From contig NC_014212.1 in the NCBI RefSeq assembly GCF_000092125.1, positions 1,384,001 through 1,448,000 on the forward strand: 64,000 nucleotides of DNA. Reading direction: 5' to 3'. The notes below the pieces were generated by a model, which saw only the letters and a list, made by a program, of their open reading frames with translations, had not been told where the DNA came from and ran no database searches. The translations under genes were made by a program, and so were the position numbers. The stretch comes from Allomeiothermus silvanus DSM 9946 (lineage in GTDB: Bacteria; Deinococcota; Deinococci; Deinococcales; Thermaceae). Below are positions 1 through 64,000 of this stretch, in pieces; within the stretch, counting starts at the first letter, position 1, and each line of letters begins with the position of its first letter.

Positions 1-96
1 CGGATACATCCTCAGGAAGTGAGGAAAAACGTCATACCCTGTACTTGCGCCAAGGCAGGCCCGTTGTTGACGTATAAGACACACGACCTCTAAACC

Positions 97-1470
97 ATGC
101 TCCGCCCCCTGGCCGTTATTGCAAAACTACGCCTCAGCCTCCGCGCCCGCCTCTTCCTTTGGCTGCTGATTGCCTTGAGCCTGCTCTTGGTGCCGCTGGG
201 GGTGCTCACCGTGCGCGAAGCTCAGCGGGCCGCACAAGCTGGGCTCGAGCGGGCGGCTTTGTCGGGCTTGGGAGTCTTGGTGGCCGAGAATGCTGGGGTG
301 CGTGAACTGTTCTCGCTAGTGCAGCGCTTTGGCGGAGGGGTGGGCTATGTGGTGTGGCTTCCGGGGAGGCGGGGTGCTCCTGATCGGCTCGAGCCCCGCA
401 TAAGCTGGACAGACCGGGGGGAATACCGACTTCCCGAGGGCCTAATCGAAGCGCTCGCCGAGGGGCAAAGCTACCGCCGGTTGGTGGGAGATACGTTGTG
501 GCTGGCCCTGCCCACGGAGGCCGGAGGAATAGGCCTGGGTGTACGCGTTTCCGAGGTAGCGGCTTTACCCTCGAAACTCTTCCAGCTTTATACCGGCTTG
601 GGGGTGGGGCTACTGGTCTTGGCTTGGTCGGTAGGGGCCTGGGGGCTTTCCCGCTCGCTGCGGCCGACCCTGGAGATGTCGGAGGAACTCTCCCGGCGCA
701 ACCCGGATTTCCTCGAGCCCCTGAGCGAGCCCCGGCTGGCGGAGTTGCGCCCGGCGGTGCTTTCGCTCAACCGCTTGATGGACGAGCTTTCGCGGGCTTT
801 TGCTCGGCTCAAAGCGCAAGAGGAATCGGCCAAGCGTTTTGCCTACGGAGCTTCGCACGAACTGCGTAACCCCCTGGCCGCGCTCAAGGGATATCTGGAG
901 GTGCTGGCCCGCCGCCCTGGTGAACTGCGGGCTATCGAGGGAGCATTACGTGAGGCACGGCGGATGGAGAGCCTGCTCGAGGGCTTGCTCACCTTGGCTC
1001 GGCTCGAGGGGCGGGGGCGGGTGGAGGGAACGCCCCAGGACTTGGCCGCTTTCCTAAAGGAGCGCTATGTCCCCGAACGCTTGTCTGAAGTGATCGGCGA
1101 GGCTCAGGTGCAGGCCGAACCTGCTTTGCTCACGCTGGCCGTGGAGAATCTGCTCAAGAATGCGCACAAGCACGGAGGGGGTAGGGTGCGCGCTCGCCTC
1201 GAGCGTGACGGCCCTGGTTTTTGGCTGTGGGTAGAAGATCAAGGGCCGGGGTTCGCGGCGGAGATCTTGCCCCGCGCCTTCGAACCCTTTATCAAATTCG
1301 GGGACGGCACCGGGTTGGGGCTAGCCATCGTAGCCGCGGTAGCTCGAGTTCACGGGGGGCGGGCGGCTGCCCAGAACCTCGCCGAGGGTGGAGCCAGGGT
1401 CGGAATTTGGCTGATAGGAGCCAAGGTGGAGGCGTCTTTTCGCGGCGATAGCCGGGAGGCGGACGGCTAA
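97..1470 (+). CDS. Two-component sensor histidine kinase
   Basis: Membrane sensor kinase of 457 aa. Membrane segments lie at about residues 17-38 and 164-186, flanking a ~125-residue extracytoplasmic sensor region. A HisKA helix carries the phospho-acceptor His254 in ASHELRNPL. The ATPase domain has an N box (VENLLKNAHKHG, ~349-360), G1 (DQGPGF, 381-386) and G2 (GTGLGLAIV, 404-412). No response regulator follows; the partner probably lies upstream of the window. The last ~15 residues (ASFRGDSREADG) are not kinase sequence: they are the translation of an interspersed repeat at the 3' end of the gene, which probably replaced the native C-terminus. The ligand is unknown. Confidence 0.93.
   Translation: MLRPLAVIAKLRLSLRARLFLWLLIALSLLLVPLGVLTVREAQRAAQAGLERAALSGLGVLVAENAGVRELFSLVQRFGGGVGYVVWLPGRRGAPDRLEPRISWTDRGEYRLPEGLIEALAEGQSYRRLVGDTLWLALPTEAGGIGLGVRVSEVAALPSKLFQLYTGLGVGLLVLAWSVGAWGLSRSLRPTLEMSEELSRRNPDFLEPLSEPRLAELRPAVLSLNRLMDELSRAFARLKAQEESAKRFAYGASHELRNPLAALKGYLEVLARRPGELRAIEGALREARRMESLLEGLLTLARLEGRGRVEGTPQDLAAFLKERYVPERLSEVIGEAQVQAEPALLTLAVENLLKNAHKHGGGRVRARLERDGPGFWLWVEDQGPGFAAEILPRAFEPFIKFGDGTGLGLAIVAAVARVHGGRAAAQNLAEGGARVGIWLIGAKVEASFRGDSREADG
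1437..1456 (+). repeat. Interspersed repeat A, copy 1 (inside kinase 3' end)
   Basis: Core TTTTCGCGGCGATAGCCGGG, preceded by GGCGTC and followed by AGG as in copies 2 and 3. It is read in frame as S-F-R-G-D-S-R at the C-terminus of the histidine kinase. The core contains a small hairpin, CGGC-GATA-GCCG. Confidence 0.9.
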
Positions 1471-1485
1471 GAAGAGGAGAAGGCC

Positions 1486-1508
1486 AGCAAGAGACCGCCA
1501 CTCTTGCT
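1486..1508 (+). terminator. Possible stem-loop terminator after the kinase
   Basis: Perfect 8-bp stem (AGCAAGAG / CTCTTGCT) with a 7-nt loop, 16 bp after the kinase stop. There is no T-run behind it, so intrinsic termination is uncertain. Confidence 0.3.
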
Positions 1509-1645
1509 CCATTCCCACCTTCAGCCCCAGTTCAGCCAACGCCCCCGGACGCCTTAAGTCAACCCCGCTAGGTTAAAAGCCATGGGAGTGCGGGTTTGGG
1601 AAAGGGGGTCGAGGGCTCTGTATTCTTGAGTCGGAGCGGCTTAGG

Positions 1646-2233
1646 ATGGATTTTGTGCGCAAGATCTATGGGGTTTTGCTCGTGGTGGGTGGGGTAGGGC
1701 TGGCCCACGGAACCCACTATCTTCCCGCTTCGGGACCGGGAGTAAAGGTTTTTCAACCGGCCAAGTCCCTACCTCTAATCGAGTTGCAGGACACCTTAGC
1801 CAAAGCCGTGAGTTTCCCGCCGAAGGGCACGGCCTGGGCTATCTACCTAGGTTACACCGCCTGTCCCGACGCTTGCCCCGTGACCCTCGAGCGGTTGCGT
1901 CAGGCCTATGCCCGCCTAGGTAGCCCCAAGACCGTGCGGTTAGGCTTCGTGAGCCTGGACCCGGCCAACGATACTCCCGCCGTGATGGGCCGCTACCTGC
2001 GCGGCTTCCTGCCGGTAGAGGGCTTTACCGGAAAACCCGAGGCCGTCGCTCGGCTGGCCGCGGCGCTCGAGGTGCGCTATAACCCTGGTCCTGGCGGAAC
2101 CCGCCTTTACCACACCGATGCCATCGCCCTCCTGGACGAGAAAGGCGGGTTGGTGCGGATGATCTTCGGAGCCAGCCGCCTTTCAGCCGCCACTCTTGCT
2201 GAGGAACTCAAGCATCTGGTGAATCTGCCATGA
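1646..2233 (+). CDS. SCO1/SenC-family copper chaperone
   Basis: Thioredoxin-fold protein of 195 aa with the SCO copper site: C73 and C77 in CPDAC and a distal His156 in LYHTDA. An N-terminal hydrophobic segment (~8-20) would anchor or export it. SCO proteins deliver copper to the CuA site of cytochrome oxidase or act as thiol oxidoreductases. Its stop overlaps the next start by 4 bp (ATGA at 2230-2233), so it is translationally coupled to a copper-monooxygenase-like gene rather than to cox genes. This suggests that its client is that protein. No strong Shine-Dalgarno sequence precedes the ATG. Confidence 0.92.
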   Translation: MDFVRKIYGVLLVVGGVGLAHGTHYLPASGPGVKVFQPAKSLPLIELQDTLAKAVSFPPKGTAWAIYLGYTACPDACPVTLERLRQAYARLGSPKTVRLGFVSLDPANDTPAVMGRYLRGFLPVEGFTGKPEAVARLAAALEVRYNPGPGGTRLYHTDAIALLDEKGGLVRMIFGASRLSAATLAEELKHLVNLP

Positions 2234-3633
2234 AGCGCTTTCTTCTGCTTTCGCTTTGTGCCCTGCTGTTGTTCGCGGCTTTGCGGGGATCGGTTTCGGC
2301 CCAAGCTGGGGATTCCATCCCTACCTACTACGGCACGGTAGGGCCGATTCTGCAGACCCACTGCGTGGGCTGTCACAGCGAAGGGGGTATCGCCCCCTTT
2401 CCCCTCGACGACCCCCAGTGGGCGGTGCGAATGGCCCCTGCTATGGCGGCGGCAGTGCAGTCTGGGCGGATGCCGCCCTGGCCCCCGGGGGGCGATACCC
2501 CACCCCTACAGGGGGACCGCCGCCTCTCTGCCGAGACTATCCGAACCCTGGTCCGCTGGGCTGAGGCCGGAGCCCCGCTGGGAAGGCTGCGCTACTTGCC
2601 CCTGCCCTCCTCGGATACGGGCGCTGCTGCGCTGCCCTATCGCTTGCAACCCGCCCAAGCCTACACCCCGGATGCAAAGCTGAGCGACGACTACCGCTGC
2701 TTCCTGATCGACTCCGCTATGGGCAGCGACACCTTCGTGACCGGTTACCGTATCCGGCCCGGCCAGCCCCGGCTGGTACACCACGTGATCCTCTTCGTCA
2801 TCGGGCGGGAACAGCTGGCCTTAGCCCAGTCCCGCGATGGGCGCGACGGCAGGCCGGGCTGGCCGTGTTTCGGCGGCCCGGGGCTCTCCGGGAATCCCGC
2901 CGACATCGGAGCCCCGCTGGGCTTTTGGGTTCCCGGTACCCAGGGCACCGATTTCCCCCCGGGCACCGGCTTCCTGATGCGATCAGGCTCGAGGATCGTC
3001 ATGCAGGTGCACTACAACCTGGCGGCGGGCCCAGCGGCCCCCGACCAGACCCGCTTGGAACTGGCCACCGCCCCGGGTAGCGCCGGCCTAAAGCCGTTGC
3101 TGGGGAACGCCGTCATAGCCCCGGTGGAGATCCGCTGCCCACCGGGGGCCACCGGCGAACGCTGCACCCGCGAATACGCCCTGGCCCACACCGGGATGCG
3201 CTTTGTGGCCGAGGGTTCGCACCTTCTTTGCAACACCAGCCCGGCCCTTTACCAAGCCCGCGACATCGGGGACGGCTCGAGCCAGACTACCACCTGCGAC
3301 CGCCCGGTGACGGGTGACCGGGTTCTCCTGGGGGTAACTGCTCATATGCACTTGCGGGGGGTCAGGGTCAAGCTCGAGCTGAACCCCGGCACCCCCCGTG
3401 CCCAGACCCTCCTCGAGATTCCCCGCTGGGATTTCCGCTGGCAGGGCCAGTACTGGTTCCAAGAGCCCATCCGCGCCAACCGGGGGGATACCGTGCGGAT
3501 CACCTGTGTCTACGATAACTCCGGCCCCATCCCAGGCCCCGGCGGCGAGCCCCTCGAGCCCCGCTATATGGTCTGGGGGGAGGGTACTACCGACGAGATG
3601 TGTCTGGGCTTTTTGAGCTGGGTGAGACCCTAG
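2230..3633 (+). CDS. Cytochrome c / copper type II monooxygenase-like fusion
   Basis: Exported protein of 467 aa with a signal peptide (~1-25). A heme c site, C45-V-G-C48-H49, is followed by a likely distal Met81 in GRMPPWPPG. The rest resembles the peptidylglycine/dopamine monooxygenase fold. Candidate copper ligands are the His184-His185 pair (LVHHVI), His261 (MQVHYN), the His372-x-His374 pair (AHMHLRG) and Met457 (DEMCLG). It contains several further Cys residues. Cytochrome/monooxygenase fusions of this kind occur in environmental bacteria, but their substrates are not established. It overlaps the SCO-like gene by 4 bp and is followed within 10 bp by a small secreted protein. The copper-oxygenase assignment rests on motifs only. 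Confidence 0.75.
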   Translation: MKRFLLLSLCALLLFAALRGSVSAQAGDSIPTYYGTVGPILQTHCVGCHSEGGIAPFPLDDPQWAVRMAPAMAAAVQSGRMPPWPPGGDTPPLQGDRRLSAETIRTLVRWAEAGAPLGRLRYLPLPSSDTGAAALPYRLQPAQAYTPDAKLSDDYRCFLIDSAMGSDTFVTGYRIRPGQPRLVHHVILFVIGREQLALAQSRDGRDGRPGWPCFGGPGLSGNPADIGAPLGFWVPGTQGTDFPPGTGFLMRSGSRIVMQVHYNLAAGPAAPDQTRLELATAPGSAGLKPLLGNAVIAPVEIRCPPGATGERCTREYALAHTGMRFVAEGSHLLCNTSPALYQARDIGDGSSQTTTCDRPVTGDRVLLGVTAHMHLRGVRVKLELNPGTPRAQTLLEIPRWDFRWQGQYWFQEPIRANRGDTVRITCVYDNSGPIPGPGGEPLEPRYMVWGEGTTDEMCLGFLSWVRP

Positions 3634-3642
3634 AGGCAGAGC

Positions 3643-4170
3643 GTGCGCCGAGTTTTTGCCGTGCTGGTGGGTCTGGTCCTGGGGTCGGGGTGGGCCCAGG
3701 ATTGGGGCGCCGAGTACCTGAGCCGCTGCCAGGAAGTGGCGGACAACCTGCGCTTCCAGTTTATGTACCTCGAGCGGGTCTCGGAAAACCGCTGGCTGGT
3801 GCGGGTAGTGCTGGGCCGGGCTGGTTTCGCCCTCACCCGCCTCACCCTGGATGCCCTGGCCGAGCCCGTACAGATAGGGCTGGAAGACTTAGCCCAAGCC
3901 CTCACCCGGCAGGACAGCCCCCCCGACCCGCAACTCCTGCGCCGGTTTACCAACCGGCTCCAGCGGCTCCAGCGCGAGCTGAACTTGGCCAATTATGTAG
4001 TGCTCGAGCCAAGGGGCTACCGCTGCTTCCTTACCTACCTGGGACGGGTGGTGGGGATTTTGCGCTTTACTCAGAATAATTTCCCCCGCCCCGAGCCCCG
4101 GTGGCGCGAGGCATACTTGCGGGCCGCGGTTCGCTACCCCGAGCCCGGGATGGCTCCGGATACGCGCTGA
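3643..4170 (+). CDS. Secreted protein of unknown function
   Basis: Protein of 175 aa starting at GTG with a clear signal peptide (MRRVFAVLVGLVLGSGWA). The mature part is mainly helical and Arg-rich, with a pair of Cys (SRCQEV and YRCFLT) that could form a disulfide. No known family is recognised. It starts 9 bp after the cytochrome/monooxygenase fusion, so it probably belongs to the same transcription unit and may assist that protein. Confidence 0.7.
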   Translation: MRRVFAVLVGLVLGSGWAQDWGAEYLSRCQEVADNLRFQFMYLERVSENRWLVRVVLGRAGFALTRLTLDALAEPVQIGLEDLAQALTRQDSPPDPQLLRRFTNRLQRLQRELNLANYVVLEPRGYRCFLTYLGRVVGILRFTQNNFPRPEPRWREAYLRAAVRYPEPGMAPDTR

Positions 4171-4221
4171 GCACCCCACCCACGACTTCCCAAAAATCAA
4201 GCGCCCTACGGAAGATCCCGG

Positions 4222-4227
4222 TAGAAT
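4222..4227 (+). promoter_or_regulatory. -10 box for a leaderless addB transcript
   Basis: TAGAAT lies 7 nt before the ATG at 4235. This is the geometry of leaderless mRNAs in Deinococcus-Thermus and supports 4235 over the in-frame ATG at 4226, which overlaps the box. No good -35 is visible. Confidence 0.5.
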
Positions 4228-4234
4228 GCCCTTG

Positions 4235-6535
4235 ATGAAACTGCTGGTGGGGCCACCGGCTTCGGGGAAGACCACCCGGCTTCTCGAGCGTGCGCAAGAG
4301 ACCCTGGCTCAGCGCAAGCGGGTCTGGTGGATTGGGCTACCCCACCAGCGGGCTTACGTCTACCGCCGGGCTACCGAGAGGGGTGGGGTGATAGGGCTCG
4401 AGGTGATGTCCTTCCAGCGGGCCTACTACCGCCTGCTCACCAGCAACTACGGCCTCAAACCGATCCTCACCGGGCCAGGCCGGGTCGCGCTGGTGGGAGA
4501 AGCCCTCCGCGAAAGCGATGGTTGCAGGCTACCCGGCCCCGGTGAAGCCCGGCTGTTCGCCCGGGCGGTAGCCGAGGCCAAGCGTTTTGGGGTTCGCCCC
4601 GAAGAGATCCCTACCTCTGACCTCGAGGCCCGGCGCTTCGTGCAGGTGTACCGGCGCTACGAGGAACTCAAAACCGCCTGGGGCCGCTGGGACTACGACG
4701 ATTTCCGGCTCGAGGCGCTGCGCCTGGTAGATTCGGGGAAGTACGCGCTCGAGGACGGCTTGGAACTCCTGGTGGTAGATGGCTTCCGCGAGCTGACCCC
4801 GATCGAAGTTGGCTTTCTGAACGCCTTAGCTCGGAGAATCCAGGTCTGGGTGGCCTTACCCGAGGTTTGGGGGAATCTCGAGGCCAGCGAGACGCTGTCT
4901 GCGCGCGATCCCCAGGTGCGAACGTATCGCGCCCCCAACCCGGTGAGCGAAGCCAGATGGGTTTTGCGTTCGATCAAACGCGACCTGGCCGAAGGAATGA
5001 ACCCCCTCGATCTCGCCGTGGTCGCTCCCGAGAACCGCCAAGCGGCGTTGCTCACCTTGGCCGACGAGTATGGCGTACCCCTGGTCGAACAGACCCCTAA
5101 GACCGCTGCCGATACCCCCGAGGGCCGCCTGCTGCTCTCTCTCCTCGAGTTGCCCGATTACCCCACCCCGAGCAAGCTCCTGGCTATTCCCGAACTCCTT
5201 CCGCTAGGGCGGGCGGCTTTGGAGCGTGGCCTGGCCGGGCGCGAGCCAATCGGGCGCTTGGCCGCCGAGCTGGGCCTGGCCGATTTCTGGCAAAGCTGGA
5301 TGGATCGCTTGGAACCCGGCCCGGACACCCTGCGCTGGGCCAGGGGCCTCCTCGATAGCCTGCCGCAAATCCACGGAGCGCGGCGGGAACTATTGCTCGA
5401 GCGGGCTAAGGAAGCAGGGCGTATCGCCAGTGGCCCCAATTTCCGCCCCTGGTGGGCGGCCCTCATCGCCGAGACCTACGAGCCCGCCCGTCCCCCCGGC
5501 GGGGTAGCTCTGCTCACCCCCATCCTCGCGAGCGGAACCCGGTATAAGAGGCTCTACCTGACCTACGCCGTCGAGGGAGCTTACCGGGTGGGGGAGCGCG
5601 AGGATTACTTCATTCCCGAGGAAGACCGCATCGCCCTCGAGACCCTCCTTGGCCAGATCGGGCTGCCCCGACGTTTCCAGGGGCGGGATCGCTTGCTCTT
5701 GGCTGAGCTACGCGCTCGGGCCGAGGAGGTGATCATCACCTATCCCGAGGCCGACCAGGAGCGGCAGAATGTCCCCGAACCGGCCCTGGTGCAAGGCCGC
5801 GCCCCGCGTCTAGCCGCGGTCCCTCCGGGGAGTGCGCTCGAGGTGGGGGAGGGTATCCCTTACCGAGCCAGGCTCTCCCCCCTCACCCTGGGCAACGCCA
5901 CGGTTGAAGAGCTTCGCTACTACGAAGACTGCCCCTTTCGCTTCTGGATCGAGCGCCGTCTGGGAATCCACGATCCCCCCCTGTGGTGGCGGAACCTGGT
6001 GCGCGAGCTGCGGCAACTCCAGCGGTTGAGCGAGGCGCGTTTCGAGACCCTCAAGACCCGCTTCGCGGAGGCGGCGGGCTGGCTCGAGCGTTTCCGGGAA
6101 CGGCTGTTTTCCCTGACCTTCGGTCTTGCTCTGCCGACCCAGGGAGAACCTCAAGCCCGCATTGACGCCGCGCTCAACCGGGGCGGCGAGGTGAGCCTCT
6201 ATACCTTCAGCGCACCGGGAACCGTGGAGCCCAAGGAGTTCTTGCGGGGCCGCTGGAGCGAGCTGTGGCTTGCCGGGTATCTGCTCGAGCGCAACCCCCG
6301 CCAGGTGAGATCGGTGCGGATTTTGGTGTGGCCGGTGCTGGGCGAACCGGTGGAGGCATACGAGGCCCCCATCACCCTGGAGAACAAGCCGGTCAAGCGG
6401 CAGATTGATTACCGCGCCATGAAGGTCCAGGAAGTCCTGGAGCGCTTTCGCAAGGGGGATGTGAACCCGAACCCGGGGTTTCGCTGTCGGGAGTGCGGAG
6501 TGCGCGACGTGTGCCGCGAGGGGAAGATCGGTTGA
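4235..6535 (+). CDS. addB: AddB-like helicase/nuclease subunit
   Basis: Protein of 766 aa, likely one subunit of the AddAB double-strand-break resection complex. The N-terminus starts straight into a Walker A loop (LLVGPPASGKTT). The C-terminus carries the AddB iron-sulfur pattern: one Cys at ~566 (EDCPFRFW) and a C-x2-C-x5-C cluster at ~751-760 (CRECGVRDVC). The intervening nuclease region reads ARIDAALNRGGEVSLYTFSAPG, where an active PD-(D/E)XK fold would show an Asp followed by a D-Y-K motif. The nuclease therefore looks degenerate. It is shorter than Bacillus AddB. The addA gene follows after ~125 bp. The start was chosen from the adjacent -10 box. Confidence 0.85.
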   Translation: MKLLVGPPASGKTTRLLERAQETLAQRKRVWWIGLPHQRAYVYRRATERGGVIGLEVMSFQRAYYRLLTSNYGLKPILTGPGRVALVGEALRESDGCRLPGPGEARLFARAVAEAKRFGVRPEEIPTSDLEARRFVQVYRRYEELKTAWGRWDYDDFRLEALRLVDSGKYALEDGLELLVVDGFRELTPIEVGFLNALARRIQVWVALPEVWGNLEASETLSARDPQVRTYRAPNPVSEARWVLRSIKRDLAEGMNPLDLAVVAPENRQAALLTLADEYGVPLVEQTPKTAADTPEGRLLLSLLELPDYPTPSKLLAIPELLPLGRAALERGLAGREPIGRLAAELGLADFWQSWMDRLEPGPDTLRWARGLLDSLPQIHGARRELLLERAKEAGRIASGPNFRPWWAALIAETYEPARPPGGVALLTPILASGTRYKRLYLTYAVEGAYRVGEREDYFIPEEDRIALETLLGQIGLPRRFQGRDRLLLAELRARAEEVIITYPEADQERQNVPEPALVQGRAPRLAAVPPGSALEVGEGIPYRARLSPLTLGNATVEELRYYEDCPFRFWIERRLGIHDPPLWWRNLVRELRQLQRLSEARFETLKTRFAEAAGWLERFRERLFSLTFGLALPTQGEPQARIDAALNRGGEVSLYTFSAPGTVEPKEFLRGRWSELWLAGYLLERNPRQVRSVRILVWPVLGEPVEAYEAPITLENKPVKRQIDYRAMKVQEVLERFRKGDVNPNPGFRCRECGVRDVCREGKIG

Positions 6536-6543
6536 GCTACAAT

Positions 6544-6597
6544 GATCATAGCGGCGGCAAGGCACCTGGAGATCATAGCGGCGGCAAGGCACCTGGA
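6544..6597 (+). repeat. Perfect 27-bp tandem duplication between addB and addA
   Basis: Two identical 27-nt units (6544-6570 and 6571-6597), each beginning GATCATAGCGGCGGCAAGGC. As 27 is a multiple of three, the frame leading into addA stays open across both copies and would encode a repeated DHSGGKAPG if translated. Confidence 0.9.
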
Positions 6598-6660
6598 CAT
6601 CGCTGCTTTCCGAGCCTTTCTCCTCATCGCCTGCAATCAGGACTACACCGACGAACGACT

Positions 6661-9363
6661 GTGAAGATTCGCGTAGCCTCTGCCGGAACCGGTAAAACCG
6701 CCAGCCTGGTGCTGCGCTACTTGGCTTTGCTCGCCTCCGGCATCCCCCTGCGCCGCATCGCCGGGGTGACCTTCACCCGCAAGGCCGCTGACGAACTGCG
6801 GGTGCGGGTAGGGGAAGCGCTCGAGGACGTCCTCAGCACCGGCTGTCACCTGGATTTCGTCTGCGACCCGGTCTCCCGTCCGCGCTTCGAGGAGGCCCGG
6901 CGCGAGCTTTCCGGGGCTACCCTCACCACCATCCACGGCTTCATGATCGAGTGCCTGCGGCGTACCGCGCCCCTCTTGTCGCTCGACCCGGATTTTTCCC
7001 TGATAGGGGATTGGGAGGCGCGGGCCTTCTTTGAGGAGGAGTGGCGCTCGCTGCTATACCTTTCCTCGGACCCGGCCCACCCCCTGTTCGGTCAAGCCAA
7101 GCCCGAGATGGGCGATGCCCTTTTGCACCTCTTCGCCAAGCGCTCGTTGGCGCTTTCCTATACCCCCTCGCCCGGAGAGGAAAACGCTGTGCTGGTAAAG
7201 GTTTACCAGGCGGTCTTCGCCAACTACAGCAGGCGGCTGGGTTCAAGCCTCCTTTCCCCCTCCGAGGTGGAGCGCCGGGCGCTCGAGCTCACCGCTAACC
7301 CCCTAGCACTCGGGCGGCTTTTGGATCGGTACCGGGCGGTGCTGGTGGACGAATTTCAGGACGTGAACCCTGTGCAGGGCGAGTTCTTTCGGGCTTTGGA
7401 GTCTGCCGGTCTGCCCATTGAAGCGGTGGGTGACCCCAAGCAGAGCATCTATGCTTTTCGCGATGCCGATGTGGAGGTGTTTCGCCGGGCCTTGGCCGAA
7501 GGGGAGGTGCTGCCCCCGCTTGCCACTACCTATCGGCACAGCCGGATCCTGGTGCGCTTCCTCAACCGGCTCACCGAGAAGCTCGCGGCTTTGGGGCTGG
7601 GATTTGGCCCGGAGGAAGCCCCGCCCGTCGAGGGAGTCCGCGAGGTGCAAGGACGGCTCGAGGTTCACTGGGTGGAAGGGGAAGTGACTCTCGACGAACT
7701 CCGCACCTTCGAGGCCCAGATCTTGGCCGAGCGGCTGCGTGCCCTGTCCGAGCGGGTAGACCCCTCGGAGATGGCGGTGTTGGTGCGCTCGAGAAACAGC
7801 TTTGCCTTTCTCGAGGAAGCCTTTGGGCGCCTGGGCTTGCCCTATGTGCTCCTACAAGGGCGTGGGTACTACGAAAGGCTGGAGGTACGCGACCTCTACC
7901 ACGCCCTCAGGGTAGCGCTCGACCCGCGCGGGCTCTCCCTGGCGGCTTGGTTGCGCAGCCCCTTTGGCGGGCTGGGGCTCTCTGAAGTCGAACAGATCCT
8001 GCGTTCCGACGACCCTTTGGCCCTATTGCAAGCCGAGTTCCCCGAGGTCTACGCGCGGCTGCGGTTGATCCAGCAGACGGTGTCGCAGTCGAAGCCGCTG
8101 GAGGCCCTCAAGTTTCTGGTACGTGCCCCGATCATCGGGGGCCGGGCTTACCTCGACCACCTGCAGGCCCGCTCCCGCGAGAACGTGGACGCGCTGTTGT
8201 TTCAGGTGGCTGCGCGACCTCCCAGCGGCCTCGAGGTGCTCTTAGAGCGCCTGCAACTCCTCTCCCACCAGGCCGAGGCCGGGGACGTGCCGCAGTCGGG
8301 GGAGGGGGTGCAACTGCTAACCGTCCACGCCGCGAAGGGGCTCGAGTGGCCGGTGGTGGCGGTCTTCGACCTAGGGCGGCGGAACCCTCACCTCTCCCAG
8401 CCAGCCTATCTGGGACCGGACGGCACCGTGGCGTTGCCCGAGACCCCCTTTTTCGACGAACTGCGGGCGCAGGCCAAGGCCCGGGAGGAGGCCGAGAGCT
8501 ACCGGCTGCTCTACGTGGCGGCCTCCCGTGCCAAGGATGTGCTGCTCCTTACCGGATCGGTCAAAGCAGGTAACCCCGAGGGCTGGGCCGAGGTGCTGGC
8601 AAAGGTCGGCTTTGGCCCTGAGGCCCGTTTTTTCGACCGCTCAGACTACGTGCAACGAAGCTGGAACTACCGCCCGCTTCCACCCTCCGGGCCGCCTGCT
8701 CCCAGGCCCGCCCCGGTGGCTCCTCCTTGGCTCGAGCGGGTCTTCGAGCCCCTCCCCCTACCCCCGCTCTTTTCTCCGTCGGCCTTGAAGCGCCAGGCGG
8801 ATTTGCGCGGCGAACATGAACCGCTTCCGCTACCCGACCTGGAGGAAGGCGAGGAGGTGCCGGGGCGCTCGAGAGCGCTGGGCACGGTGGTCCACACCGC
8901 GATCGCCCAGGGTTGGGATCCTGATTACCCGGCCCACCTGGCAACGCTCGAGGCCCAGGAGGTGATGTTCCCCTTTGATCCGGCGGAGCGCGAGAGCATC
9001 TTGGCCGAGGCGCGGGAACTGCTGCGGGTCTACCAGGCTCTGCTGGGTAAGGAGCTTCCTTGGCCCCGCGATGAGGATTACCCGGAACTGCCCCTGGCCC
9101 TGCCCGGTGGCTCTACGGTTTGGCAGGGGGTGATGGACCGGCTGTACCGGGTGGGTGAGGAGTGGTATCTGGAGGACTACAAGACCGACCACGAAGTCTT
9201 ACCGGAGCGCTACTACTTCCAATTGGCGCTTTACCGCCAGGCTGTGCGCGAGGTCTGGAGGGTGGACCCCCGGGTGCGGCTGGTCTTTTTGCGCTGTGCT
9301 CAGGTGGTGGAGTTAGAGCCGGGTGTCCTCGAGCGGGCCTTGTTGCAAAACATCCCGGGTTAG
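6661..9363 (+). CDS. addA: AddA-like UvrD-type helicase with RecB-type nuclease
   Basis: Protein of 900 aa with all superfamily 1 helicase motifs: Walker A (ASAGTGKT, ~6-13), Ia (TFTRKAADELR), II (DEFQD, 230-234), III (GDPKQSIYAFRD), IV (TTYRHS), V (TVHAAKGLEWP) and VI (YVAASRAKD, 618-626). A C-terminal PD-(D/E)XK nuclease retains GTVVHTA, Asp826 (GVMDRLY) and the E-D-Y-K motif at 838-841. It should resect DNA ends with AddB. GTG at 6661 is chosen because Walker A follows directly. The frame is open upstream, and a TTG at 6532 overlapping the addB stop would add 43 residues containing the 27-bp repeat product. The Shine-Dalgarno sequence is weak at either start. Confidence 0.9.
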   Translation: MKIRVASAGTGKTASLVLRYLALLASGIPLRRIAGVTFTRKAADELRVRVGEALEDVLSTGCHLDFVCDPVSRPRFEEARRELSGATLTTIHGFMIECLRRTAPLLSLDPDFSLIGDWEARAFFEEEWRSLLYLSSDPAHPLFGQAKPEMGDALLHLFAKRSLALSYTPSPGEENAVLVKVYQAVFANYSRRLGSSLLSPSEVERRALELTANPLALGRLLDRYRAVLVDEFQDVNPVQGEFFRALESAGLPIEAVGDPKQSIYAFRDADVEVFRRALAEGEVLPPLATTYRHSRILVRFLNRLTEKLAALGLGFGPEEAPPVEGVREVQGRLEVHWVEGEVTLDELRTFEAQILAERLRALSERVDPSEMAVLVRSRNSFAFLEEAFGRLGLPYVLLQGRGYYERLEVRDLYHALRVALDPRGLSLAAWLRSPFGGLGLSEVEQILRSDDPLALLQAEFPEVYARLRLIQQTVSQSKPLEALKFLVRAPIIGGRAYLDHLQARSRENVDALLFQVAARPPSGLEVLLERLQLLSHQAEAGDVPQSGEGVQLLTVHAAKGLEWPVVAVFDLGRRNPHLSQPAYLGPDGTVALPETPFFDELRAQAKAREEAESYRLLYVAASRAKDVLLLTGSVKAGNPEGWAEVLAKVGFGPEARFFDRSDYVQRSWNYRPLPPSGPPAPRPAPVAPPWLERVFEPLPLPPLFSPSALKRQADLRGEHEPLPLPDLEEGEEVPGRSRALGTVVHTAIAQGWDPDYPAHLATLEAQEVMFPFDPAERESILAEARELLRVYQALLGKELPWPRDEDYPELPLALPGGSTVWQGVMDRLYRVGEEWYLEDYKTDHEVLPERYYFQLALYRQAVREVWRVDPRVRLVFLRCAQVVELEPGVLERALLQNIPG

Positions 9364-9472
9364 ACCGGGAGCAAAGCCCACCTTCTCCAAGCTGGGAAGC
9401 CCTCTGTGGGGTACGTAGCGCCCAGGGACAAATCTACCGGTCAAAAATAGGGTATTCTGACGAGGATCTGAA

Positions 9473-9742
9473 ATGCTCAGACCATTGCTGCACAAGGTGC
9501 AAGAGGTCGAGTGGCCGGAAGCCCACATCGGGGGTCTGACTGCCGTGGCGTCTTTTCGCGGCGACAGCCGGGAGGAAGCTGAGCAGAAGCTCGATTTCCT
9601 GCTGGGTCAGGAGGGCCGTAGGCAGCTCGAGCAGACCCTGGACCGGCTCGAGCGCGGGGTGCTGGTGGCCTTTATGGGGATCGGGATCGCCTCGGTAATC
9701 CTGCTGGTCTACCTGTTTTCGGCCTTCCATTTACTCGGCTAA
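9473..9742 (+). CDS. Small membrane protein carrying an in-frame repeat
   Basis: Protein of 89 aa. An amphipathic N-terminal half (LDFLLGQEGRRQLEQTLDRLE) precedes one C-terminal transmembrane helix (~63-85, VLVAFMGIGIASVILLVYLF). Residues ~25-33 (VASFRGDSR) are encoded by interspersed repeat A, inserted without breaking the frame. A GAGG lies ~10 nt before the ATG, and a clear terminator follows 21 bp after the stop, supporting a real monocistronic gene. The function is unknown. Confidence 0.65.
   Translation: MLRPLLHKVQEVEWPEAHIGGLTAVASFRGDSREEAEQKLDFLLGQEGRRQLEQTLDRLERGVLVAFMGIGIASVILLVYLFSAFHLLG
9553..9572 (+). repeat. Interspersed repeat A, copy 2 (in coding sequence)
   Basis: Core TTTTCGCGGCGACAGCCGGG, one base from copy 1, preceded by GTGGCGTC. 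It is read in frame as S-F-R-G-D-S-R inside the 89-aa membrane protein. Confidence 0.9.
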
Positions 9743-9763
9743 TCCTCTCCGCGGGAAAACAAG

Positions 9764-9795
9764 CACCTCCGGTAGGACGGAGGTGTCGTCTTTTT
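9764..9795 (+). terminator. Intrinsic terminator
   Basis: Eight-bp stem CACCTCCG / CGGAGGTG with a 6-nt loop, followed by TCGTCTTTTT. It ends the 9473-9742 gene. Confidence 0.85.
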
Positions 9796-9853
9796 AGGGC
9801 GGTTTGCCGATTTGATTAAGGTGGCTATGGGGGGTAGGTAAAGCCGTGGCGTC

Positions 9854-9873
9854 CTTTCGCGGCGATAGCCGGG
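9854..9873 (+). repeat. Interspersed repeat A, copy 3 (intergenic)
   Basis: Core CTTTCGCGGCGATAGCCGGG with the same GTGGCGTC lead-in as copy 2, only 301 bp away. It lies between the terminator and the convergent OsmC gene. Confidence 0.88.
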
Positions 9874-9944
9874 TGGAGATTCCGCCAAGACTGTTTGGCT
9901 GCTGCCCGATACCCTACGTCGGACATAGTTTGTGTACCGCAGAT

Positions 9945-10391
9945 TCAGGCCGGGGCTTCCCCCGTCGCGCGGGGACTCTCATCCACCCAGGGTTCTACCA
10001 CGACCCGCGTCTCGATCTGTGCATTGAGCGTGGCCGAAACCGAGCAATACTTGGTGTGGGAGAGTTCCACTGCCCGCTCGAGGGCCTCCTGGGTCACGTT
10101 AGGCCCCGAGGCGATGTGGGTGACCACGATGCGGGTGTAGCGCTTGGGGTGCTCCTCGGCCCGCTCGCCCACCGTCTCTACCCGGTAGCGCGCCAGGGGT
10201 TGGCGCTTTTTGGCCATGATGTCTACCACATCGTAGGCGGTGCAGCCTGCCAGGGCTGCGAGCAGCAATTCCATCGGACGCATCCCGCTGGCGGGTTGAT
10301 CGCCATCAATCAACACCTTATCGCCCTGCTCGTTGATGCCCAAAAACCGGTGACCTACCAACTGGTGCACGACAACACGTTTCGTCGCCAT
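9945..10391 (-). CDS. OsmC-family protein
   Basis: Protein of 148 aa with the OsmC/YhfA layout. The two redox cysteines are Cys50 (ALAGCTAYD) and Cys116 (TKYCSVSA), and the motif SGMRPMELLLAAL precedes the first. Members reduce organic hydroperoxides, or are of unknown role in the YhfA branch. Cytosolic. It lies 60 bp downstream of the aminotransferase gene on the same strand and may be read from that operon. Confidence 0.88.
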   Translation of the reverse strand: MATKRVVVHQLVGHRFLGINEQGDKVLIDGDQPASGMRPMELLLAALAGCTAYDVVDIMAKKRQPLARYRVETVGERAEEHPKRYTRIVVTHIASGPNVTQEALERAVELSHTKYCSVSATLNAQIETRVVVEPWVDESPRATGEAPA

Positions 10392-10451
10392 AGTAGGAGC
10401 TTACCTCTGCCCAGGGCGGAATGTCACCTGGGATTCAAGCGGGCTTGGCGC

Positions 10452-11573
10452 TCAGGCAGCGAAAAAACGGCGTACGGTCTCGATTACCTGCTCGACCTGG
10501 GCATCCTCCAGGAAGGGGTGCATGGGTAGGGAAAGAACCTCTTGAGCAGCCTTTTCGCTCTCGGGTAGGCTGCCTTGGGGGGCCAAGTCGCGGTAAGCGG
10601 GTTGCAGGTGGGCCGGTAGGGGGTAGTGAACGCTGCTGCCCACCCCGTTTTCCTTGAGAAAAGCCAGGAGCCGGTCGCGCTCGGGGGTGCGCACCGTGTA
10701 CTGGTGGTAGATGTGGTAGGAGTAGGGTGCTTGGTAGGGGGTTTCTACTAGGTTTTTCAACCCCTCGTCGTATAAGCGGGCGATGTGGCGGCGGCGGGTG
10801 TTCCAGCTTTCCAGGTAGGGAAGTTTGACCCGCAGGATGGCAGCCTGCAAAGCATCGAGGCGGCTGGTGTAACCCGCTGGCCGTATATGGTGATAGCGCA
10901 TCTTCGAGCCGTGCGCTGCGATCAAACGGGCTTCCTCGGCGATCTGCGGGCTCGAGGTGGTGATAAACCCGGCATCCCCGTAAGCGCCAAGGTTCTTGGT
11001 AGGGTAGAGGCTAAAACCTGCCGCGTCGCCCAGATTCCCGGCCATTCTACCTGGCTCCCTATCTACCGCGCAGTAGCGCGCCCCGATGGCCTGGGCGGCG
11101 TCTTCCAGGATCAGCAGCCGGTGTTGTTGGGCGAAGGCCCGGATCTCCCGCATAGGGGCGGGCTGGCCGTAGAGGTGTACGGGGAGAATCGCCCTTGTGC
11201 GCTCGCTGAGGGCGGACTCCAGGTGGGCGGGCTCGAGGTTGAAGGTTTGGGGGTCAATATCCACCAGCACCGGTTTGGCCCCTGCGTGCTGGATTGCCTC
11301 CACGGTGGCGATGAAGGTGAAGGGGGTGGTGATGACCTCGTCCCCCGGTCCTACCCCCATGGCCCGCAGGGCGATGAAGAGGGCATCGGTCCCCGAGGCC
11401 ACGGTGATCACGTACGGACTGCTTAGGTAGCTGGAAAGTTCGGCCTCGAGAGCACTTACTTCCGGCCCCCCGATATAACTCCCCGAGGCCAGCACCCGGC
11501 CCACTGCTGCGTCAATCTGGGTCTTGAGGGTTTGGTATTCGCGCTGCAAATCGATAATCGGAATCATAAGCAT
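10452..11573 (-). CDS. DegT/DnrJ/EryC1/StrS-family aminotransferase
   Basis: PLP enzyme of 373 aa. Lys193 in YPTKNLGAYGD is the PLP-binding lysine. SGTDALFIAL binds the phosphate and LEDAAQA supplies the ring-stacking Asp. Family members transaminate keto-sugar nucleotides for surface glycans. It begins 13 bp after the LptF/G-like gene, so it is the last member of an envelope-export operon. The product sugar could be part of an exported glycan or glycolipid (inference). A second ATG two codons in is possible. The sugar substrate cannot be read from the sequence. Confidence 0.9.
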   Translation of the reverse strand: MLMIPIIDLQREYQTLKTQIDAAVGRVLASGSYIGGPEVSALEAELSSYLSSPYVITVASGTDALFIALRAMGVGPGDEVITTPFTFIATVEAIQHAGAKPVLVDIDPQTFNLEPAHLESALSERTRAILPVHLYGQPAPMREIRAFAQQHRLLILEDAAQAIGARYCAVDREPGRMAGNLGDAAGFSLYPTKNLGAYGDAGFITTSSPQIAEEARLIAAHGSKMRYHHIRPAGYTSRLDALQAAILRVKLPYLESWNTRRRHIARLYDEGLKNLVETPYQAPYSYHIYHQYTVRTPERDRLLAFLKENGVGSSVHYPLPAHLQPAYRDLAPQGSLPESEKAAQEVLSLPMHPFLEDAQVEQVIETVRRFFAA

Positions 11574-11586
11574 TAGGAGCGCAAAG

Positions 11587-12723
11587 CTACCTGTATACTC
11601 CTTTCCCCAGCCAAAAAGCCACTGCCACTGCCAGCAGGTTGGCGCTCCAGACCCCGAGTTCTGCCGGGATTAGCCCCGATAGCGCCATCAGCTTGCCCAG
11701 GCTGAGCACGGCGTAGTAGGCGATGGTAAGCCCTAGCGCTAGCCCCAGGGCCACCGCCGGGCTGCTGGCCCGCCGGGCGGCTACCGGCAAGGCCAAGAAG
11801 AGGATCACCAGGTTGGCCAGCGAGACCGCCAGGGCCGAGTGCAGGTTGACTCGAGCCTCCCGGGCCTCGGTGGGGGTCAGGGTGGGGTTTTGCAGACGAC
11901 GCCACCAGTGCGAGGGGGGGTAGGGGTTCTCAAAGCCGCCCCCGGCGAAGTTGGCCACCAGCTGGTCACGGTTTTGCGGCAAGGTGATCACCAGGCTGGC
12001 CTGGGGGTCTCGGCTTACGTTTTGCGCCCGGACGAGTTGGGGAAGGTATTGCTCCACCTCATCCAGGCTTTGGAAGTCGGGAACCGGCAGCTTGGCCAAG
12101 TCGAGGGTGTACAGCCGGAAGCCCCGCAGCTTGAGCTGGTAGTTTTCAAGCCGCCCCCGCTCGGCAAACACCACGCTCAGGGTCTGGCCCTTCCACTGCT
12201 GGAGCCGAACGTTCACGATTTCCTGATGGGCGTTGTCGTAGCTGTCAAACAATAGCAAATAGTCTCCAATTTTTAGGTCCCGTCCGGTGAGCCAACCTAG
12301 CCCGCTGGTACCGGTGGCCACCTTGTCCCACCACACCACGGCGGTTTGTTGATTGGCCCAGGGTACCACCCGCTCGCTTAGGTACAGGGAAAACCCGGCC
12401 AACGCCGCCGCCCCCAGCAAAATCCAACGGGCTGTGCGCAATACCGAGATGCCCCCGGCCTGCATCACCAGCAGCTCGTTCTCGCGGGAGAGGCGGCTAT
12501 AGCCGATCAGTACCCCGAGCAAGGTGGCCAGGGGGAGGGTCTGGGTGAAGATAAAGGGGATTTGCAGCCCAATCCACTGGAGGAGGCTGGTCACCGGAAC
12601 CCCCCCTACCCACTGGGCGCGCGCTAGCAAGTTGGAAAACGCGATCAGGGCAATGTAAAGAAAGATCCCGAAGAAAAAGGGCGGGAGGATCTCGCGCAGC
12701 AGGTAGCGATCAATACGGGTCAT
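11587..12723 (-). CDS. LptF/LptG (YjgP/YjgQ) family permease
   Basis: Inner-membrane permease of 378 aa. Three N-terminal and three C-terminal transmembrane helices flank a ~150-residue periplasmic domain, as in LptF/LptG, which extract lipopolysaccharide for transport. The N-terminus (MTRIDRYLLREILPPF) is typical of the family. Only one permease gene is present here; the second half of the heteromer would be elsewhere. It lies 15 bp downstream of the LptD-like gene and just upstream of the aminotransferase. Confidence 0.9.
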   Translation of the reverse strand: MTRIDRYLLREILPPFFFGIFLYIALIAFSNLLARAQWVGGVPVTSLLQWIGLQIPFIFTQTLPLATLLGVLIGYSRLSRENELLVMQAGGISVLRTARWILLGAAALAGFSLYLSERVVPWANQQTAVVWWDKVATGTSGLGWLTGRDLKIGDYLLLFDSYDNAHQEIVNVRLQQWKGQTLSVVFAERGRLENYQLKLRGFRLYTLDLAKLPVPDFQSLDEVEQYLPQLVRAQNVSRDPQASLVITLPQNRDQLVANFAGGGFENPYPPSHWWRRLQNPTLTPTEAREARVNLHSALAVSLANLVILFLALPVAARRASSPAVALGLALGLTIAYYAVLSLGKLMALSGLIPAELGVWSANLLAVAVAFWLGKGVYR

Positions 12724-12738
12724 ATGTTCTGAGCCTGG

Positions 12739-14412
12739 CTAGCGCAGCTCGAGCCCGAAGGAGAACCGCCCGCCCGCCGCTTCGTTGTCGTTTTGCGGGA
12801 TGAGCACGGTCTGATAACCCACCCTCCAGATGAAACAGCAGTCCGCGTAGCGCACCTCGAGGCCAGCCCGGCTAAAGCCCTGGCGGAGGAAATCATACCC
12901 CAGGGTGGGGGAGAGGCTAAAGGCATACGTACAGTCGGGTGGGTTGGGGATGAACCCCATCAGCAACTCCCTTTGCTGCCAAGAGAGCCCCGCCCCGATG
13001 CGCGAGCGGCCCTCGAGCCAGAGTTCGCCGGCCTGGGTAGAGAAACCGTAGCGGAGGCTGGCCTTGGCTTCGGTTCGTAGGAAGTCGTAGCTGGCCCGAA
13101 AGGTCAAGCGCCCTAGGGAAGACGGTGGCGTCAGCAGTTCCGCCGAGACCCACTGGGTGGGTTTGCGGCGCTCGTAGGCGAATCGGCTGGGGCGCACCTC
13201 CCCACCCTGCCGGTAGGCCAGCCCCAGCGAGAATGCCCCCTCGTAGCGCCCTTCTACCTCTGCCCCCAAGGCCAGGTAGGGGGAAGATTCCCGGTCGTAG
13301 ACGGCCCCTACTGCCCAGGGCTCGAGCCGCAGGCGAAAGGCTCCCGCTCGGTAGGTCAGCGGGTAGCGGGCCTCGGCCCCCAGGGTCATTCCGGTGACCA
13401 CCGGGTGGTTGGGGCTGGGGTTGTCCATGTCCACATCTTCCTGGGCCAGGCGCACGAAGGGGCTTAGCGAGAGCCCCCCCCACTCCAGCCCGAAGCGGGC
13501 CCCAGCTTCGGCGAGCTGTTTATCGGTGTCGTTGGCGAAGAAAAGCGGGCCGTCCTCAACCCGGCTGCGGAAGTGAAGGCCGTCTTGACCCGCCTCTATG
13601 CGAAAGCTTCCACTTTTGCCATCACGGATCACCCCCACCCCAAAGGCGAGCTTCTCCGCCCGAGGGTTGCCGAAAAACCCTCCGCCTAAGCCGCTAGCGA
13701 TCAGGGTCAGGTTGAAGGTGCCCTGGCGGAGATCCCCTGGCACGAGGGGAACCGGAAATTCTTCCACCCCTAAGACCAGCCCGCGCTCGTAACCGATCCG
13801 GAGCGGAGAGAGCAGGCCGCTGGTTTCTACCGTGCTACCCGATGCTGCGCTCCCTCCTTGGCTCAACCCGAAGATCGAGGCCAGCCCTCCTGGGGTGGAA
13901 AGGGTTTGGCGGTCCAGCAGGAGTTCTTCGGAGCGCAGCACGGTGAGGTGAAATAGCTCCACGGTTGCTTCGTCCAACAACAGATCCCCGGTCTCGAGGT
14001 TGAAGCGGGCGGTTTCCGAGACCGTCAGCAAATCCTCGCCACAGCGGCAGGGGGTAAGCCAGATACCCCTCGCCTCAAAGGTCTTTCCTTTGACTACGCC
14101 CTCCCGCGCCCGAAAACGGTAACGGGCGGTCTGAGCCTCGAGGTTCTTGAGTTCGAGCTTCCCCTCAGCCTGGAAGTAGCGGATCTCCGGGGCTCGCAAC
14201 GAGAGCCCGTTCGTCTCCAGGCAGGCCCCTTCGCCGAACACGGCGGTATCCCCGTCATAGTCGAGGCTACCCCCTCCGATCAGGCCTTGGGGAGTCTCGA
14301 GCACCACCGGTTGCTCGGCGCAGGGGCCGGTATTGGGGGGGCTTTCCTGGGCGTGGGCCCACCCCGCCAGGATCCATCCCAGGAGCAGGGTCTTCGTTAC
14401 CGGTCCGTACAC
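12739..14412 (-). CDS. LptD-like outer-membrane barrel protein
   Basis: Exported protein of 557 aa with a signal peptide (~1-21, cut after WAHA). An OstA-like N-terminal region has repeated strands (about 35-190, such as EIRYFQAEGKLELKNLEA). A long amphipathic beta-strand region (~200-557) ends in a barrel-type GGRFSFGLELR. Several Cys pairs (PCRCGED, ADCCFIW) could form disulfides, as in LptD. It is shorter than E. coli LptD (~780 aa). It starts 2 bp after the LptC/A-like stop, so the two are co-translated. Thermus-group outer membranes are not known to carry classical LPS, so the cargo is open. Confidence 0.75.
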   Translation of the reverse strand: MYGPVTKTLLLGWILAGWAHAQESPPNTGPCAEQPVVLETPQGLIGGGSLDYDGDTAVFGEGACLETNGLSLRAPEIRYFQAEGKLELKNLEAQTARYRFRAREGVVKGKTFEARGIWLTPCRCGEDLLTVSETARFNLETGDLLLDEATVELFHLTVLRSEELLLDRQTLSTPGGLASIFGLSQGGSAASGSTVETSGLLSPLRIGYERGLVLGVEEFPVPLVPGDLRQGTFNLTLIASGLGGGFFGNPRAEKLAFGVGVIRDGKSGSFRIEAGQDGLHFRSRVEDGPLFFANDTDKQLAEAGARFGLEWGGLSLSPFVRLAQEDVDMDNPSPNHPVVTGMTLGAEARYPLTYRAGAFRLRLEPWAVGAVYDRESSPYLALGAEVEGRYEGAFSLGLAYRQGGEVRPSRFAYERRKPTQWVSAELLTPPSSLGRLTFRASYDFLRTEAKASLRYGFSTQAGELWLEGRSRIGAGLSWQQRELLMGFIPNPPDCTYAFSLSPTLGYDFLRQGFSRAGLEVRYADCCFIWRVGYQTVLIPQNDNEAAGGRFSFGLELR

Positions 14413-14414
14413 CG

Positions 14415-15059
14415 CTACAGTTTATCGGCATAGGGCCGCAACCGGGCCAAGACCTCGGGCGGTACGCGGGTGGTGACTTGGGTTTTGCCACCCTGGAATG
14501 AGAGCAGCAGCAGGCTGTCGGGGCGGTTTCCGCTAAGCCGATTGGCTCCATCCTGGAAGGTGTAGGCCCCGATCACCAGGGCTTGGCGGGACTGGGTATC
14601 TACTACCATCTTGCCTGCTTTGAGCTGCGGGGCCTGTGAGCGGATGTTGCCCGAGAGCACCAGGCGGTCTTCTCCCAGCAGAGCTAAGCCCTCCTGGGCG
14701 CTGATGCTGCTGAAATCTGGCGAACTCACCGTGAGCCCTTTGAGCCGCACGGTTTCGCCCTTGAACTGGTAATCCAGCTCGAGCGCGGTGAACCGGGTCT
14801 CGCCGGTACTGAACTGGGCTTGCCGGGCCCGGATGAACTCCCCGTCCTTGTACTGGATATAAGGGGCTACCAGCCGGAGCCCGTTTTGGTTGTCGGTCAA
14901 GGTACCGCCTCGGGGCAAGGTGGTCACGCCGGTAGCGAGGTCTACTTGCTGATCCCCGTTGGCCTCGACGCTGAAAGCGGCAAAGCGCGCCCCCAGCAAA
15001 AGGGTAGCGGTGAGGGCTAAGAAGAGCCCCACGGTGCGGGGCGGAAATACGCCTTTCAT
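14415..15059 (-). CDS. LptC/LptA-like periplasmic protein
   Basis: Protein of 214 aa with a single N-terminal membrane or signal segment (VGLFLALTATLLLGARFAAF). A beta-rich domain follows, with repeated strands such as APYIQYKDGEFIRARQAQF and VRLKGLTVSSPDF, as in the LptC/OstA jellyroll. It would bridge the periplasm between the LptF/G permease and the LptD-like barrel. ATG at 15059 is chosen because AGGA lies ~10 nt upstream and the hydrophobic segment then starts near residue 10. It heads the four-gene operon running down to 10452. Confidence 0.75.
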   Translation of the reverse strand: MKGVFPPRTVGLFLALTATLLLGARFAAFSVEANGDQQVDLATGVTTLPRGGTLTDNQNGLRLVAPYIQYKDGEFIRARQAQFSTGETRFTALELDYQFKGETVRLKGLTVSSPDFSSISAQEGLALLGEDRLVLSGNIRSQAPQLKAGKMVVDTQSRQALVIGAYTFQDGANRLSGNRPDSLLLLSFQGGKTQVTTRVPPEVLARLRPYADKL

Positions 15060-15232
15060 GGGGCTTATCCTACCGGCCCGGCTGTGAAGGGGGTGAGCTT
15101 GTTGGCCCGGGCTCTTTAGCAATTGCCCGGGTCAGGGGCGCCGTCGAGCTGAAAACGGGCCTCGGGCGGGGAGGGGGAGCGCAGTGCGGATCCCAGGGAA
15201 GCCCTCGAGCCTATTCGGGGGTGTTTGCGCCT

Positions 15233-15268
15233 GGTACCGGCGCTAGCCGGGTCGCTATGCGACTTCAC
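15233..15268 (+). repeat. Diverged copy of the 39-bp repeat B
   Basis: GGTACCGGCGCTAGCCGGG followed by a T-C-G-C-T-A-T-G-C-G-A stretch and CTTCAC matches, with several changes, the 39-bp unit duplicated at 50623-50700. It lies in the 391-bp intergenic stretch 15060-15450, which otherwise holds a remnant frame, repeat A copy 4 and a promoter. Confidence 0.6.
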
Positions 15269-15417
15269 GGGTCAAACTGGCGCTCGAGCTGGCTCAATAC
15301 TTGCCACCACAGCAGTTCCCGCCAGGCCCAAATTATTCCCTGGGTGAGGCCCAACCCCCCCAGCGCGAGCAGCCCCCAGAGGTGTATTTTCGCGGCGACA
15401 GCCGGGTGGATGAACGC
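15265..15417 (-). pseudogene. Possible remnant of a small membrane-protein gene
   Basis: An open minus-strand stretch without a start codon reads IHLWGLLALGGLGLTQGI and IWAWRELLWWQVLSQLERQF up to a TGA. This is a plausible membrane helix followed by an amphipathic tail. Its upstream part is repeat A copy 4 (read as HPAVAAKI) and then a stop, as if the repeat had landed in, or replaced, the 5' end of a small gene. It could also be a chance frame. Confidence 0.25.
15387..15406 (+). repeat. Interspersed repeat A, copy 4
   Basis: Core TTTTCGCGGCGACAGCCGGG, identical to copy 2, with a GGTGTA lead-in shared with copy 6. It lies just upstream of the amidase promoter. Confidence 0.88.
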
Positions 15418-15436
15418 TCAGAAGAGGTAATCCGCT

Positions 15437-15442
15437 TATAAT
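15437..15442 (+). promoter_or_regulatory. -10 box for a leaderless amidase transcript
   Basis: Perfect TATAAT, 8 nt before the ATG at 15451, with no Shine-Dalgarno sequence. This is the typical arrangement of a leaderless mRNA. No convincing -35 is seen. Confidence 0.65.
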
Positions 15443-15450
15443 GGCTCCAG

Positions 15451-16551
15451 ATGCGTTTTTGGGCGTTGGTTTGGTTTTTGTTGCTTCCGGCTTTGGCGTT
15501 TCCTCGGGTGGGGTTGCACGATGGCTTCACCCGCTTGGTTTTTGATCTGCCCAAAGCTGCTACCTACACGGTCTCGAGCGAAAAGGAAACCCTCACCCTG
15601 CGCTTTCAGGGAGTGCGGCAGGCCCCGGCCGACGAAGAGGTGGACTCCGACCTGGTAGCTTCCTACCAGGTGGTGCCTGGCGCGAGCGGGACGGTAGTCT
15701 ACGTGCGCCTCAAACCCGGCGCCGAGGCCAAGACCCAGCTCTTCGACGACGGCGAGGCAAAGCGGTTGGTCGTGGATGTGGTCCGTTCGGCCCCCACCGG
15801 CCAAGCGTCTACCCCTAAAGCCCCGGTGCCTGCGCCCAAACCGACTATGAATAAAAAACCTCCGGTGGTGGTGATTGATCCCGGCCACGGCGGGATTGAC
15901 CCCGGTGCGGTGGGTTACGTGGTTGAAAAGGCCATCACCCTGGACGTGGGGCTGCGGCTAAAACGGCTCCTGGAGGCCCAGGGCATCCAGGTGGTGATGA
16001 CCCGCTCGCGCGATATGCACCTTTCCGCCGATAAACGCACCGACTTGGGGATGCGGGCAGCCATGACCGACAGCAGCAAGCGCAACCTCTTTGTCTCTAT
16101 CCACGTCAACTCGGCTATACGCCCGGCCCAGGGGATCGAGGTCTACTACTTTGGTGAGACCATGAGCCCGAGCTTGCTGGCCCAGGTGATTCGGGAAAAC
16201 GGTGGAGGAGACCTTGGTCTCCAGCTTACCCGCGAGGCTCGAGGGGTGGCTCAGCAGGCGGCCCGCGACGTGGTGGCGCAGGCCAACCTGCAGTTCTCCC
16301 GGCGGCTAGCCCAGATGGTACACGACGCGATGATAGGGGTCACCGGAGCCGTAGACCGGGGGGTGCAGTCGGCTCCTTTCTACGTGATCCGCAACGCCCG
16401 TATCCCGGCCATCCTGACCGAGATCGGTTTTGCCAACCACCCCCAGGAGGGGCCTCGGCTCGCCGACCCTAACTACCGGGAAAAACTCGCCCAAGCCATG
16501 GCCCAGGCCATCAGCAAATTTCTGGCCAACGGAGCCTTTGCCCAGCGCTAA
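15451..16551 (+). CDS. N-acetylmuramoyl-L-alanine amidase with AMIN-like N-terminus
   Basis: Exported cell-wall hydrolase of 366 aa. It has a signal peptide (~1-17), an AMIN-like beta domain (~18-112, GFTRLVFDLPKAATY), a Pro-rich linker and an Amidase_3 domain from ~138. The zinc ligands are His146 (DPGHGG), Glu159 (VVEKAI) and His218 (SIHVNS), with catalytic Glu324 (LTEIGFANH). The enzyme cleaves the amide between MurNAc and the stem peptide to split septal wall. EnvC-type LytM factors activate AmiC-type amidases, and such a factor is encoded at 31779-33164. The start follows the leaderless-type -10 box. Confidence 0.93.
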   Translation: MRFWALVWFLLLPALAFPRVGLHDGFTRLVFDLPKAATYTVSSEKETLTLRFQGVRQAPADEEVDSDLVASYQVVPGASGTVVYVRLKPGAEAKTQLFDDGEAKRLVVDVVRSAPTGQASTPKAPVPAPKPTMNKKPPVVVIDPGHGGIDPGAVGYVVEKAITLDVGLRLKRLLEAQGIQVVMTRSRDMHLSADKRTDLGMRAAMTDSSKRNLFVSIHVNSAIRPAQGIEVYYFGETMSPSLLAQVIRENGGGDLGLQLTREARGVAQQAARDVVAQANLQFSRRLAQMVHDAMIGVTGAVDRGVQSAPFYVIRNARIPAILTEIGFANHPQEGPRLADPNYREKLAQAMAQAISKFLANGAFAQR

Positions 16552-16554
16552 GGT

Positions 16555-17721
16555 TCACAGGGGGTCATCCCGCAGTACCAGCGTCTTCAGGTACAGCGAC
16601 TCGGGGACGTGCAGGCTCCAGGGGTGGTCGGGAGGTTGGTAGGTGATGGTGTGTACTCGCAGGCGGCGGCCTTCGTCGGCGGCCGCCCGGCGGGCGACCT
16701 CGAGCAACTCTTCTACCCCCAGATAATAGGCACAGCTCGAGAGCCAGAGCCAGCCCTCGGGCTCGAGCATCCGCAGGGCCGGGCGGATTAGGTCCACTAG
16801 ATGGCGCTTGACCCGGGGCAGTTCGTCGGGCTTTTTGACCAGCGTGGGTGGGTCGAGCAGGACGTGGCGGAAGTGTTGCCCCTGGGCTACAAGCTCGTTC
16901 AAAACGCTAAGGGCCTCCCCGGCGCGAATATCCACCCGCAGTTTGGCCTTGGCTGCTGCTCGATCCAGCACGCCCAGGGCTTCTAAGTCCTTGTCTACGG
17001 CCAGCGCTAGCGCTCCCTTCCGGGCTGCCCGCAGGGCGAAGCTCCCCACGTAGCTGTACACGTCCAGCACCCGCTCGCCGGGTATTACCAGGCTCTCGAA
17101 CAGGCGGCGGTTCTCCCGCTGGTCGAGGTAAAAACCGGTTTTTTGGGCCAAGGCCAGCGGGATGGGGAAGACCAGGCCGTCCTCCTCCACCTCGAGCACC
17201 TCCGGCACCTCCCCGAAGATCACCCCGGTTTTATCCGGCAGGCCCTCTTGCCGCCTCGAGTCCACATCGCTGCGCTCATAGATTCCCTGGGGGTTGGCGC
17301 TCTCGAGCAAGGCCGCAAACCACACCGCGCGCAGGGCTTCCATTGCCCGGTTACGCACTTGGAGTACCACTATCTCCCCAAACCGATCCACTACCAGCCC
17401 CGGCAGACCGTCAGCCTCGGCGTGGACCAGGCGGTAAAAGCTGCCCAGGACAGCGCGTTTCTCCAGCGCCCGGCGGAACCTCCGGGCGAAGAAGGATGTG
17501 TCCAGCGGGCCTTTATCCCAGCGATACACCCGTAAGGCCACGCGGCTTTTGGGGTCGTAGTAACCCACGGCCAAAAACTGGCCTTCGGCACTATAGACCT
17601 CGGTGATTCCGGGCTGGGCAGGAACCTCCTGCAACTCGTCGGCGAAGAGCCCCGGATAGAAGTTGCGCACTTTTTTATCCTTGCCTGCTTTGGCGATGGC
17701 CTGTTGCACCGAAGAAAGCAT
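16555..17721 (-). CDS. RlmI-type class I rRNA methyltransferase (copy 1)
   Basis: SAM-dependent methyltransferase of 388 aa with an N-terminal PUA-like/EEHEE region (~20-180, [19 protein letters not shown]) and a Rossmann domain. The SAM motif is [15 protein letters not shown], motif IV is [10 protein letters not shown] and a candidate catalytic Cys lies in WLSSCAYY. Relatives make m5C in 23S rRNA (RlmI, Thermus RlmO). A paralogue lies at 57488-58660, so the target of each copy is uncertain. Reading further upstream would run into the tRNA, so the start is ATG 17721, preceded by GGAGGAGGG. That Shine-Dalgarno sequence sits inside a terminator-like hairpin. Confidence 0.88.
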
Positions 17722-17723
17722 AC

Positions 17724-17751
17724 AAAAAATCCCTCCTCCTAGGAGAAGGGA
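17724..17751 (-). terminator. Terminator hairpin that also holds the downstream RBS
   Basis: On the minus strand TCCCTTCTCCT pairs with AGGAGGAGGGA (one G-T pair, 8-9 bp after closing a loop), followed by TTTTTTG. It can end the tRNA-Met transcript. Its 3' arm is the Shine-Dalgarno sequence GGAGGAGGG of the methyltransferase starting at 17721, so folding would also hide that site. Confidence 0.75.
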
Positions 17752-17759
17752 CTTAGGCT

Positions 17760-17836
17760 TGGTGGGCCGTGCAGGACTTGAACCTGCGACCAAGAGATTA
17801 TGAGTCCCCCGCTCTGACCAGCTGAGCTAACGGCCC
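17760..17836 (-). tRNA. tRNA-Met (CAT)
   Basis: A 77-nt cloverleaf. The acceptor arms GGGCCGT / ACGGCCC are followed by A and an encoded CCA. The D arm is TAGCTCAGCTGGTCAGAGC. The anticodon loop is CTCATAA on a stem with two wobble pairs, and the T arm contains GGTTCAAGTCC. The CAT anticodon fits elongator tRNA-Met. A lysidine-modified tRNA-Ile2 cannot be fully excluded by eye. The acceptor stem does not look like initiator tRNA. Confidence 0.92.
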
Positions 17837-18010
17837 ACGCACCAGACCACTTTAGCAGGAGATGGTGCCGGGCTCAATCGCCCGCACGACCCGGAGGAAG
17901 GGGGGTTCAGAATCTTCGAGTGGGGACGAGGGAGGAAGAATGGCCCCCAGGGACACCGGGTTGTGTACACCCTGCACCGGCCCTCAGGCGAGACGGGTCG
18001 GACTGACCGC

Positions 18011-18508
18011 TTAGCGTTCCCGAGGCGGCTCGAGGCCAGGGTGGCGGTCCTGGCCGGTGATCTGGTCCTCGAGTTCGCCGATGTACGCTGCCAGGGTGTT
18101 TCCAGCCTTCTCGATATCCTCGCGCAGGGTTTCTTCAAGCTGCTCTAGCCGCGCCAGCAGCTTGCTGTTATCTACCTGCTTCATGGCCTCGAACTCGGCC
18201 TCGAGGTACTTCTTGAGTTCGCTAAAACGGCTGGCCTCGGCGTCGTCGGCTAACTTGCGCTGGGCCAGGAGTTCGCGGGCGTATTTCTTGACCTCGAGCA
18301 AAGCCGACTGCTCGAGACCGACACTGTAGAGGAAGTAGCCAATCACGAAAACCCCCATCAGGATCAACAGGATGAGCCCAAAGGGGGCCTCCACCCGGGT
18401 CACCAGGAGCGAGAGGCTTTCCCGCTTCATGAATAAGGGCCAGTTGAACCCGGCAAACAGGCCCATCAGCACGATGATGAGAAGCAAGATGGCATTGCGA
18501 GCACGCAT
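18011..18508 (-). CDS. LapA-like membrane protein (DUF1049 type) with coiled coil
   Basis: Protein of 165 aa. Two N-terminal transmembrane helices (~5-22 and ~42-65) are linked by a short loop (FMKRESLSLLVTRVEAPFG), the arrangement of the LapA/YciS family. A charged coiled-coil tail follows (~70-150, ARLEQLEETLREDIEKAG). In enterobacteria LapA helps to couple LPS synthesis to envelope state. The role here is unknown. Transcription probably starts ~14 nt before the ATG from an extended -10 promoter. Confidence 0.75.
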   Translation of the reverse strand: MRARNAILLLIIVLMGLFAGFNWPLFMKRESLSLLVTRVEAPFGLILLILMGVFVIGYFLYSVGLEQSALLEVKKYARELLAQRKLADDAEASRFSELKKYLEAEFEAMKQVDNSKLLARLEQLEETLREDIEKAGNTLAAYIGELEDQITGQDRHPGLEPPRER

Positions 18509-18528
18509 AGATGCACCTGAACTCCGGG

Positions 18529-18537
18529 ATTATACCA
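18529..18537 (-). promoter_or_regulatory. Extended -10 promoter of the LapA-like gene
   Basis: TGGTATAAT on the minus strand, a perfect extended -10 (TGn plus TATAAT) that needs no strong -35. It lies 20 bp upstream of the ATG at 18508. Confidence 0.65.
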
Positions 18538-18648
18538 AGGCGTGCCATGAGAGCCTGTGGCTTGTGGGAAAAGTTTTTGCCGCGAGCCGCTGGCCCATCG
18601 GCGTAGGACGTACAACTAAGCAACTCGAGCCAAACTTGGGGTATTGTG

Positions 18649-18658
18649 GAAGCGCTTC
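18649..18658. promoter_or_regulatory. LacI-family-type operator upstream of pullulanase
   Basis: Perfect palindrome GAAGCGCTTC within TTGTGGAAGCGCTTCAAG. A central CG step flanked by A/T-rich arms is typical of LacI/GalR-family sites such as MalR or CcpA. It lies ~87 bp before the pullulanase ATG, a sensible place for sugar-responsive control. The regulator is not in the window. Confidence 0.5.
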
Positions 18659-18707
18659 AAGTCGGTGGATATGGTGGGAACACTTTCTCGAGGGGTGGAT
18701 CACCCTA

Positions 18708-18739
18708 GCCGTGCCTGAGGAGGGCCGTGCCTGAGGAGG
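18708..18739 (+). repeat. 16-bp tandem duplication of the pullulanase RBS
   Basis: Two exact copies of GCCGTGCCTGAGGAGG (18708-18723 and 18724-18739). Each carries the Shine-Dalgarno sequence GAGGAGG, and the second is 5 nt from the ATG at 18745. The first copy sets a GTG start candidate at 18727 in frame with the gene. Confidence 0.85.
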
Positions 18740-18744
18740 AATGT

Positions 18745-21700
18745 ATGCGTTTGTGGTGGGCGTTATGGCTGGCCATAGGTTGGGGGTTGGGGGTTGCTGC
18801 GGCGGCCCCGGTGACTTTCAGGTACACCCCCCCGCAGGGAACCGAGGTGCGTACCGTCAGCCTGCGCGGGCAGATGAACAACTGGGGCGAAACCCCTATG
18901 CGCCTTGAGAACGGGGTCTGGACCGTGACCGTGGAGGTGCCACCGGGGCGGGTGCAGTACAAGTTCTTCATCAACGGGCAGTGGCCGCGCGATATGTGTG
19001 CTGGAGGCAACCTGGCCGGGCCAGATGGCAAGATTGACCCCGAGGCTGAGGGTTGCGTGGACGACGGTAACGGTGGGAAGAACGCCTTCCGCACCGTGAG
19101 TGGTCAGGCTGCCCAGACCCCCCCGATAGCGCCCCGGGCCGACGCCAAACCCGCCCCCCCGCTAGAGGCCAGTAAAGCCCGCATCCACTACTTCCGCCCG
19201 GACGGCAACTATGCGGGTTGGGGCTTGCATTTGTGGGAGGACACCCTCGAGCAGGTGGAGTGGAGCAAACCCTTCCCGCCCACCGGCCAGGACGACTACG
19301 GTCTGTACTGGGACTTCCGCCTCAAAGAGGGGGCCAAGAAAGTCGGGTTTATCGTCCATAAGGGCGATGAGAAAGACCCCGGCCCGGATATGTTCCTCCT
19401 GCTCGACCAGCACGGGCGCGAGGTCTGGGTGCTCTCGGGTAGCACCCGGATCTACACCCAGCGCCCGGATACCTCGGCCATCCCCACCGGTGACCTGTCC
19501 AAGGCCCAGGCCCATTGGTTGACCCGCGATACCGTAGCGTGGAACCCCACGGGTTTCACCCAGGGAGCCACGGTGCGGCTCTTCTACAGCCCCTCGGCCC
19601 GCCTCAACCTGACCCGCGACGGGATCACCGGGGGGTTCCCCATCACCCTCGAGCCCGCCACGCTCTCCGAGGCGCTCAAGGCCAAATATCCTCACCTGCG
19701 CGAGTTGCGGGCTTTCAAGTTACCGGCGGACGAACTCGAAAAGGTTCCCGGCATCCTCAAGGGGCAGTTCGCGGTGGCGGCTTTCGGCGCCGATGGCAAG
19801 CTCCTCGATGCCACTTCCCTGCAAATCCCCGGTGTGCTCGACGACCTCTTTTTCTACGATGGCCCGCTCGGGGTAACCTTCGCCAACGACGTCCCCACCC
19901 TGCGCCTGTGGGCGCCTACGGCCCGCTCGGTCAAGCTGTTGCTCTTCGATTCATCCACAGCGCAAAGCCCCAGTCAGACGCTCGAGATGACCGAGGAGAA
20001 AGGGGTCTGGAGCCTCGCTGGGCGGCCCAATTGGAAAAACAAATTCTACCTCTACGAGGTTCAGGTCTTCGTACGGAGCACCGGGAAGATCGAGACCAAC
20101 CAGGTTACCGACCCCTACTCGCTCTCGCTTTCGCTGAACTCCAAGCGCAGCCAGATCGTAAACCTGAACGACCCGGCCCTCAAACCCCAGGGCTGGGATG
20201 CCTTACGCAAGCCCCCCTTGGACGCCTTCGAGGACATAGTGCTCTACGAACTTCACGTGCGGGACTTCAGTGCCTCGGATCCCAGTGTCCCTGCCGACCT
20301 GCGCGGGACCTTCAAGGCTTTCACCTTGCGGAACTCGAACGGCATGAAGCATCTGTCGAGGCTGGCCCAGGCTGGGCTAACCCACATTCACCTGCTTCCT
20401 ACCTTCGATATCGCCACCATCAACGAGGACAAGTCCACCTGGAAAACCACCCCCGACCTCTCCCAGCTTCCTCCCGACTCGGAGGAGCAGCAGGCGGCGG
20501 TGGCTGCCATTCGCGGTCAGGACGGCTTCAACTGGGGCTACGACCCCTATCACTTCAACGTGCCGGAGGGTAGCTACTCCACCAAACCTGACGGTCCGTC
20601 GCGCATCGCGGAGTTCCGCGAGATGGTGCAGAGCCTCAACGATATTGGCTTGCGGGTGGTGATCGACGTGGTCTACAACCACACCCACGCGGCGGGCCAA
20701 GACGAGAAGTCGGTCTTCGACCGGATTGTGCCCGGCTACTACCATCGCCTCAACAAAGATGGCAACCTCGAGACCTCCACCTGCTGCGCCAACACCGCCA
20801 GCGAGCACCGGATGATGGAGAAGTTCATGGTGGACTCGGTAGTGCTGTGGGCCAAGGCCTACAAGGTGGACGGCTTCCGCTTCGACCTGATGGGCCACCA
20901 CATGAAGGCCAATATGGAGCAGGTGCGCAGGGCGCTGGATGGCCTGACGCTGGAGAAGGACGGCGTGGACGGCAAGAAGATCTACGTCTATGGTGAGGGC
21001 TGGAACTTCGGCGAGGTCGCCAACAACGCCCGGGGGGTGAACGCCACCCAAATCAATTTGGCCGGAACCGGCCTCGGCACCTTCAACGACCGCATCCGCG
21101 ACGCTATCCGCGGTGGGAACCCCTTCGGCGACCTGCGCGAGCAGGGCTTCGCTACCGGTCTTTTCAGCGATCCCAGCAACTTCACCAACAAACAAGGAAA
21201 CGCTGAAGCCCAGCGCAACCGGCTACTCATGCTTACCGACTGGCTCAAAACTGGGCTGGCGGGGGGTCTCAAGAACTACAAGTTCACTGACCGCAGCGGC
21301 AATCAAGTAAGCGGTGAACAGGTCAAGTACGGTGACGCCCCGGCAGGCTATACTTTGGACCCTCAGGAGACCATCAACTATACCTCCGCCCATGACAACG
21401 AAACGATCTGGGACGCGGTGCAGGCCAAGGCCTCGGAGAAGGACAATCTCGCCGACCGGGTGCGGATCAATAACCTGGCCCTGAGCCTGGTGATGCTCTC
21501 TCAGGGTGTGCCTTTCTTCCACGCCGGTGATGACCTCCTGCGCTCGAAGTCCCTCGACCGCGACAGCTACGACTCGGGGGATTGGTTCAACCGAATCGAC
21601 TGGACTTACCAGACCAACAACTGGGGGGTAGGCTTGCCCCTGGCCGATAAAAACCGCGACAACTGGCCCTGGATTAAACCCCTCTTGGCCAACCCCGCCC

Positions 21701-22098
21701 TCAAGGCCAGCCCCGCCGACATCCAGTTCGCCACCCGCTACTTTCAGGAGTTGCTGCGCCTGCGCAAAAGCAGCCCCCTATTCCGCCTGCGCACCGGTGA
21801 GGACGTGCAGAACCGCCTCGTCTTCCTCGATACCCGCAATCAGCCGGGGGTGGTGGCGATGCTCCTAGAGGATCGGCGCCAGGGCCTCGCCGACCTGGAT
21901 CCCAAGTATCAGCGCATCCTGGTGGTCTTCAACGCTGCCCCGCAGGCTCTTCGGCTTACTGCCAACCTGCCCGGCAACTGGCAGCTTCACCCCCTCCAGC
22001 GGGACTCGGTGGACGCGATCACCAAGCAGGCGGCTTTCTCCGGTGGGGTCTTTAGCGTTCCGGGCCGTACTACCGCCGTCTTCGTGCTGCCCCAGTAG
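18745..22098 (+). CDS. pulA: Secreted type I pullulanase (GH13)
   Basis: Exported 1117-aa debranching enzyme that cleaves alpha-1,6 bonds in pullulan and starch. After a signal peptide (~1-21) come a starch-binding module (~22-120, PPQGTEVRTVSLRGQMNNW), a CBM41/PUD module (~145-250, ARIHYFRPDGNYAGWGLHLW), a CBM48-like domain (~375-470) and the GH13 barrel. Catalytic residues are Asp714 (GFRFDLMGHH), Glu751 (YGEGWN) and Asp884 (TSAHDNE). The pullulanase signature GYDPYHFNVPEGSYS (~594) is present. ATG 18745 is preferred to the GTG at 18727 because the signal peptide then begins directly after GAGGAGG. An amylase gene follows 92 bp downstream. Confidence 0.95.
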   Translation: MRLWWALWLAIGWGLGVAAAAPVTFRYTPPQGTEVRTVSLRGQMNNWGETPMRLENGVWTVTVEVPPGRVQYKFFINGQWPRDMCAGGNLAGPDGKIDPEAEGCVDDGNGGKNAFRTVSGQAAQTPPIAPRADAKPAPPLEASKARIHYFRPDGNYAGWGLHLWEDTLEQVEWSKPFPPTGQDDYGLYWDFRLKEGAKKVGFIVHKGDEKDPGPDMFLLLDQHGREVWVLSGSTRIYTQRPDTSAIPTGDLSKAQAHWLTRDTVAWNPTGFTQGATVRLFYSPSARLNLTRDGITGGFPITLEPATLSEALKAKYPHLRELRAFKLPADELEKVPGILKGQFAVAAFGADGKLLDATSLQIPGVLDDLFFYDGPLGVTFANDVPTLRLWAPTARSVKLLLFDSSTAQSPSQTLEMTEEKGVWSLAGRPNWKNKFYLYEVQVFVRSTGKIETNQVTDPYSLSLSLNSKRSQIVNLNDPALKPQGWDALRKPPLDAFEDIVLYELHVRDFSASDPSVPADLRGTFKAFTLRNSNGMKHLSRLAQAGLTHIHLLPTFDIATINEDKSTWKTTPDLSQLPPDSEEQQAAVAAIRGQDGFNWGYDPYHFNVPEGSYSTKPDGPSRIAEFREMVQSLNDIGLRVVIDVVYNHTHAAGQDEKSVFDRIVPGYYHRLNKDGNLETSTCCANTASEHRMMEKFMVDSVVLWAKAYKVDGFRFDLMGHHMKANMEQVRRALDGLTLEKDGVDGKKIYVYGEGWNFGEVANNARGVNATQINLAGTGLGTFNDRIRDAIRGGNPFGDLREQGFATGLFSDPSNFTNKQGNAEAQRNRLLMLTDWLKTGLAGGLKNYKFTDRSGNQVSGEQVKYGDAPAGYTLDPQETINYTSAHDNETIWDAVQAKASEKDNLADRVRINNLALSLVMLSQGVPFFHAGDDLLRSKSLDRDSYDSGDWFNRIDWTYQTNNWGVGLPLADKNRDNWPWIKPLLANPALKASPADIQFATRYFQELLRLRKSSPLFRLRTGEDVQNRLVFLDTRNQPGVVAMLLEDRRQGLADLDPKYQRILVVFNAAPQALRLTANLPGNWQLHPLQRDSVDAITKQAAFSGGVFSVPGRTTAVFVLPQ

Positions 22099-22190
22099 GG
22101 GGGATTTGGTTGTCTTGTGAGCGCGCTTAGGCACCCAGCGCTGTGAGGTCACATGACAGCATAACTTTGGGGGCTACTGTAGGAGGGATC

Positions 22191-24302
22191 ATGCGATTGC
22201 TGATGTTGTTGTGGATAGCGATGGGATTAGCCCTGGCGGTGCCTGTCGCCTTTACTTACGCCCCACCCCAGGGCCACCCGGCTATCGCCGCGAAAAGAGG
22301 CCTCGAGGTCCGCTCGGTCTCCTTGAGGGGCAGCTTCCACAACCAGGAAGAAGCCCCCGTGAAGCCCGGGAGTGGGGTCGGGAAGATCGTGCTCGAGCTT
22401 GCCGGGGGGACATACACCTACAAGGGGGGGTGGCCCAATGACAGGGGCACGAGCGGCGAACCCGACCCTCAGGCCAGTAACCCCCCGCCCACCGGCCCGA
22501 TTCCGGTCGTCGGCCCCACCCGGCCCCAACCCAGCGGCGACCTCAACTTCGAGCACGACCCCAAGCTGCCCAAATTCGTCTCGCTGGCGGCGGATGGGCT
22601 CTCGGTGCGCTTTCAGGCCGGGGAGGGCTCGGTGAAGTGGGCCATCGTCCAGGCCGAGGGCAGGAACTACCCCATGCACCGGCAGCTCTGGCAGGACGGC
22701 AGCGAGATCTGGAGGGTAGCGCTTCCCCCCAACATAAAGAACTACCGCATCCGCCTCGAGACCGCCCAGAATAAGCCCGCCGTGTTCGGCCCTTTTGACG
22801 CGAATCATCCGTTGGTGGGCCTGGACTGGGTAGGGAAGAGCATCGGCTACCAGGTCTTCCCCGAGCGCTTCTGGAATGGGGACAAAACCAACGACATGCG
22901 GGCGCTCGAGACCGACGAGTACCGCTTCAACGAGACCTGGAACCAGAATCCCCAGGCGACTAAGCCCTACCTATCGAACTGGAACGACCCACCCGGTGAG
23001 CTGCACTGCTGCCACCAGTATTTCGGTGGCGACCTAGCCGGGTTCCTGGAGAAGCTCCCCCACCTCGAGGCTTTGGGGGTCGGGCTCGTCTACTTCAACC
23101 CGCTCTTCGACTCCGGCTCCGCCCACGGCTACGACACCCACGACTACTACAAAATCTCTCCCAAATTCGGCGACGAGGCTCTTCTACGGCAGGTGCTGGA
23201 CGCAGCCCACGCCCAGGGGATGCGGGTGATCTTCGACTTCGTACCCAACCACACCGGCCTGGGCTTCTTCGCCTTCCAGGACGTGGTGAAAAACGGGCGG
23301 GCCTCCCAGTACTGGAACTGGTACACGATTAGGCGATGGCCGTTCCGTCCCGGCGACGCCTCGGCCTACGACACCTTCTCGGGGGTGGGGAGCTTACCCA
23401 AGCTCAACACCGCCAACCCCGAGGTAAAAAAGTATCTGCTCGAGGTGGCCGAGCACTGGATGCGCTTCGGCTTCGACGGTTTGCGCGTCGACTACCCACA
23501 GGGCATCGTGAACCGCGAGGATTTCTACCGCGACCTGCGCCGGGTGGTGAAGGGGGTTAAACCCGATGCCTACATCGTGGCCGAGATCTGGGTGCGGGAC
23601 CCCAGCTGGCTGCAAGGCGACCAGGCCGATAGCCTGATGAACTACGCCATCGGGCGGGACATCGTGCTGCGCTTCGCCCGGGGCGGTGGGGTGGCTTTGT
23701 ACAGTGGTCGGCGGGCCTTGACCGATCTGGCCCGCATCTACGCCGATTATCCCGAGGCGGTGGTGGGCCAGGGGTGGAACCTCATTGGCTCACACGATAC
23801 TCCCAGGGTGCTCACCGATTTGGGTGGGGGCGCCCTAGGCGATACCCCGTCGCCCGAGTCGCTGGCCCGACTGCGCCTGGCAATGGGCTTGCTCTACGCC
23901 CTCCCCGGAATGCCGATCTTCTTCCAGGGGGATGAATGCGGTTTCACCGGGGAGGCCGGGCAGTACCCGGTCAATGAGCTATACCGCTACCCACTCCAGT
24001 GGGACCGGTGCAACCCCGACGTGCTGGAGTTTTACCAGCGACTCGGCAAGGTTCGGGCTGGCCTAGCCGCTCTGCAAGGCCCGGCGTTCCGGGCCTACGC
24101 GGGTGAGGGGGCGGTGTTGGCTTTTCTGCGGGGCGAGCCAGGTCAGGAGGTGGTGTTGGCGGCTTTCAACAAGGGCAGCGAACCAGCCAACCTGGCCCTT
24201 CCCGGCGGCACCTGGCGCGATGCCCTTAGCGGCCAGACCTTCCAAAGCCAAGCAGAACTCCCGGCGATTGGTTTTCGCTATCTCGTACGGGCGGTGCCGT
24301 AG
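22191..24302 (+). CDS. Secreted GH13 alpha-amylase / neopullulanase-like enzyme
   Basis: Exported glycosidase of 703 aa with a signal peptide (~1-18). A shortened copy of the pullulanase N-terminal module, a Pro-rich linker, an N-domain (~115-205) and a GH13 barrel follow. Catalytic Asp434 (LRVDYPQ), Glu465 (VAEIW) and Asp536 (GSHDT) are intact, with VIFDFVPNHTG as region I. Domain order resembles neopullulanase or cyclomaltodextrinase, but those are usually cytosolic. Relative to the pullulanase motif PPQG-EVRTVSLRG it carries nine to ten extra residues, HPAIAAKRGL, encoded by repeat A. ATG 22191 follows GGAGGGATC. The exact substrate cannot be assigned. Confidence 0.9.
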   Translation: MRLLMLLWIAMGLALAVPVAFTYAPPQGHPAIAAKRGLEVRSVSLRGSFHNQEEAPVKPGSGVGKIVLELAGGTYTYKGGWPNDRGTSGEPDPQASNPPPTGPIPVVGPTRPQPSGDLNFEHDPKLPKFVSLAADGLSVRFQAGEGSVKWAIVQAEGRNYPMHRQLWQDGSEIWRVALPPNIKNYRIRLETAQNKPAVFGPFDANHPLVGLDWVGKSIGYQVFPERFWNGDKTNDMRALETDEYRFNETWNQNPQATKPYLSNWNDPPGELHCCHQYFGGDLAGFLEKLPHLEALGVGLVYFNPLFDSGSAHGYDTHDYYKISPKFGDEALLRQVLDAAHAQGMRVIFDFVPNHTGLGFFAFQDVVKNGRASQYWNWYTIRRWPFRPGDASAYDTFSGVGSLPKLNTANPEVKKYLLEVAEHWMRFGFDGLRVDYPQGIVNREDFYRDLRRVVKGVKPDAYIVAEIWVRDPSWLQGDQADSLMNYAIGRDIVLRFARGGGVALYSGRRALTDLARIYADYPEAVVGQGWNLIGSHDTPRVLTDLGGGALGDTPSPESLARLRLAMGLLYALPGMPIFFQGDECGFTGEAGQYPVNELYRYPLQWDRCNPDVLEFYQRLGKVRAGLAALQGPAFRAYAGEGAVLAFLRGEPGQEVVLAAFNKGSEPANLALPGGTWRDALSGQTFQSQAELPAIGFRYLVRAVP
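22277..22296 (-). repeat. Interspersed repeat A, copy 5 (inverted, in frame in the amylase)
   Basis: On the minus strand the core is TTTTCGCGGCGATAGCCGGG, identical to copy 1. On the coding strand it reads P-A-I-A-A-K-R. It sits exactly where the amylase has extra residues relative to the pullulanase module. Confidence 0.92.
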
Positions 24303-24397
24303 AAGCAACTGTTCACCTTTGAAGGTCCCCCCAGCTCGAATTGAAAGCGTAGCCACGCCCAGCAATTTCTTACTAGCCTAGATCATGCGGGGCTGGG

Positions 24398-24403
24398 TAC
24401 ACT
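24398..24403 (+). promoter_or_regulatory. -10 box for a leaderless azlC transcript
   Basis: TACACT ends 7 nt before the ATG at 24411, with no Shine-Dalgarno sequence. The -35 is weak. Confidence 0.4.
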
Positions 24404-24410
24404 TTCGCCT

Positions 24411-25133
24411 ATGGAGTTATCCCCCGATGAATCCCACCCTGCTGAATCTCGAAAAGCCGCCTCCGAAGGGGTTAGGGACGTCTGGCCGAGCTTGCTGGGA
24501 GTGGTGCCCTTCGGTCTTATTACCGGGGCAGCGGGAACTGGGGCGGGGCTCAGCGTCCTGCAAACGGTGACTTCCTCAGTGCTGCTCTTCGCTGGAGCCT
24601 CGCAACTCGCGGCCTATCAGCTCATGGGGGCGGGTGCCCCTGTGCTGGTAATCGTCTTGACGGTGGCGGTGGTCAACCTGCGGTACGTGATGTATAGCGC
24701 CTCGTTAGCCCAGTACCTGGTAGGCTGGAAACCCTGGTGGAAGGTTCTGGGGGCCTATATTTTGGTGGATCAGGTGTATGCGCTGGCGCTTCACCGTTTT
24801 CGCGAAGGGCACCTCTCGAGGCCCCTGCCCCGCTGGGTCTACTACATCACCGGCTCGGTGCTGACCTGGCTGGTCTGGCAGGTCGCGGTGCTGATGGGGG
24901 CCTGGCTGGGGGCTAAGGTTCCCCCCTCCTGGTCGTTAGACTTTGCCATCCCGCTCTCCTTCCTAGCGATGGTCTTCGCGGCTATCCGAGATCGCCCTAC
25001 CGCGCTGGCGGCTTTAGCGAGTGGGATGGTGGCGATGTTCGCTGCAACCCTGCCTTACAACCTGGGGTTGATCGTGGCTGCGCTGGTGGGGATCGGGGCG
25101 GGGATGGGGCTCGAGCGGAGACAGCATGGCTGA
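24411..25133 (+). CDS. azlC: AzlC-family branched-chain amino-acid exporter subunit
   Basis: Membrane protein of 240 aa with about seven hydrophobic segments and the AzlC core PSLLGVVPFGLITGAAG followed by FAGASQLAAYQLM and VNLRYVMYSASLA. With AzlD it exports branched-chain amino acids or analogues. Its 3' end overlaps azlD by 8 bp, so the two subunits are coupled. Confidence 0.92.
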   Translation: MELSPDESHPAESRKAASEGVRDVWPSLLGVVPFGLITGAAGTGAGLSVLQTVTSSVLLFAGASQLAAYQLMGAGAPVLVIVLTVAVVNLRYVMYSASLAQYLVGWKPWWKVLGAYILVDQVYALALHRFREGHLSRPLPRWVYYITGSVLTWLVWQVAVLMGAWLGAKVPPSWSLDFAIPLSFLAMVFAAIRDRPTALAALASGMVAMFAATLPYNLGLIVAALVGIGAGMGLERRQHG

Positions 25134-25455
25134 ACTGATAATCTGGAGCACTATTGTTATCTCCGGCCTGGTGACTTTTGGTCTGCGTTACTCGTTCATT
25201 GGCTTTGCCCACCGGATGCAAACTCCTACCTGGTTTCGCCCAGCCCTGCGCTTTGTGCCAGCGGCGGTACTGACGGCGTTGGTGTGCAAAGCGCTGGTAT
25301 TTTACGGGGACCGCTACCAGCTCAGCCTGACCAACGAGCGCCTGCTGGCGGGGTTGGTCGCGGCGGGGGTCGCTTACCGCACCAAGAATGTCCTCTGGAC
25401 GACGGTGGTGGGGATGCTGGTGTTGTGGGGATTGCAGGCAGTCCTGCCTAAGTAG
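25126..25455 (+). CDS. azlD: AzlD-family transporter subunit
   Basis: Small membrane protein of 109 aa with four predicted helices and the AzlD signature FGLRYSFI near the N-terminus, then FVPAAVLTALV. It pairs with AzlC, whose gene it overlaps by 8 bp. It ends 8 bp before the convergent HNH gene. Confidence 0.9.
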   Translation: MAELIIWSTIVISGLVTFGLRYSFIGFAHRMQTPTWFRPALRFVPAAVLTALVCKALVFYGDRYQLSLTNERLLAGLVAAGVAYRTKNVLWTTVVGMLVLWGLQAVLPK

Positions 25456-25463
25456 GCCGCGGG

Positions 25464-25982
25464 TCAGATGCGTTCGATATCCGGCAGGTAGGTACGCCAG
25501 GCCTCGGGCAGGTGGGGTAAGTCGGCGACCAGCAAAATCGAATGCCGAGGGGGGACCGGGCGTTTTATGAGGCGCATCCCGGCCTCCTCGGGGGTGCGGT
25601 TTTTCTTCTTGAGGTTGCAGGGGCGGCAGGCTGTCACCAGGTTCTCCCAACTGCTGCGCCCCCCCCGGCTCTTGGGCAGTACGTGGTCCACCGTGAGGTC
25701 ACCGCCCCGCCGACCGCAGTACTGGCAGGTGTAGGCGTCGCGCCGGAGCACGTTGCGCCGGTTAAGCGCGAGCCGCCCAGGCGGGCGGCGGACTAAACGC
25801 TTAAGGCGGATCACGCTGGGTACTGGGTAAGGCCTGCTAGGGGTGCGCAGGTAGTCGCCGGACTCTTCCACCACGTCAGCGGTGCCGTTCATCACCAGGA
25901 TCACCGCTCGCTTGACACTGGCCAGGCCCAAAGCTTCATAGCCTGCGTTGAGCACCAGCACCCGGGGTAGATCGAGGTTCAT
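25464..25982 (-). CDS. HNH endonuclease-family protein
   Basis: Protein of 172 aa. The C-terminal half is an HNH domain with zinc cysteines in CQYCGRRG and CRPCNLKKKN (~86, 89, 119, 122), a catalytic D-H pair in TVDHVLPKSRGG (~99-100) and the central Asn in SWENLV (~114). The N-terminal half (VLVLNAGYEALGLASVKRAVIL) is characteristic of a widespread single-gene HNH family found in thermophiles and cyanobacteria, with no known restriction partner. ATG 25982 is chosen because a -10 box lies 7 nt upstream. An ATG two codons earlier is in frame. Confidence 0.9.
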   Translation of the reverse strand: MNLDLPRVLVLNAGYEALGLASVKRAVILVMNGTADVVEESGDYLRTPSRPYPVPSVIRLKRLVRRPPGRLALNRRNVLRRDAYTCQYCGRRGGDLTVDHVLPKSRGGRSSWENLVTACRPCNLKKKNRTPEEAGMRLIKRPVPPRHSILLVADLPHLPEAWRTYLPDIERI

Positions 25983-25989
25983 CCCCATA

Positions 25990-25995
25990 AGGATA
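25990..25995 (-). promoter_or_regulatory. -10 box for a leaderless HNH-gene transcript
   Basis: TATCCT on the minus strand ends 7 nt before ATG 25982 and would overlap any leader for the alternative ATG at 25988. Confidence 0.45.
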
Positions 25996-26086
25996 CCCGA
26001 TGTAGATCAGGAAAGAGAAAGCCAATTTGCAAATTCGGGGTGGCCCCACCGGCTCCTGCCCGGAAGATGCCTAATACCAGATTCGA

Positions 26087-26116
26087 TTGATTCGTTACCG
26101 AACGGTAACGAATCAA
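26087..26116. promoter_or_regulatory. Perfect 14-bp inverted repeat, TetR-type operator candidate
   Basis: TTGATTCGTTACCG and its exact complement separated by AA. The inner TTACCGAACGGTAA has the spacing of TetR-family operators. It lies ~100 bp upstream of the HNH gene and next to a MITE-like element, so it may be either an operator or part of that element. Confidence 0.5.
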
Positions 26117-26138
26117 CCCGACCAAAGGGAGTGATCTA

Positions 26139-26200
26139 GGATTCAAAAAGACAGCCTCTGGAGTTTTTACCTTTGCAAACTGTCTTTTTGAATCCGGTAT
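26139..26200 (-). repeat. MITE-like palindromic element C, copy 1
   Basis: Sixteen-bp perfect terminal inverted repeats GGATTCAAAAAGACAG / CTGTCTTTTTGAATCC around a 25-nt centre. On the minus strand it begins TACCGGATTCAAAAAG, like copy 2 at 30907. A weaker match to the outer end, AATACCAGATTC, lies at 26072-26083, so a larger element of ~130 bp including the 14-bp inverted repeat is possible. The stem with its T-run could also end transcription from either side. Confidence 0.8.
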
Positions 26201-26207
26201 AAGGCGC

Positions 26208-27881
26208 TCAAGCCGAGCGGCCCATCCGCCTATAACCGTAAAGCAGCGCCAGCCCCGCTGGGAGGAGGGTAAAGGCCAGCAGAAGCCCCAACCACAGTCC
26301 GCCCTCGGGCGAGCCCAGGTAATTGAGGCCCGGCTGGGTGAAGGATAAGTACACCGGCCTCGCGGCCAGGATCACCAAGCCTGCTGAGTGCAACAGCGCG
26401 AGGCCCATATACAATAACCCGCCCGTGCCGATCGGGATCTCTGCGGGGTTCGCCGCGTCGAAGCGGGGGAAGGCGGTGCCCAGCCCTACCCCTAGCCCGG
26501 CTGCGGCTATGGCCGCAGCGATACCCAAGAGCACCGAAATCTCGGTCAGACCTCCGCGCAGGTCGATCACTTGCGGGGAGAAGTAGCCCAGCAAGACCCC
26601 CAGCGGTAGCAGAAAGAAGAGGGCCAAGCCGAAGCGGGTGAGCAAGATGGCCGCCCGCGAGACCGGGGCGGTCTGCACCATCCAGTAGCCCTGGCCCTCG
26701 AGCGAGTAGAGCGGGTAAGCCAAGCGAACCCCCACCCCCGAGATCACGAACCCCTGAAAGGCCAGATGGAGGAAACCGATCACGGTCTTGATCCGCTCCT
26801 GGAGCAGGGGGTTGTCGTCGGGCAGCGGGATGAACTGCAAGCTGCTGGTGTAGAGCAGAACCAGCACCCCCACCAGGATAAGCTGAGCGGCTTGGTTGGC
26901 ATCGCGGAAGAAAAGCCGCAGATCGCGTACCCACAAGGCCCAGGCCAGGTGGATCCCGGCGAGCCGGTCGAAAAAGCCAGGCCGCACCATGCCCCGCTCG
27001 CGTACGGTGCCCTCCAAGGCCCGTACCCAGCCTTGTTGGTAGGCATACCCGGCCACCCCCCCGGCCACTGCCAATAGCAATAGGGAAAGCCCCACCAACC
27101 CCCAGAATTCGCCCTCGAGCCGACCCTGAATAAGCCCCATCAAGGCATCCTGGGCCAGCGCGGAAGGCAGGAACGGCGCTGCTACATCGCGGAAGCTCTG
27201 GAGGAAGCGGTCGAGTTCGGCAGGGTCAGCGAAGTTGGTCCTTAGCAAGACCTCGGGCCGCAGCACCCGCAACAGCAGGATCAATAGCCCGCCCAGCACC
27301 GCCCCGATGGCCGCTGCCCACTCCTTGGCCCGACCTGCTGGGGCATAGCGTACCAGCGGCAAGGCCAGTGCCACCCCCACCACCACCGGGAAGGCGAAAA
27401 GCGCCACGGCAACCAAGGGTGCTCCTACCAGATATAGCGGGGGCGCGCCGAAGTGTTGGCCAAAGGCCAAGAGGATCGGCAGCACAAAGAGGGTCGGGAT
27501 GAGTGCGGTGGTGGCGAAAACCTCCCCGACCTTAAAGAGAAAAACCCTCCGGGCGGGTTGTGGCAGGGCCAACTGCAGGGGTAAGTCCTCCGAGGCAAAA
27601 AGCACCGCTACCGCGTTGGGCAACGCCGATAAGATCACCGACGAGGACAACACCAACAGCAGGCTGCCCAGCATCCGCTCGGCGATCACCTGGAACTGGA
27701 ACCGGGCTACCAGCGCGGTCACCGGGTTGGAGCGGAGGGTTCCCTCGAGGTAGGCCAAAAACCACCCGGTCCCGCTCCAGACCAAATAGCCCAGGCCCAG
27801 CGCCAAAAAAAATCCCACCAGAGCTGTCCCCGGCGATTGCCGGAGGGAGTTCCAGAGGATGCGGTAGCGCAAGATGAGCAT
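26208..27881 (-). CDS. ABC-2 type exporter membrane protein
   Basis: Polytopic permease of 557 aa with about 12 hydrophobic segments in two similar halves, starting MLILRYRILWNSLRQSPG. It resembles the ABC_tran_2 exporter family. It lies 3 bp downstream of the ATP-binding gene, so the pair forms one transporter. The substrate is unknown. The gene ends just before MITE-like element C. Confidence 0.85.
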   Translation of the reverse strand: MLILRYRILWNSLRQSPGTALVGFFLALGLGYLVWSGTGWFLAYLEGTLRSNPVTALVARFQFQVIAERMLGSLLLVLSSSVILSALPNAVAVLFASEDLPLQLALPQPARRVFLFKVGEVFATTALIPTLFVLPILLAFGQHFGAPPLYLVGAPLVAVALFAFPVVVGVALALPLVRYAPAGRAKEWAAAIGAVLGGLLILLLRVLRPEVLLRTNFADPAELDRFLQSFRDVAAPFLPSALAQDALMGLIQGRLEGEFWGLVGLSLLLLAVAGGVAGYAYQQGWVRALEGTVRERGMVRPGFFDRLAGIHLAWALWVRDLRLFFRDANQAAQLILVGVLVLLYTSSLQFIPLPDDNPLLQERIKTVIGFLHLAFQGFVISGVGVRLAYPLYSLEGQGYWMVQTAPVSRAAILLTRFGLALFFLLPLGVLLGYFSPQVIDLRGGLTEISVLLGIAAAIAAAGLGVGLGTAFPRFDAANPAEIPIGTGGLLYMGLALLHSAGLVILAARPVYLSFTQPGLNYLGSPEGGLWLGLLLAFTLLPAGLALLYGYRRMGRSA

Positions 27882-27884
27882 AGG

Positions 27885-28628
27885 CTAAGGGTTGGTCGGG
27901 GCGTCGGCTTGGGCATCTTCGGTGAGCCGCAAGAAAAACTCCTCGAGGTCGGTGCTTCCGTGCTGTCGGAGCAGGTCTTGGGGCGTACCTAAAGCCAAGA
28001 GCCGCCCCCGGTGCACGAGTGCGACCCGGTCGGCTACCTGTTCGGCTAGGTAGAGCTGGTGGGTGGCGTAAAGCACCGCCCGGGAGGCTTTGGAGTAGCT
28101 TTGCAGCAGGTCCTTGACCAGGCGCGCTGCGTGGGGATCGAGGCCCACCATCGGCTCGTCGAGGATCAGCACCGGGGGTTCGTGTAGCAAGGCCATGGCC
28201 AAGGAGAGCTTTTGCCGCATCCCGTGGGAATAGGTTTCGATCAAGCTGGAAGCAAAGCGCTCCAGCCGGAATTCCACCAGCAGTTGCTCGATGCGGGCTT
28301 CCGCTTTTTCCTTGGGTATTCGGTAGATCCCGGCGGCGAAGCGCAATAGCTCGAGCCCGGAGAGCTTCCCGTACAAGTAAGGCCGATCGGGCACATAACC
28401 GAAAAGCCGCTTGGCCCGCACCGGCTCCTTCCACACGTCCACCCCGCCTAATAGCGCCCGGCCCCGGCTGGGCTTCAAAAGCCCCACCAGCGCTTTGATG
28501 CTGGTGCTTTTCCCGGCTCCGTTGGGGCCCAAAAGGGCCAGGGTCTCACCGGGGTTCACCTCCAGGCTCAGATCTTCGAGAGCCCAGAATGTTCCGTATT
28601 GCTTCGCCAGGTGCTCGAGCCGGATCAT
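27885..28628 (-). CDS. ABC exporter ATP-binding protein
   Basis: ATPase of 247 aa with Walker A (LLGPNGAGKST, Lys40), the signature YSHGMRQKLSLAMAL, Walker B (LILDEPMVGLD) and an H-loop (YATHQLYLAEQ). It energises the permease encoded 3 bp downstream. ATG 28628 is chosen because the ABC domain begins at residue 2 (MIRLEHLAKQYG) and a TATAGA box lies 9 nt upstream. Confidence 0.92.
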   Translation of the reverse strand: MIRLEHLAKQYGTFWALEDLSLEVNPGETLALLGPNGAGKSTSIKALVGLLKPSRGRALLGGVDVWKEPVRAKRLFGYVPDRPYLYGKLSGLELLRFAAGIYRIPKEKAEARIEQLLVEFRLERFASSLIETYSHGMRQKLSLAMALLHEPPVLILDEPMVGLDPHAARLVKDLLQSYSKASRAVLYATHQLYLAEQVADRVALVHRGRLLALGTPQDLLRQHGSTDLEEFFLRLTEDAQADAPTNP

Positions 28629-28637
28629 CGCTATAAA

Positions 28638-28643
28638 TCTATA
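28638..28643 (-). promoter_or_regulatory. -10 box of the ABC exporter operon
   Basis: TATAGA on the minus strand, 9 nt before the ATG and without a Shine-Dalgarno sequence, so the mRNA is probably leaderless. Confidence 0.4.
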
Positions 28644-28688
28644 GCTAACCGCTGCCGGGATGGGTTTAGATGACCTCGAGCTGCGGGT

Positions 28689-28719
28689 AAAAATCCCCTC
28701 TTTGAGCAAAAGAGGGGAT
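28689..28719 (-). terminator. Intrinsic terminator of the S41 protease gene
   Basis: Eleven-bp stem ATCCCCTCTTT / AAAGAGGGGAT with a 5-nt loop, followed on the minus strand by TTTTA. It lies 24 bp after the protease stop. Confidence 0.88.
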
Positions 28720-28742
28720 GCGGCACGCCGCTAGCGGTTTGG

Positions 28743-30065
28743 TTACTTAAGCTCTTGCAGGGCTCGAGCCAGGATGGCGTCGTTTTGCGGATCCACCATT
28801 GCGTTGCCGGAGTTATCGTTGGCTGGGCGGGCCGGTAGTGGCTGGCTGAAGGCATACTTGCCGGTTTCATCAGCCTTGGCGGTATAGGTTTTCCCGTCTA
28901 TGGTGAGCGTTACCGTAGCCCCTGGCTTGGCGCCGGTGCCCTCGAACGAGACCGGTACCGGGAAGCGGTTATCCCGCACCACCACATCGGGCTGGATGCC
29001 CTGATCGCGGGTGATGGCCCGCTTCTTGGGAGTGAGCCACTGGAAGGTCACCAGGGTCAGGTCGCCGCCGTTGGCCAGGTCAATCACGTTCTGACCTACC
29101 CCTTTACCGAAGGTCTTCTCCCCCACGATCTTGGCCCGACCGGTGTCCTGCAGAGCCCCCGCCACGATCTCCGAGGCCGAGGCCGAGTTCCCGTTGACCA
29201 GTACCACCATCGGTCCACTCCACTGCACCTGCCCGTTGGCTTCGCAGTACAAGCGGGTCTCGCTGCGGGTCTTGGTGTAGACGATAGGTCCTTCCTTTAT
29301 GAAGGCCTTGGCCACGGAGCAGCCCTGATCCAAAAGACCCCCGCCGTTGTCACGCAGGTCGAAGATAAGCTTTTGCATTCCCTGTTTGCGCAGGTCGCTG
29401 ATGGCCGCGTTGAGCTGGGAAGATACATTGATATTGGCGAACGAGCGCAGCTCGATGTAGCCGATGTTGTCCGGAAGCAACGCCTTGTTCACCTCGATGA
29501 TCTTCACCAGCTCGCGAATGAGTTCAAAACGCAAAACCGCGTTGTTGCCCTCGCGCTTGACCCCTATGGTGACCTTGGTCCCTCGCGGACCGCGGATCTT
29601 GGAGACTATTTCCTCGAGGTCCAGCTTGGTCACGTCCTCGCCGTTGACCTCCACGATCTGGTCGCCTACCCGCAGGCCAGCGTTGAAGGCGGGCAAGCCC
29701 CGGATGAGGCCTTGGATTTGGGCCCCGGTGCCCCCTTGCTGAGCTGGAGCCAAAGTGGCCCCAATGCCGAAGAATTCCCCGCGTAGGTCTTCTTGCCGCT
29801 GCGCAGCCCTGGCGGGGGGCGAGTAGCTGGTGAACTCGTCGCCCAGGGCATTCAGCATCCCCCGGATCCCCCCCTCGAGCACCTTGTTGAGCTGGGTTTG
29901 GTCCAGGGGTTTCAGGTACTGGTCTTGGAGGAGCGAGTAGGTTTCGATCAGGGCCTGACCGTTGGGGTTGCGGGAGAAGCTTTCGGCCCCTCCGCGGTTG
30001 AGTTGGGCGTATACCAGGGCCGCCACTACGGCCCCGCCGATAATGATCCAAGCTCTTTTTTTCAT
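28743..30065 (-). CDS. S41 C-terminal processing protease (CtpA type)
   Basis: Exported or membrane-anchored serine protease of 440 aa. An N-terminal hydrophobic helix (AWIIIGGAVVAALVYA) precedes a PDZ domain (~98-185, GLRVGDQIVEVNGEDV) and the S41 core. The Ser/Lys dyad lies in NGNSASASE and GEKTFGKG. Between the usual PDVVV segment and the terminal DPQNDAILARALQ helix is an extra ~60-residue Ig-like stretch (GAKPGATVTLTIDGKTYTA). ATG 30065 is preferred over GTG 30077 because AGGTGA lies 8 nt before it. FtsE is divergent. Confidence 0.9.
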   Translation of the reverse strand: MKKRAWIIIGGAVVAALVYAQLNRGGAESFSRNPNGQALIETYSLLQDQYLKPLDQTQLNKVLEGGIRGMLNALGDEFTSYSPPARAAQRQEDLRGEFFGIGATLAPAQQGGTGAQIQGLIRGLPAFNAGLRVGDQIVEVNGEDVTKLDLEEIVSKIRGPRGTKVTIGVKREGNNAVLRFELIRELVKIIEVNKALLPDNIGYIELRSFANINVSSQLNAAISDLRKQGMQKLIFDLRDNGGGLLDQGCSVAKAFIKEGPIVYTKTRSETRLYCEANGQVQWSGPMVVLVNGNSASASEIVAGALQDTGRAKIVGEKTFGKGVGQNVIDLANGGDLTLVTFQWLTPKKRAITRDQGIQPDVVVRDNRFPVPVSFEGTGAKPGATVTLTIDGKTYTAKADETGKYAFSQPLPARPANDNSGNAMVDPQNDAILARALQELK

Positions 30066-30170
30066 CTCGTTCGTCACCTGCTTTCTTAGGGTAGCGGTAG
30101 TGGATGAGAAGAGGGTGGTGGGAAATTACGTTCCTCAAGAACCCGCCGGGTCCGTTAGACTAAAAGAAGC

Positions 30171-30857
30171 ATGATTCACTTTCACCGGGTCACCCTCGAG
30201 TACCCGCGCACCAAAACCAAGGCGCTTTACGAGATCAACCTGGAGATCAAAAAAGGCGAATTTGTGTTCCTGGTGGGGCACTCCGGGGCGGGGAAGTCGA
30301 GCTTGCTGGCGCTGATCCTCAAACGGCTCGAGCCCACCGGCGGGGCGGTCTACTTCGGAGGAGAGAATCTTAAGGGGGTGCGCGGGGACAAAGTAGCCCT
30401 GCACCGCCGCCGCATCGGGGTGGTGTTCCAGGATCACCAACTGCTGCAGAACTACACCGTCGAGGAGAACCTGACCTTCGTGCTGCGGGTGTTGGGAGTG
30501 AACCAAACCGAGTGGGAGAACCGGGTCACGCGAAGTTTGCGGCTGGTCGGGCTGGTGCACAAGAAGCGGGCTTATCCGGAGGAACTCTCGGTGGGGGAGT
30601 CCCAGCGGGTGGCCATTGCTCGCGCGTTAGTGGGCGATCCCCAGGTGATCTTGGCCGACGAGCCCACCGGCAACTTAGACCCGGCCAACGCCCTAGCGGT
30701 GCTCGAAATCTTCAAGGCCGTTCACGCCCGAGGGGCTACCGTGCTGATGGCGACCCACTCCCGCGAACTGGTGGAGGCTTACCCCCAGCGGGTGGTGGTG
30801 CTCAAGGCTGGGCAGCTTGTGCGGGACGAAAAGGTAGGGGCTTACAGCCTGTCGTAG
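30171..30857 (+). CDS. ftsE: Cell-division ATP-binding protein FtsE
   Basis: ABC ATPase of 228 aa with Walker A (GHSGAGKSS), Q-loop (VVFQDHQLL), signature (LSVGESQRVAIARAL) and Walker B (VILADEPTGNLD). The FtsE-type sequence IHFHRVTLEYP at the N-terminus and the overall length fit FtsE. It acts with FtsX at the septum to control peptidoglycan hydrolases. Here ftsX is 2.3 kb away on the opposite strand, with the hibernation factor and EnvC-like genes between, so the usual ftsEX operon is split. A TAGACT box lies 9 nt before the ATG. Confidence 0.9.
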   Translation: MIHFHRVTLEYPRTKTKALYEINLEIKKGEFVFLVGHSGAGKSSLLALILKRLEPTGGAVYFGGENLKGVRGDKVALHRRRIGVVFQDHQLLQNYTVEENLTFVLRVLGVNQTEWENRVTRSLRLVGLVHKKRAYPEELSVGESQRVAIARALVGDPQVILADEPTGNLDPANALAVLEIFKAVHARGATVLMATHSRELVEAYPQRVVVLKAGQLVRDEKVGAYSLS

Positions 30858-30906
30858 GGCGGTTGGTTATGGGCTTGGGGACCTAAGAGAACCGTTCTGC
30901 GAGCGG

Positions 30907-30963
30907 TAATACCGGATTCAAAAAGACAGTTTACAAAACCCCAGAGGCTGTCTTTTTGAATCC
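30907..30963 (+). repeat. MITE-like palindromic element C, copy 2
   Basis: TAATACC followed by the same 16-bp terminal repeats (30914-30929 and 30948-30963) around an 18-nt centre. The centre matches the complement of copy 1 apart from a short gap. It lies 49 bp after the ftsE stop and could serve as its terminator. Confidence 0.85.
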
Positions 30964-30975
30964 AGAGCACTCCCT

Positions 30976-31040
30976 GCGGTCGGCGAAACAAACGTCTCAC
31001 TACCCGTTCGGCGAAACAAGCGTCTCGGGTGGGGTTCGTA
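30976..31040 (+). repeat. Repeat D, two adjacent copies
   Basis: Two tandem related units, 30976-31006 (GCGGTCGGCGAAACAAACGT...) and 31007-31040 (TTCGGCGAAACAAGCGTCTC...). A third copy lies at 50703-50740. The 325-bp gap 30858-31182 therefore holds element C, repeat D and the promoter of the next gene. Confidence 0.75.
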
Positions 31041-31131
31041 TGAGGGGTGCAATCTCCTCCGCAGCGGACGGAGATCCTCAAGCCACCAGCGTTGCCCCCA
31101 GACCAGGCGTAGCGTACGGTTGAACTGACAT

Positions 31132-31158
31132 TTGACCCAGCGATCTCCGTAGTATGCT
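31132..31158 (+). promoter_or_regulatory. Probable promoter of the hibernation factor gene
   Basis: TTGACC (31132-31137) and TATGCT (31153-31158) with a short 15-bp spacer, upstream of the Shine-Dalgarno sequence GGAGG and ATG 31183. Confidence 0.45.
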
Positions 31159-31182
31159 AAGGCTCCAAAAGGAGGGCGATAC

Positions 31183-31737
31183 ATGAACATCTACAAATTG
31201 GTGGGACGCAACGTCGAAATTACCGAGGCCCTCAAGAACTATCTCGATAAGAAGCTGGCCCGATTGGACCGCCTGGCCGAGGGCATGGGGATCATGGATG
31301 CTCGGGTAGTCTTGTCCATGGCCCAGAGCCCCCGCATCGGTGACCGGGCCAAGGCCGAGATCCAGGTCAACCTGCCCAAGGGGCTGGTCCGGGTGGAGGA
31401 GTCCGACGCCGACATGTATGCCGCTATTGACCGCATGGTGGACCGGCTCGAGGTACAGCTCAAACGCTACAAGGAGCGGCACTTTCAGGAGTACCGCAAC
31501 CATGTTCCGGTTATGGCCGGAATACCTACCCCGCCCGAGTCGGAAACCGAAGAGGGCCCCCAGATCGTGCGCACTAAGCGCTTCGCCATGAAGCCCATGT
31601 CCCCCGAGGACGCTGCTTTCGAGATGGAAGCGTTAGGCCACGACTTCTTCGTGTTTCGCAATGCCGAGACCGAGGACATCAACGTCATCTATCGCCGCCG
31701 CGACGGCAACTACGGCTTGATCGAGCCCATCTCCTGA
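31183..31737 (+). CDS. hpf: Ribosome hibernation-promoting factor, long form
   Basis: Protein of 184 aa. The N-terminal HPF/RaiA domain (~1-105, MNIYKLVGRNVEITEALKNY) would occupy the decoding centre. After a linker, a C-terminal domain (~127-182, RTKRFAMKPMSPEDAAFEME) dimerises to form 100S ribosomes. The length matches the long HPF class. GGAGG lies 8 nt before the ATG and a strong terminator follows. Confidence 0.95.
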   Translation: MNIYKLVGRNVEITEALKNYLDKKLARLDRLAEGMGIMDARVVLSMAQSPRIGDRAKAEIQVNLPKGLVRVEESDADMYAAIDRMVDRLEVQLKRYKERHFQEYRNHVPVMAGIPTPPESETEEGPQIVRTKRFAMKPMSPEDAAFEMEALGHDFFVFRNAETEDINVIYRRRDGNYGLIEPIS

Positions 31738-31754
31738 ACAACCCAGCATCTCGA

Positions 31755-31777
31755 GGCGGCCCGCGGGCCGCCTTTTT
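31755..31777 (+). terminator. Intrinsic terminator of hpf
   Basis: GGCGGCCCGCGGGCCGCC, a self-complementary GC stem, followed by TTTTT. It lies 18 bp after the stop and only 1 bp from the convergent EnvC-like gene end. Confidence 0.88.
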
Positions 31778-31778
31778 G

Positions 31779-33164
31779 TCAGTAGAACGCCGAGGGATCC
31801 ACGTAGCGAATGTTCCCCCCGTTGATGATGCCCACCCTGAACCACACCTGTTCGGGGGCGATGAGCGCCCCCCCGCCGGTATAGCCCAACAACTGCCCGC
31901 GACGCACCCGCTGGCCCTCCTCGACCTGGAGGCTTTGCAGGTTGGTGTAGAGGGTGATGAGATTCTGGCTGTGCTGGATGGTGACGGTGTAGCCGATGTT
32001 GGCTACGTAGAGGATGGGAGGGATCACCACCCCATCAGCAGCCGCTTGAACGGGGCTTCCGGCGGAAGGACCGGAGATCTCCTGGAAGTCGTTGCCATCT
32101 TGCCCATAAGGAGCGGAGATCCGCCCGCTCGGTACGGGGAAGAGTAAGCTCCCCACCAGTTCCCGGGGAATGCTCGAGAGATCCACTACCGGCCCGGCGT
32201 TGGTAGAGGGGTTCTGCTCGGCCCGTGGTTGGGCTTGCTGCTTACGGCGGGCCTCTTCCTGGCGGCGGCGCTCCTCCTCCTGCTGGCGGCGGATCTCGGC
32301 TAGGCGGCGCTCTTCGGCTGCGATAGCGGTGCTGATGCGGCTTAGCTCCTGGCGCAGTTGTTGCTGCGAGACCAGCGTTTCGCGCAAAAGAACCCGGCGG
32401 CCTGTCTGCTGCTGTCGTAGATCCGCCAGCACCCCCTGGAGGGTCTGACGGCGGGCCGCCATCGCCTGGATGCGCTTCTCCCGCTCGGCCTGTTTCTCGT
32501 TGAGGTCCTTGACCAGCAGAGTGAGCCGGGTGCGCTCATCTTGCAATGAGGCCACGGTTACTTGGATGCGGTCAATCAGATCGGTCTGGCGTGCCCCCAG
32601 GGCATCGATCCAGCGCACCCGCACGGCCAGGTCGGTGAAGGACTCGGCCCGCAACAGGGGCAGGTAACGGCTGGCCTGCTCACGGTGCAGGCTGTTGATG
32701 AGCGCTGCCAGGCGTCCTTTTAGCCCGGTCAGCTCGGTCTCGAGGGCCTGGATCTTGGCTTCGGTTTCGCTGACCTGGCTTTGCAGGAGCTTGATCTGGC
32801 GGGAAAGCTCGGCCCGCTCACGCTCGAGCCGGGAGATCTCGCCCTCGAGCGACCGCAGTTCAAAAAGACGAGCCTGGGTGGCGGCATCGAGTTGCGCTAG
32901 CTCGCGGTTGAGACTCTGGATGCGCTGTTGCTGCACATTTTGTAGCCGCTCGGCCTCGCGCAACTGCTGTTGCAACTGGTTGAGGTTTTGGGAGAAAACG
33001 GGAAGCGAGCAAAGAAGCAATAAGCCCAGCGCCCAGCGCAGCACGCCGAGCGCAGAAAGAGGGCCTATGGCCTTGGGGCGAGAGGTGGGAGCATTCCTCC
33101 CAGGAGCCACCCGCCACGAGCCACTTGCCTTCCAGCGGTGGGTGTCTAGGGTTTTGCGCCTCAT
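31779..33164 (-). CDS. EnvC-like murein hydrolase activator (degenerate LytM)
   Basis: Exported protein of 461 aa. A hydrophobic signal (~42-58, WALGLLLLCSLPVFS) is followed by a long coiled coil (~60-330, repeated LEGEISRLERERAELS-type heptads), a Gln/Arg-rich linker and a C-terminal M23/LytM fold. The zinc ligands of an active endopeptidase are missing: the region where H...D is expected reads YGQDGNDFQEISG, and the H-x-H site reads LYTNLQSL. As in E. coli EnvC, it is probably an amidase activator gated by FtsEX. The ATG overlaps the ftsX stop (ATGA). A GTG at 33044 would give a more usual signal peptide. Confidence 0.87.
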   Translation of the reverse strand: MRRKTLDTHRWKASGSWRVAPGRNAPTSRPKAIGPLSALGVLRWALGLLLLCSLPVFSQNLNQLQQQLREAERLQNVQQQRIQSLNRELAQLDAATQARLFELRSLEGEISRLERERAELSRQIKLLQSQVSETEAKIQALETELTGLKGRLAALINSLHREQASRYLPLLRAESFTDLAVRVRWIDALGARQTDLIDRIQVTVASLQDERTRLTLLVKDLNEKQAEREKRIQAMAARRQTLQGVLADLRQQQTGRRVLLRETLVSQQQLRQELSRISTAIAAEERRLAEIRRQQEEERRRQEEARRKQQAQPRAEQNPSTNAGPVVDLSSIPRELVGSLLFPVPSGRISAPYGQDGNDFQEISGPSAGSPVQAAADGVVIPPILYVANIGYTVTIQHSQNLITLYTNLQSLQVEEGQRVRRGQLLGYTGGGALIAPEQVWFRVGIINGGNIRYVDPSAFY

Positions 33165-34021
33165 AACGCGGTCTCCCGCAGATGGCTGCGGGTGGCTAAG
33201 AAGGCCCCACCTGCGCCCAGCACCAAGGCCAGCAGGGCCAGCGCGGCACCGGCTTTCAGTAGGTCTTGTGTGCTCAACACCGGTAGGAAGGGCAGAAGCT
33301 TTTGCAGGGCGTCGGAGATAAAGCTGTAGGCAAACATTCCCAAGCCCAACGCCACCACCGCAGCTAGTAGGGTCAATAGCAGCCCTTCCCACACAAAAGG
33401 AGCTTGGGCGAAGCGCCGCGTAGCCCCTACCAGCAACATCACCCGCAGCTCTTCGCGGCGGCTTTGGATCGAGAGGCGAATAGTGCCCATCACGCTAAAA
33501 AGGGTGTCCGCCATCAGTAGCGCGATCAATACATTGGCCGCGATGCGCAAGCCTCCCAGCACCCGCACTAGTTGCTCGGTGATGGCTCCCCCGTACTCCA
33601 CCCAGGCGATCCCCTCGAGCTTTTCCAATCGGCCCGCTACCTGCTTTACATTTTGGGGGTTTACGAGTTTGAGCCGCAGCGTGTCAGGCAGAGGATTTTC
33701 GATGAGTTCGTTGGCCTGGGAGAGATAAGGGTAGGAAAGCTGGAGCGCTGCTAGGGCCTGCTCCTTGGTCTCCAGCCGAGCCTCGGCGACCTCGCTCCAG
33801 CTTTGGATCTGGGTCAGGATGGCCTCGGCGTTGGCGGTGGGTTTGAGCGCGGCCGCGATCTCGACGTCGCGCTCGAGCGAACTTACTACCCGGTCCAAGT
33901 TCCATAGCACCAGGCCGAGCAGGAAAAGCAGGGTAAACGAAACTAGGGAAGTGGTAAAGGTGGCGAGGCTGCTGGTGGTGTGTTGTCGCAGCGCCCGCAA
34001 AGCCTGGAGAAAAGCGTACAC
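33161..34021 (-). CDS. ftsX: Cell-division protein FtsX
   Basis: Membrane protein of 286 aa with the FtsX topology: one N-terminal helix (~18-42), an extracytoplasmic domain (~43-165) and three C-terminal helices. The FtsX/MacB motif RLSIQSRREELRVMLLVGAT is present. It overlaps the EnvC-like gene by 4 bp. FtsX connects cytoplasmic FtsE to periplasmic EnvC. Its ATPase gene lies upstream on the other strand. Confidence 0.92.
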   Translation of the reverse strand: MYAFLQALRALRQHTTSSLATFTTSLVSFTLLFLLGLVLWNLDRVVSSLERDVEIAAALKPTANAEAILTQIQSWSEVAEARLETKEQALAALQLSYPYLSQANELIENPLPDTLRLKLVNPQNVKQVAGRLEKLEGIAWVEYGGAITEQLVRVLGGLRIAANVLIALLMADTLFSVMGTIRLSIQSRREELRVMLLVGATRRFAQAPFVWEGLLLTLLAAVVALGLGMFAYSFISDALQKLLPFLPVLSTQDLLKAGAALALLALVLGAGGAFLATRSHLRETAL

Positions 34022-34072
34022 GCCCTTGATTCTACGGGGTCTGGGGTCAGATGCGTGAGGAAAGTGGGCGGG

Positions 34073-35347
34073 CTACTCGAGCACGATCGCCCGATAGTCG
34101 TTCAGGTTGTTCTGGGTTGGGCCGGTAACCAACAGATCGCCCAGCCGGGAGAAAAAGCCATAGGAATCGTTGCGCTCGAGATGCTCCTTGATGCTTAGCC
34201 CTTGCGCCTGGGCTCTAGCCCAAGAGTCGGGGGTGAGGAAAGCCCCGGCGGCTTCGGTGTTGCCGTCTATGCCGTCGGTGTCGGCGGCTAAGGCCCAGAC
34301 CCCTTCTGGCCCTAGCTGGTAGAGCAATCCCAGCAAAAACTCCTGGTTGCGCCCGCCTTGGCCTGATCCCCGCACCGTCACGGTAGCCTCGCCCCCCGAG
34401 AGGAGCACCACCGGGGGGCGCACCGGGGTTCCATGGGCGCGGATGCTCTGCACCAAAGCGGCGTGAAAACCGGCCAGCTCCCGCGCCTCGCCGCCGAAGC
34501 GGTCGGAGAGGAGCAGGGTCCGGTAACCGTGGGCTTCCCAGTAGGCCCGGGCCGCCTCCAAAAAGGTTTGGTTCCCCCCCACCAAGCGGTTTTCCACCCG
34601 GGCGAGCGCCGGGTCGCCGGGTTTGAGGGTTTCGGGGAGTTCTCCCCGCAGGCCGCGCTCGAGGTGGGCTTTCGCCGCCGGGGCTTCGATCCGGTAGCGC
34701 TCGAGCACTTCCAGCGCCTCGGCGAAGGTGCTGGGATCGGCGGTGGTAGGCCCCGAGGCGATCACCGAGAGATCGTCGCCCGGCACGTCGGAGAGGAGCA
34801 AAGCCAAAACCCTGGCCTGGGTGGCCCGCACCAGCCCCCCGCCCTTGATGCGCGAGCAGTGTTTGCGTACCGCGTTTATCTCCTGGATGCTGGCCCCTGA
34901 GCGCAGCAGGGCCTGGTTCAAAGCCTGCTTCTCGGCCAGCGAGATCCCCTCGGGCAAGCACCACAAAGCGCTCCCGCCGCCCGAAACGAGCACCAGCAGG
35001 AGGTCATGGGGTTGCAGCCGGGAAGCCAGCTCGAGCGCCCGCGCCGCGGCCCGCACGCTTCGCTCGTCGGGGATGGGGTGGGCGGCAGGGAGGATGGCTC
35101 CGCTGTTCGAGGGTTTAAAGGTGGGGTCGGCTTTGGGTGTGGCTAGGTAGGGGACATTCGGGTAGCGCTGGAGGGTAACCTCGCTGCTTTCGCGCAGCGA
35201 AACACAGGCCTCGAGCATGGGCACAGCCGCCTTGCCCACCGCCAAGATCAGGGCGGGTCGCTCCTCGGGCAAAGCCGCTCGGGTGAGGTCGGTGGGATGG
35301 GTGGCGGCCAGGGCGTGGCGGAAGCTGGCTTCCAGGAGGGCTCGCAT
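34073..35347 (-). CDS. Glycerate 2-kinase (MOFRL family)
   Basis: Cytosolic kinase of 424 aa that phosphorylates D-glycerate to 2-phosphoglycerate. Family features are AVGKAAVPM, LVSGGGSALW, the basic RKHCSRIKGGGL and C-terminal MOFRL elements such as SGGEATVTVRGSGQGGRNQEF and AADTDGIDGNT. It lies 17 bp downstream of the glyoxal-oxidase-like gene and near the glycolate oxidase genes, which fits glycerate as the end product of glyoxylate use. Confidence 0.92.
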   Translation of the reverse strand: MRALLEASFRHALAATHPTDLTRAALPEERPALILAVGKAAVPMLEACVSLRESSEVTLQRYPNVPYLATPKADPTFKPSNSGAILPAAHPIPDERSVRAAARALELASRLQPHDLLLVLVSGGGSALWCLPEGISLAEKQALNQALLRSGASIQEINAVRKHCSRIKGGGLVRATQARVLALLLSDVPGDDLSVIASGPTTADPSTFAEALEVLERYRIEAPAAKAHLERGLRGELPETLKPGDPALARVENRLVGGNQTFLEAARAYWEAHGYRTLLLSDRFGGEARELAGFHAALVQSIRAHGTPVRPPVVLLSGGEATVTVRGSGQGGRNQEFLLGLLYQLGPEGVWALAADTDGIDGNTEAAGAFLTPDSWARAQAQGLSIKEHLERNDSYGFFSRLGDLLVTGPTQNNLNDYRAIVLE

Positions 35348-35364
35348 GCCCTTACGGTACCGGT

Positions 35365-37146
35365 TTACGGCATGATCTGGATGATCCTCCCGGTGGAGGG
35401 AACTCCGGAGCCATCAACCACAAACAACATGTAGAAGCCGGGAGGGGCCAAATTGGGGTTGGCTGGGGTTCTGACGTAGTAGGAGTCTCCGCCAGCGCTG
35501 GTGAACTCCAGGGCGTTGATACGCTGGTCGAAGTTCACCGAGTGGGTCACCGAGCCCAGGCGCAGCCAGGTTACCTTGCTGACCCCCCCCTTCACCCGCA
35601 CCGAGAAGCGCTGGTTGTAGCGCACCCGGGTAGGGTAGCGGGTGATATCCGGGCGCTGGGCGAGCGTGCCATCGGGGTTGAAGAGGTAAGGCGGCCAGTA
35701 GATCTCCACGTCGGCGTTGTCGTCTTGGGGGGCGCAGCCGTCACAGCGGCCTCCACCCCCGGTCATCACCCGTCCGTCGGGCAGCAGCAGCGAGGTAGAG
35801 TGGTAGCTGCGGAACTTCTGGGCTTTGGCCGTAAGCTTCCACTGCCGGGTATCGGGGTTCCATAGCTCGGAGTCGTAGACGCGGTTCTCCAGTTCCTGGT
35901 TATTTACCCCAGGGCCTTTGGTGCCGCCGTTGACCCAGACCGTCCCATCCGGCAGGATCGTGGCGTTGTGGTGGCGGCGGGGAAAATTCATGGGGGAGAT
36001 ACTTTGCACGATGGGCGTGCCGGGTAGGTTGAGGTCTATGGTGAGGGCAGAGGCTACCGGATAATCCGTAACACCGTCCCCAGGACTACCCCCCGCCACC
36101 AGGATCTTGTCCGGGGCGTAGAGGGTGGCGGTGCCGCTATTGCGCACAAAGGTGGAATAGCCAGAGGGAGGGGTTTCGCGGGGCATCCCCCCGTCTACAA
36201 GATCCTCCCACGCGCCGTCGCCCGCGGTGTTCAGGTAGACCAGGCGGTTTTCCTGCCCGGCCACGAAAACCTTGCCGTTGGAAGCTATGAAGAGCCAAGG
36301 GTACTGGCTGTGGGCGTAGGCGCGCTTGGGGGCGTTGAGGAGGAGGCGTCGACTGGGGGTGTTTCCCTCGACTTTCCAGATCTCGATGATATCCAAGGGT
36401 TCCACATTGTTCAGCTGAGGGTCAGGGGTGTTCGAGCTCGCTCGTGCGTCGATGCCCCCGATGATGAGCACCTCCCCGCTGGGCAAAGCCAAGGAAGAGG
36501 GATACCAGCGAAAAGCGGCCATCCGCCCCGGAAAGGAAAGCCAGCCGTTGCTCTGGTAATCGAAGAGGTTGATGTCCTTGGAGCCTAAGTAGGGGCCACT
36601 GGATGTATATAGCCGCCCTTCGTGTCCCCCGGCGATCAAAATACGGCCATCGGGCAAAGCCGATTGCCCGGAGCAAAAGAGTTCAGTGGTGGTGTTGTCT
36701 ATGGGCTTGTGCTCGCCCGTCAAGGGGTCCCACAGGTCGGCGGAGATCTTCCCGCCATTCACGATGTCGGCTTCAGTGGGGTAGAAGCGAAAGGTATCGT
36801 CCCCGGCCCCGAAGGTGAATACCTTGCCATTGGGCAGAAGTACTGTGTTGATAGGGATAATCTTTTTGTTTCCGGTATTGCTATTCCATACATAGGTTCC
36901 CCCCGGCCACGGAAGGATCTTGCCAAAACAGCCTTTTTGGTAGCGCTCGCCGGGGGTGCCGTCGCACCCCTGCGTCCCCCAGACCGCACTCAGATCGGGT
37001 CCCTGGGCGATGGTGTACACCGACTCGTCGGGAGGGGGGGTGTCGCTTTGGGGTTTTGGGTTAGAGGTACACGCTGCCAGGAGGGTCAATGCGACTATGG
37101 CTCCAATCAGCTGGTTGGGCCGCAATCTTTCGCTTAATTTACCCAT
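35365..37146 (-). CDS. Galactose/glyoxal oxidase-like lipoprotein
   Basis: Kelch-barrel copper-radical oxidase homologue of 593 aa with a lipobox (LLAAC, Cys26) for surface anchoring. The active-site residues of the family can be matched by context: Cys158 (FCSGQ, thioether partner), Tyr215 (RWYPS), Tyr448-His449 (YHSTSLLLPDG) and His535 (VTHSVNF). A C-terminal DUF1929 beta domain closes the fold. RWYPS resembles glyoxal oxidase more than galactose oxidase. Such enzymes oxidise aldehydes such as glyoxal to acids with release of H2O2. It lies between glycerate kinase and glcF. Activity is inferred. Confidence 0.87.
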   Translation of the reverse strand: MGKLSERLRPNQLIGAIVALTLLAACTSNPKPQSDTPPPDESVYTIAQGPDLSAVWGTQGCDGTPGERYQKGCFGKILPWPGGTYVWNSNTGNKKIIPINTVLLPNGKVFTFGAGDDTFRFYPTEADIVNGGKISADLWDPLTGEHKPIDNTTTELFCSGQSALPDGRILIAGGHEGRLYTSSGPYLGSKDINLFDYQSNGWLSFPGRMAAFRWYPSSLALPSGEVLIIGGIDARASSNTPDPQLNNVEPLDIIEIWKVEGNTPSRRLLLNAPKRAYAHSQYPWLFIASNGKVFVAGQENRLVYLNTAGDGAWEDLVDGGMPRETPPSGYSTFVRNSGTATLYAPDKILVAGGSPGDGVTDYPVASALTIDLNLPGTPIVQSISPMNFPRRHHNATILPDGTVWVNGGTKGPGVNNQELENRVYDSELWNPDTRQWKLTAKAQKFRSYHSTSLLLPDGRVMTGGGGRCDGCAPQDDNADVEIYWPPYLFNPDGTLAQRPDITRYPTRVRYNQRFSVRVKGGVSKVTWLRLGSVTHSVNFDQRINALEFTSAGGDSYYVRTPANPNLAPPGFYMLFVVDGSGVPSTGRIIQIMP

Positions 37147-37155
37147 ACTGCCAAG

Positions 37156-37161
37156 AGTCTA
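37156..37161 (-). promoter_or_regulatory. -10 box of the glyoxal-oxidase-like gene
   Basis: TAGACT on the minus strand, 9 nt before the ATG and without a Shine-Dalgarno sequence, which fits a leaderless transcript. Confidence 0.35.
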
Positions 37162-37293
37162 GGGGCTGGCGCGTTAAATCCCAGTGAAGCCTGTAAGCGC
37201 GTGGGCGTGCGCGATTTCCCTTGCAGCGTGACAACTGTTTGCCCCAACAGGGGCGGCGAAACGCCGGGGTAACAGCCCTAGGCTACGAAGGCC

Positions 37294-38556
37294 CTATAGC
37301 GTACCGCGGTAGGCCCGGTCCAGCACCTCCAGCGTGTGCAGCACGGGTAGCTCCCGCCCCAGCCGCTTGAGGTGGGTCTGGATCTGGGTAAAACAGCCGA
37401 TGTTGCCGGTGGCTACCAACTGGGCTTTGGTGGAGAGGATGTTTTTGGCCTTGCGCTCGCCCAAAGCGGCGGCGATCTCGGGCTGCTCGAGGTTGTAGGT
37501 CCCCGCCGAGCCGCAGCACAGCTCGCCCTCGGGGATCTCGACCAGCTCGAGGCCGGGAATGCTCAATAGCAATTTGCGCGGCTCAGCCCGCACCCCCTGA
37601 GCGTGGGCCAGGTGGCAGGCGTCGTGGTAAGCCACCCGGAGGGGGTTTTTGAGGGGGGGCGGGGGAGTGATCCCCAGTTCGGCCAGAAACACCGAGACGT
37701 CCTTGACCCGCGCGGCGAAGGCCTGGGCCTGGGCCTCCTCCGGCTCGCCATGAAAGAGCAGGGGGTATTCTCTCAAGCCCGAGCCACAGCCCGCGGCATT
37801 GGAGACGATCGCGTCCAGGTCTTTGGGAAAAGCCCGCAGGTTGTTGCGCGCAAAGCCCAAGGCCCGCTCCCTCTCCCCGGTGTGCATGGCCAGCGCCCCG
37901 CAGCAGCTCTGGCCCTTAGGGATGACCACTTCCACCCCGTTTTGGGCCAGTACCCGCAGGGTCGCGGCGTTGAAACCGGGCTCGAGCACCTGTTGGGCAC
38001 ACCCCGCCAAGAAGGCGACCCGAGCCCGGCGGGTTCCCACCGCCGCGACGACTTCGGGCAGAGGCTCGGCCATGGGAAGCTGGTCCGGCAGGAGGTCGAG
38101 CGGGGCTTGCAGCACCCTGGGCAACAGCGGCCTGAGCAGCTTGCCCAGCCTGCCTAGCGCTGCTGCCATGCGGAAGCGGGCCGGGTAGGGCAGGGTTTCC
38201 TGGATAGCCAGTCGGAAGACCCGCCGAAAGGGCGAGCGGTGGCGTTTGGGCTCGCTCCAGCCGCGGAAGGTGGTGATGAGTTCGCCGTAGGGAACCCCGC
38301 TGGGGCAGGCGGTGACGCAGCCCAAGCAGCCCAGGCACCTATCGAGATAGGGGAGGGTTTCCTCCAGCGGCAAGCTTCCCTCGAGCACCTCCTTCATCAG
38401 AAAGATGCGTCCCCGGGGGGAGTCCATCTCCTCACCCAGCACCGCGTAGGTGGGGCAGGCCGGGAGGCAGAAGCCGCAGTGCACGCAAGCCTCGATGGCA
38501 TGGGCCATCACCTCGCCCTGGGGGCCGATGTTTTGGGTAGGGATCTTATGCTGCAT
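37294..38556 (-). CDS. glcF: Glycolate oxidase iron-sulfur subunit
   Basis: Protein of 420 aa with two N-terminal [4Fe-4S] motifs (C24-x2-C-x2-C-x3-C34 and C74-x2-C-x2-C-x3-C84) and two CCG domains ([11 protein letters not shown] and [10 protein letters not shown]). It passes electrons from GlcD to the membrane quinone pool. It lies 15 bp after glcE. GGAGAG precedes the ATG. Confidence 0.95.
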
Positions 38557-38571
38557 AGCTCTCCAAAGGGG

Positions 38572-39660
38572 CTAGGGGTAGCCGCCGAAGCGGCCCGTGG
38601 GGTCTAGCGCGGCAGCGACTCGAGCCCCGAAAGGGTGGGATAAGTCTATTCCGATCCACGGGGAGACAGGAGTGCCCCGCAGCACCAAACCGGCCAGCCC
38701 CTGATGCTTGAGCAGGGTGTCCAGTTCGTCAATGGGGCCGGGCCACAAGAGGTAGAGCAGGTGGCCCGCGCTCAGATAGCGGCGTGTTCCTGCCGGAAGG
38801 GCGCGCTCGAGCCCAAAGATCGCCCGCGGCTGGAGCGGGATCTTGACCCAGTAGCCCTCCCCTTCCAGTTGATTCACCTTGGCCCAGTAGGCCCGCTCGG
38901 CGTGGCCCTCGAGCAGCGTCTCTGGGGGGTTGCCGAGAAACTGGCGCAGCCGGTCTAGGCGGGCGGGGAGGGTCTCGGGTAGGCCGCCGATGCGTAGGAC
39001 CAGGGCGATGCCCTGAGGGCTTGTCTTTAGGTCTAGGGCGTAGAACTCGAGCGGCGAGGAAGCGAGCTTGTATAGGGCCTCAAGGGCTTCCTGGAGGTTG
39101 CTCAAGGTAACCTCGAGCGTTGCGGTGGCCTTGGGGAAAGGGAAAACCTTGAAGGCCACCTCCACCAACACCCCTAGCCGTCCCAAGCTGCCCACCATCA
39201 GCTTGGGCAGGTCGAACCCGGCGGCGTTCTTTACCACCTTGCCGCCTCCGCGCACTGCGTTGCCCTCCCCGTCCACGAACTGCACGCCCAGGATGAAGTC
39301 GCGCACCCCGCCGTAGCGCTGGCGCAAGGGGCCGGAGAGCCCGGCGGCCACCGTTCCGCCCAGGGTGGCCCCAGCCTCGGCCAAGGGTGGGTCGAAGGGA
39401 AGGTACTGACCGTTTTGCGCCAGCATCTCCTGGATCTCCGCCAGCCGGGTTCCAGCCCGCGCCACGAAGACGTACTCGCCGGGATCGTACTCCCTCACCC
39501 CGGTGAGGCCGCTCAGGTCGAGCACGGTCTGGCCCTCCTGCGGGGTGGAGAGGGCGCTTTTGCTCCCGCCGCCGCGGGGTAGCAGCTGGGTATAGCTGCG
39601 TACGGCCTCTTGGACCTCGGCAGGGCTGGTTGGATGTACGGTGGTTACCCCCTCATTCAC
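38572..39660 (-). CDS. glcE: Glycolate oxidase FAD-binding subunit
   Basis: FAD_binding_4 protein of 362 aa, shorter than Glc[16 protein letters not shown] and [20 protein letters not shown] form the FAD-binding region, and [12 protein letters not shown] is typical of GlcE. It overlaps glcD by 8 bp, so the subunits are coupled. Confidence 0.93.
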
Positions 39661-41116
39661 GGGAGATCACCCCGGCCTGCTCGAGCGGATGCGCCCCGTG
39701 CGCCCTCAGGGCAGGGGCCTCGCCCCCTGGGAACATCTTGCCCCGGTTGGAAAGCTCCTCGGGGTCCACCGCCCGGCGGATGCGCCGCATCGCTTCCAGG
39801 TCGTCCTCTGCGAACATCTCGCCCAGGTATTGGCGCTTCTCCATTCCCACCCCGTGCTCGCCGGTGATCGAGCCGCCAAGCCGGATGCACAGCCTGAGAA
39901 TCTCGCCTGCTAGCGCCTCAGCCCGCTCGAGCTCCCCCGGTTTTTTGCCGTCGTAGAGCACCAAAGGGTGCAAGTTACCATCCCCGGCGTGAAAGACGTT
40001 GGCCACCCGTAGGCCGTAGGCTTGGGAAAGACGCTCGATCTCGACGAGGGCCTGGCCCAGCTTGGAGCGCGGTACTACTCCGTCTTGCACGATGTAGTCT
40101 GGGGAGAGCCGCCCCACCGCACTGAAGGCGGCCTTGCGGCCTTTCCAGATCTTCAGGCGCTCCTCGGCGCTTTGCGCCAGGCGCACCTGGTAAGCCCCGG
40201 AGGCCGCGATCACCCGGGCCAGTTCGCGGGCTTCGGCTTCGACCTCTAGGGCCTCACCCTCGAGTTCTACGATGAGCAGCGCCTTGGCCTCCCGCGGGTA
40301 CCCGGCATGTACCGCCGCCTCCGCAGCCTCGATGGCCAACTGGTCCATGATCTCCATCGCACCGGGCAGAAGGCCGCTGGCCACCACCGCCGCCACCGCT
40401 TCCCCGGCTTTTTCCAGTGAGTCATAGGCGGCCAGCACGGTGTGGTACTTCTCGGGCCTAGGCAACAGCCGCAGGGTGATTTCCAGAGCGATGCCTAAGA
40501 GCCCCTCCGAGCCCACGAAAAGCCCCAGCCAGTCTGGGCCGACCGCCTCTAGACTCTCCTGGCCCAGCGCTACCACCTCGCCATCCGGCAACACCACCTT
40601 GGCGCCCAGCACGTGGTTGGAGGTCATGCCGTACTTGAGGCAGTGGGCCCCGCCGGAGTTAAAGGCTAGGTTTCCGCCGATGGTGGAGACCGGCTGGCTG
40701 GAGGGGTCGGGGGCGTAGTAGAGCCCGTAGGGCTCGGCGGCTCGGGTCACGTCCAGGTTGATGAATCCCGGCTGCACCACCGCCACGCGCTCCTTGGGGT
40801 CGAGCTTGAGGAGGCGGTTCATCCGGTTGAGCCCGATGACCAGACCCCCCTCGATAGGCAGCGACCCTCCCGAGAGGCTGGTCCCGGAGCCCCGGGCCAC
40901 AAAGGGAACCTTATGCTTCGCGCATAACCGAACTGCCGCGACCACTTCCTCCGAGCTTTCGGGCAGCGCCACCGCCAGCGGCCGGGCCCGGAACGCGGTG
41001 AGCGCGTCGGATTCGTAGGGGGTGAGCTGGGCGGCCTTGTCGAGCAGCCGGTCTTTGGGAAAAACCTTCGCCAGGTCGGCCAGAAAGGGGGCTCTATCCT
41101 CGAGCGCCAGACTCAT
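39653..41116 (-). CDS. glcD: Glycolate oxidase catalytic subunit
   Basis: Flavoprotein of 487 aa. The N-terminal FAD domain contains [15 protein letters not shown] and [20 protein letters not shown]. The C-terminal FAD-linked oxidase domain contains [15 protein letters not shown] and [18 protein letters not shown]. It oxidises glycolate (or D-lactate) to glyoxylate (or pyruvate). It is first in the glcD-glcE-glcF run. The neighbouring glycerate kinase and malate synthase support glycolate as substrate. Confidence 0.94.
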
Positions 41117-41255
41117 GCGGTCTCCTTTGCGCGTCAGTCTACGAAATTCCCTCGGATGAGAGAAGGGGCGAAGCGCGGAATCTGCTCAGGTTACCCTGGC
41201 CGGTTTTTGCCCTCTTGTCTGTGGCTTTGTTCACAATAACAGGCTTCCTCAACGG

Positions 41256-42365
41256 TCAAAGGTCGGCGATGCGCAGGATGTTCTCGTTGCCGCGCAGGAT
41301 ATGCACCCGCACCCCCTCGGCCTCGAGCAGCTTTCTCTTTTCGAGTAGCCGCAGCACCCCCTCGGTCTTGCCAAATACCGGGCGGCCCTTCTCGCCGGGT
41401 TTGAGGTAAAACCCCTCGGGCAGGGCGATGAGGTGAACCCGGCTGGCCCTGGCCCGGGCGCGCAGGGCTCCTTCGATGACCGAGCCGGAAGCTTCCTGGG
41501 TGACCAGCAACAGGTTGACCCCCGGCGGTGGGATGGGGACGGGGCGGGCTTGTTGTTCCGGGTTGGCTCGAGCCAGCACCTCCAGGATCCGGGCTAAGTG
41601 AAGGGCGCCGCGCCCTAACCCGATCCCCCCGGCACCTGCAGAAAGCCCCACTGCCAGGTTTGCCTCCTCGGCTGCGACCAGCAGGCTTGCCGCCAGAGCG
41701 GTGGCGTGCTCGAGGTAGATCGCTCCCTGCTTCCCCTGGGCGTGTAGGTCGAGGTGCAGCCAGACCCCGCTCGAGCGCACCCGAGCGAACTCCCGCACCA
41801 TCGGTTTTCCATGGTGGGCGGTGGCCTTCCAGTGAAGACGGGAGAGCGGATCGCCTGGGGTGTAGGCCCGTACCCCGGCGAAGCGGGAGGGGTCCTCCAG
41901 GCCCCCTCGGGCCTCGGGACCGTCGGCTAAAAGGGTAAGGCGAAGGTCGGGGGAGAGCAAGCCGAAGGCTTCGGGGTACGCCAGCACGCGGTCGCTCTCT
42001 TGGTTTACGCGCACTTCTACCTCGCGTAAGCCCAGCAGATCCCGAGCAAAGACCCGTATTCGCGGAAGTGGGTATTCGCCGCGTTTTCGTGGAGAGAAGA
42101 GCAGGGCTTCCTCCCACTCCCAACGCGGCCACGCCAGCGCATTGGCCCCGTTCGGCAGCAGCGAGAGCGGCCCCGATCCCTCACGCTCGAGGCGCACGTA
42201 TACCGGCAGGGGGCACCCGAGTGCCACCCGCACCCGGCCCGTTCCGCTGCGGTGCGGGAACATGCGCCGCTTCAGGGCCCGGCTCGAGGCGCTGCCCCGC
42301 ACCAAGCTAGGGGCCAGGAGAATCGCCGCGAGCAGGCCCAGCGGAAACAACCAGGACCACAGCAT
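41256..42365 (-). CDS. DUF58 protein
   Basis: Protein of 369 aa with an N-terminal membrane segment (WLFPLGLLAAILLAP) and the DUF58 signature FAGVRAYTPGDPLSRLHWKATA before a von Willebrand A-like fold. DUF58 proteins regularly occur with MoxR ATPases and transglutaminase-like or DUF4129 membrane proteins in systems of unknown, possibly protein-assembly, function. It overlaps the MoxR stop by one base. Confidence 0.9.
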   Translation of the reverse strand: MLWSWLFPLGLLAAILLAPSLVRGSASSRALKRRMFPHRSGTGRVRVALGCPLPVYVRLEREGSGPLSLLPNGANALAWPRWEWEEALLFSPRKRGEYPLPRIRVFARDLLGLREVEVRVNQESDRVLAYPEAFGLLSPDLRLTLLADGPEARGGLEDPSRFAGVRAYTPGDPLSRLHWKATAHHGKPMVREFARVRSSGVWLHLDLHAQGKQGAIYLEHATALAASLLVAAEEANLAVGLSAGAGGIGLGRGALHLARILEVLARANPEQQARPVPIPPPGVNLLLVTQEASGSVIEGALRARARASRVHLIALPEGFYLKPGEKGRPVFGKTEGVLRLLEKRKLLEAEGVRVHILRGNENILRIADL

Positions 42366-43294
42366 CAGGATTCAACTGGGACCGGGATCCGCTGCACAAT
42401 ATTGGCCAGCACCCCCTCGGCGCTTTGCCCCTCTAGGCGGGCTTCGTAAGAGAGGATCAGGCGGTGGGCCAGCACGGGAAGAGCGGCGGTTTTGATGTCG
42501 TCGGGGATCAGGTAGTCGCGGCCCTCGAGGGCCGCCAGGGCCTGGGCGAAGCGCTCTAGGGCCAGCGCGGCTCGCGGTGAGGCTCCCAAGACCACCCCTT
42601 CGGCCTGCCGCGTAGCCGCTACGATGGCCAAGAGGTAGTCTTCTAGGGTTGCGTCTACTCGCACTTGCCGCACCAGCCGTTGCGCTTGGAGGACTTCAGC
42701 GGCGTCAGTGACCGGCTCGAGTTCCTCCAAGGGGCTTTTCTGGCGCATGCGTCGCAGCATGACGCGTTCGTCCTCTTCCGCCGGATACCCCAGCTTGATG
42801 CGGGCGGTGAAGCGGTCAAGTTGGGCCTCGGGGAGCCGGTAGGTGCCTTCTTGTTCGATAGGATTCTGGGTGGCGATCACCAAAAAGGGGCGGGGCAAGG
42901 GGTGGGTTTGGCCCTCGAGCGTCACCTGGCCTTCTTGCATGGCCTCGAGCAGGGCGGACTGGGTCTTGGGGGTGGCCCGGTTCAGTTCGTCGGCCAGTAA
43001 AAGCCCAGCGAAGAGGGGCCCGGGCCGGAACTCGAAAGCCCCATTGAGGTAGATGTACACCCCGGTCAGGTCGGAGGGCAAGAGATCGGGGGTGAACTGA
43101 ACCCGGCGAAACTCGAGCCCCAAGCTCTTGGCCAGGGCGCGGGCCAAGGTGGTCTTGCCGGTTCCGGGGACATCCTCGAGCAACACATGCCCCCCGCTGA
43201 GCAAAGTCGCCACCACCGCCTTGACTTCCTCGTGCTTGCCGACCACTGCCTGCTCGATGTTTGCACAGAGCTTTTGGTACCAGTTTCGAATCAT
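42365..43294 (-). CDS. MoxR-family AAA ATPase
   Basis: ATPase of 309 aa with Walker A (DVPGTGKTTLA), Walker B (LLADELNRA), sensor 1 (VIATQNPIEQEGTY) and the MoxR C-terminal lid (VLGASPRAALAL). MoxR proteins act as chaperone-like remodellers with DUF58/VWA partners. It is the middle gene of an overlapping trio; its ATG overlaps the DUF4129 gene by 4 bp. Confidence 0.93.
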   Translation of the reverse strand: MIRNWYQKLCANIEQAVVGKHEEVKAVVATLLSGGHVLLEDVPGTGKTTLARALAKSLGLEFRRVQFTPDLLPSDLTGVYIYLNGAFEFRPGPLFAGLLLADELNRATPKTQSALLEAMQEGQVTLEGQTHPLPRPFLVIATQNPIEQEGTYRLPEAQLDRFTARIKLGYPAEEDERVMLRRMRQKSPLEELEPVTDAAEVLQAQRLVRQVRVDATLEDYLLAIVAATRQAEGVVLGASPRAALALERFAQALAALEGRDYLIPDDIKTAALPVLAHRLILSYEARLEGQSAEGVLANIVQRIPVPVES

Positions 43295-44631
43295 GCTCGA
43301 CCTTCCTGCTCGCTAAAAGACGCGGGTAACGCTTCGGCGAGGGCTTCCGCCTGTTCGGCCCGGTTCTCGTCGCCGAGTCCGCCATAGCGCACCGGTTCGT
43401 AGAGTTCGGTGAGTTTTTGCAGCTCCACCTGCGCCCTCGGGTTTAGCTTTCCCAGCCGCGCTGCGTAGGCGCGCGGGCTCTCGAAGGGGGTACGGGGGAA
43501 GCCACGCCGCCCCATCTGTTGCAAAAATCGTTGGTAGGCGCGGCGAATACGGCTCGAGGGGGATTCGCTTCGCGGCGGTCTCCCGCCGGTAGTGGGGGAT
43601 ACCTTTATCTCCCGCGCACTTTCGCGGAGGCTACGCAACAAGGCTACCGCGACGAGCAAAAGCGCTGCCGTGGCTAATAGCGCCATTCCCAGGCCGAGCG
43701 CGTAGACCCAGTCCGTCCCTCGCCGAATCGGGGGAGGTAAGGCTGGGGCTTCTCCTTCCGGAGCTGCGGGGCTAACGGTGGGCGCGGAGGGTGCAAGCGA
43801 CTGGGTTACCGGGGTGTGTTGTTGCGTTCCTAGCCAGGCAATAAGCATTGCCCAGAAAAACCCTGCTGCGATGAGGGGGATCAGGTGAACCCCGCGCGGG
43901 CGGAGCTTGCTTGGCGGGGCCCGCAGCGAGGCCAGCACCAGCAGTGAGAGGATCAGGGCCATCAACCCCAGGATGATCGGCAGCAGGGCCTGACTGGCCT
44001 CCTCGGCGAAGCGGGCGAAAGGGGTGGGCTCGGCGGGGATGATTCGCGGGCGGGGTTGACCCGTGGGGCTCGAGCCCGGCTCGAGAACTAGGGGGCTCGG
44101 CTGAACCGGGGTGTTCGGAATGGGGCTAGAGTCCATCCCTAGCGAGACCCGCAGCGGCAGGGCTATCAGGGCTAGGGTCAGAAGCCCGAGCAAACCGACC
44201 GCCCCGAGCAGGGCGGTGCGGCTCCAGTATAGCGGCCTGCCCATCTCCTCCGAGCGAATCCGGTCGCGCTCGAGGGTGTGGACGGCATGGGCTAACACCC
44301 ATAGCGCCAGAGCGATCCCATCCAGCCGGAGAGCCACCAGGGGACCCAGCCACAGCACCGCCCAGCGGTCCTGCCGGGCCGCTACCCCCCATAGCAGCAG
44401 CCCCAGCGTAGTGAGCCCCCAGTCGCCGAAGGCTTCTGCGAGCGTCGGAGCTTGTACAGAGACTCCCCAGAAGTGGTATAGCCCCGGCAAGCTGGCGAAC
44501 CACAGAAAGCCATCGCGGTAGGGACTTCGCCAGAGCAGCCAGAACAGCCCAGCTCCCCCCAGCAGGCCCGGCCACAAGTGCCCGGGCAGGGCATATAGCA
44601 ACAGCAGCAACAGGGTTAGCCGGGTGAGCAT
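43291..44631 (-). CDS. Membrane protein with C-terminal DUF4129
   Basis: Protein of 446 aa with about nine hydrophobic segments, first in the N-terminal half (LTLLLLLLYALPGHLWPGLL) and again at ~205-330. A cytosolic tail carries the DUF4129 pattern RRAYQRFLQQMGRRGFPRTP and ARLGKLNPRAQVELQKLTEL. In many genomes DUF4129 is fused to a transglutaminase domain, which is absent here. It is the first gene of the DUF4129-MoxR-DUF58 operon. Confidence 0.78.
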   Translation of the reverse strand: MLTRLTLLLLLLYALPGHLWPGLLGGAGLFWLLWRSPYRDGFLWFASLPGLYHFWGVSVQAPTLAEAFGDWGLTTLGLLLWGVAARQDRWAVLWLGPLVALRLDGIALALWVLAHAVHTLERDRIRSEEMGRPLYWSRTALLGAVGLLGLLTLALIALPLRVSLGMDSSPIPNTPVQPSPLVLEPGSSPTGQPRPRIIPAEPTPFARFAEEASQALLPIILGLMALILSLLVLASLRAPPSKLRPRGVHLIPLIAAGFFWAMLIAWLGTQQHTPVTQSLAPSAPTVSPAAPEGEAPALPPPIRRGTDWVYALGLGMALLATAALLLVAVALLRSLRESAREIKVSPTTGGRPPRSESPSSRIRRAYQRFLQQMGRRGFPRTPFESPRAYAARLGKLNPRAQVELQKLTELYEPVRYGGLGDENRAEQAEALAEALPASFSEQEGRA

Positions 44632-44782
44632 CCGTTCCAGGATACCCCGTGGCTGCGCCCCGATGGTTGCGCATGGTCCCTAACGCTGGGCGCGTTCCCA
44701 GCCCCGGTTTAGCGGGTTACAGCCTCCGGTGCCGCTGCTCGGACAGCACCAGGAGGCAGATATACACGCTCACCACGGCAAA

Positions 44783-46348
<1,566 letters not shown>

Positions 46349-46366
46349 GCTCACCTCTCTGTCGTA

Positions 46367-46407
46367 AGGGTATGGAAGGTGGTGTAGCTTTGTCAATGTG
46401 GTGTAGC
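46367..46407 (-). promoter_or_regulatory. aceB promoter with paired 10-bp direct repeats
   Basis: On the minus strand a perfect -35 TTGACA (46391-46396) is followed after 18 bp by a weak -10 TACCCT (46367-46372). The -35 sits between two exact copies of GCTACACCAC (46398-46407 and 46379-46388) set 19 bp apart, roughly two helical turns. This looks like a regulator binding site that covers the promoter. Confidence 0.55.
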
Positions 46408-46463
46408 AGAGAGTTCATACACAGCCCGAGGGCGGCTAGTGCCCGCGGTTCACCGAAGAGATG

Positions 46464-46489
46464 AAAAAACCTCTCCATAGCGGAGAGGT
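46464..46489 (-). terminator. Intrinsic terminator of speH
   Basis: Stem ACCTCTCC / GGAGAGGT with a 5-nt loop, followed by TTTTTT on the minus strand, 24 bp after the speH stop. Confidence 0.9.
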
Positions 46490-46513
46490 CTAAGAAGCGA
46501 GTTTGAGGCCGGG

Positions 46514-46969
46514 CTATCCCACTCGAGCTTGCAGATACTCCCGTTCCCCCATCACGATCTGCCGAGCTAGTTCGGGATCCTTGGGGAACTCCTTGCCCCG
46601 GTTGATCAAGTAAGTTTCGTAGCGGCCGATCTCGAAGCGCTCGATCACCGAACGCACGGCTTTCCCGAGATCGAAGGGTTTGCAGGAGAAAATGTCCACG
46701 CTGATGAAACCCTTTTCGGGGAAGGTGTGGATGGCGAGGTGACTCTCGGCAATGATCACCACGCCGGTGACGCCCTCGGCCTGACCAGGCTTGCCCCCGT
46801 AGCGATAGACAAAAGGCGGCAGCACCTTGGTCATCTCCATCTCCACCGGGAGCTCGTCCAAAACACGCCGGACGAGCTCGGCATCGGCTAGTTTTGTGGG
46901 GTTGGCGTTGTAGCCATCAATCATTAGGTGAGGGCCAAAGCCAAAGAGTTCCAACTCATGATCCTCCAA
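46514..46969 (-). CDS. speH: S-adenosylmethionine decarboxylase proenzyme
   Basis: Proenzyme of 151 aa that self-cleaves between Glu and Ser in [14 protein letters not shown] to form the pyruvoyl cofactor. The partner motif [13 protein letters not shown] is present. It makes decarboxylated SAM, the aminopropyl donor for polyamines, including the long and branched polyamines of Thermus-group thermophiles. Length and start ([20 protein letters not shown]) fit the SpeH branch. No polyamine synthase is adjacent. Confidence 0.95.
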
Positions 46970-47190
46970 GGGGTTGTCCCTGGGTTGGCCGTGCTTCGCC
47001 CGGCGTTACCCCCCAGATGCCACGCCCCAATTATGGGGAGGGGGGGTAGGGGTGTCAAGGCGGTTGGCACCCTGCGGTGACCGGCTGTTTCTGAAAAGAA
47101 CGGGACAAACGGCCAGGTTTGCTGGGCCGACTTCTGGGTAGGTCAGGGGTGCTCGAGCGCTCGCTGAGCTACAGTGGCCCATCTAGACGG

Positions 47191-47199
47191 TGTTATCAT
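47191..47199 (+). promoter_or_regulatory. Extended -10 promoter of sdhCDAB
   Basis: TGTTATCAT, a TGn-extended -10 close to consensus, 29 bp before ATG 47229. GGGAGGAA is the Shine-Dalgarno sequence. The -35 is poor. Confidence 0.5.
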
Positions 47200-47228
47200 A
47201 ATGGGCGTGAACGAACACGGGAGGAACC

Positions 47229-47600
47229 ATGTATCGTGGTAGGGAAGGGCAGTGGGCTTTTTTTCTACACCGGCTCTCGGGCATCGCGCTGATGTTGTGG
47301 TTGCTGCTGCATACCCTGAACATCTCCTCGGCGATGTGGGGACCGGAGGTATCGAATCGCCTGATGGCGTTTTTTCATATCCCGATTTTTCAGGTCGGGC
47401 TCTTGCTGGTGACGGCGGCGGCCCTCTATCATGCTTTTAATGGGCTGCGCATCATCCTGATGGACTTCACCGGTTGGGGGGTCAAGTACCAGAAAGAACT
47501 TTGGTACGGGGTGCTCTTCTTGTGCATAGCTGCCGCCATTCCGGGCCTCATCATCACCGTGCCGCGCATCATCGCCGCCGCGACCAAACACGGAGGGTAA
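47229..47600 (+). CDS. sdhC: Succinate dehydrogenase cytochrome b subunit
   Basis: Membrane anchor of 123 aa with three helices. FFLHRLSGIALMLWLLLHTLN and ALYHAFNGLRIILMD carry the conserved heme and quinone-site residues (His in LYHAFNG). It is the first gene of a complete sdhCDAB operon. Confidence 0.93.
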   Translation: MYRGREGQWAFFLHRLSGIALMLWLLLHTLNISSAMWGPEVSNRLMAFFHIPIFQVGLLLVTAAALYHAFNGLRIILMDFTGWGVKYQKELWYGVLFLCIAAAIPGLIITVPRIIAAATKHGG

Positions 47601-47603
47601 GCC

Positions 47604-47996
47604 ATGGCTATCCGCGCTCGTCGTTATCAGGATGCTAAAGCGCAAGCCGGAACCAACCTCGAGCTGGCCTGGTGGGTATTCATGCGCCTTTCGGGGTTGG
47701 TGCTGGTGTTTTTGGTGCTCGGGCACATCTACATGAACTTCGTGCTCATCGACGTGAATACCATCAACTATGACTATGTGGCCCGGCGATTATCCAATAC
47801 TACGTGGAAGATTTACGACCTGGTGATCTTGGGCCTGGCCTTGCTCCATGGGCTAAATGGCTCCCGCTACGTGATGGACGACTGGATCAAAGACCCCAGC
47901 CGACGTTTCATCACCAAAGCGGTTGTCTACAGCCTGGGGGTGCTGGTCTTCCTGATTGGGAGCATCTCGCTCCTCAATCACGACTTCTCGAGGTAA
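47604..47996 (+). CDS. sdhD: Succinate dehydrogenase membrane anchor subunit
   Basis: Anchor of 130 aa with three helices (RLSGLVLVFLVLGHIYMNF, LVILGLALLHGLNGSRYV and VVYSLGVLVFLIGSISLL). The LLHGLNGSRYVMDDW motif fits SdhD. It starts 3 bp after sdhC and ends 3 bp before sdhA. Confidence 0.92.
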   Translation: MAIRARRYQDAKAQAGTNLELAWWVFMRLSGLVLVFLVLGHIYMNFVLIDVNTINYDYVARRLSNTTWKIYDLVILGLALLHGLNGSRYVMDDWIKDPSRRFITKAVVYSLGVLVFLIGSISLLNHDFSR

Positions 47997-47999
47997 GAC

Positions 48000-49733
<1,734 letters not shown>

Positions 49734-49794
49734 GGTCGTAGGTCGAACGCCCCAGGCCCACTGCGTATGACGTAGGACGTAGGACGGAGAAACA

Positions 49795-50493
49795 ATGCAA
49801 GTAACCCTCAGAATCCTGCGCTATGACCCCAACAAGGATGCCAAGCCGCACTGGGAGACATACCAAGTCGAATCCGAGCCCATGGACCGGGTGCTGGACT
49901 TGCTGCACAAGGTCAAATACTTCACCGATGGCAGCCTGGCTTTCCGCCGCAGCTGTGGCCACGGCATCTGTGGCTCGGACGCGATGGTGATCAATGGCAA
50001 GAACCGTCTGGCCTGCAAAGCCCTGGTTAAAGAGCTAGGGCCCAGCATCAGCGTGGAGCCGATCCGCGGCCTGCCGGTAGAGAAGGATCTGGTAGTAGAT
50101 ATGGATCCCTTCTTCGCCGCTTATCGTGCGGTGAAGCCCTTCCTCATCAACGATGAGCCCCCGCCCGAACGGGAGCGCTTACAAAGCCCTGCCGATCGCG
50201 AGCGCTTTGACGCTTCTACCAAATGTATCCTTTGCGCAGCCTGCACTACCAGTTGCCCAGTTTTCTGGGTCAACGGCACCTATATCGGGCCGGCAGCTAT
50301 CGTGCAGGCCCACCGCTTTATCTTCGATAGCCGCGACAAGGGCGCCCGCGAGCGCTTCCAAGCGCTCGGTGCGAGCACCGGGGTATGGCGGTGCCGCACC
50401 GCTTACAACTGTACCGAGGCCTGCCCCCGCGAGATCCCGGTGACCCAAGCCATCGAAGAGGTGAAGCGGGCTATTCTTTTTGATAAGTTCTGA
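49795..50493 (+). CDS. sdhB: Succinate dehydrogenase iron-sulfur subunit
   Basis: Protein of 232 aa. The [2Fe-2S] site is C54-x4-C59-x2-D62-x11-C74, with Asp in place of the third Cys as also found in E. coli SdhB. The [4Fe-4S] and [3Fe-4S] sites are CILCAACTTSCP and CRTAYNCTEACPREIP. A 61-bp spacer with a short GACGTAG tandem (~49769-49787) separates it from sdhA, unlike the 3-bp gaps elsewhere in the operon. Confidence 0.96.
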   Translation: MQVTLRILRYDPNKDAKPHWETYQVESEPMDRVLDLLHKVKYFTDGSLAFRRSCGHGICGSDAMVINGKNRLACKALVKELGPSISVEPIRGLPVEKDLVVDMDPFFAAYRAVKPFLINDEPPPERERLQSPADRERFDASTKCILCAACTTSCPVFWVNGTYIGPAAIVQAHRFIFDSRDKGARERFQALGASTGVWRCRTAYNCTEACPREIPVTQAIEEVKRAILFDKF

Positions 50494-50538
50494 TAAGGAC
50501 CCCATTTACTCTTTTGGGGGCCCCCGACCGCGGTGTAT

Positions 50539-50557
50539 GTTTGCGGCGATAGCCGGG
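50539..50557 (+). repeat. Interspersed repeat A, copy 6 (one base changed)
   Basis: GTTTGCGGCGATAGCCGGG, preceded by GGTGTAT as in copy 4. It lies in the repeat-filled gap between sdhB and the dynamin-like gene. Confidence 0.8.
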
Positions 50558-50622
50558 TAGCGAGTCCAGGGAAGCATACCCAGCAGAGGGGCTTTAGCTT
50601 GCCCTTAGCGGAACGCTACCCC

Positions 50623-50700
50623 TGAGTACCGGCGCCAGCCGGGGGCCGATGGCCCTTCACTTGAGTACCGGCGCCAGCCGGGGGCCGATGGCCCTTCACT
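50623..50700 (+). repeat. 39-bp repeat B, two perfect tandem copies
   Basis: Two identical 39-nt units (50623-50661 and 50662-50700), each beginning TGAGTACCGGCGCCAGCCGG and ending GGCCCTTCACT. Internal palindromes (GGCGCC and GGGGGCC/GGCCC) suggest a hairpin. A diverged copy lies at 15233-15268. In both places repeat A is within ~150 bp. Confidence 0.92.
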
Positions 50701-50702
50701 GC

Positions 50703-50740
50703 CCTGCGGTCGGCGAAACAAACCTCTCGGATAGGGTTCA
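50703..50740 (+). repeat. Repeat D, third copy, overlapping a gene end
   Basis: CCTGCGGTCGGCGAAACAAA then CCTCTCGGATAGGGTTCA matches the two copies at 30976-31040. Its last three bases supply the stop codon of the minus-strand dynamin-like gene. Confidence 0.8.
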
Positions 50741-52378
50741 TGTCAGCTGCTCGCGCAGCTTCAGCGCCTCTTGCTCGAGCGCCTGGAGTTCTTGGATCTG
50801 TTGGCTAAGCCGTTGCTGTGTTGCTTCGAGCCCGCTACAGGTGGGGCGATACAGGGCTCGGAAGCGTTCGGCGGAGCGCTCGAGTTCAAGCCTCAGGGCC
50901 TGTTTAAGCGCGGCTTCCAGGCTCGAGCGCACCTCGCCGAGCCGCTCGCGCAAACGGCTTTTGGCCTGATCCTTGCGGCGGGGTAGTATCGACAGGCCAA
51001 GGATAGCCGCCACCAGGCCAGCCACTACCCCGGTGACGTCGGCGGCCAGGCTTTGCAAAATGAGCACCAACCCCGCACCTAACCCGACCCCGCCCAGGCT
51101 GGCTAACGCGGTTTGCTGTAGGGCTAGCTGGATCTCTTCGCGCAGCACTACTGCTTCATCATCCGGGCGGTAACGCTCTAGCGCCTTGTGAATGGCTTGC
51201 TCCACGCTGGGTTCACCCTTGTCGCGGGCGGGCAGCATCCCCGGTGCTTCGCGCAGGAGAGCTAGGGCGTCTTCGAGCAACTCCTGGTTTTTCTTGGCGA
51301 GCCAATTTAAGGATTGCTGCACGCTGCGTTCCAAGACCTGGTTGCTATTTTGCGCCACGTCGCGCATGAAGGAGTCCTGGATGCGGCTGGCGTTGATTAG
51401 CTCGAGGATACGCGAAAGCCGCACGGTTTCGTCGAGCCAGCGCTCGCCGCGTTCGCGCACCTCATCGAGCACTTGTAGGGCGAGCGCGATCTGTCCGTCA
51501 AAATCCCGCTGAGTGCGCTCTATATGGCGCTTTAAAAGGGCCTCGAGTTCGCTGCAGGTCGCAAGCTGCTTGCGATTTTCGGCGAGCTCGCGCTCGAGGT
51601 AGGGCCTGGCATCTTGCACTAACCTGAGCAGCACCCCTAGCGGCGATCCCAGCTTGATCTTGGCCGATTCGTTGGCGAGCACCTTGCGGATATGGGCCTC
51701 GAGGTCGGCCAGGCCGCTGCCTTGTTTTTCGCCTTGCTTAGCCCGCCGTGCGGAAAGACCCAACACCGGGACACTTTGGCCTAGGGTTTGTAGCGCGCTT
51801 TGGCGCACGTACTCGAGTACCTCCCGCTGCTCGCTGGGGGAGAGCAGATCTATTTTGTTGACGAGCAGCACGATTTTCTTGCCCCAGGCCTTGATGAGCT
51901 GCAAAAACTCCGCTTCGGACTGGGTGAAGGGGCGATCCGCGCTGGTGACAAAGAGAATCAGGTCGGCGCGGGGCAAAAAGCGTTCCGTGAGCACCTGATG
52001 GTGCTCGAGAATGGCGTTGGTGCCGGGCGTGTCCACCATCCGCAGATCCTTGAGAAGCGCGTGCGGCAAATAGATCAAGGTGAGATCGGGGCCTTGTGGC
52101 TCGAGCTTGGCCTGCTCCCCATAGGTGATGAGGTTGATCCGATCCGTGGTCGGCGTAACCCCTTCTTTTAGCAGCTCGGCACCGAGAAGCGCATTGAGAA
52201 TGCTCGACTTTCCACTGTTGAATTCGCCGGATACCACCAGCATAAATGGCCCCTCGAGGTCGGCAAGTGCCTGACGGATAGGCGCTGGGTCAATTGCGGT
52301 GCGCGATATAGCCTCGAGGCCTCTGGCGAGAAGGGCGCGTACATCCTGTGCCAGAGCAAGCGTTTTGGCGTCTAGCAT
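50738..52378 (-). CDS. Bacterial dynamin-like GTPase
   Basis: Protein of 546 aa. The N-terminal GTPase domain has a P-loop (GEFNSGKSS, ~50-58), a G2 Thr (GVTPTTDR), G3 (VDTPGTN) and G4 (LVNKIDLL). A long helical stalk follows, then a hydrophobic hairpin (~420-462, ASLGGVGLGAGLVLILQ and VAGLVAAILGLSIL) likely to insert into membrane, and a C-terminal coiled coil. Bacterial dynamins remodel or protect membranes. There is a single gene, not a tandem pair. The stop codon lies inside repeat D. Confidence 0.87.
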   Translation of the reverse strand: MLDAKTLALAQDVRALLARGLEAISRTAIDPAPIRQALADLEGPFMLVVSGEFNSGKSSILNALLGAELLKEGVTPTTDRINLITYGEQAKLEPQGPDLTLIYLPHALLKDLRMVDTPGTNAILEHHQVLTERFLPRADLILFVTSADRPFTQSEAEFLQLIKAWGKKIVLLVNKIDLLSPSEQREVLEYVRQSALQTLGQSVPVLGLSARRAKQGEKQGSGLADLEAHIRKVLANESAKIKLGSPLGVLLRLVQDARPYLERELAENRKQLATCSELEALLKRHIERTQRDFDGQIALALQVLDEVRERGERWLDETVRLSRILELINASRIQDSFMRDVAQNSNQVLERSVQQSLNWLAKKNQELLEDALALLREAPGMLPARDKGEPSVEQAIHKALERYRPDDEAVVLREEIQLALQQTALASLGGVGLGAGLVLILQSLAADVTGVVAGLVAAILGLSILPRRKDQAKSRLRERLGEVRSSLEAALKQALRLELERSAERFRALYRPTCSGLEATQQRLSQQIQELQALEQEALKLREQLT

Positions 52379-52384
52379 GTGCGC

Positions 52385-52390
52385 AGTTTA
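52385..52390 (-). promoter_or_regulatory. -10 box for a leaderless dynamin-gene transcript
   Basis: TAAACT on the minus strand, 6 nt before ATG 52378, preceded directly by TG. No Shine-Dalgarno sequence is present. Confidence 0.4.
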
Positions 52391-52502
52391 CATGCCGCAG
52401 CGCTTTGGCGTGTGGGCTTTGTAATGCAGTATATGCGATAGATAAAGGAGAAATGGGCGAACGCCTATAGGTGGTATCAACAGGTGCAAAATCCACAATA
52501 TG

Positions 52503-52511
52503 TGGTATATT
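52503..52511 (+). promoter_or_regulatory. Extended -10 promoter of the H1-like gene
   Basis: TGGTATATT, a TGn-extended -10 lying in CCACA-ATA-TGTGG. A ~45-nt leader with a strong Shine-Dalgarno sequence AGGAGGTGA precedes ATG 52566. Confidence 0.55.
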
Positions 52512-52565
52512 GTCATCCAGGGATCATGAAAATTATCCCACTCCACCCGGAAAGGAGGTGACTTC

Positions 52566-52889
52566 ATGGCTGAGAAAAAGACTGCGGCCAAGAAACCTGC
52601 TGCCAAGCCTGCTGCTAAGGCCCCGGCAAAGGCTACGGCTAAGCCTGCGGCGAAGAAGGCTCCGGCTAAGGCTGCTGCGAAACCTGCCGCCAAAGCTCCG
52701 GCTAAAGCGACGGCCAAGCCCGCGGCAAAACCCGCTGCCAAAGCGGCTGCTAAGCCCGCTGCCAAGACGGCTGCGGCCAAGCCCGCGGCGAAGAAGGCTC
52801 CGGCTAAGGCTGCTGCGAAACCTGCTGCTAAATCTGCCGCCAAACCCGCCGCGAAGAAGACCACCACCAAGAAAGAGACTGCCAAGTAG
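52566..52889 (+). CDS. Histone H1-like Lys/Ala/Pro-rich protein
   Basis: Protein of 107 aa made almost entirely of Ala, Lys and Pro in imperfect AAKPAAK and APAKA repeats, with an acidic pair near the start (MAEKKTAAKK) and KKTTTKKETAK at the end. Such tails resemble the C-terminus of histone H1 and bacterial AlgP/HctB-type nucleoid proteins and should be disordered and DNA-binding. The Shine-Dalgarno sequence AGGAGGTGA is near perfect, so expression is probably high. Codon-level repetition (GCTGCTAAG/GCGGCCAAG) suggests growth by slippage. Confidence 0.85.
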   Translation: MAEKKTAAKKPAAKPAAKAPAKATAKPAAKKAPAKAAAKPAAKAPAKATAKPAAKPAAKAAAKPAAKTAAAKPAAKKAPAKAAAKPAAKSAAKPAAKKTTTKKETAK

Positions 52890-52907
52890 CCGGTTGTAGT
52901 TGAAGAC

Positions 52908-52929
52908 ATCGGCCTCGAAAGAGGCCGAT
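52908..52929. terminator. Stem-loop between convergent genes
   Basis: ATCGGCCTC / GAGGCCGAT with a GAAA tetraloop, between the H1-like gene and the end of the acyl-CoA synthetase gene. The T-rich tail is weak on both strands. Confidence 0.5.
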
Positions 52930-54857
52930 TATGTGTTGGCCAGCCGGATGGCCTCGACCGCTTTGGGATTCTCGAGCGCCGATAGATCCCCCGGTTCTTG
53001 TCCCAGATACGCCGCGCGGATCACCCGGCGCATCACCTTGGCGTTGCGGGTCTTGGGGAGGTCCGGCACGAAGAGGATCTTCTCGGGCTTGAGGGCTTTC
53101 CCCAGCCTGGCTGCGATGGTTTCCCCAATAGCTTGGGAAAGTTCCGGGCTTGGTTCATTACCAGGCTTCAGCACGATAAAGACCACCGCAGTCTCACCCT
53201 TGACTTCGTGGGGCACTCCGATGGCCGCGGCCTCTTTCACCGCCGGGTGAGCAACGGCAGCGCTCTCGATCTCGGCGGGGCCTACTCGTTTACCTGCGAT
53301 CTTGAGGGTGTCGTCGCTTCGCCCGTGGATGGTCCAGTGGCCCTCCCCATCCAGCACTGCCCAGTCGCCATGAACCCAAATGCCGGGGAAGCGCGACCAG
53401 TACGTGGCTAGGTAGCGTCCTGGGTCACGCCAAAAACCTTTGGTCATCCCCGGCCAGGGCCCCAGCACTGCGAGTTCACCCACCTGGTCGGTGACGGGTT
53501 GGGCGTTCTCGTCAAGTACCACGGCCTTGATACCGGGAGCAGCGGTGTTGAACCCTGCGGGCTTGATAGGGCGCCACACGGTGCAACCCAGGATGCCCCC
53601 GCCGACTTCCGTGCCGCCCGAGTAGTTGATGATGGGGCAACGGCTCTGGCCCACCACCCGGAAGAACCACTTGTAGGGTTCTTCGTTCCAGGGCTCGCCG
53701 GTCGAGCCGAGCACCCGCAGTTTGGAGAGGTCATGCTTGGCTACCGCCTCTTCGCCGTGCGGAATCAGGGCGCGTACCAGGGTAGGGGAGATGCCCAGGT
53801 GGGTGATGCCATGGCGAGCGCACATGGCCCACAACCGGCTGGCGTCGGGGAAGTCGGGGGCACCCTCGTAGAGAAACACCGTACCCCCCACGGTGAGCCC
53901 GCCCAAGATAGCCCACGGCCCCATCATCCAACCCATGTCGGTGAACCAAAAGAGGGTTTCGCCCTCGCGTAGGTCAAAGAGGTGGGCGATATCCTGGGCA
54001 GCTTTGATGGGAAAGCCCGCGTGGTAATGCACGGTACCTTTGGGCTTGCCGGTAGTACCCGAGGTGTAGATCAGCATGAAAGGATCCATGCTGTCCATCG
54101 CTTCGTAGGGGGCTGCTGGGCTCTGAGCGCTTACCAGATCGTTCCAGGTGACTTCGTCCGGTTGGAGCGTTGCCTCCCCGAAGCGCTGCACTACCAAAAT
54201 CTTCTCCACGGAAGGGGAGATTCGGGCCGCTTCCCGCGCCGCCTGAAGCAGGTTCACCTTTCCTCCGCGCCGGTAAAATCCGTCCGCTGTGATGAGCAGC
54301 TTGGCCTCGGCGTCGTTGAGTCGCGTCGCGGCGGCCTCGGCGGCGTAGCCGGAGAAGATAGGCACGAAGATAGCCCCGATGCGAGCTACTGCTAGAGCGC
54401 TGATGGCGGTTTCAGGAAGCATCGGGAGAAAGATTCCCACCCGGTCTCCTTTACGGATCCCCAAGCGGGTTAGTCCGTTGGCTGCCTTAGCTACCATGGC
54501 CTCGAGCATCTGGTAGCTGAGGCGAACGATCTGCCCATCCTCGCCCTCCCAGACAATGGCGGTCTCCTCGGCTCGGTGGGGGAGGTGTCGGGCTAGCGCG
54601 TTATAGGCCAGGTTGAGCTTTCCGCCGGGAAACCAGTGGGGCCACTCCGGGCCTTGGGAGATATCCAGGATTTGTTGGTAAGGTTGCATCCACTCGATGC
54701 CCAGCTCGTGCACGGTGGCTTCCCAAAAGCCCTCGAGGTCTTGGACGCTGTACTCGTAGAGGGCTTGGTAGGTGGAAAGCCCCAGCTTGTGCATAAGCCG
54801 CTCGAGGTGGCTGCCTTGGGTATAGGCTGCCGAGGGATACCAGATGGGTTCGGACAT
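52929..54857 (-). CDS. Acetyl-CoA/acyl-CoA synthetase family protein
   Basis: AMP-forming ligase of 642 aa. The P-loop is YTSGTTGKPKGTVHYHAG, then FTDMGWMMGPW, NYSGGTEVGGG and HGRSDDTLKIAGKRVGPAEIE, with the catalytic Lys in KTRNAKVMRR. The N-terminal ACS cap (ALYEYSVQDLEGFWEATV) is present. NYSGGTEVGGG differs from the TYWQTETGG-type motif of acetyl-CoA synthetase, so a longer or different acid (propionate, butyrate or acetoacetate) is possible. ATG 54857 is chosen because GGAGGT lies ~9 nt upstream and the ACS cap then begins normally. Confidence 0.9.
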   Translation of the reverse strand: MSEPIWYPSAAYTQGSHLERLMHKLGLSTYQALYEYSVQDLEGFWEATVHELGIEWMQPYQQILDISQGPEWPHWFPGGKLNLAYNALARHLPHRAEETAIVWEGEDGQIVRLSYQMLEAMVAKAANGLTRLGIRKGDRVGIFLPMLPETAISALAVARIGAIFVPIFSGYAAEAAATRLNDAEAKLLITADGFYRRGGKVNLLQAAREAARISPSVEKILVVQRFGEATLQPDEVTWNDLVSAQSPAAPYEAMDSMDPFMLIYTSGTTGKPKGTVHYHAGFPIKAAQDIAHLFDLREGETLFWFTDMGWMMGPWAILGGLTVGGTVFLYEGAPDFPDASRLWAMCARHGITHLGISPTLVRALIPHGEEAVAKHDLSKLRVLGSTGEPWNEEPYKWFFRVVGQSRCPIINYSGGTEVGGGILGCTVWRPIKPAGFNTAAPGIKAVVLDENAQPVTDQVGELAVLGPWPGMTKGFWRDPGRYLATYWSRFPGIWVHGDWAVLDGEGHWTIHGRSDDTLKIAGKRVGPAEIESAAVAHPAVKEAAAIGVPHEVKGETAVVFIVLKPGNEPSPELSQAIGETIAARLGKALKPEKILFVPDLPKTRNAKVMRRVIRAAYLGQEPGDLSALENPKAVEAIRLANT

Positions 54858-55017
54858 GCTGCGACCTCCGCTTGACGAACAGCATAACGCGACAGGGGTC
54901 ACCTGTCGTACGCCCCTCGTCTTGCGCCAAAGGCCAAGACTGGCTTGAAGCCGGAAAACTCTTTCCATAGACCCCAGGCCGCGGGGTCACTCGCGTTTTT
55001 CAGCGTACGACCCCTAT

Positions 55018-55878
55018 CTAGCCTTTCTTGCGGAACAACCCGAATATCCCTTTGCCCTTGAGGGGGGCTTCGGGCTTTTTATCTTTGGGTTGGGGCGGGG
55101 CCACGGGGTTGGCGAGTACGATCAGGAAATCCTTGAGGGTTTTGCGCCGCTCGGGATCTTTGTCGAGCAAGCCCCGCAAAGCCCGGTCGAGCGGCTGCGG
55201 GAGGTTGGTGGGGGCGGCGGGCAGGTGCAGATGGGCATACTCGAGCTGTTCATAGGTCTCGCCCTTGAAAGGCCGCCTGCCGGTCAGGAGTTCGTAGGCC
55301 AGCACCCCAAATGAGTAGGTGTCGGAGGCTGGGTTGGGGTCACCCCCGGCAAAGAGTTCGGGGGCCATGTAAAAAGGGCTCCCGGCCCGCTCGCCTAGGC
55401 GGTAGTTCTCGCGGGTGCGGGCCACGCCCAGATCGCCCAGCTTGTAGACGCCCTGGTTGCGGTAGATGTTAGAGGGTTTGACGTCCTGGTGGATCACACC
55501 CTGGTCGTGCAAGAAGACCAAAGCCGCGGCGATCTGTTGTAAACAGGTCTTGGCCTCGTCCGCTGACAACGCCCCATGGCTGAGGCGATCTTCCAGGCTG
55601 CCCTCGGACATGTACTCGAGGGCCAAGAAAGCCTCTTCCCCGAAGGGTTTCCCGGCCAGACCCCGCACTAAGTACTTGTGTGAGAGGGCTAGCGAGAGGC
55701 CCACCTCTTGGGCGAAGCGCTCGGCCAACTTGGGGTCGCTACGCACTTCTTTGCGGGGGATTTTCATCGCCACCGGTGTGTCGTCGGGGGCCTTGGCCAG
55801 GTATACCTGGGAAAAGCGCCCCAACCCTAAGAGCATCTCGAGTTTGAAGTCCTTGCGGGTCAGGTGGCGAAAATTCAT
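55018..55878 (-). CDS. Soluble Ser/Thr protein kinase
   Basis: Hanks-type kinase of 286 aa. It has a glycine loop (LGLGRFSQVYLAK), Lys39 (VAMKI), Glu58, a catalytic loop HQDVKPSN (Asp132, Lys134, Asn137), Asp149 in the DFG position (GDLG) and an APE-like MAPELF. HRD is HQD, so it lacks the Arg used for activation-loop control, and DFG is DLG. No transmembrane or sensor domain follows; the basic Pro/Lys tail (PPQPKDKKPEAPLKGKG) may aid membrane or partner binding. It overlaps the upstream UPF0173 gene by 4 bp. Confidence 0.9.
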   Translation of the reverse strand: MNFRHLTRKDFKLEMLLGLGRFSQVYLAKAPDDTPVAMKIPRKEVRSDPKLAERFAQEVGLSLALSHKYLVRGLAGKPFGEEAFLALEYMSEGSLEDRLSHGALSADEAKTCLQQIAAALVFLHDQGVIHQDVKPSNIYRNQGVYKLGDLGVARTRENYRLGERAGSPFYMAPELFAGGDPNPASDTYSFGVLAYELLTGRRPFKGETYEQLEYAHLHLPAAPTNLPQPLDRALRGLLDKDPERRKTLKDFLIVLANPVAPPQPKDKKPEAPLKGKGIFGLFRKKG

Positions 55879-56549
55879 TGCAGCGGCCAGACCTCCCCCG
55901 GTTTCAGCGCGCGCCCTTCTACGCCCAAAAGCCTGGCTCGAGCCACGAAGGCTTCCCCGTCTTGCATGATGGGTGGGAAGGTATTGTAGTGGATGGGCAA
56001 AACAGCCTTGGGTCGGATAAGCTCGAGGGCCTGGAGGGCATCGTCGGGTCCCATGGTGAAGTGATCCCCGATGGGGAGGCAGGCTAAGTCAATCCCGTGC
56101 TTGCCGATGAGGCCCATGTCGCTGAAGAGCGCGGTGTCCCCCGCGTGATAGATCTTCATCCCGCCGAACTCCAGGATCATCCCGGTGGGCATCCCGCCAT
56201 AAGTTCCGTCGGGGAAGGAAGAGGAGTGCCAGGCTGGGGTGAGCTTGAGCGAACCCCATGCGGCCTTGAACTTCCCCCCGATGTTCATAGGGATGGCCTT
56301 GGCCCCTTTGCTCTCGGCGTAGTAGCCAATTTCGGCGGTGCCGATAATGGTGGCGCCTTTTTGTGCCAGGGCTAGGCTATCGCCCCAGTGGTCGCCGTGG
56401 GCGTGGGTAACCAGGACATAGTCGACCTCGAGCTCCTCGGCTTTGAGGCTGGCGGTGGGGTTGCCACTCAGGAAAGGATCAACCACGATTCGGGTTTTGC
56501 CGTCGCTCAAGTAAACCGCCGAGTGTCCCAGGTAGCGAAGTTCCAACAT
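55875..56549 (-). CDS. UPF0173 metal-dependent hydrolase (MBL fold)
   Basis: Beta-lactamase-fold protein of 224 aa with the metal motif THAHGDHWGDSL, His in PAWHSSS, Asp in YHAGDTALFSD and His in VLPIHYNTFPP. The fold and length match the UPF0173 family, whose substrate is unknown. Its stop overlaps the kinase ATG by 4 bp (ATGA), so kinase and hydrolase are made together. Confidence 0.92.
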   Translation of the reverse strand: MLELRYLGHSAVYLSDGKTRIVVDPFLSGNPTASLKAEELEVDYVLVTHAHGDHWGDSLALAQKGATIIGTAEIGYYAESKGAKAIPMNIGGKFKAAWGSLKLTPAWHSSSFPDGTYGGMPTGMILEFGGMKIYHAGDTALFSDMGLIGKHGIDLACLPIGDHFTMGPDDALQALELIRPKAVLPIHYNTFPPIMQDGEAFVARARLLGVEGRALKPGEVWPLQ

Positions 56550-56671
56550 GGTCCACCTCCCTTATCTCGAGTGCCCAACTTTTCCATTCTCCTTGCAGCG
56601 TTAGCTTGAGGGGTTGGCCAGGCTTTTCTCAGTATATCGAGGCTCGCGCCGAGCATGAGTTTACCGACGAA

Positions 56672-57118
56672 CTACCCCTGGTTGAGGGTCTCCAGTGCCC
56701 GGCTAATGGTGCGCTGGAAAGCGGCTTCAGCCATACGCCTGAGGGCCTTGCCGCCCCATTTTTCTCCCTCCGGGAGCTGGGCGTGCAGCCGCACGGTGAT
56801 GGTATAGGCGAGCGCGTCCCCCACTGCTGTTCCCTCGCCGGAGAGTTCTGCCCAAAAGGCTGGGGGTTCGCCCCCCTCGTCGCCAGGAAACAACGCCACC
56901 AGCGAGGCCCGCCCCTCGGCTTCAGCCTGGAGACGGCTGCGGAAGGGAAAACGCAGGTCCCCTATCAAGGGGGTATAGGTGACCAGTTCACCCATTAGGT
57001 ACTCGCCCTCGCGGCGCAAGTCCCGGAAGGGGGGGCGCCCGCCGAACACCCGTTCGGGAGTCAGAAGCTCAGCAGGGGTGCCAGGGATGCGCAATTCGAA
57101 GGTTCGCTCGAGGGTCAT
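56672..57118 (-). CDS. DUF3809-like protein of the Thermus group
   Basis: Cytosolic protein of 148 aa, beta-rich with a C-terminal helix (KALRRMAEAAFQRTISRALE) and the layout of SRPBCC-like lipid-binding folds. It resembles DUF3809, restricted to Deinococcus-Thermus; this is recognition by memory, not by search. ATG 57118 is chosen because MTLERTFELRIPG starts the first strand. A TAAGAT box lies 11 nt upstream. Confidence 0.65.
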   Translation of the reverse strand: MTLERTFELRIPGTPAELLTPERVFGGRPPFRDLRREGEYLMGELVTYTPLIGDLRFPFRSRLQAEAEGRASLVALFPGDEGGEPPAFWAELSGEGTAVGDALAYTITVRLHAQLPEGEKWGGKALRRMAEAAFQRTISRALETLNQG

Positions 57119-57226
57119 ATAACCGAAGCATCTTAACACCCCTAGCCGGGACTGGGCTGAGCATCGGATCACATAGGGAGCTGTGGGAGGTAGCCAGGGA
57201 GGGAAGATGCCGTCTCGTTTTTCTTC

Positions 57227-57442
57227 TCACTCCACCCATTCCACCCGTACCAAGCCCGATTTCACCAACTCTTCGACCTCCTGGTCTTGCACGTTGCGCA
57301 GCCGCGGCAAATGACCGAAATGCGGGGCGGCGGTCGCCAGCCCTACCCGCACCACCAAGACCTCCTCACCCTCGGCTTTGCCGATGCGCCAGATCAGATG
57401 GTTGCCCAGTTTTTCCAGGAGGTCATCGAGTGCCGATTCCAT
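57227..57442 (-). CDS. Small protein of unknown function
   Basis: Protein of 71 aa, acidic, with an amphipathic N-terminal helix (MESALDDLLEKLGNHLIWRI), a beta segment (EEVLVVRVGLATAAP) and a C-terminal DQEVEELVKSGLVRVEW. Composition and third-position GC fit real coding sequence. No family is recognised. It ends ~50 bp before the DUF3809-like gene region and 45 bp after the methyltransferase stop. Confidence 0.55.
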   Translation of the reverse strand: MESALDDLLEKLGNHLIWRIGKAEGEEVLVVRVGLATAAPHFGHLPRLRNVQDQEVEELVKSGLVRVEWVE

Positions 57443-57487
57443 AAGCCCATAGTGTCCGAGGTCTTGGGGAAAAGAGCAAGGGCAGTT

Positions 57488-58660
57488 TTATTGCTGCACC
57501 TCGAGCAGGGCGAATTTCAAGTAAAAAGTTTCTGGCACGTTCAACAGAATCGGATGGTCCCAGCCCTGGGTGCGCTTCTCGATGACCCGCAGGCTCTTGT
57601 GGGCATCGGCAGCCGCGTCAGAGAGCATCTCGTAGAACAGCGGCTCGCTGAGGTGATGGCTGCACGAGGCTGTAGCCAGGACACCGCCCGGCTTGAGGAG
57701 CTTCATGGCCCGTAGGTTGATCTCCTTGTAGGCGGCGTAGGCCCGCTCGAGGTCGCGCTTGCTCTTGGCGAAAGCCGGAGGATCCAGCACGATGAGGTCG
57801 TAGAGGTTGCGCTGCTTTTCTTGCTCGCGCAAGAACTCAAAGGCGTTGGCCTCACGCGTCTCGAGCCCTAAGCGGTTGGCTGCGGCATTCTCTTGGGCCC
57901 GCCTGAGCGCGTCCGCGGAGGAATCTACCGCCACCACCCGGCTGAAGTTTGCGGCCAAGTGTAAGGCGAAAGAGCCATGGTAGCTGAATACGTCGAGGGC
58001 CGATTCCCCGCGGAAGGCGTCTAATCGTAGTCGGTTGTCGCGCTGGTCGAGGAAAGCTCCGGTTTTTTGCCCCTCGCGAAGGTCTACCCGGTAACGCACC
58101 GGGCCCTCCTCGACCCATACCTGATCGGGTACATTCCCGTGCAGCGGCCTTACCCCTTGGGGGAGCCCCTCGAGTGCCCGGCTCTTCTGATCGTTCTTGG
58201 CCAGCACACTCTGGACCGGGAGGGTCTCGAGCAACACCTCCAGCAGCTTTTCGGTCAGCGGCTCGAGGGCTGCCGAACCCACCTGCAAAACTACATGCTG
58301 GGCATAGGCATCGAGCACCAGGGCGGGGAGGAAGTCTCCCTCGGCGTGAACCAGCCGGTAGCCCCCGCCGGGGTTTTGCTCGAGCGCTCCTTTGCGGCGC
58401 TGGAGGGCTAGCCGTAGGTTATCGAGCAGGGCCGCTTCGGCATCCCGCACCTCGCCAAAGCGAAACGCCCGCACCGCGATCTCCGAAGCTGGGTTCCACA
58501 AAGCCCAGGCTAGGAGGCCCTTAGGGCCATATACGGGGAACAGCCCCGGTTCCGGGGGGCCGTCTTGAACATCGCTTTTGTAGACCCAAGGATGTCGGGC
58601 CAGCAGGCGGGTGGCCCCTTTGGGGCTCACGCGGATCTTTGCTTTAGCGGACAGTTCCAC
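57488..58660 (-). CDS. RlmI/RlmO-type 23S rRNA m5C methyltransferase (copy 2)
   Basis: Enzyme of 390 aa. It has an N-terminal PUA domain ([23 protein letters not shown], split here by family knowledge into PUA strands), an EEHEE domain ([20 protein letters not shown]) and a Rossmann domain with SAM motif [16 protein letters not shown], motif [13 protein letters not shown] and a candidate Cys in [10 protein letters not shown]. It is closer to E. coli RlmI than the copy at 16555, because it keeps the PUA start. GTG 58660 is chosen from the PUA boundary. There is no Shine-Dalgarno sequence, so the start is uncertain. Confidence 0.88.
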
Positions 58661-58834
58661 TTTAGCGAGTCTAAGCGGCGGTCTCCTCGGTTTGCAAGCG
58701 AGGGAAGCCCGTGCTACCGGCGAATAGGGCTCTTGTCCCCGGAGCGGCTGTCCACGAGGGCTATTCCTCGGCTTGACCCCGCGAGTCCGGGCCCCTCGAT
58801 TGAGTAAAAGCGCACAAACTCTCCTACGAATACA

Positions 58835-58850
58835 TGTAACGATTGTTACA
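58835..58850. promoter_or_regulatory. Inverted repeat TGTAAC-N4-GTTACA
   Basis: Perfect 6-bp arms around GATT, a likely dimeric regulator site. It lies ~155 bp upstream of the ATP synthase promoter and ~170 bp upstream of the divergent methyltransferase gene. The 429-bp gap 58661-59089 holds this, a possible short ORF and the promoter. Confidence 0.45.
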
Positions 58851-58901
58851 CAAATGGGCTCGAGGGGGCACGGCAACAAGAGCAGGAGCAAGGAGATCAA
58901 G

Positions 58902-59033
58902 ATGGATCTTGGATTGACCCCAATGAATATCCAGCTTTACCGGGTAAACTCTCCCCTGACAGGCAGTCCATCCATCCCCGTGGTTCGCGTTGACACTAGT
59001 GTTTGTCGCCCGATACAATACCACGGGCGCTAA
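58902..59033 (+). CDS. Possible 43-aa leader ORF
   Basis: ATG preceded by AGGAGA at ideal spacing, encoding [19 protein letters not shown] and 24 more residues without similarity to a known family. The ATP synthase promoter lies inside its 3' half. It could be a real small gene ending at the promoter, or chance. Confidence 0.2.
58990..59019 (+). promoter_or_regulatory. Strong promoter of the V/A-ATP synthase operon
   Basis: Perfect -35 TTGACA (58990-58995), 18-bp spacer and -10 TACAAT (59014-59019). Transcription would start near 59026, giving a ~65-nt leader before ATG 59090. Confidence 0.8.
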
Positions 59034-59089
59034 ATTGCGCAGGTTTTCACGAAAGCAGTTTTCACCGCTCAGGTTGTACGAGAGGAGGC

Positions 59090-59407
59090 ATGGTGGCTAG
59101 CCAAGGACTGATCAAGAGCCTTGCCGAGCAGGAGCAGGAACTGGCCCGGCGGTTGGAAGAAGCCCGCCGCGCAGCCCAGGCCAAGCTCAGCGAGGCCGAA
59201 GCGGAAGCGGCCCGCATCGAGCAAGCGGCCCAACAGAGCTTGCGCGAACTGGAGAGTCGGTTCCGCGCCGAGACCGCCGAGATGGTGGCCAAGATCGAGG
59301 CTGAAGCCCGTCAAAAGGCCGAGGCCGAAGCCCAGGCGATCAGCACTGCTGCTGCCCCCAAGATCGCGGGGGCGATTCAGGAAGTGCTCAAGGAGGTTCT
59401 CCCTTAG
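59090..59407 (+). CDS. V/A-type ATP synthase subunit G (peripheral stalk)
   Basis: Protein of 105 aa, almost all Ala/Glu/Arg/Lys coiled coil (LARRLEEARRAAQAKLSEAE), as expected for the stalk subunit that pairs with subunit E. GAGAGGAGG lies before the ATG. It is the first gene of the operon, in the position of G in Thermus. Confidence 0.85.
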   Translation: MVASQGLIKSLAEQEQELARRLEEARRAAQAKLSEAEAEAARIEQAAQQSLRELESRFRAETAEMVAKIEAEARQKAEAEAQAISTAAAPKIAGAIQEVLKEVLP

Positions 59408-59450
59408 ATCTGCCCAAGCCCCAAAAAGGAGGTATCCCCTGATCGCGACG

Positions 59451-61427
59451 ATGGAAAAACTGATGGTGGCCGGACCCAAACGGCTTGCCAAGGAACTGCT
59501 GGCCGAACTCCAGCGGGCCGGGGTTGTGCATATTGAACCCCTGCGTACTGAAGAACTGGGCGAGTACCGCCTCAGCGCCGATGAAGACGGTGAACTCCGG
59601 CGCTGGGAAGCAGTGGCAGCGGGCGCCGAACATGCCCTGGGGATTTTGGGAAAAGCTGCCACCCCCACTAAGCCCTTCACCGGGAGCCTCTCCGACGCCG
59701 AAGCTATCCTTAAGCCGTGGTTGGAGCGGGCGGAGGTGCTGGGCCGCGAGCGGGCCGCCTTGGAGGAAGAACTCCAGGCTATCCAGCTCTTTGGTTCGGT
59801 GGCCGAGCGACTGGCCGGGCTCACCCACGGCCTTGACCAGAGCCAGCGCCTGGCGGTGATCCCCTTCTTGGTGAGCAAGATCGAGGAACTCGAGCCGGTT
59901 CGGGCTGCTTTGCAGGCTAGCCTGGAAGATCGCTTTTTGCTCGAGTCGGAGGCCCTGCCCAATCAGATAGCAGCGGTGGTGGTGGTGCTCCGCCGCGACC
60001 TCGAGGCCGCCCGCACCGCGCTTTCGCGGCAAGGGCTGGCCGAGTTGCGCTTCCCTGGGGTCTACGGGAACCTTCCGCTGACCCAGGCCGCGGCCCGGAT
60101 GCGTGAGCGTAGCAAACTGGCCCCCGAGGAGCTGATAGGTATCCGCGAGGAGGTAGCCAAGCTCGCCAAGGAGTCCAAAGACTCCCTAGAGGCCTTGTGG
60201 ACCCGCGCTAAAGACGAGGTGGCTCGCTTGCGCTCGCTTGCGGACATGGTAGCGGGCAAGTACGGCTTTGCCTTGATGGGCTGGGTTCCCCAGGATGCCA
60301 AAGGGCGGGTGGAGACCGCCTTGGGGCGGCTTAAAGATCAGATCCTCTATAGCTTCGAACCGGTGGACGAGCATCACGAAGCCCACCAGGTTCCTGTAAC
60401 GCTCAAAAATCCCCCTTGGGCCAAGCCCTTTGAACTGCTGCACGGCTTCCTCAACACCCCCCGCTACGGCGGCTATGACCCTACCGTGATGATCGCCACC
60501 ACCTTCCCCTTTTTCTTCGGCATGGTGGTAGGAGACATGGCCTTTGGGCTGCTGTTTTACCTGTTGGCGCGGCTTTTCGCCGGGTACGCCCGTCGCGGCG
60601 AGACCCTCGAGATTGGCTTCCTGGGAGCCAAAATGGGGCCGGATGTACTCGGCCAGCTCTCCAAAGTGCTCACCTGGATGGCCTTCTGGGCGGTGGTGTG
60701 GGGGTTCCTCTACGGGGAGTTCTTCGGAACTTTCCTGGAGAAGCTCCACGTCTTCTATGATCCTAACCACCACGGGGAAGCCGGTGAGGCCGCCAAGGGG
60801 CTGATCCCCATCCTCATCAACCGCCTCGACTTCGAGCGCACTGCCAACCTGTTGATTGTGATCAGCCTGGCCTTCGGAGTGTTCCAAGTGCTCTACGCCT
60901 TCGCGATACGGGCCTATTACGCCTACAAGCACCGGCACATGGCCCACTTCTGGGAGGGCTTGGGCTACTTGGCCGGACTGGTAGGGTTGGTGGCTTTTGC
61001 TTACACCTTCCAGACTGGGAAGGGGGCTCCCCTTACCTACATCCTGCTCGCGGTGGGTTTGGCCATCTTCCTGGTTTCGGTCTTCCTGGCCCGCATTCCC
61101 CTGATGATCGCCGAGCTTCCTGGAAAGGGCGGGCAGATCCTCAGCTACATCCGTATCTATGCGGTGGGGGTGGCGGGGGCAGTGCTCTACGACCTGGCCA
61201 ACCAAGTAGGCTTTGGTCTAGCCCACAGCCTCGGTATCATTGGAGTTCTGCTCGGCTTGTTGCTGGGTGGATTGATGGTGATCCTCATCACTGCGGTGAC
61301 GCTTTTGGGGCACGTGCTCCAGCCGATCCGTTTGCTGTGGATCGAGTTCGCTTCCAACTTCGGTTTCTACGATGAGAGCGGCAAACCGTACCGGCCTTTC
61401 CGGTCAGTGCGCGGCGAATCTTCGTAG
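59451..61427 (+). CDS. atpI: V/A-type ATP synthase subunit I
   Basis: Protein of 658 aa, equivalent to subunit a of the membrane sector. A long cytoplasmic N-terminal half (~1-325) with coiled-coil segments binds the stalks. Eight C-terminal transmembrane helices carry the ion half-channels; HILSYIRIYAVG-like QILSYIRIYAVGVAG holds the essential Arg. The C-terminus LRPIRLLWIEF-type (LQPIRLLWIEFASNFGFYDE) is typical. A perfect AGGAGG (59427-59432) is 6 nt from a CTG at 59439 that is in frame, but 18 nt from this ATG, so translation may start four codons earlier at CTG. Confidence 0.93.
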   Translation: MEKLMVAGPKRLAKELLAELQRAGVVHIEPLRTEELGEYRLSADEDGELRRWEAVAAGAEHALGILGKAATPTKPFTGSLSDAEAILKPWLERAEVLGRERAALEEELQAIQLFGSVAERLAGLTHGLDQSQRLAVIPFLVSKIEELEPVRAALQASLEDRFLLESEALPNQIAAVVVVLRRDLEAARTALSRQGLAELRFPGVYGNLPLTQAAARMRERSKLAPEELIGIREEVAKLAKESKDSLEALWTRAKDEVARLRSLADMVAGKYGFALMGWVPQDAKGRVETALGRLKDQILYSFEPVDEHHEAHQVPVTLKNPPWAKPFELLHGFLNTPRYGGYDPTVMIATTFPFFFGMVVGDMAFGLLFYLLARLFAGYARRGETLEIGFLGAKMGPDVLGQLSKVLTWMAFWAVVWGFLYGEFFGTFLEKLHVFYDPNHHGEAGEAAKGLIPILINRLDFERTANLLIVISLAFGVFQVLYAFAIRAYYAYKHRHMAHFWEGLGYLAGLVGLVAFAYTFQTGKGAPLTYILLAVGLAIFLVSVFLARIPLMIAELPGKGGQILSYIRIYAVGVAGAVLYDLANQVGFGLAHSLGIIGVLLGLLLGGLMVILITAVTLLGHVLQPIRLLWIEFASNFGFYDESGKPYRPFRSVRGESS

Positions 61428-61463
61428 TCGTAGGTTATCCAGATGAGAGAAGGAGCAAAGGAT

Positions 61464-61766
61464 ATGGCAAAGAAAGTTCTCACGGTGTTGGCGTTTGTTC
61501 TGGTTGCGGCGTTGGCTTTGGCTGAGGAGGCTACCGGGGGCGCTTCGGTGGCGATGAAGGACGGCCTAAAGGCCATCGGCATGGGTTTGGCGCTGGGCTT
61601 AGGCGCTTTGGGTACCGGCGTGGCCCAGTCGGCCATCGGAGCGGCGGCCCTAGGGAGCGTGGTAGAAGACCGTCGCAACATCGGTTTCGCTTTCATCTTC
61701 TTCCTGCTGCCCGAGACGCTGGTGATCTTCGGCTTCGTAGGCTTCTTCTTGCTGCGCGGTCTGTAA
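61464..61766 (+). CDS. atpK: V/A-type ATP synthase subunit L/K (proteolipid ring)
   Basis: Protein of 100 aa. A cleavable signal-like N-terminus (MAKKVLTVLAFVLVAALALA) is followed by two transmembrane helices. The ion-binding Glu is in LLPETLVIFG and the glycine-rich first helix is GMGLALGLGALGTGVAQS. A signal peptide on this subunit is also known in Thermus. ATG 61464 has GGAG 8 nt upstream. Confidence 0.95.
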   Translation: MAKKVLTVLAFVLVAALALAEEATGGASVAMKDGLKAIGMGLALGLGALGTGVAQSAIGAAALGSVVEDRRNIGFAFIFFLLPETLVIFGFVGFFLLRGL

Positions 61767-61792
61767 ATTAGGGGAAACGGAGAGGCGTTTGA

Positions 61793-62359
61793 ATGTCCAA
61801 ACTCGAGGACATCCTAAAACAAGAAGTAAGCTCGGAGATCGCGTCTATCACCGCGGAGGCCGAGGCTAAGGCTCGAGCTATTGTGGAAGCCGCCCAGGCC
61901 CGCGCCGAGGCCCTCAAGGCCAGCCGTCTAAAAGCCCTCGAGGCCGAGCGCCAGGCGGCGTTGCGGCGGGCCGAAAGCGCAGCTGAACTGGTAGTCAATC
62001 AGGCCCGTATCCGCTCGCGTGGCCAGATCGTAGACCAGGTGAAGTCCGGTGTGCGGCAGGCGTTGGCGGCTTTATCCTCGCAACCCGACTACCCGGCCAT
62101 CCTCACCCGGCTGGCCGAAGAAGCCTTGCGCGGGGTAGACCAGCCCCAGATCTTGGTGGTAAACCCCCAGGATGCCCAGCACTTGGAGAGCTGGGCCAAG
62201 AGCAAGGGGCTCGAGCTTAAAACCGATCCCTCGGTTCGCTTGGGGGTGCGCTTGACCTCAGCAGGGGGAAAATCCTACGTGGAAAACACCCTTGCTGAGC
62301 GCCTCGAGCGGGGCTGGGAGGTCTTGTCGGCTAAAGCCGTCAAGGCGATTTGGGGGTAG
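61793..62359 (+). CDS. atpE: V/A-type ATP synthase subunit E
   Basis: Peripheral-stalk protein of 188 aa. The N-terminal Ala/Glu coiled coil (~10-80) pairs with subunit G, and a globular C-terminal domain (~100-188, KSYVENTLAERLERGWEVL) caps the catalytic head. Its stop is directly followed by the subunit C start. Confidence 0.95.
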   Translation: MSKLEDILKQEVSSEIASITAEAEAKARAIVEAAQARAEALKASRLKALEAERQAALRRAESAAELVVNQARIRSRGQIVDQVKSGVRQALAALSSQPDYPAILTRLAEEALRGVDQPQILVVNPQDAQHLESWAKSKGLELKTDPSVRLGVRLTSAGGKSYVENTLAERLERGWEVLSAKAVKAIWG

Positions 62360-63337
62360 ATGGTGTCCTTTGCCTACCTCAACGCCCGGGTGCGTAACCG
62401 CCGGAGCCAAGTTCTGCCGGAGAGCTTTTTCCAGCAGGCCATGAACCAGTCGTTCCCGGAGTTCGTGCGCGCCCTGGGAGAATCCATCTACGGCCCCGAC
62501 CTGGTAGGGGATGGGCTCGCCGATGTGGACCGGGCGGTCTCCAGTCACCTGGCCCGCACGGTAGCGGACCTGCCCGAGCTGGTCACCGGGACCGAGCGCG
62601 AGGCGGTGGCGCTGGCCCTCCTGAGGGCGGACCTCACCAACCTCAAGACCATCCTGCGCGGCAAGGCTGCGGGGCAGAGCCCCGAGGAGATCAAGGCCCG
62701 GCTCTCCGGCGGTACCCTGCCAGAAGTGCTGGTAAGCGCCATGCTCCAAGCCCCGGACGTGCCTTCGGTAGCCCAGGTGCTGCAGCTTCCCACCCACCCG
62801 CTGGCCAAGGCTCTGCGTGCTGCCGCTGCCCGAACCCAAGATCTCTTGGAGATCGAAGTGGCCCTAGACCGGGATTTCTTCGCCTATTCGCTGGAGAAGG
62901 CCCGGCGGTTGGGCCAGGCCTTTTTGGCCTCGTATTTCATGCTCGAGGTGGACGCGATCAACCTCTCCACCGCCTTCAAGCTGCAAGCTTTGGGGGTGCA
63001 GGCGGACCCCGAGCGCTACTTCGTGCCGGGGGGGAGGCTGGTCACCCCGGTGCTGTTTAGCCGGGTAGCCTCGGGTGACCTGGGCGCTTTGGAGAGCCTA
63101 GCTGGGACTCCTCTGGGCCCGGCGGCTTCGGCTCGCGATCTGGCTGCTTTGGAGCGCGGGTTGCGCCGGGCGCTTTTGGATAAGGCCCTGCAGGGTGGGC
63201 GCGACACCCTGGGAGCAGGGATGGCTTTGGCCTATATCCGCGAGAAAGAGTGGGAGGCAGCCCGGGTGCGGCTTTTGGCCCGGCGAGCTTTTTACGGCCT
63301 GCCTGTCGCCGCTATTGAGAAGGAGGTCTTCCTGTGA
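62360..63337 (+). CDS. atpC: V/A-type ATP synthase subunit C
   Basis: Protein of 325 aa, helical, forming the funnel that links the central rotor shaft to the proteolipid ring. FAYLNARVRNRRSQVLP at the start and KLKTI-like LTNLKTILRGKAAG are family landmarks. It begins at the base after the subunit E stop and overlaps subunit F by 4 bp. Confidence 0.94.
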   Translation: MVSFAYLNARVRNRRSQVLPESFFQQAMNQSFPEFVRALGESIYGPDLVGDGLADVDRAVSSHLARTVADLPELVTGTEREAVALALLRADLTNLKTILRGKAAGQSPEEIKARLSGGTLPEVLVSAMLQAPDVPSVAQVLQLPTHPLAKALRAAAARTQDLLEIEVALDRDFFAYSLEKARRLGQAFLASYFMLEVDAINLSTAFKLQALGVQADPERYFVPGGRLVTPVLFSRVASGDLGALESLAGTPLGPAASARDLAALERGLRRALLDKALQGGRDTLGAGMALAYIREKEWEAARVRLLARRAFYGLPVAAIEKEVFL

Positions 63338-63654
63338 AGATCGCCGTGCTCACCGACCCTGACACTGCTACTGGCTTCCGGCTGGCAGGGCTCGAGGCGG
63401 TCTCGGCCAGCCCTGCCGAGGCGGCTTCCAAGCTGATCGAGATGATTGCCTCCAATCGCTACGCCCTGATCGCCGTGGACGAAGGGCTATTGCCTGATCC
63501 CAACCGCACTGCCGAACGGGCCATGCGCGGGCGCGAGGTGCCGGTGCTGCTGTCGCTGCCCAACCTGCTCTCGGCCTTTAGCGGCGGGACCGACGCCAAG
63601 CTGTACATGCGCCGGCTGGTGCGGGACACCATCGGTTTTGACATCAAGCTATGA
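63334..63654 (+). CDS. atpF: V/A-type ATP synthase subunit F
   Basis: Central-rotor protein of 106 aa with a Rossmann-like core (MKIAVLTDPDTATGFRLAGL) and a C-terminal segment reaching the head. It starts with GTG overlapping the subunit C stop (GTGA). Confidence 0.94.
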   Translation: MKIAVLTDPDTATGFRLAGLEAVSASPAEAASKLIEMIASNRYALIAVDEGLLPDPNRTAERAMRGREVPVLLSLPNLLSAFSGGTDAKLYMRRLVRDTIGFDIKL

Positions 63655-63751
63655 GGGGGCCGGGGGCATAGAGCGCCGGGAACGGTTAGAATTCTGATCT
63701 CGGAACTCTGGCCTGGCCCTCTAAGAATCCCCACACGAGGAGGACAAAGAC

Positions 63752-64000
63752 GTGGGAATCATCAAGAAAATCGCAGGACCTGCGGTGATCGCCGAGAACC
63801 TCGAGGGCGCCAAGATGTACGACATCGTGCGCGTCGGCAAGGAGAAGTTGGTCGGCGAGATCATCCGCCTCGACGGTGAAACCGCCTTCGTGCAGGTCTA
63901 CGAAGATACCAACGGGCTCCAGGTAGGCGAAGAGGTGGTCACCACCGGACTCCCGCTGGCCGTAGAGCTGGGGCCGGGGATGCTCAACGGTATCTTCGAC
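63752..64000 (+). CDS. atpA: V/A-type ATP synthase catalytic subunit A (5' part)
   Basis: First 83 codons of the catalytic subunit, cut by the window edge. It has a GTG start after GAGGAGG. The beta-barrel domain ([20 protein letters not shown]) and [20 protein letters not shown] are nearly the Thermus sequence. A 97-bp gap separates it from subunit F, longer than the other joints in the operon. Confidence 0.96.

Follow-up and report, generated by a model that had tools for sequence, protein, structure and literature searches.

Nine additional residues in a secreted amylase

The amylase gene of the Allomeiothermus silvanus window analysed here (the whole 64,000-nt stretch of DNA) raises the question of how nine residues that related enzymes lack came to lie in its N-terminal part. 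The gene (22191..24302, plus strand) was identified by its ORF, its translation and a domain search as that of a secreted GH13 amylase/pullulanase type II of 703 aa, whose best solved relative is 5ot1, Pullulanase type II. A signal peptide is followed by a short degenerate N-terminal module and an intact GH13 domain; VIFDFVPNHTG, DGLRVDYP, VAEIW and IGSHDTPR are all found in the translation, so that the catalytic domain looks intact. Alignment of the N-module, which reads VPVAFTYAPPQG-HPAIAAKRG-LEVRSVSLRGSFHNQEE, revealed that HPAIAAKRG (nine residues, 27 nt) is extra in the window amylase and absent from all 12 readable Thermaceae orthologues, in which the matching stretch is PPxGLEV(R/H/Q)SVSLRGSFNxW (PPSWLEV in one). 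Raw N-termini of further amylase orthologues, some of them from outside the family, lack it as well. Because the 12 orthologues go without the nine residues at this place, the insert amounts to exactly 27 nt.

The original prediction had deduced an inserted copy of a repeat, repeat A, from a comparison with the neighbouring pullulanase, and the peptides it quoted are indeed present (pullulanase, ...YTPPQGTEVRTVSLRG, ORF from 18745; amylase, ...YAPPQG-HPAIAAKRG-LEVRSVSLRG, ORF from 22191). Its reading of the amylase stretch as an insertion was borne out by the absence from orthologues and by an exact 18-nt core, and the residues were not shared by repeat-less close orthologues (0 of 12 readable family members). 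It had also allowed for ten residues and up to 30 nt, of which the lower figure of 27 nt agrees with the measured nine residues: the leucine was wrongly counted as inserted because the pullulanase has T there, while the orthologues share L (PPSGLEV, PPYGLEV).

The 27-nt unit, CCTCTTTTCGCGGCGATAGCCGGGTGG, occupies 22274..22300 on the minus strand, as judged from the exact core and the 27-nt gain over all readable orthologues, and its plus-strand reading gives HPAIAAKRG (codons 22275-22301). With GGCC on both sides, the junction can be placed to within about 4 nt. A single GAGG tetranucleotide (CCTC on the plus strand), the putative target, lies 5' of the unit on the minus strand at 22301..22304, where orthologues read G-LEV, and the far end of the unit, opposite GAGG, is GTGG.

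The N-terminal module is eroded in Allomeiothermus

The neighbouring pullulanase (18745..22098, plus strand) carries an N-terminal module (PF16561, aa 35-81) that is paralogous to the amylase N-module and free of the repeat. Pfam still matches PF16561 in the pullulanase module, but no longer in that of the amylase (window 22191-22540), which, set against its orthologues, no longer has the SFNxW tryptophan or the greater part of QYKFFINGQWP. In the sister species of the same genus, the entire N-module of the amylase is missing. Erosion here together with deletion in the sister species indicates weak constraint on the module, which is decaying in this genus. The proposed before/after pair of pullulanase and amylase did not hold, since the pullulanase is a paralogue and the true empty alleles are orthologous amylases; as the same-genus relative lacks the whole module, the proper 'before' allele is found in the other Thermaceae amylases. 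Tolerance of change close to the signal peptide had been suggested as well, and the decaying module agrees with this. An exported N-terminal module is, however, not needed for accepting the repeat, which also lies inside the conserved cytosolic enzymes TrpG, Hera and GlnRS, so that tolerance concerns loops and tails generally.

Repeat A is a dispersed 27-nt family

Repeat A, 27 nt long, is found at about fifty places in the A. silvanus genome. A search of 3,721,669 bases (3.72 Mb; three contigs, the first of 3,249,394 bp) for the 18-nt core TTCGCGGCGAYAGCCGGG returned 18 exact copies, 51 at up to one mismatch and 70 at up to two mismatches, and none for the reversed-pattern control, so that the repeat greatly exceeds what chance would give. 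The sister species has 11 copies at up to one mismatch and 16 at up to two, and 48 further Thermaceae hold 0-1 copies each (up to one mismatch). On these counts, the family seems largely confined to Allomeiothermus. A scan of a viral collection gave no exact match to repeat A, and the exact 25-nt pattern had no match in a genome collection from which the genome of the window itself and its closest kin may be missing, so that this result weighs little. The consensus, CGTnnTTTCGCGGCGAYAGCCGGG(T/A)GG, has five open frames out of six. Tandem arrays are direct with a period of 27, which is also the insert size. A single unit folds modestly better than shuffles (z = -1.5) into a short hairpin, and a look for compensatory changes in it yielded a single clear double change (L106).

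Within the window, the amylase insert is an inverted match to other copies (inverted pairs I1, I3, I5, I10 and I14). Plus-strand units lie at the 3' end of a histidine kinase gene (1433..1459; product ending in AKVEASFRGDSREADG and stop), whose tail differs in the sister species; in a stretch of ~580 bp missing from the sister species (9549..9575); in an intergenic region (9850..9876), absent from the matching place in the sister species with a junction that is not clean; and in another intergenic region at a synteny break relative to the sister species (15383..15409). A type B relative (50528..50693, plus strand) is a longer mosaic between genes that holds an A-like core as well as two direct repeats of 39 bp (50616-50693), and the amylase unit resembles it at about 50528-50567.

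Several copies sit at gene ends, as in the histidine kinase tail in the window and the tail of an NAD-dependent DNA ligase-like gene. In the latter, a 28-nt version of the repeat occurs in tandem in both species (L078 and L069), and the stop codon seems to come from the 28-nt unit. Intergenic copies at L031:2722, L076:1522-1593 and L192:1500 stop shortly before a start codon (GGGTGGATG, GGGAGGAAACGGTG), and their G(T/A)GG terminus may replace the ribosome-binding site there.

Empty and filled sites differ by whole units

Comparison of A. silvanus (G000) with its sister species (G001) and other relatives, with one genome per species and gene contexts supported by homology for part of the copies, revealed exact 27-nt steps against empty relatives at six sites: amylase, trpG, Hera, GlnRS, a glycosyltransferase and a small ORF. 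The trpG gene has no unit in G006 and G015 (two other genera), one in the sister species and three in A. silvanus, always in whole 27-nt steps. Nine residues were gained between LE and ASRQRGR in the RNA helicase Hera (empty in G001 and G015), and likewise nine in glutaminyl-tRNA synthetase (GlnRS; empty in G001 and G006), in a family 2 glycosyltransferase (empty in G001) and in the small ORF of L092, where both Allomeiothermus species are filled and G006 is empty. The identities of the host proteins are backed by Pfam, and the solved structures 6qur (a TrpG relative) and 4kbf (Thermus Hera) lack the residues at the matching places. Sites with no clean empty allele were not counted; these are L042 (with another tail in the sister species), L052, L088, L096, L100, L105 and L106, as well as the window copies at 9549, 9850 and 15383. 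At the site compared between L041 and L111, the sister species retains a partial unit from which 12 nt near the hairpin are gone in frame, with almost identical flanks.

A relative of 30 nt, GGCGTnnTTTCGCCGAGCGnAGCGAGGGGT, was found by a gapped pattern and forms tandems of period 30; most copies are in Allomeiothermus, with few in other Thermaceae. Two proteins are longer by exactly ten residues through this repeat: a histidine kinase, whose site is empty in G001 and G006, and an acetyltransferase (GNAT protein) in the sister species, whose site is empty in G006 and G015. Inverted 30-nt copies also bound a stretch of ~6.6-7 kb (G000:C1 about 136547-143285; G004:C18 6801-13662; G023:C173 7145-14005) that is shared with two genomes of another genus in the family (G004 and G023) and may be a mobile island.

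The extra residues as a probable mobile repeat inserted in frame

We consider it highly probable that the extra residues of the amylase are one copy of a 27-nt non-autonomous mobile repeat inserted in frame 3' of GAGG. The unit would have entered 3' of GAGG on the minus strand of the gene, adding nine residues to the N-terminal module and leaving the catalytic domain intact; the reading frame would have survived thanks to the 27-nt length of the unit and a consensus with five of its six frames open. Mobilisation would have occurred in trans by an enzyme, and tandem arrays may have arisen through reinsertion or slippage.

Spread without a dedicated enzyme, by template switching at microhomologies or by taking up short DNA fragments, with later expansion by slippage, is the alternative that survives best, although we regard it as unlikely. 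Thermaceae are naturally competent, which favours this route, as do the GG microhomology at both ends and the tandem arrays, but random-length template switching would not predict a uniform unit length and uniform ends at unlinked sites, nor the fixed 30-nt unit of the sister family.

Insertion of a mobile unit by an enzyme could also have followed the classical course, with a 4-nt duplication of GAGG whose right-hand copy later mutated to GTGG. Of 32 single-copy sites, 16 have GAGG and eight GTGG to the left of the unit, and 17 have GTGG and six GAGG to its right. Equal tetramers at both ends, in line with a duplication, were found at L031, L041, L042 and trpG of the sister species (GAGG) and at L088 (GAGA). 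Across the 32 sites, however, left and right tetramers were not associated (Fisher p = 0.60, small sample), and within arrays the internal units likewise end in GTGG. Amylase and Hera have GAGG on the left and GTGG on the right, GlnRS has GAGT and GTGG, and the relatives of Hera and GlnRS read GAGG or GAAG where the right end is now GTGG. With the GAGG/GTGG pair of ends in the amylase as well, this makes it most likely that the tetramer on the right is part of the unit. The tetramer is single at amylase, Hera and GlnRS, and the target duplication suspected in the original prediction is accordingly not supported; we give the duplicating course a rather poor chance. These three junctions instead fit insertion 3' of an unduplicated tetranucleotide.

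IS200/IS605 elements insert 3' of a tetranucleotide without duplicating it. As this habit matches the junctions, the enzyme behind a mobile repeat A could plausibly be a single-strand transposase of the IS200/IS605 or RAYT type. Matches to Y1-transposase elements number five in A. silvanus and one in the sister species, and the resident IS200/IS605 elements were dismissed as drivers, since their ends and flanks differ and no repeat adjoins them. No mobilising gene was found: the repeat lies beside none of the 15 Y1_Tnp loci examined.

Retention of the insertions for a function of the peptide or of the DNA site, for instance as a protein-binding site or an adjustable loop, appears very improbable. 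Genic copies are mostly in sense orientation, the sense ones nearly always in one frame, and the number of units varies at trpG, as such a function might have it; the frame bias, however, follows from the common GAG codon together with removal of stop-containing frames, the hosts are unrelated, and the sites lie in loops, tails or linkers. On the favoured reading, the added peptide would be tolerated rather than useful. An ancestral origin of the nine residues, with loss from the other amylases, can practically be dismissed: they are missing from every readable orthologue, and the DNA that encodes them matches almost perfectly a repeat whose copies are concentrated in a single genus. No supporting evidence was found.

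GAGG is common both as a glutamate codon (GAG-G) and as a ribosome-binding site, so that units inserting next to it could spread through genes with little damage. We tentatively raise the possibility, doubtful as it is, that Allomeiothermus harbours a family of frame-sized units, their lengths of 27 and 30 nt both being divisible by three, which enter 3' of GAGG and spread in this manner, perhaps among the smallest such mobile units and perhaps through an undescribed single-strand enzyme.

Relation to known small repeats

Rickettsia palindromic elements (RPE) are dispersed short repeats found between genes as well as in frame within conserved but unrelated protein genes (PMC3767692, PMC2229807). 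Repeat A shares with them its in-frame place in unrelated protein genes with empty orthologues, whereas RPE are about 84-146 bp long with long stem-loops; here, units of 27 or 30 nt with a weak hairpin form direct tandem arrays in another phylum. REP sequences are units of 20-40 bp tagged by a tetranucleotide that occur inside genes in several species, and for CGTC-tagged REPs the transposase is not known (PMC3733652, PMC3116915). Small size, a tetranucleotide tag and some copies inside genes are common to both, but REPs are imperfect palindromes with a GTAG tag, while repeat A has G(A/T)GG and the modest fold of its single unit. REPs and REPINs are often head-to-head pairs, in contrast to the direct repeats of period 27, 28 or 30 seen here, and GTAG REPs frequently have a RAYT gene as their neighbour; no such gene was found here. 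A word search of the REP survey gave no mention by name of Meiothermus, Thermus or Deinococcus.

The cyanobacterial SDR5 is a very small repeat inserted precisely at a fixed short target, between nucleotides 3 and 4 of HIP1 (PMC4390886). Repeat A is similarly tiny and may likewise favour a short target: relatives read GAGG at the corresponding position of Hera, GlnRS (G006) and trpG, and GAGG lies to the left of the amylase unit, with other sites varying. Both sequence and target are different from those of SDR5. Intragenic in-frame fusions are also known for MITEs (PMC2229807), which are likewise non-autonomous; repeat A is much shorter, lacks terminal inverted repeats and has no clear target duplication. 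The likeness to IS200/IS605 lies in the junctions at amylase, Hera and GlnRS, not in the ends of the resident elements. The repeat A family thus works like RPE, REP and SDR5, yet fails the defining features that were tested, namely size and stem-loop for RPE, and tag, head-to-head pairing and RAYT for REP.

No description of the family was found in the open-licence PubMed Central literature searched, and the text of the M. silvanus genome paper found under 'repeat' mentions CRISPR repeats alone (PMC3035272). Well-studied proteins (TrpG, Hera, GlnRS, amylase) of a culturable thermophile here provide clean before/after pairs with a gain of exactly nine or ten residues, which make it directly testable how tiny repeats move and whether proteins merely tolerate them.

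Other repeats in the window

Two 29-nt inverted pairs (97% complementary) containing AAAAAGACAG lie about 4.7 kb apart at 26139-26200 and 30909-30963 and are perhaps the ends of another small element. At 52556-52868, the window holds tandem repeats of lysine/alanine/proline type, histone H1-like in appearance.
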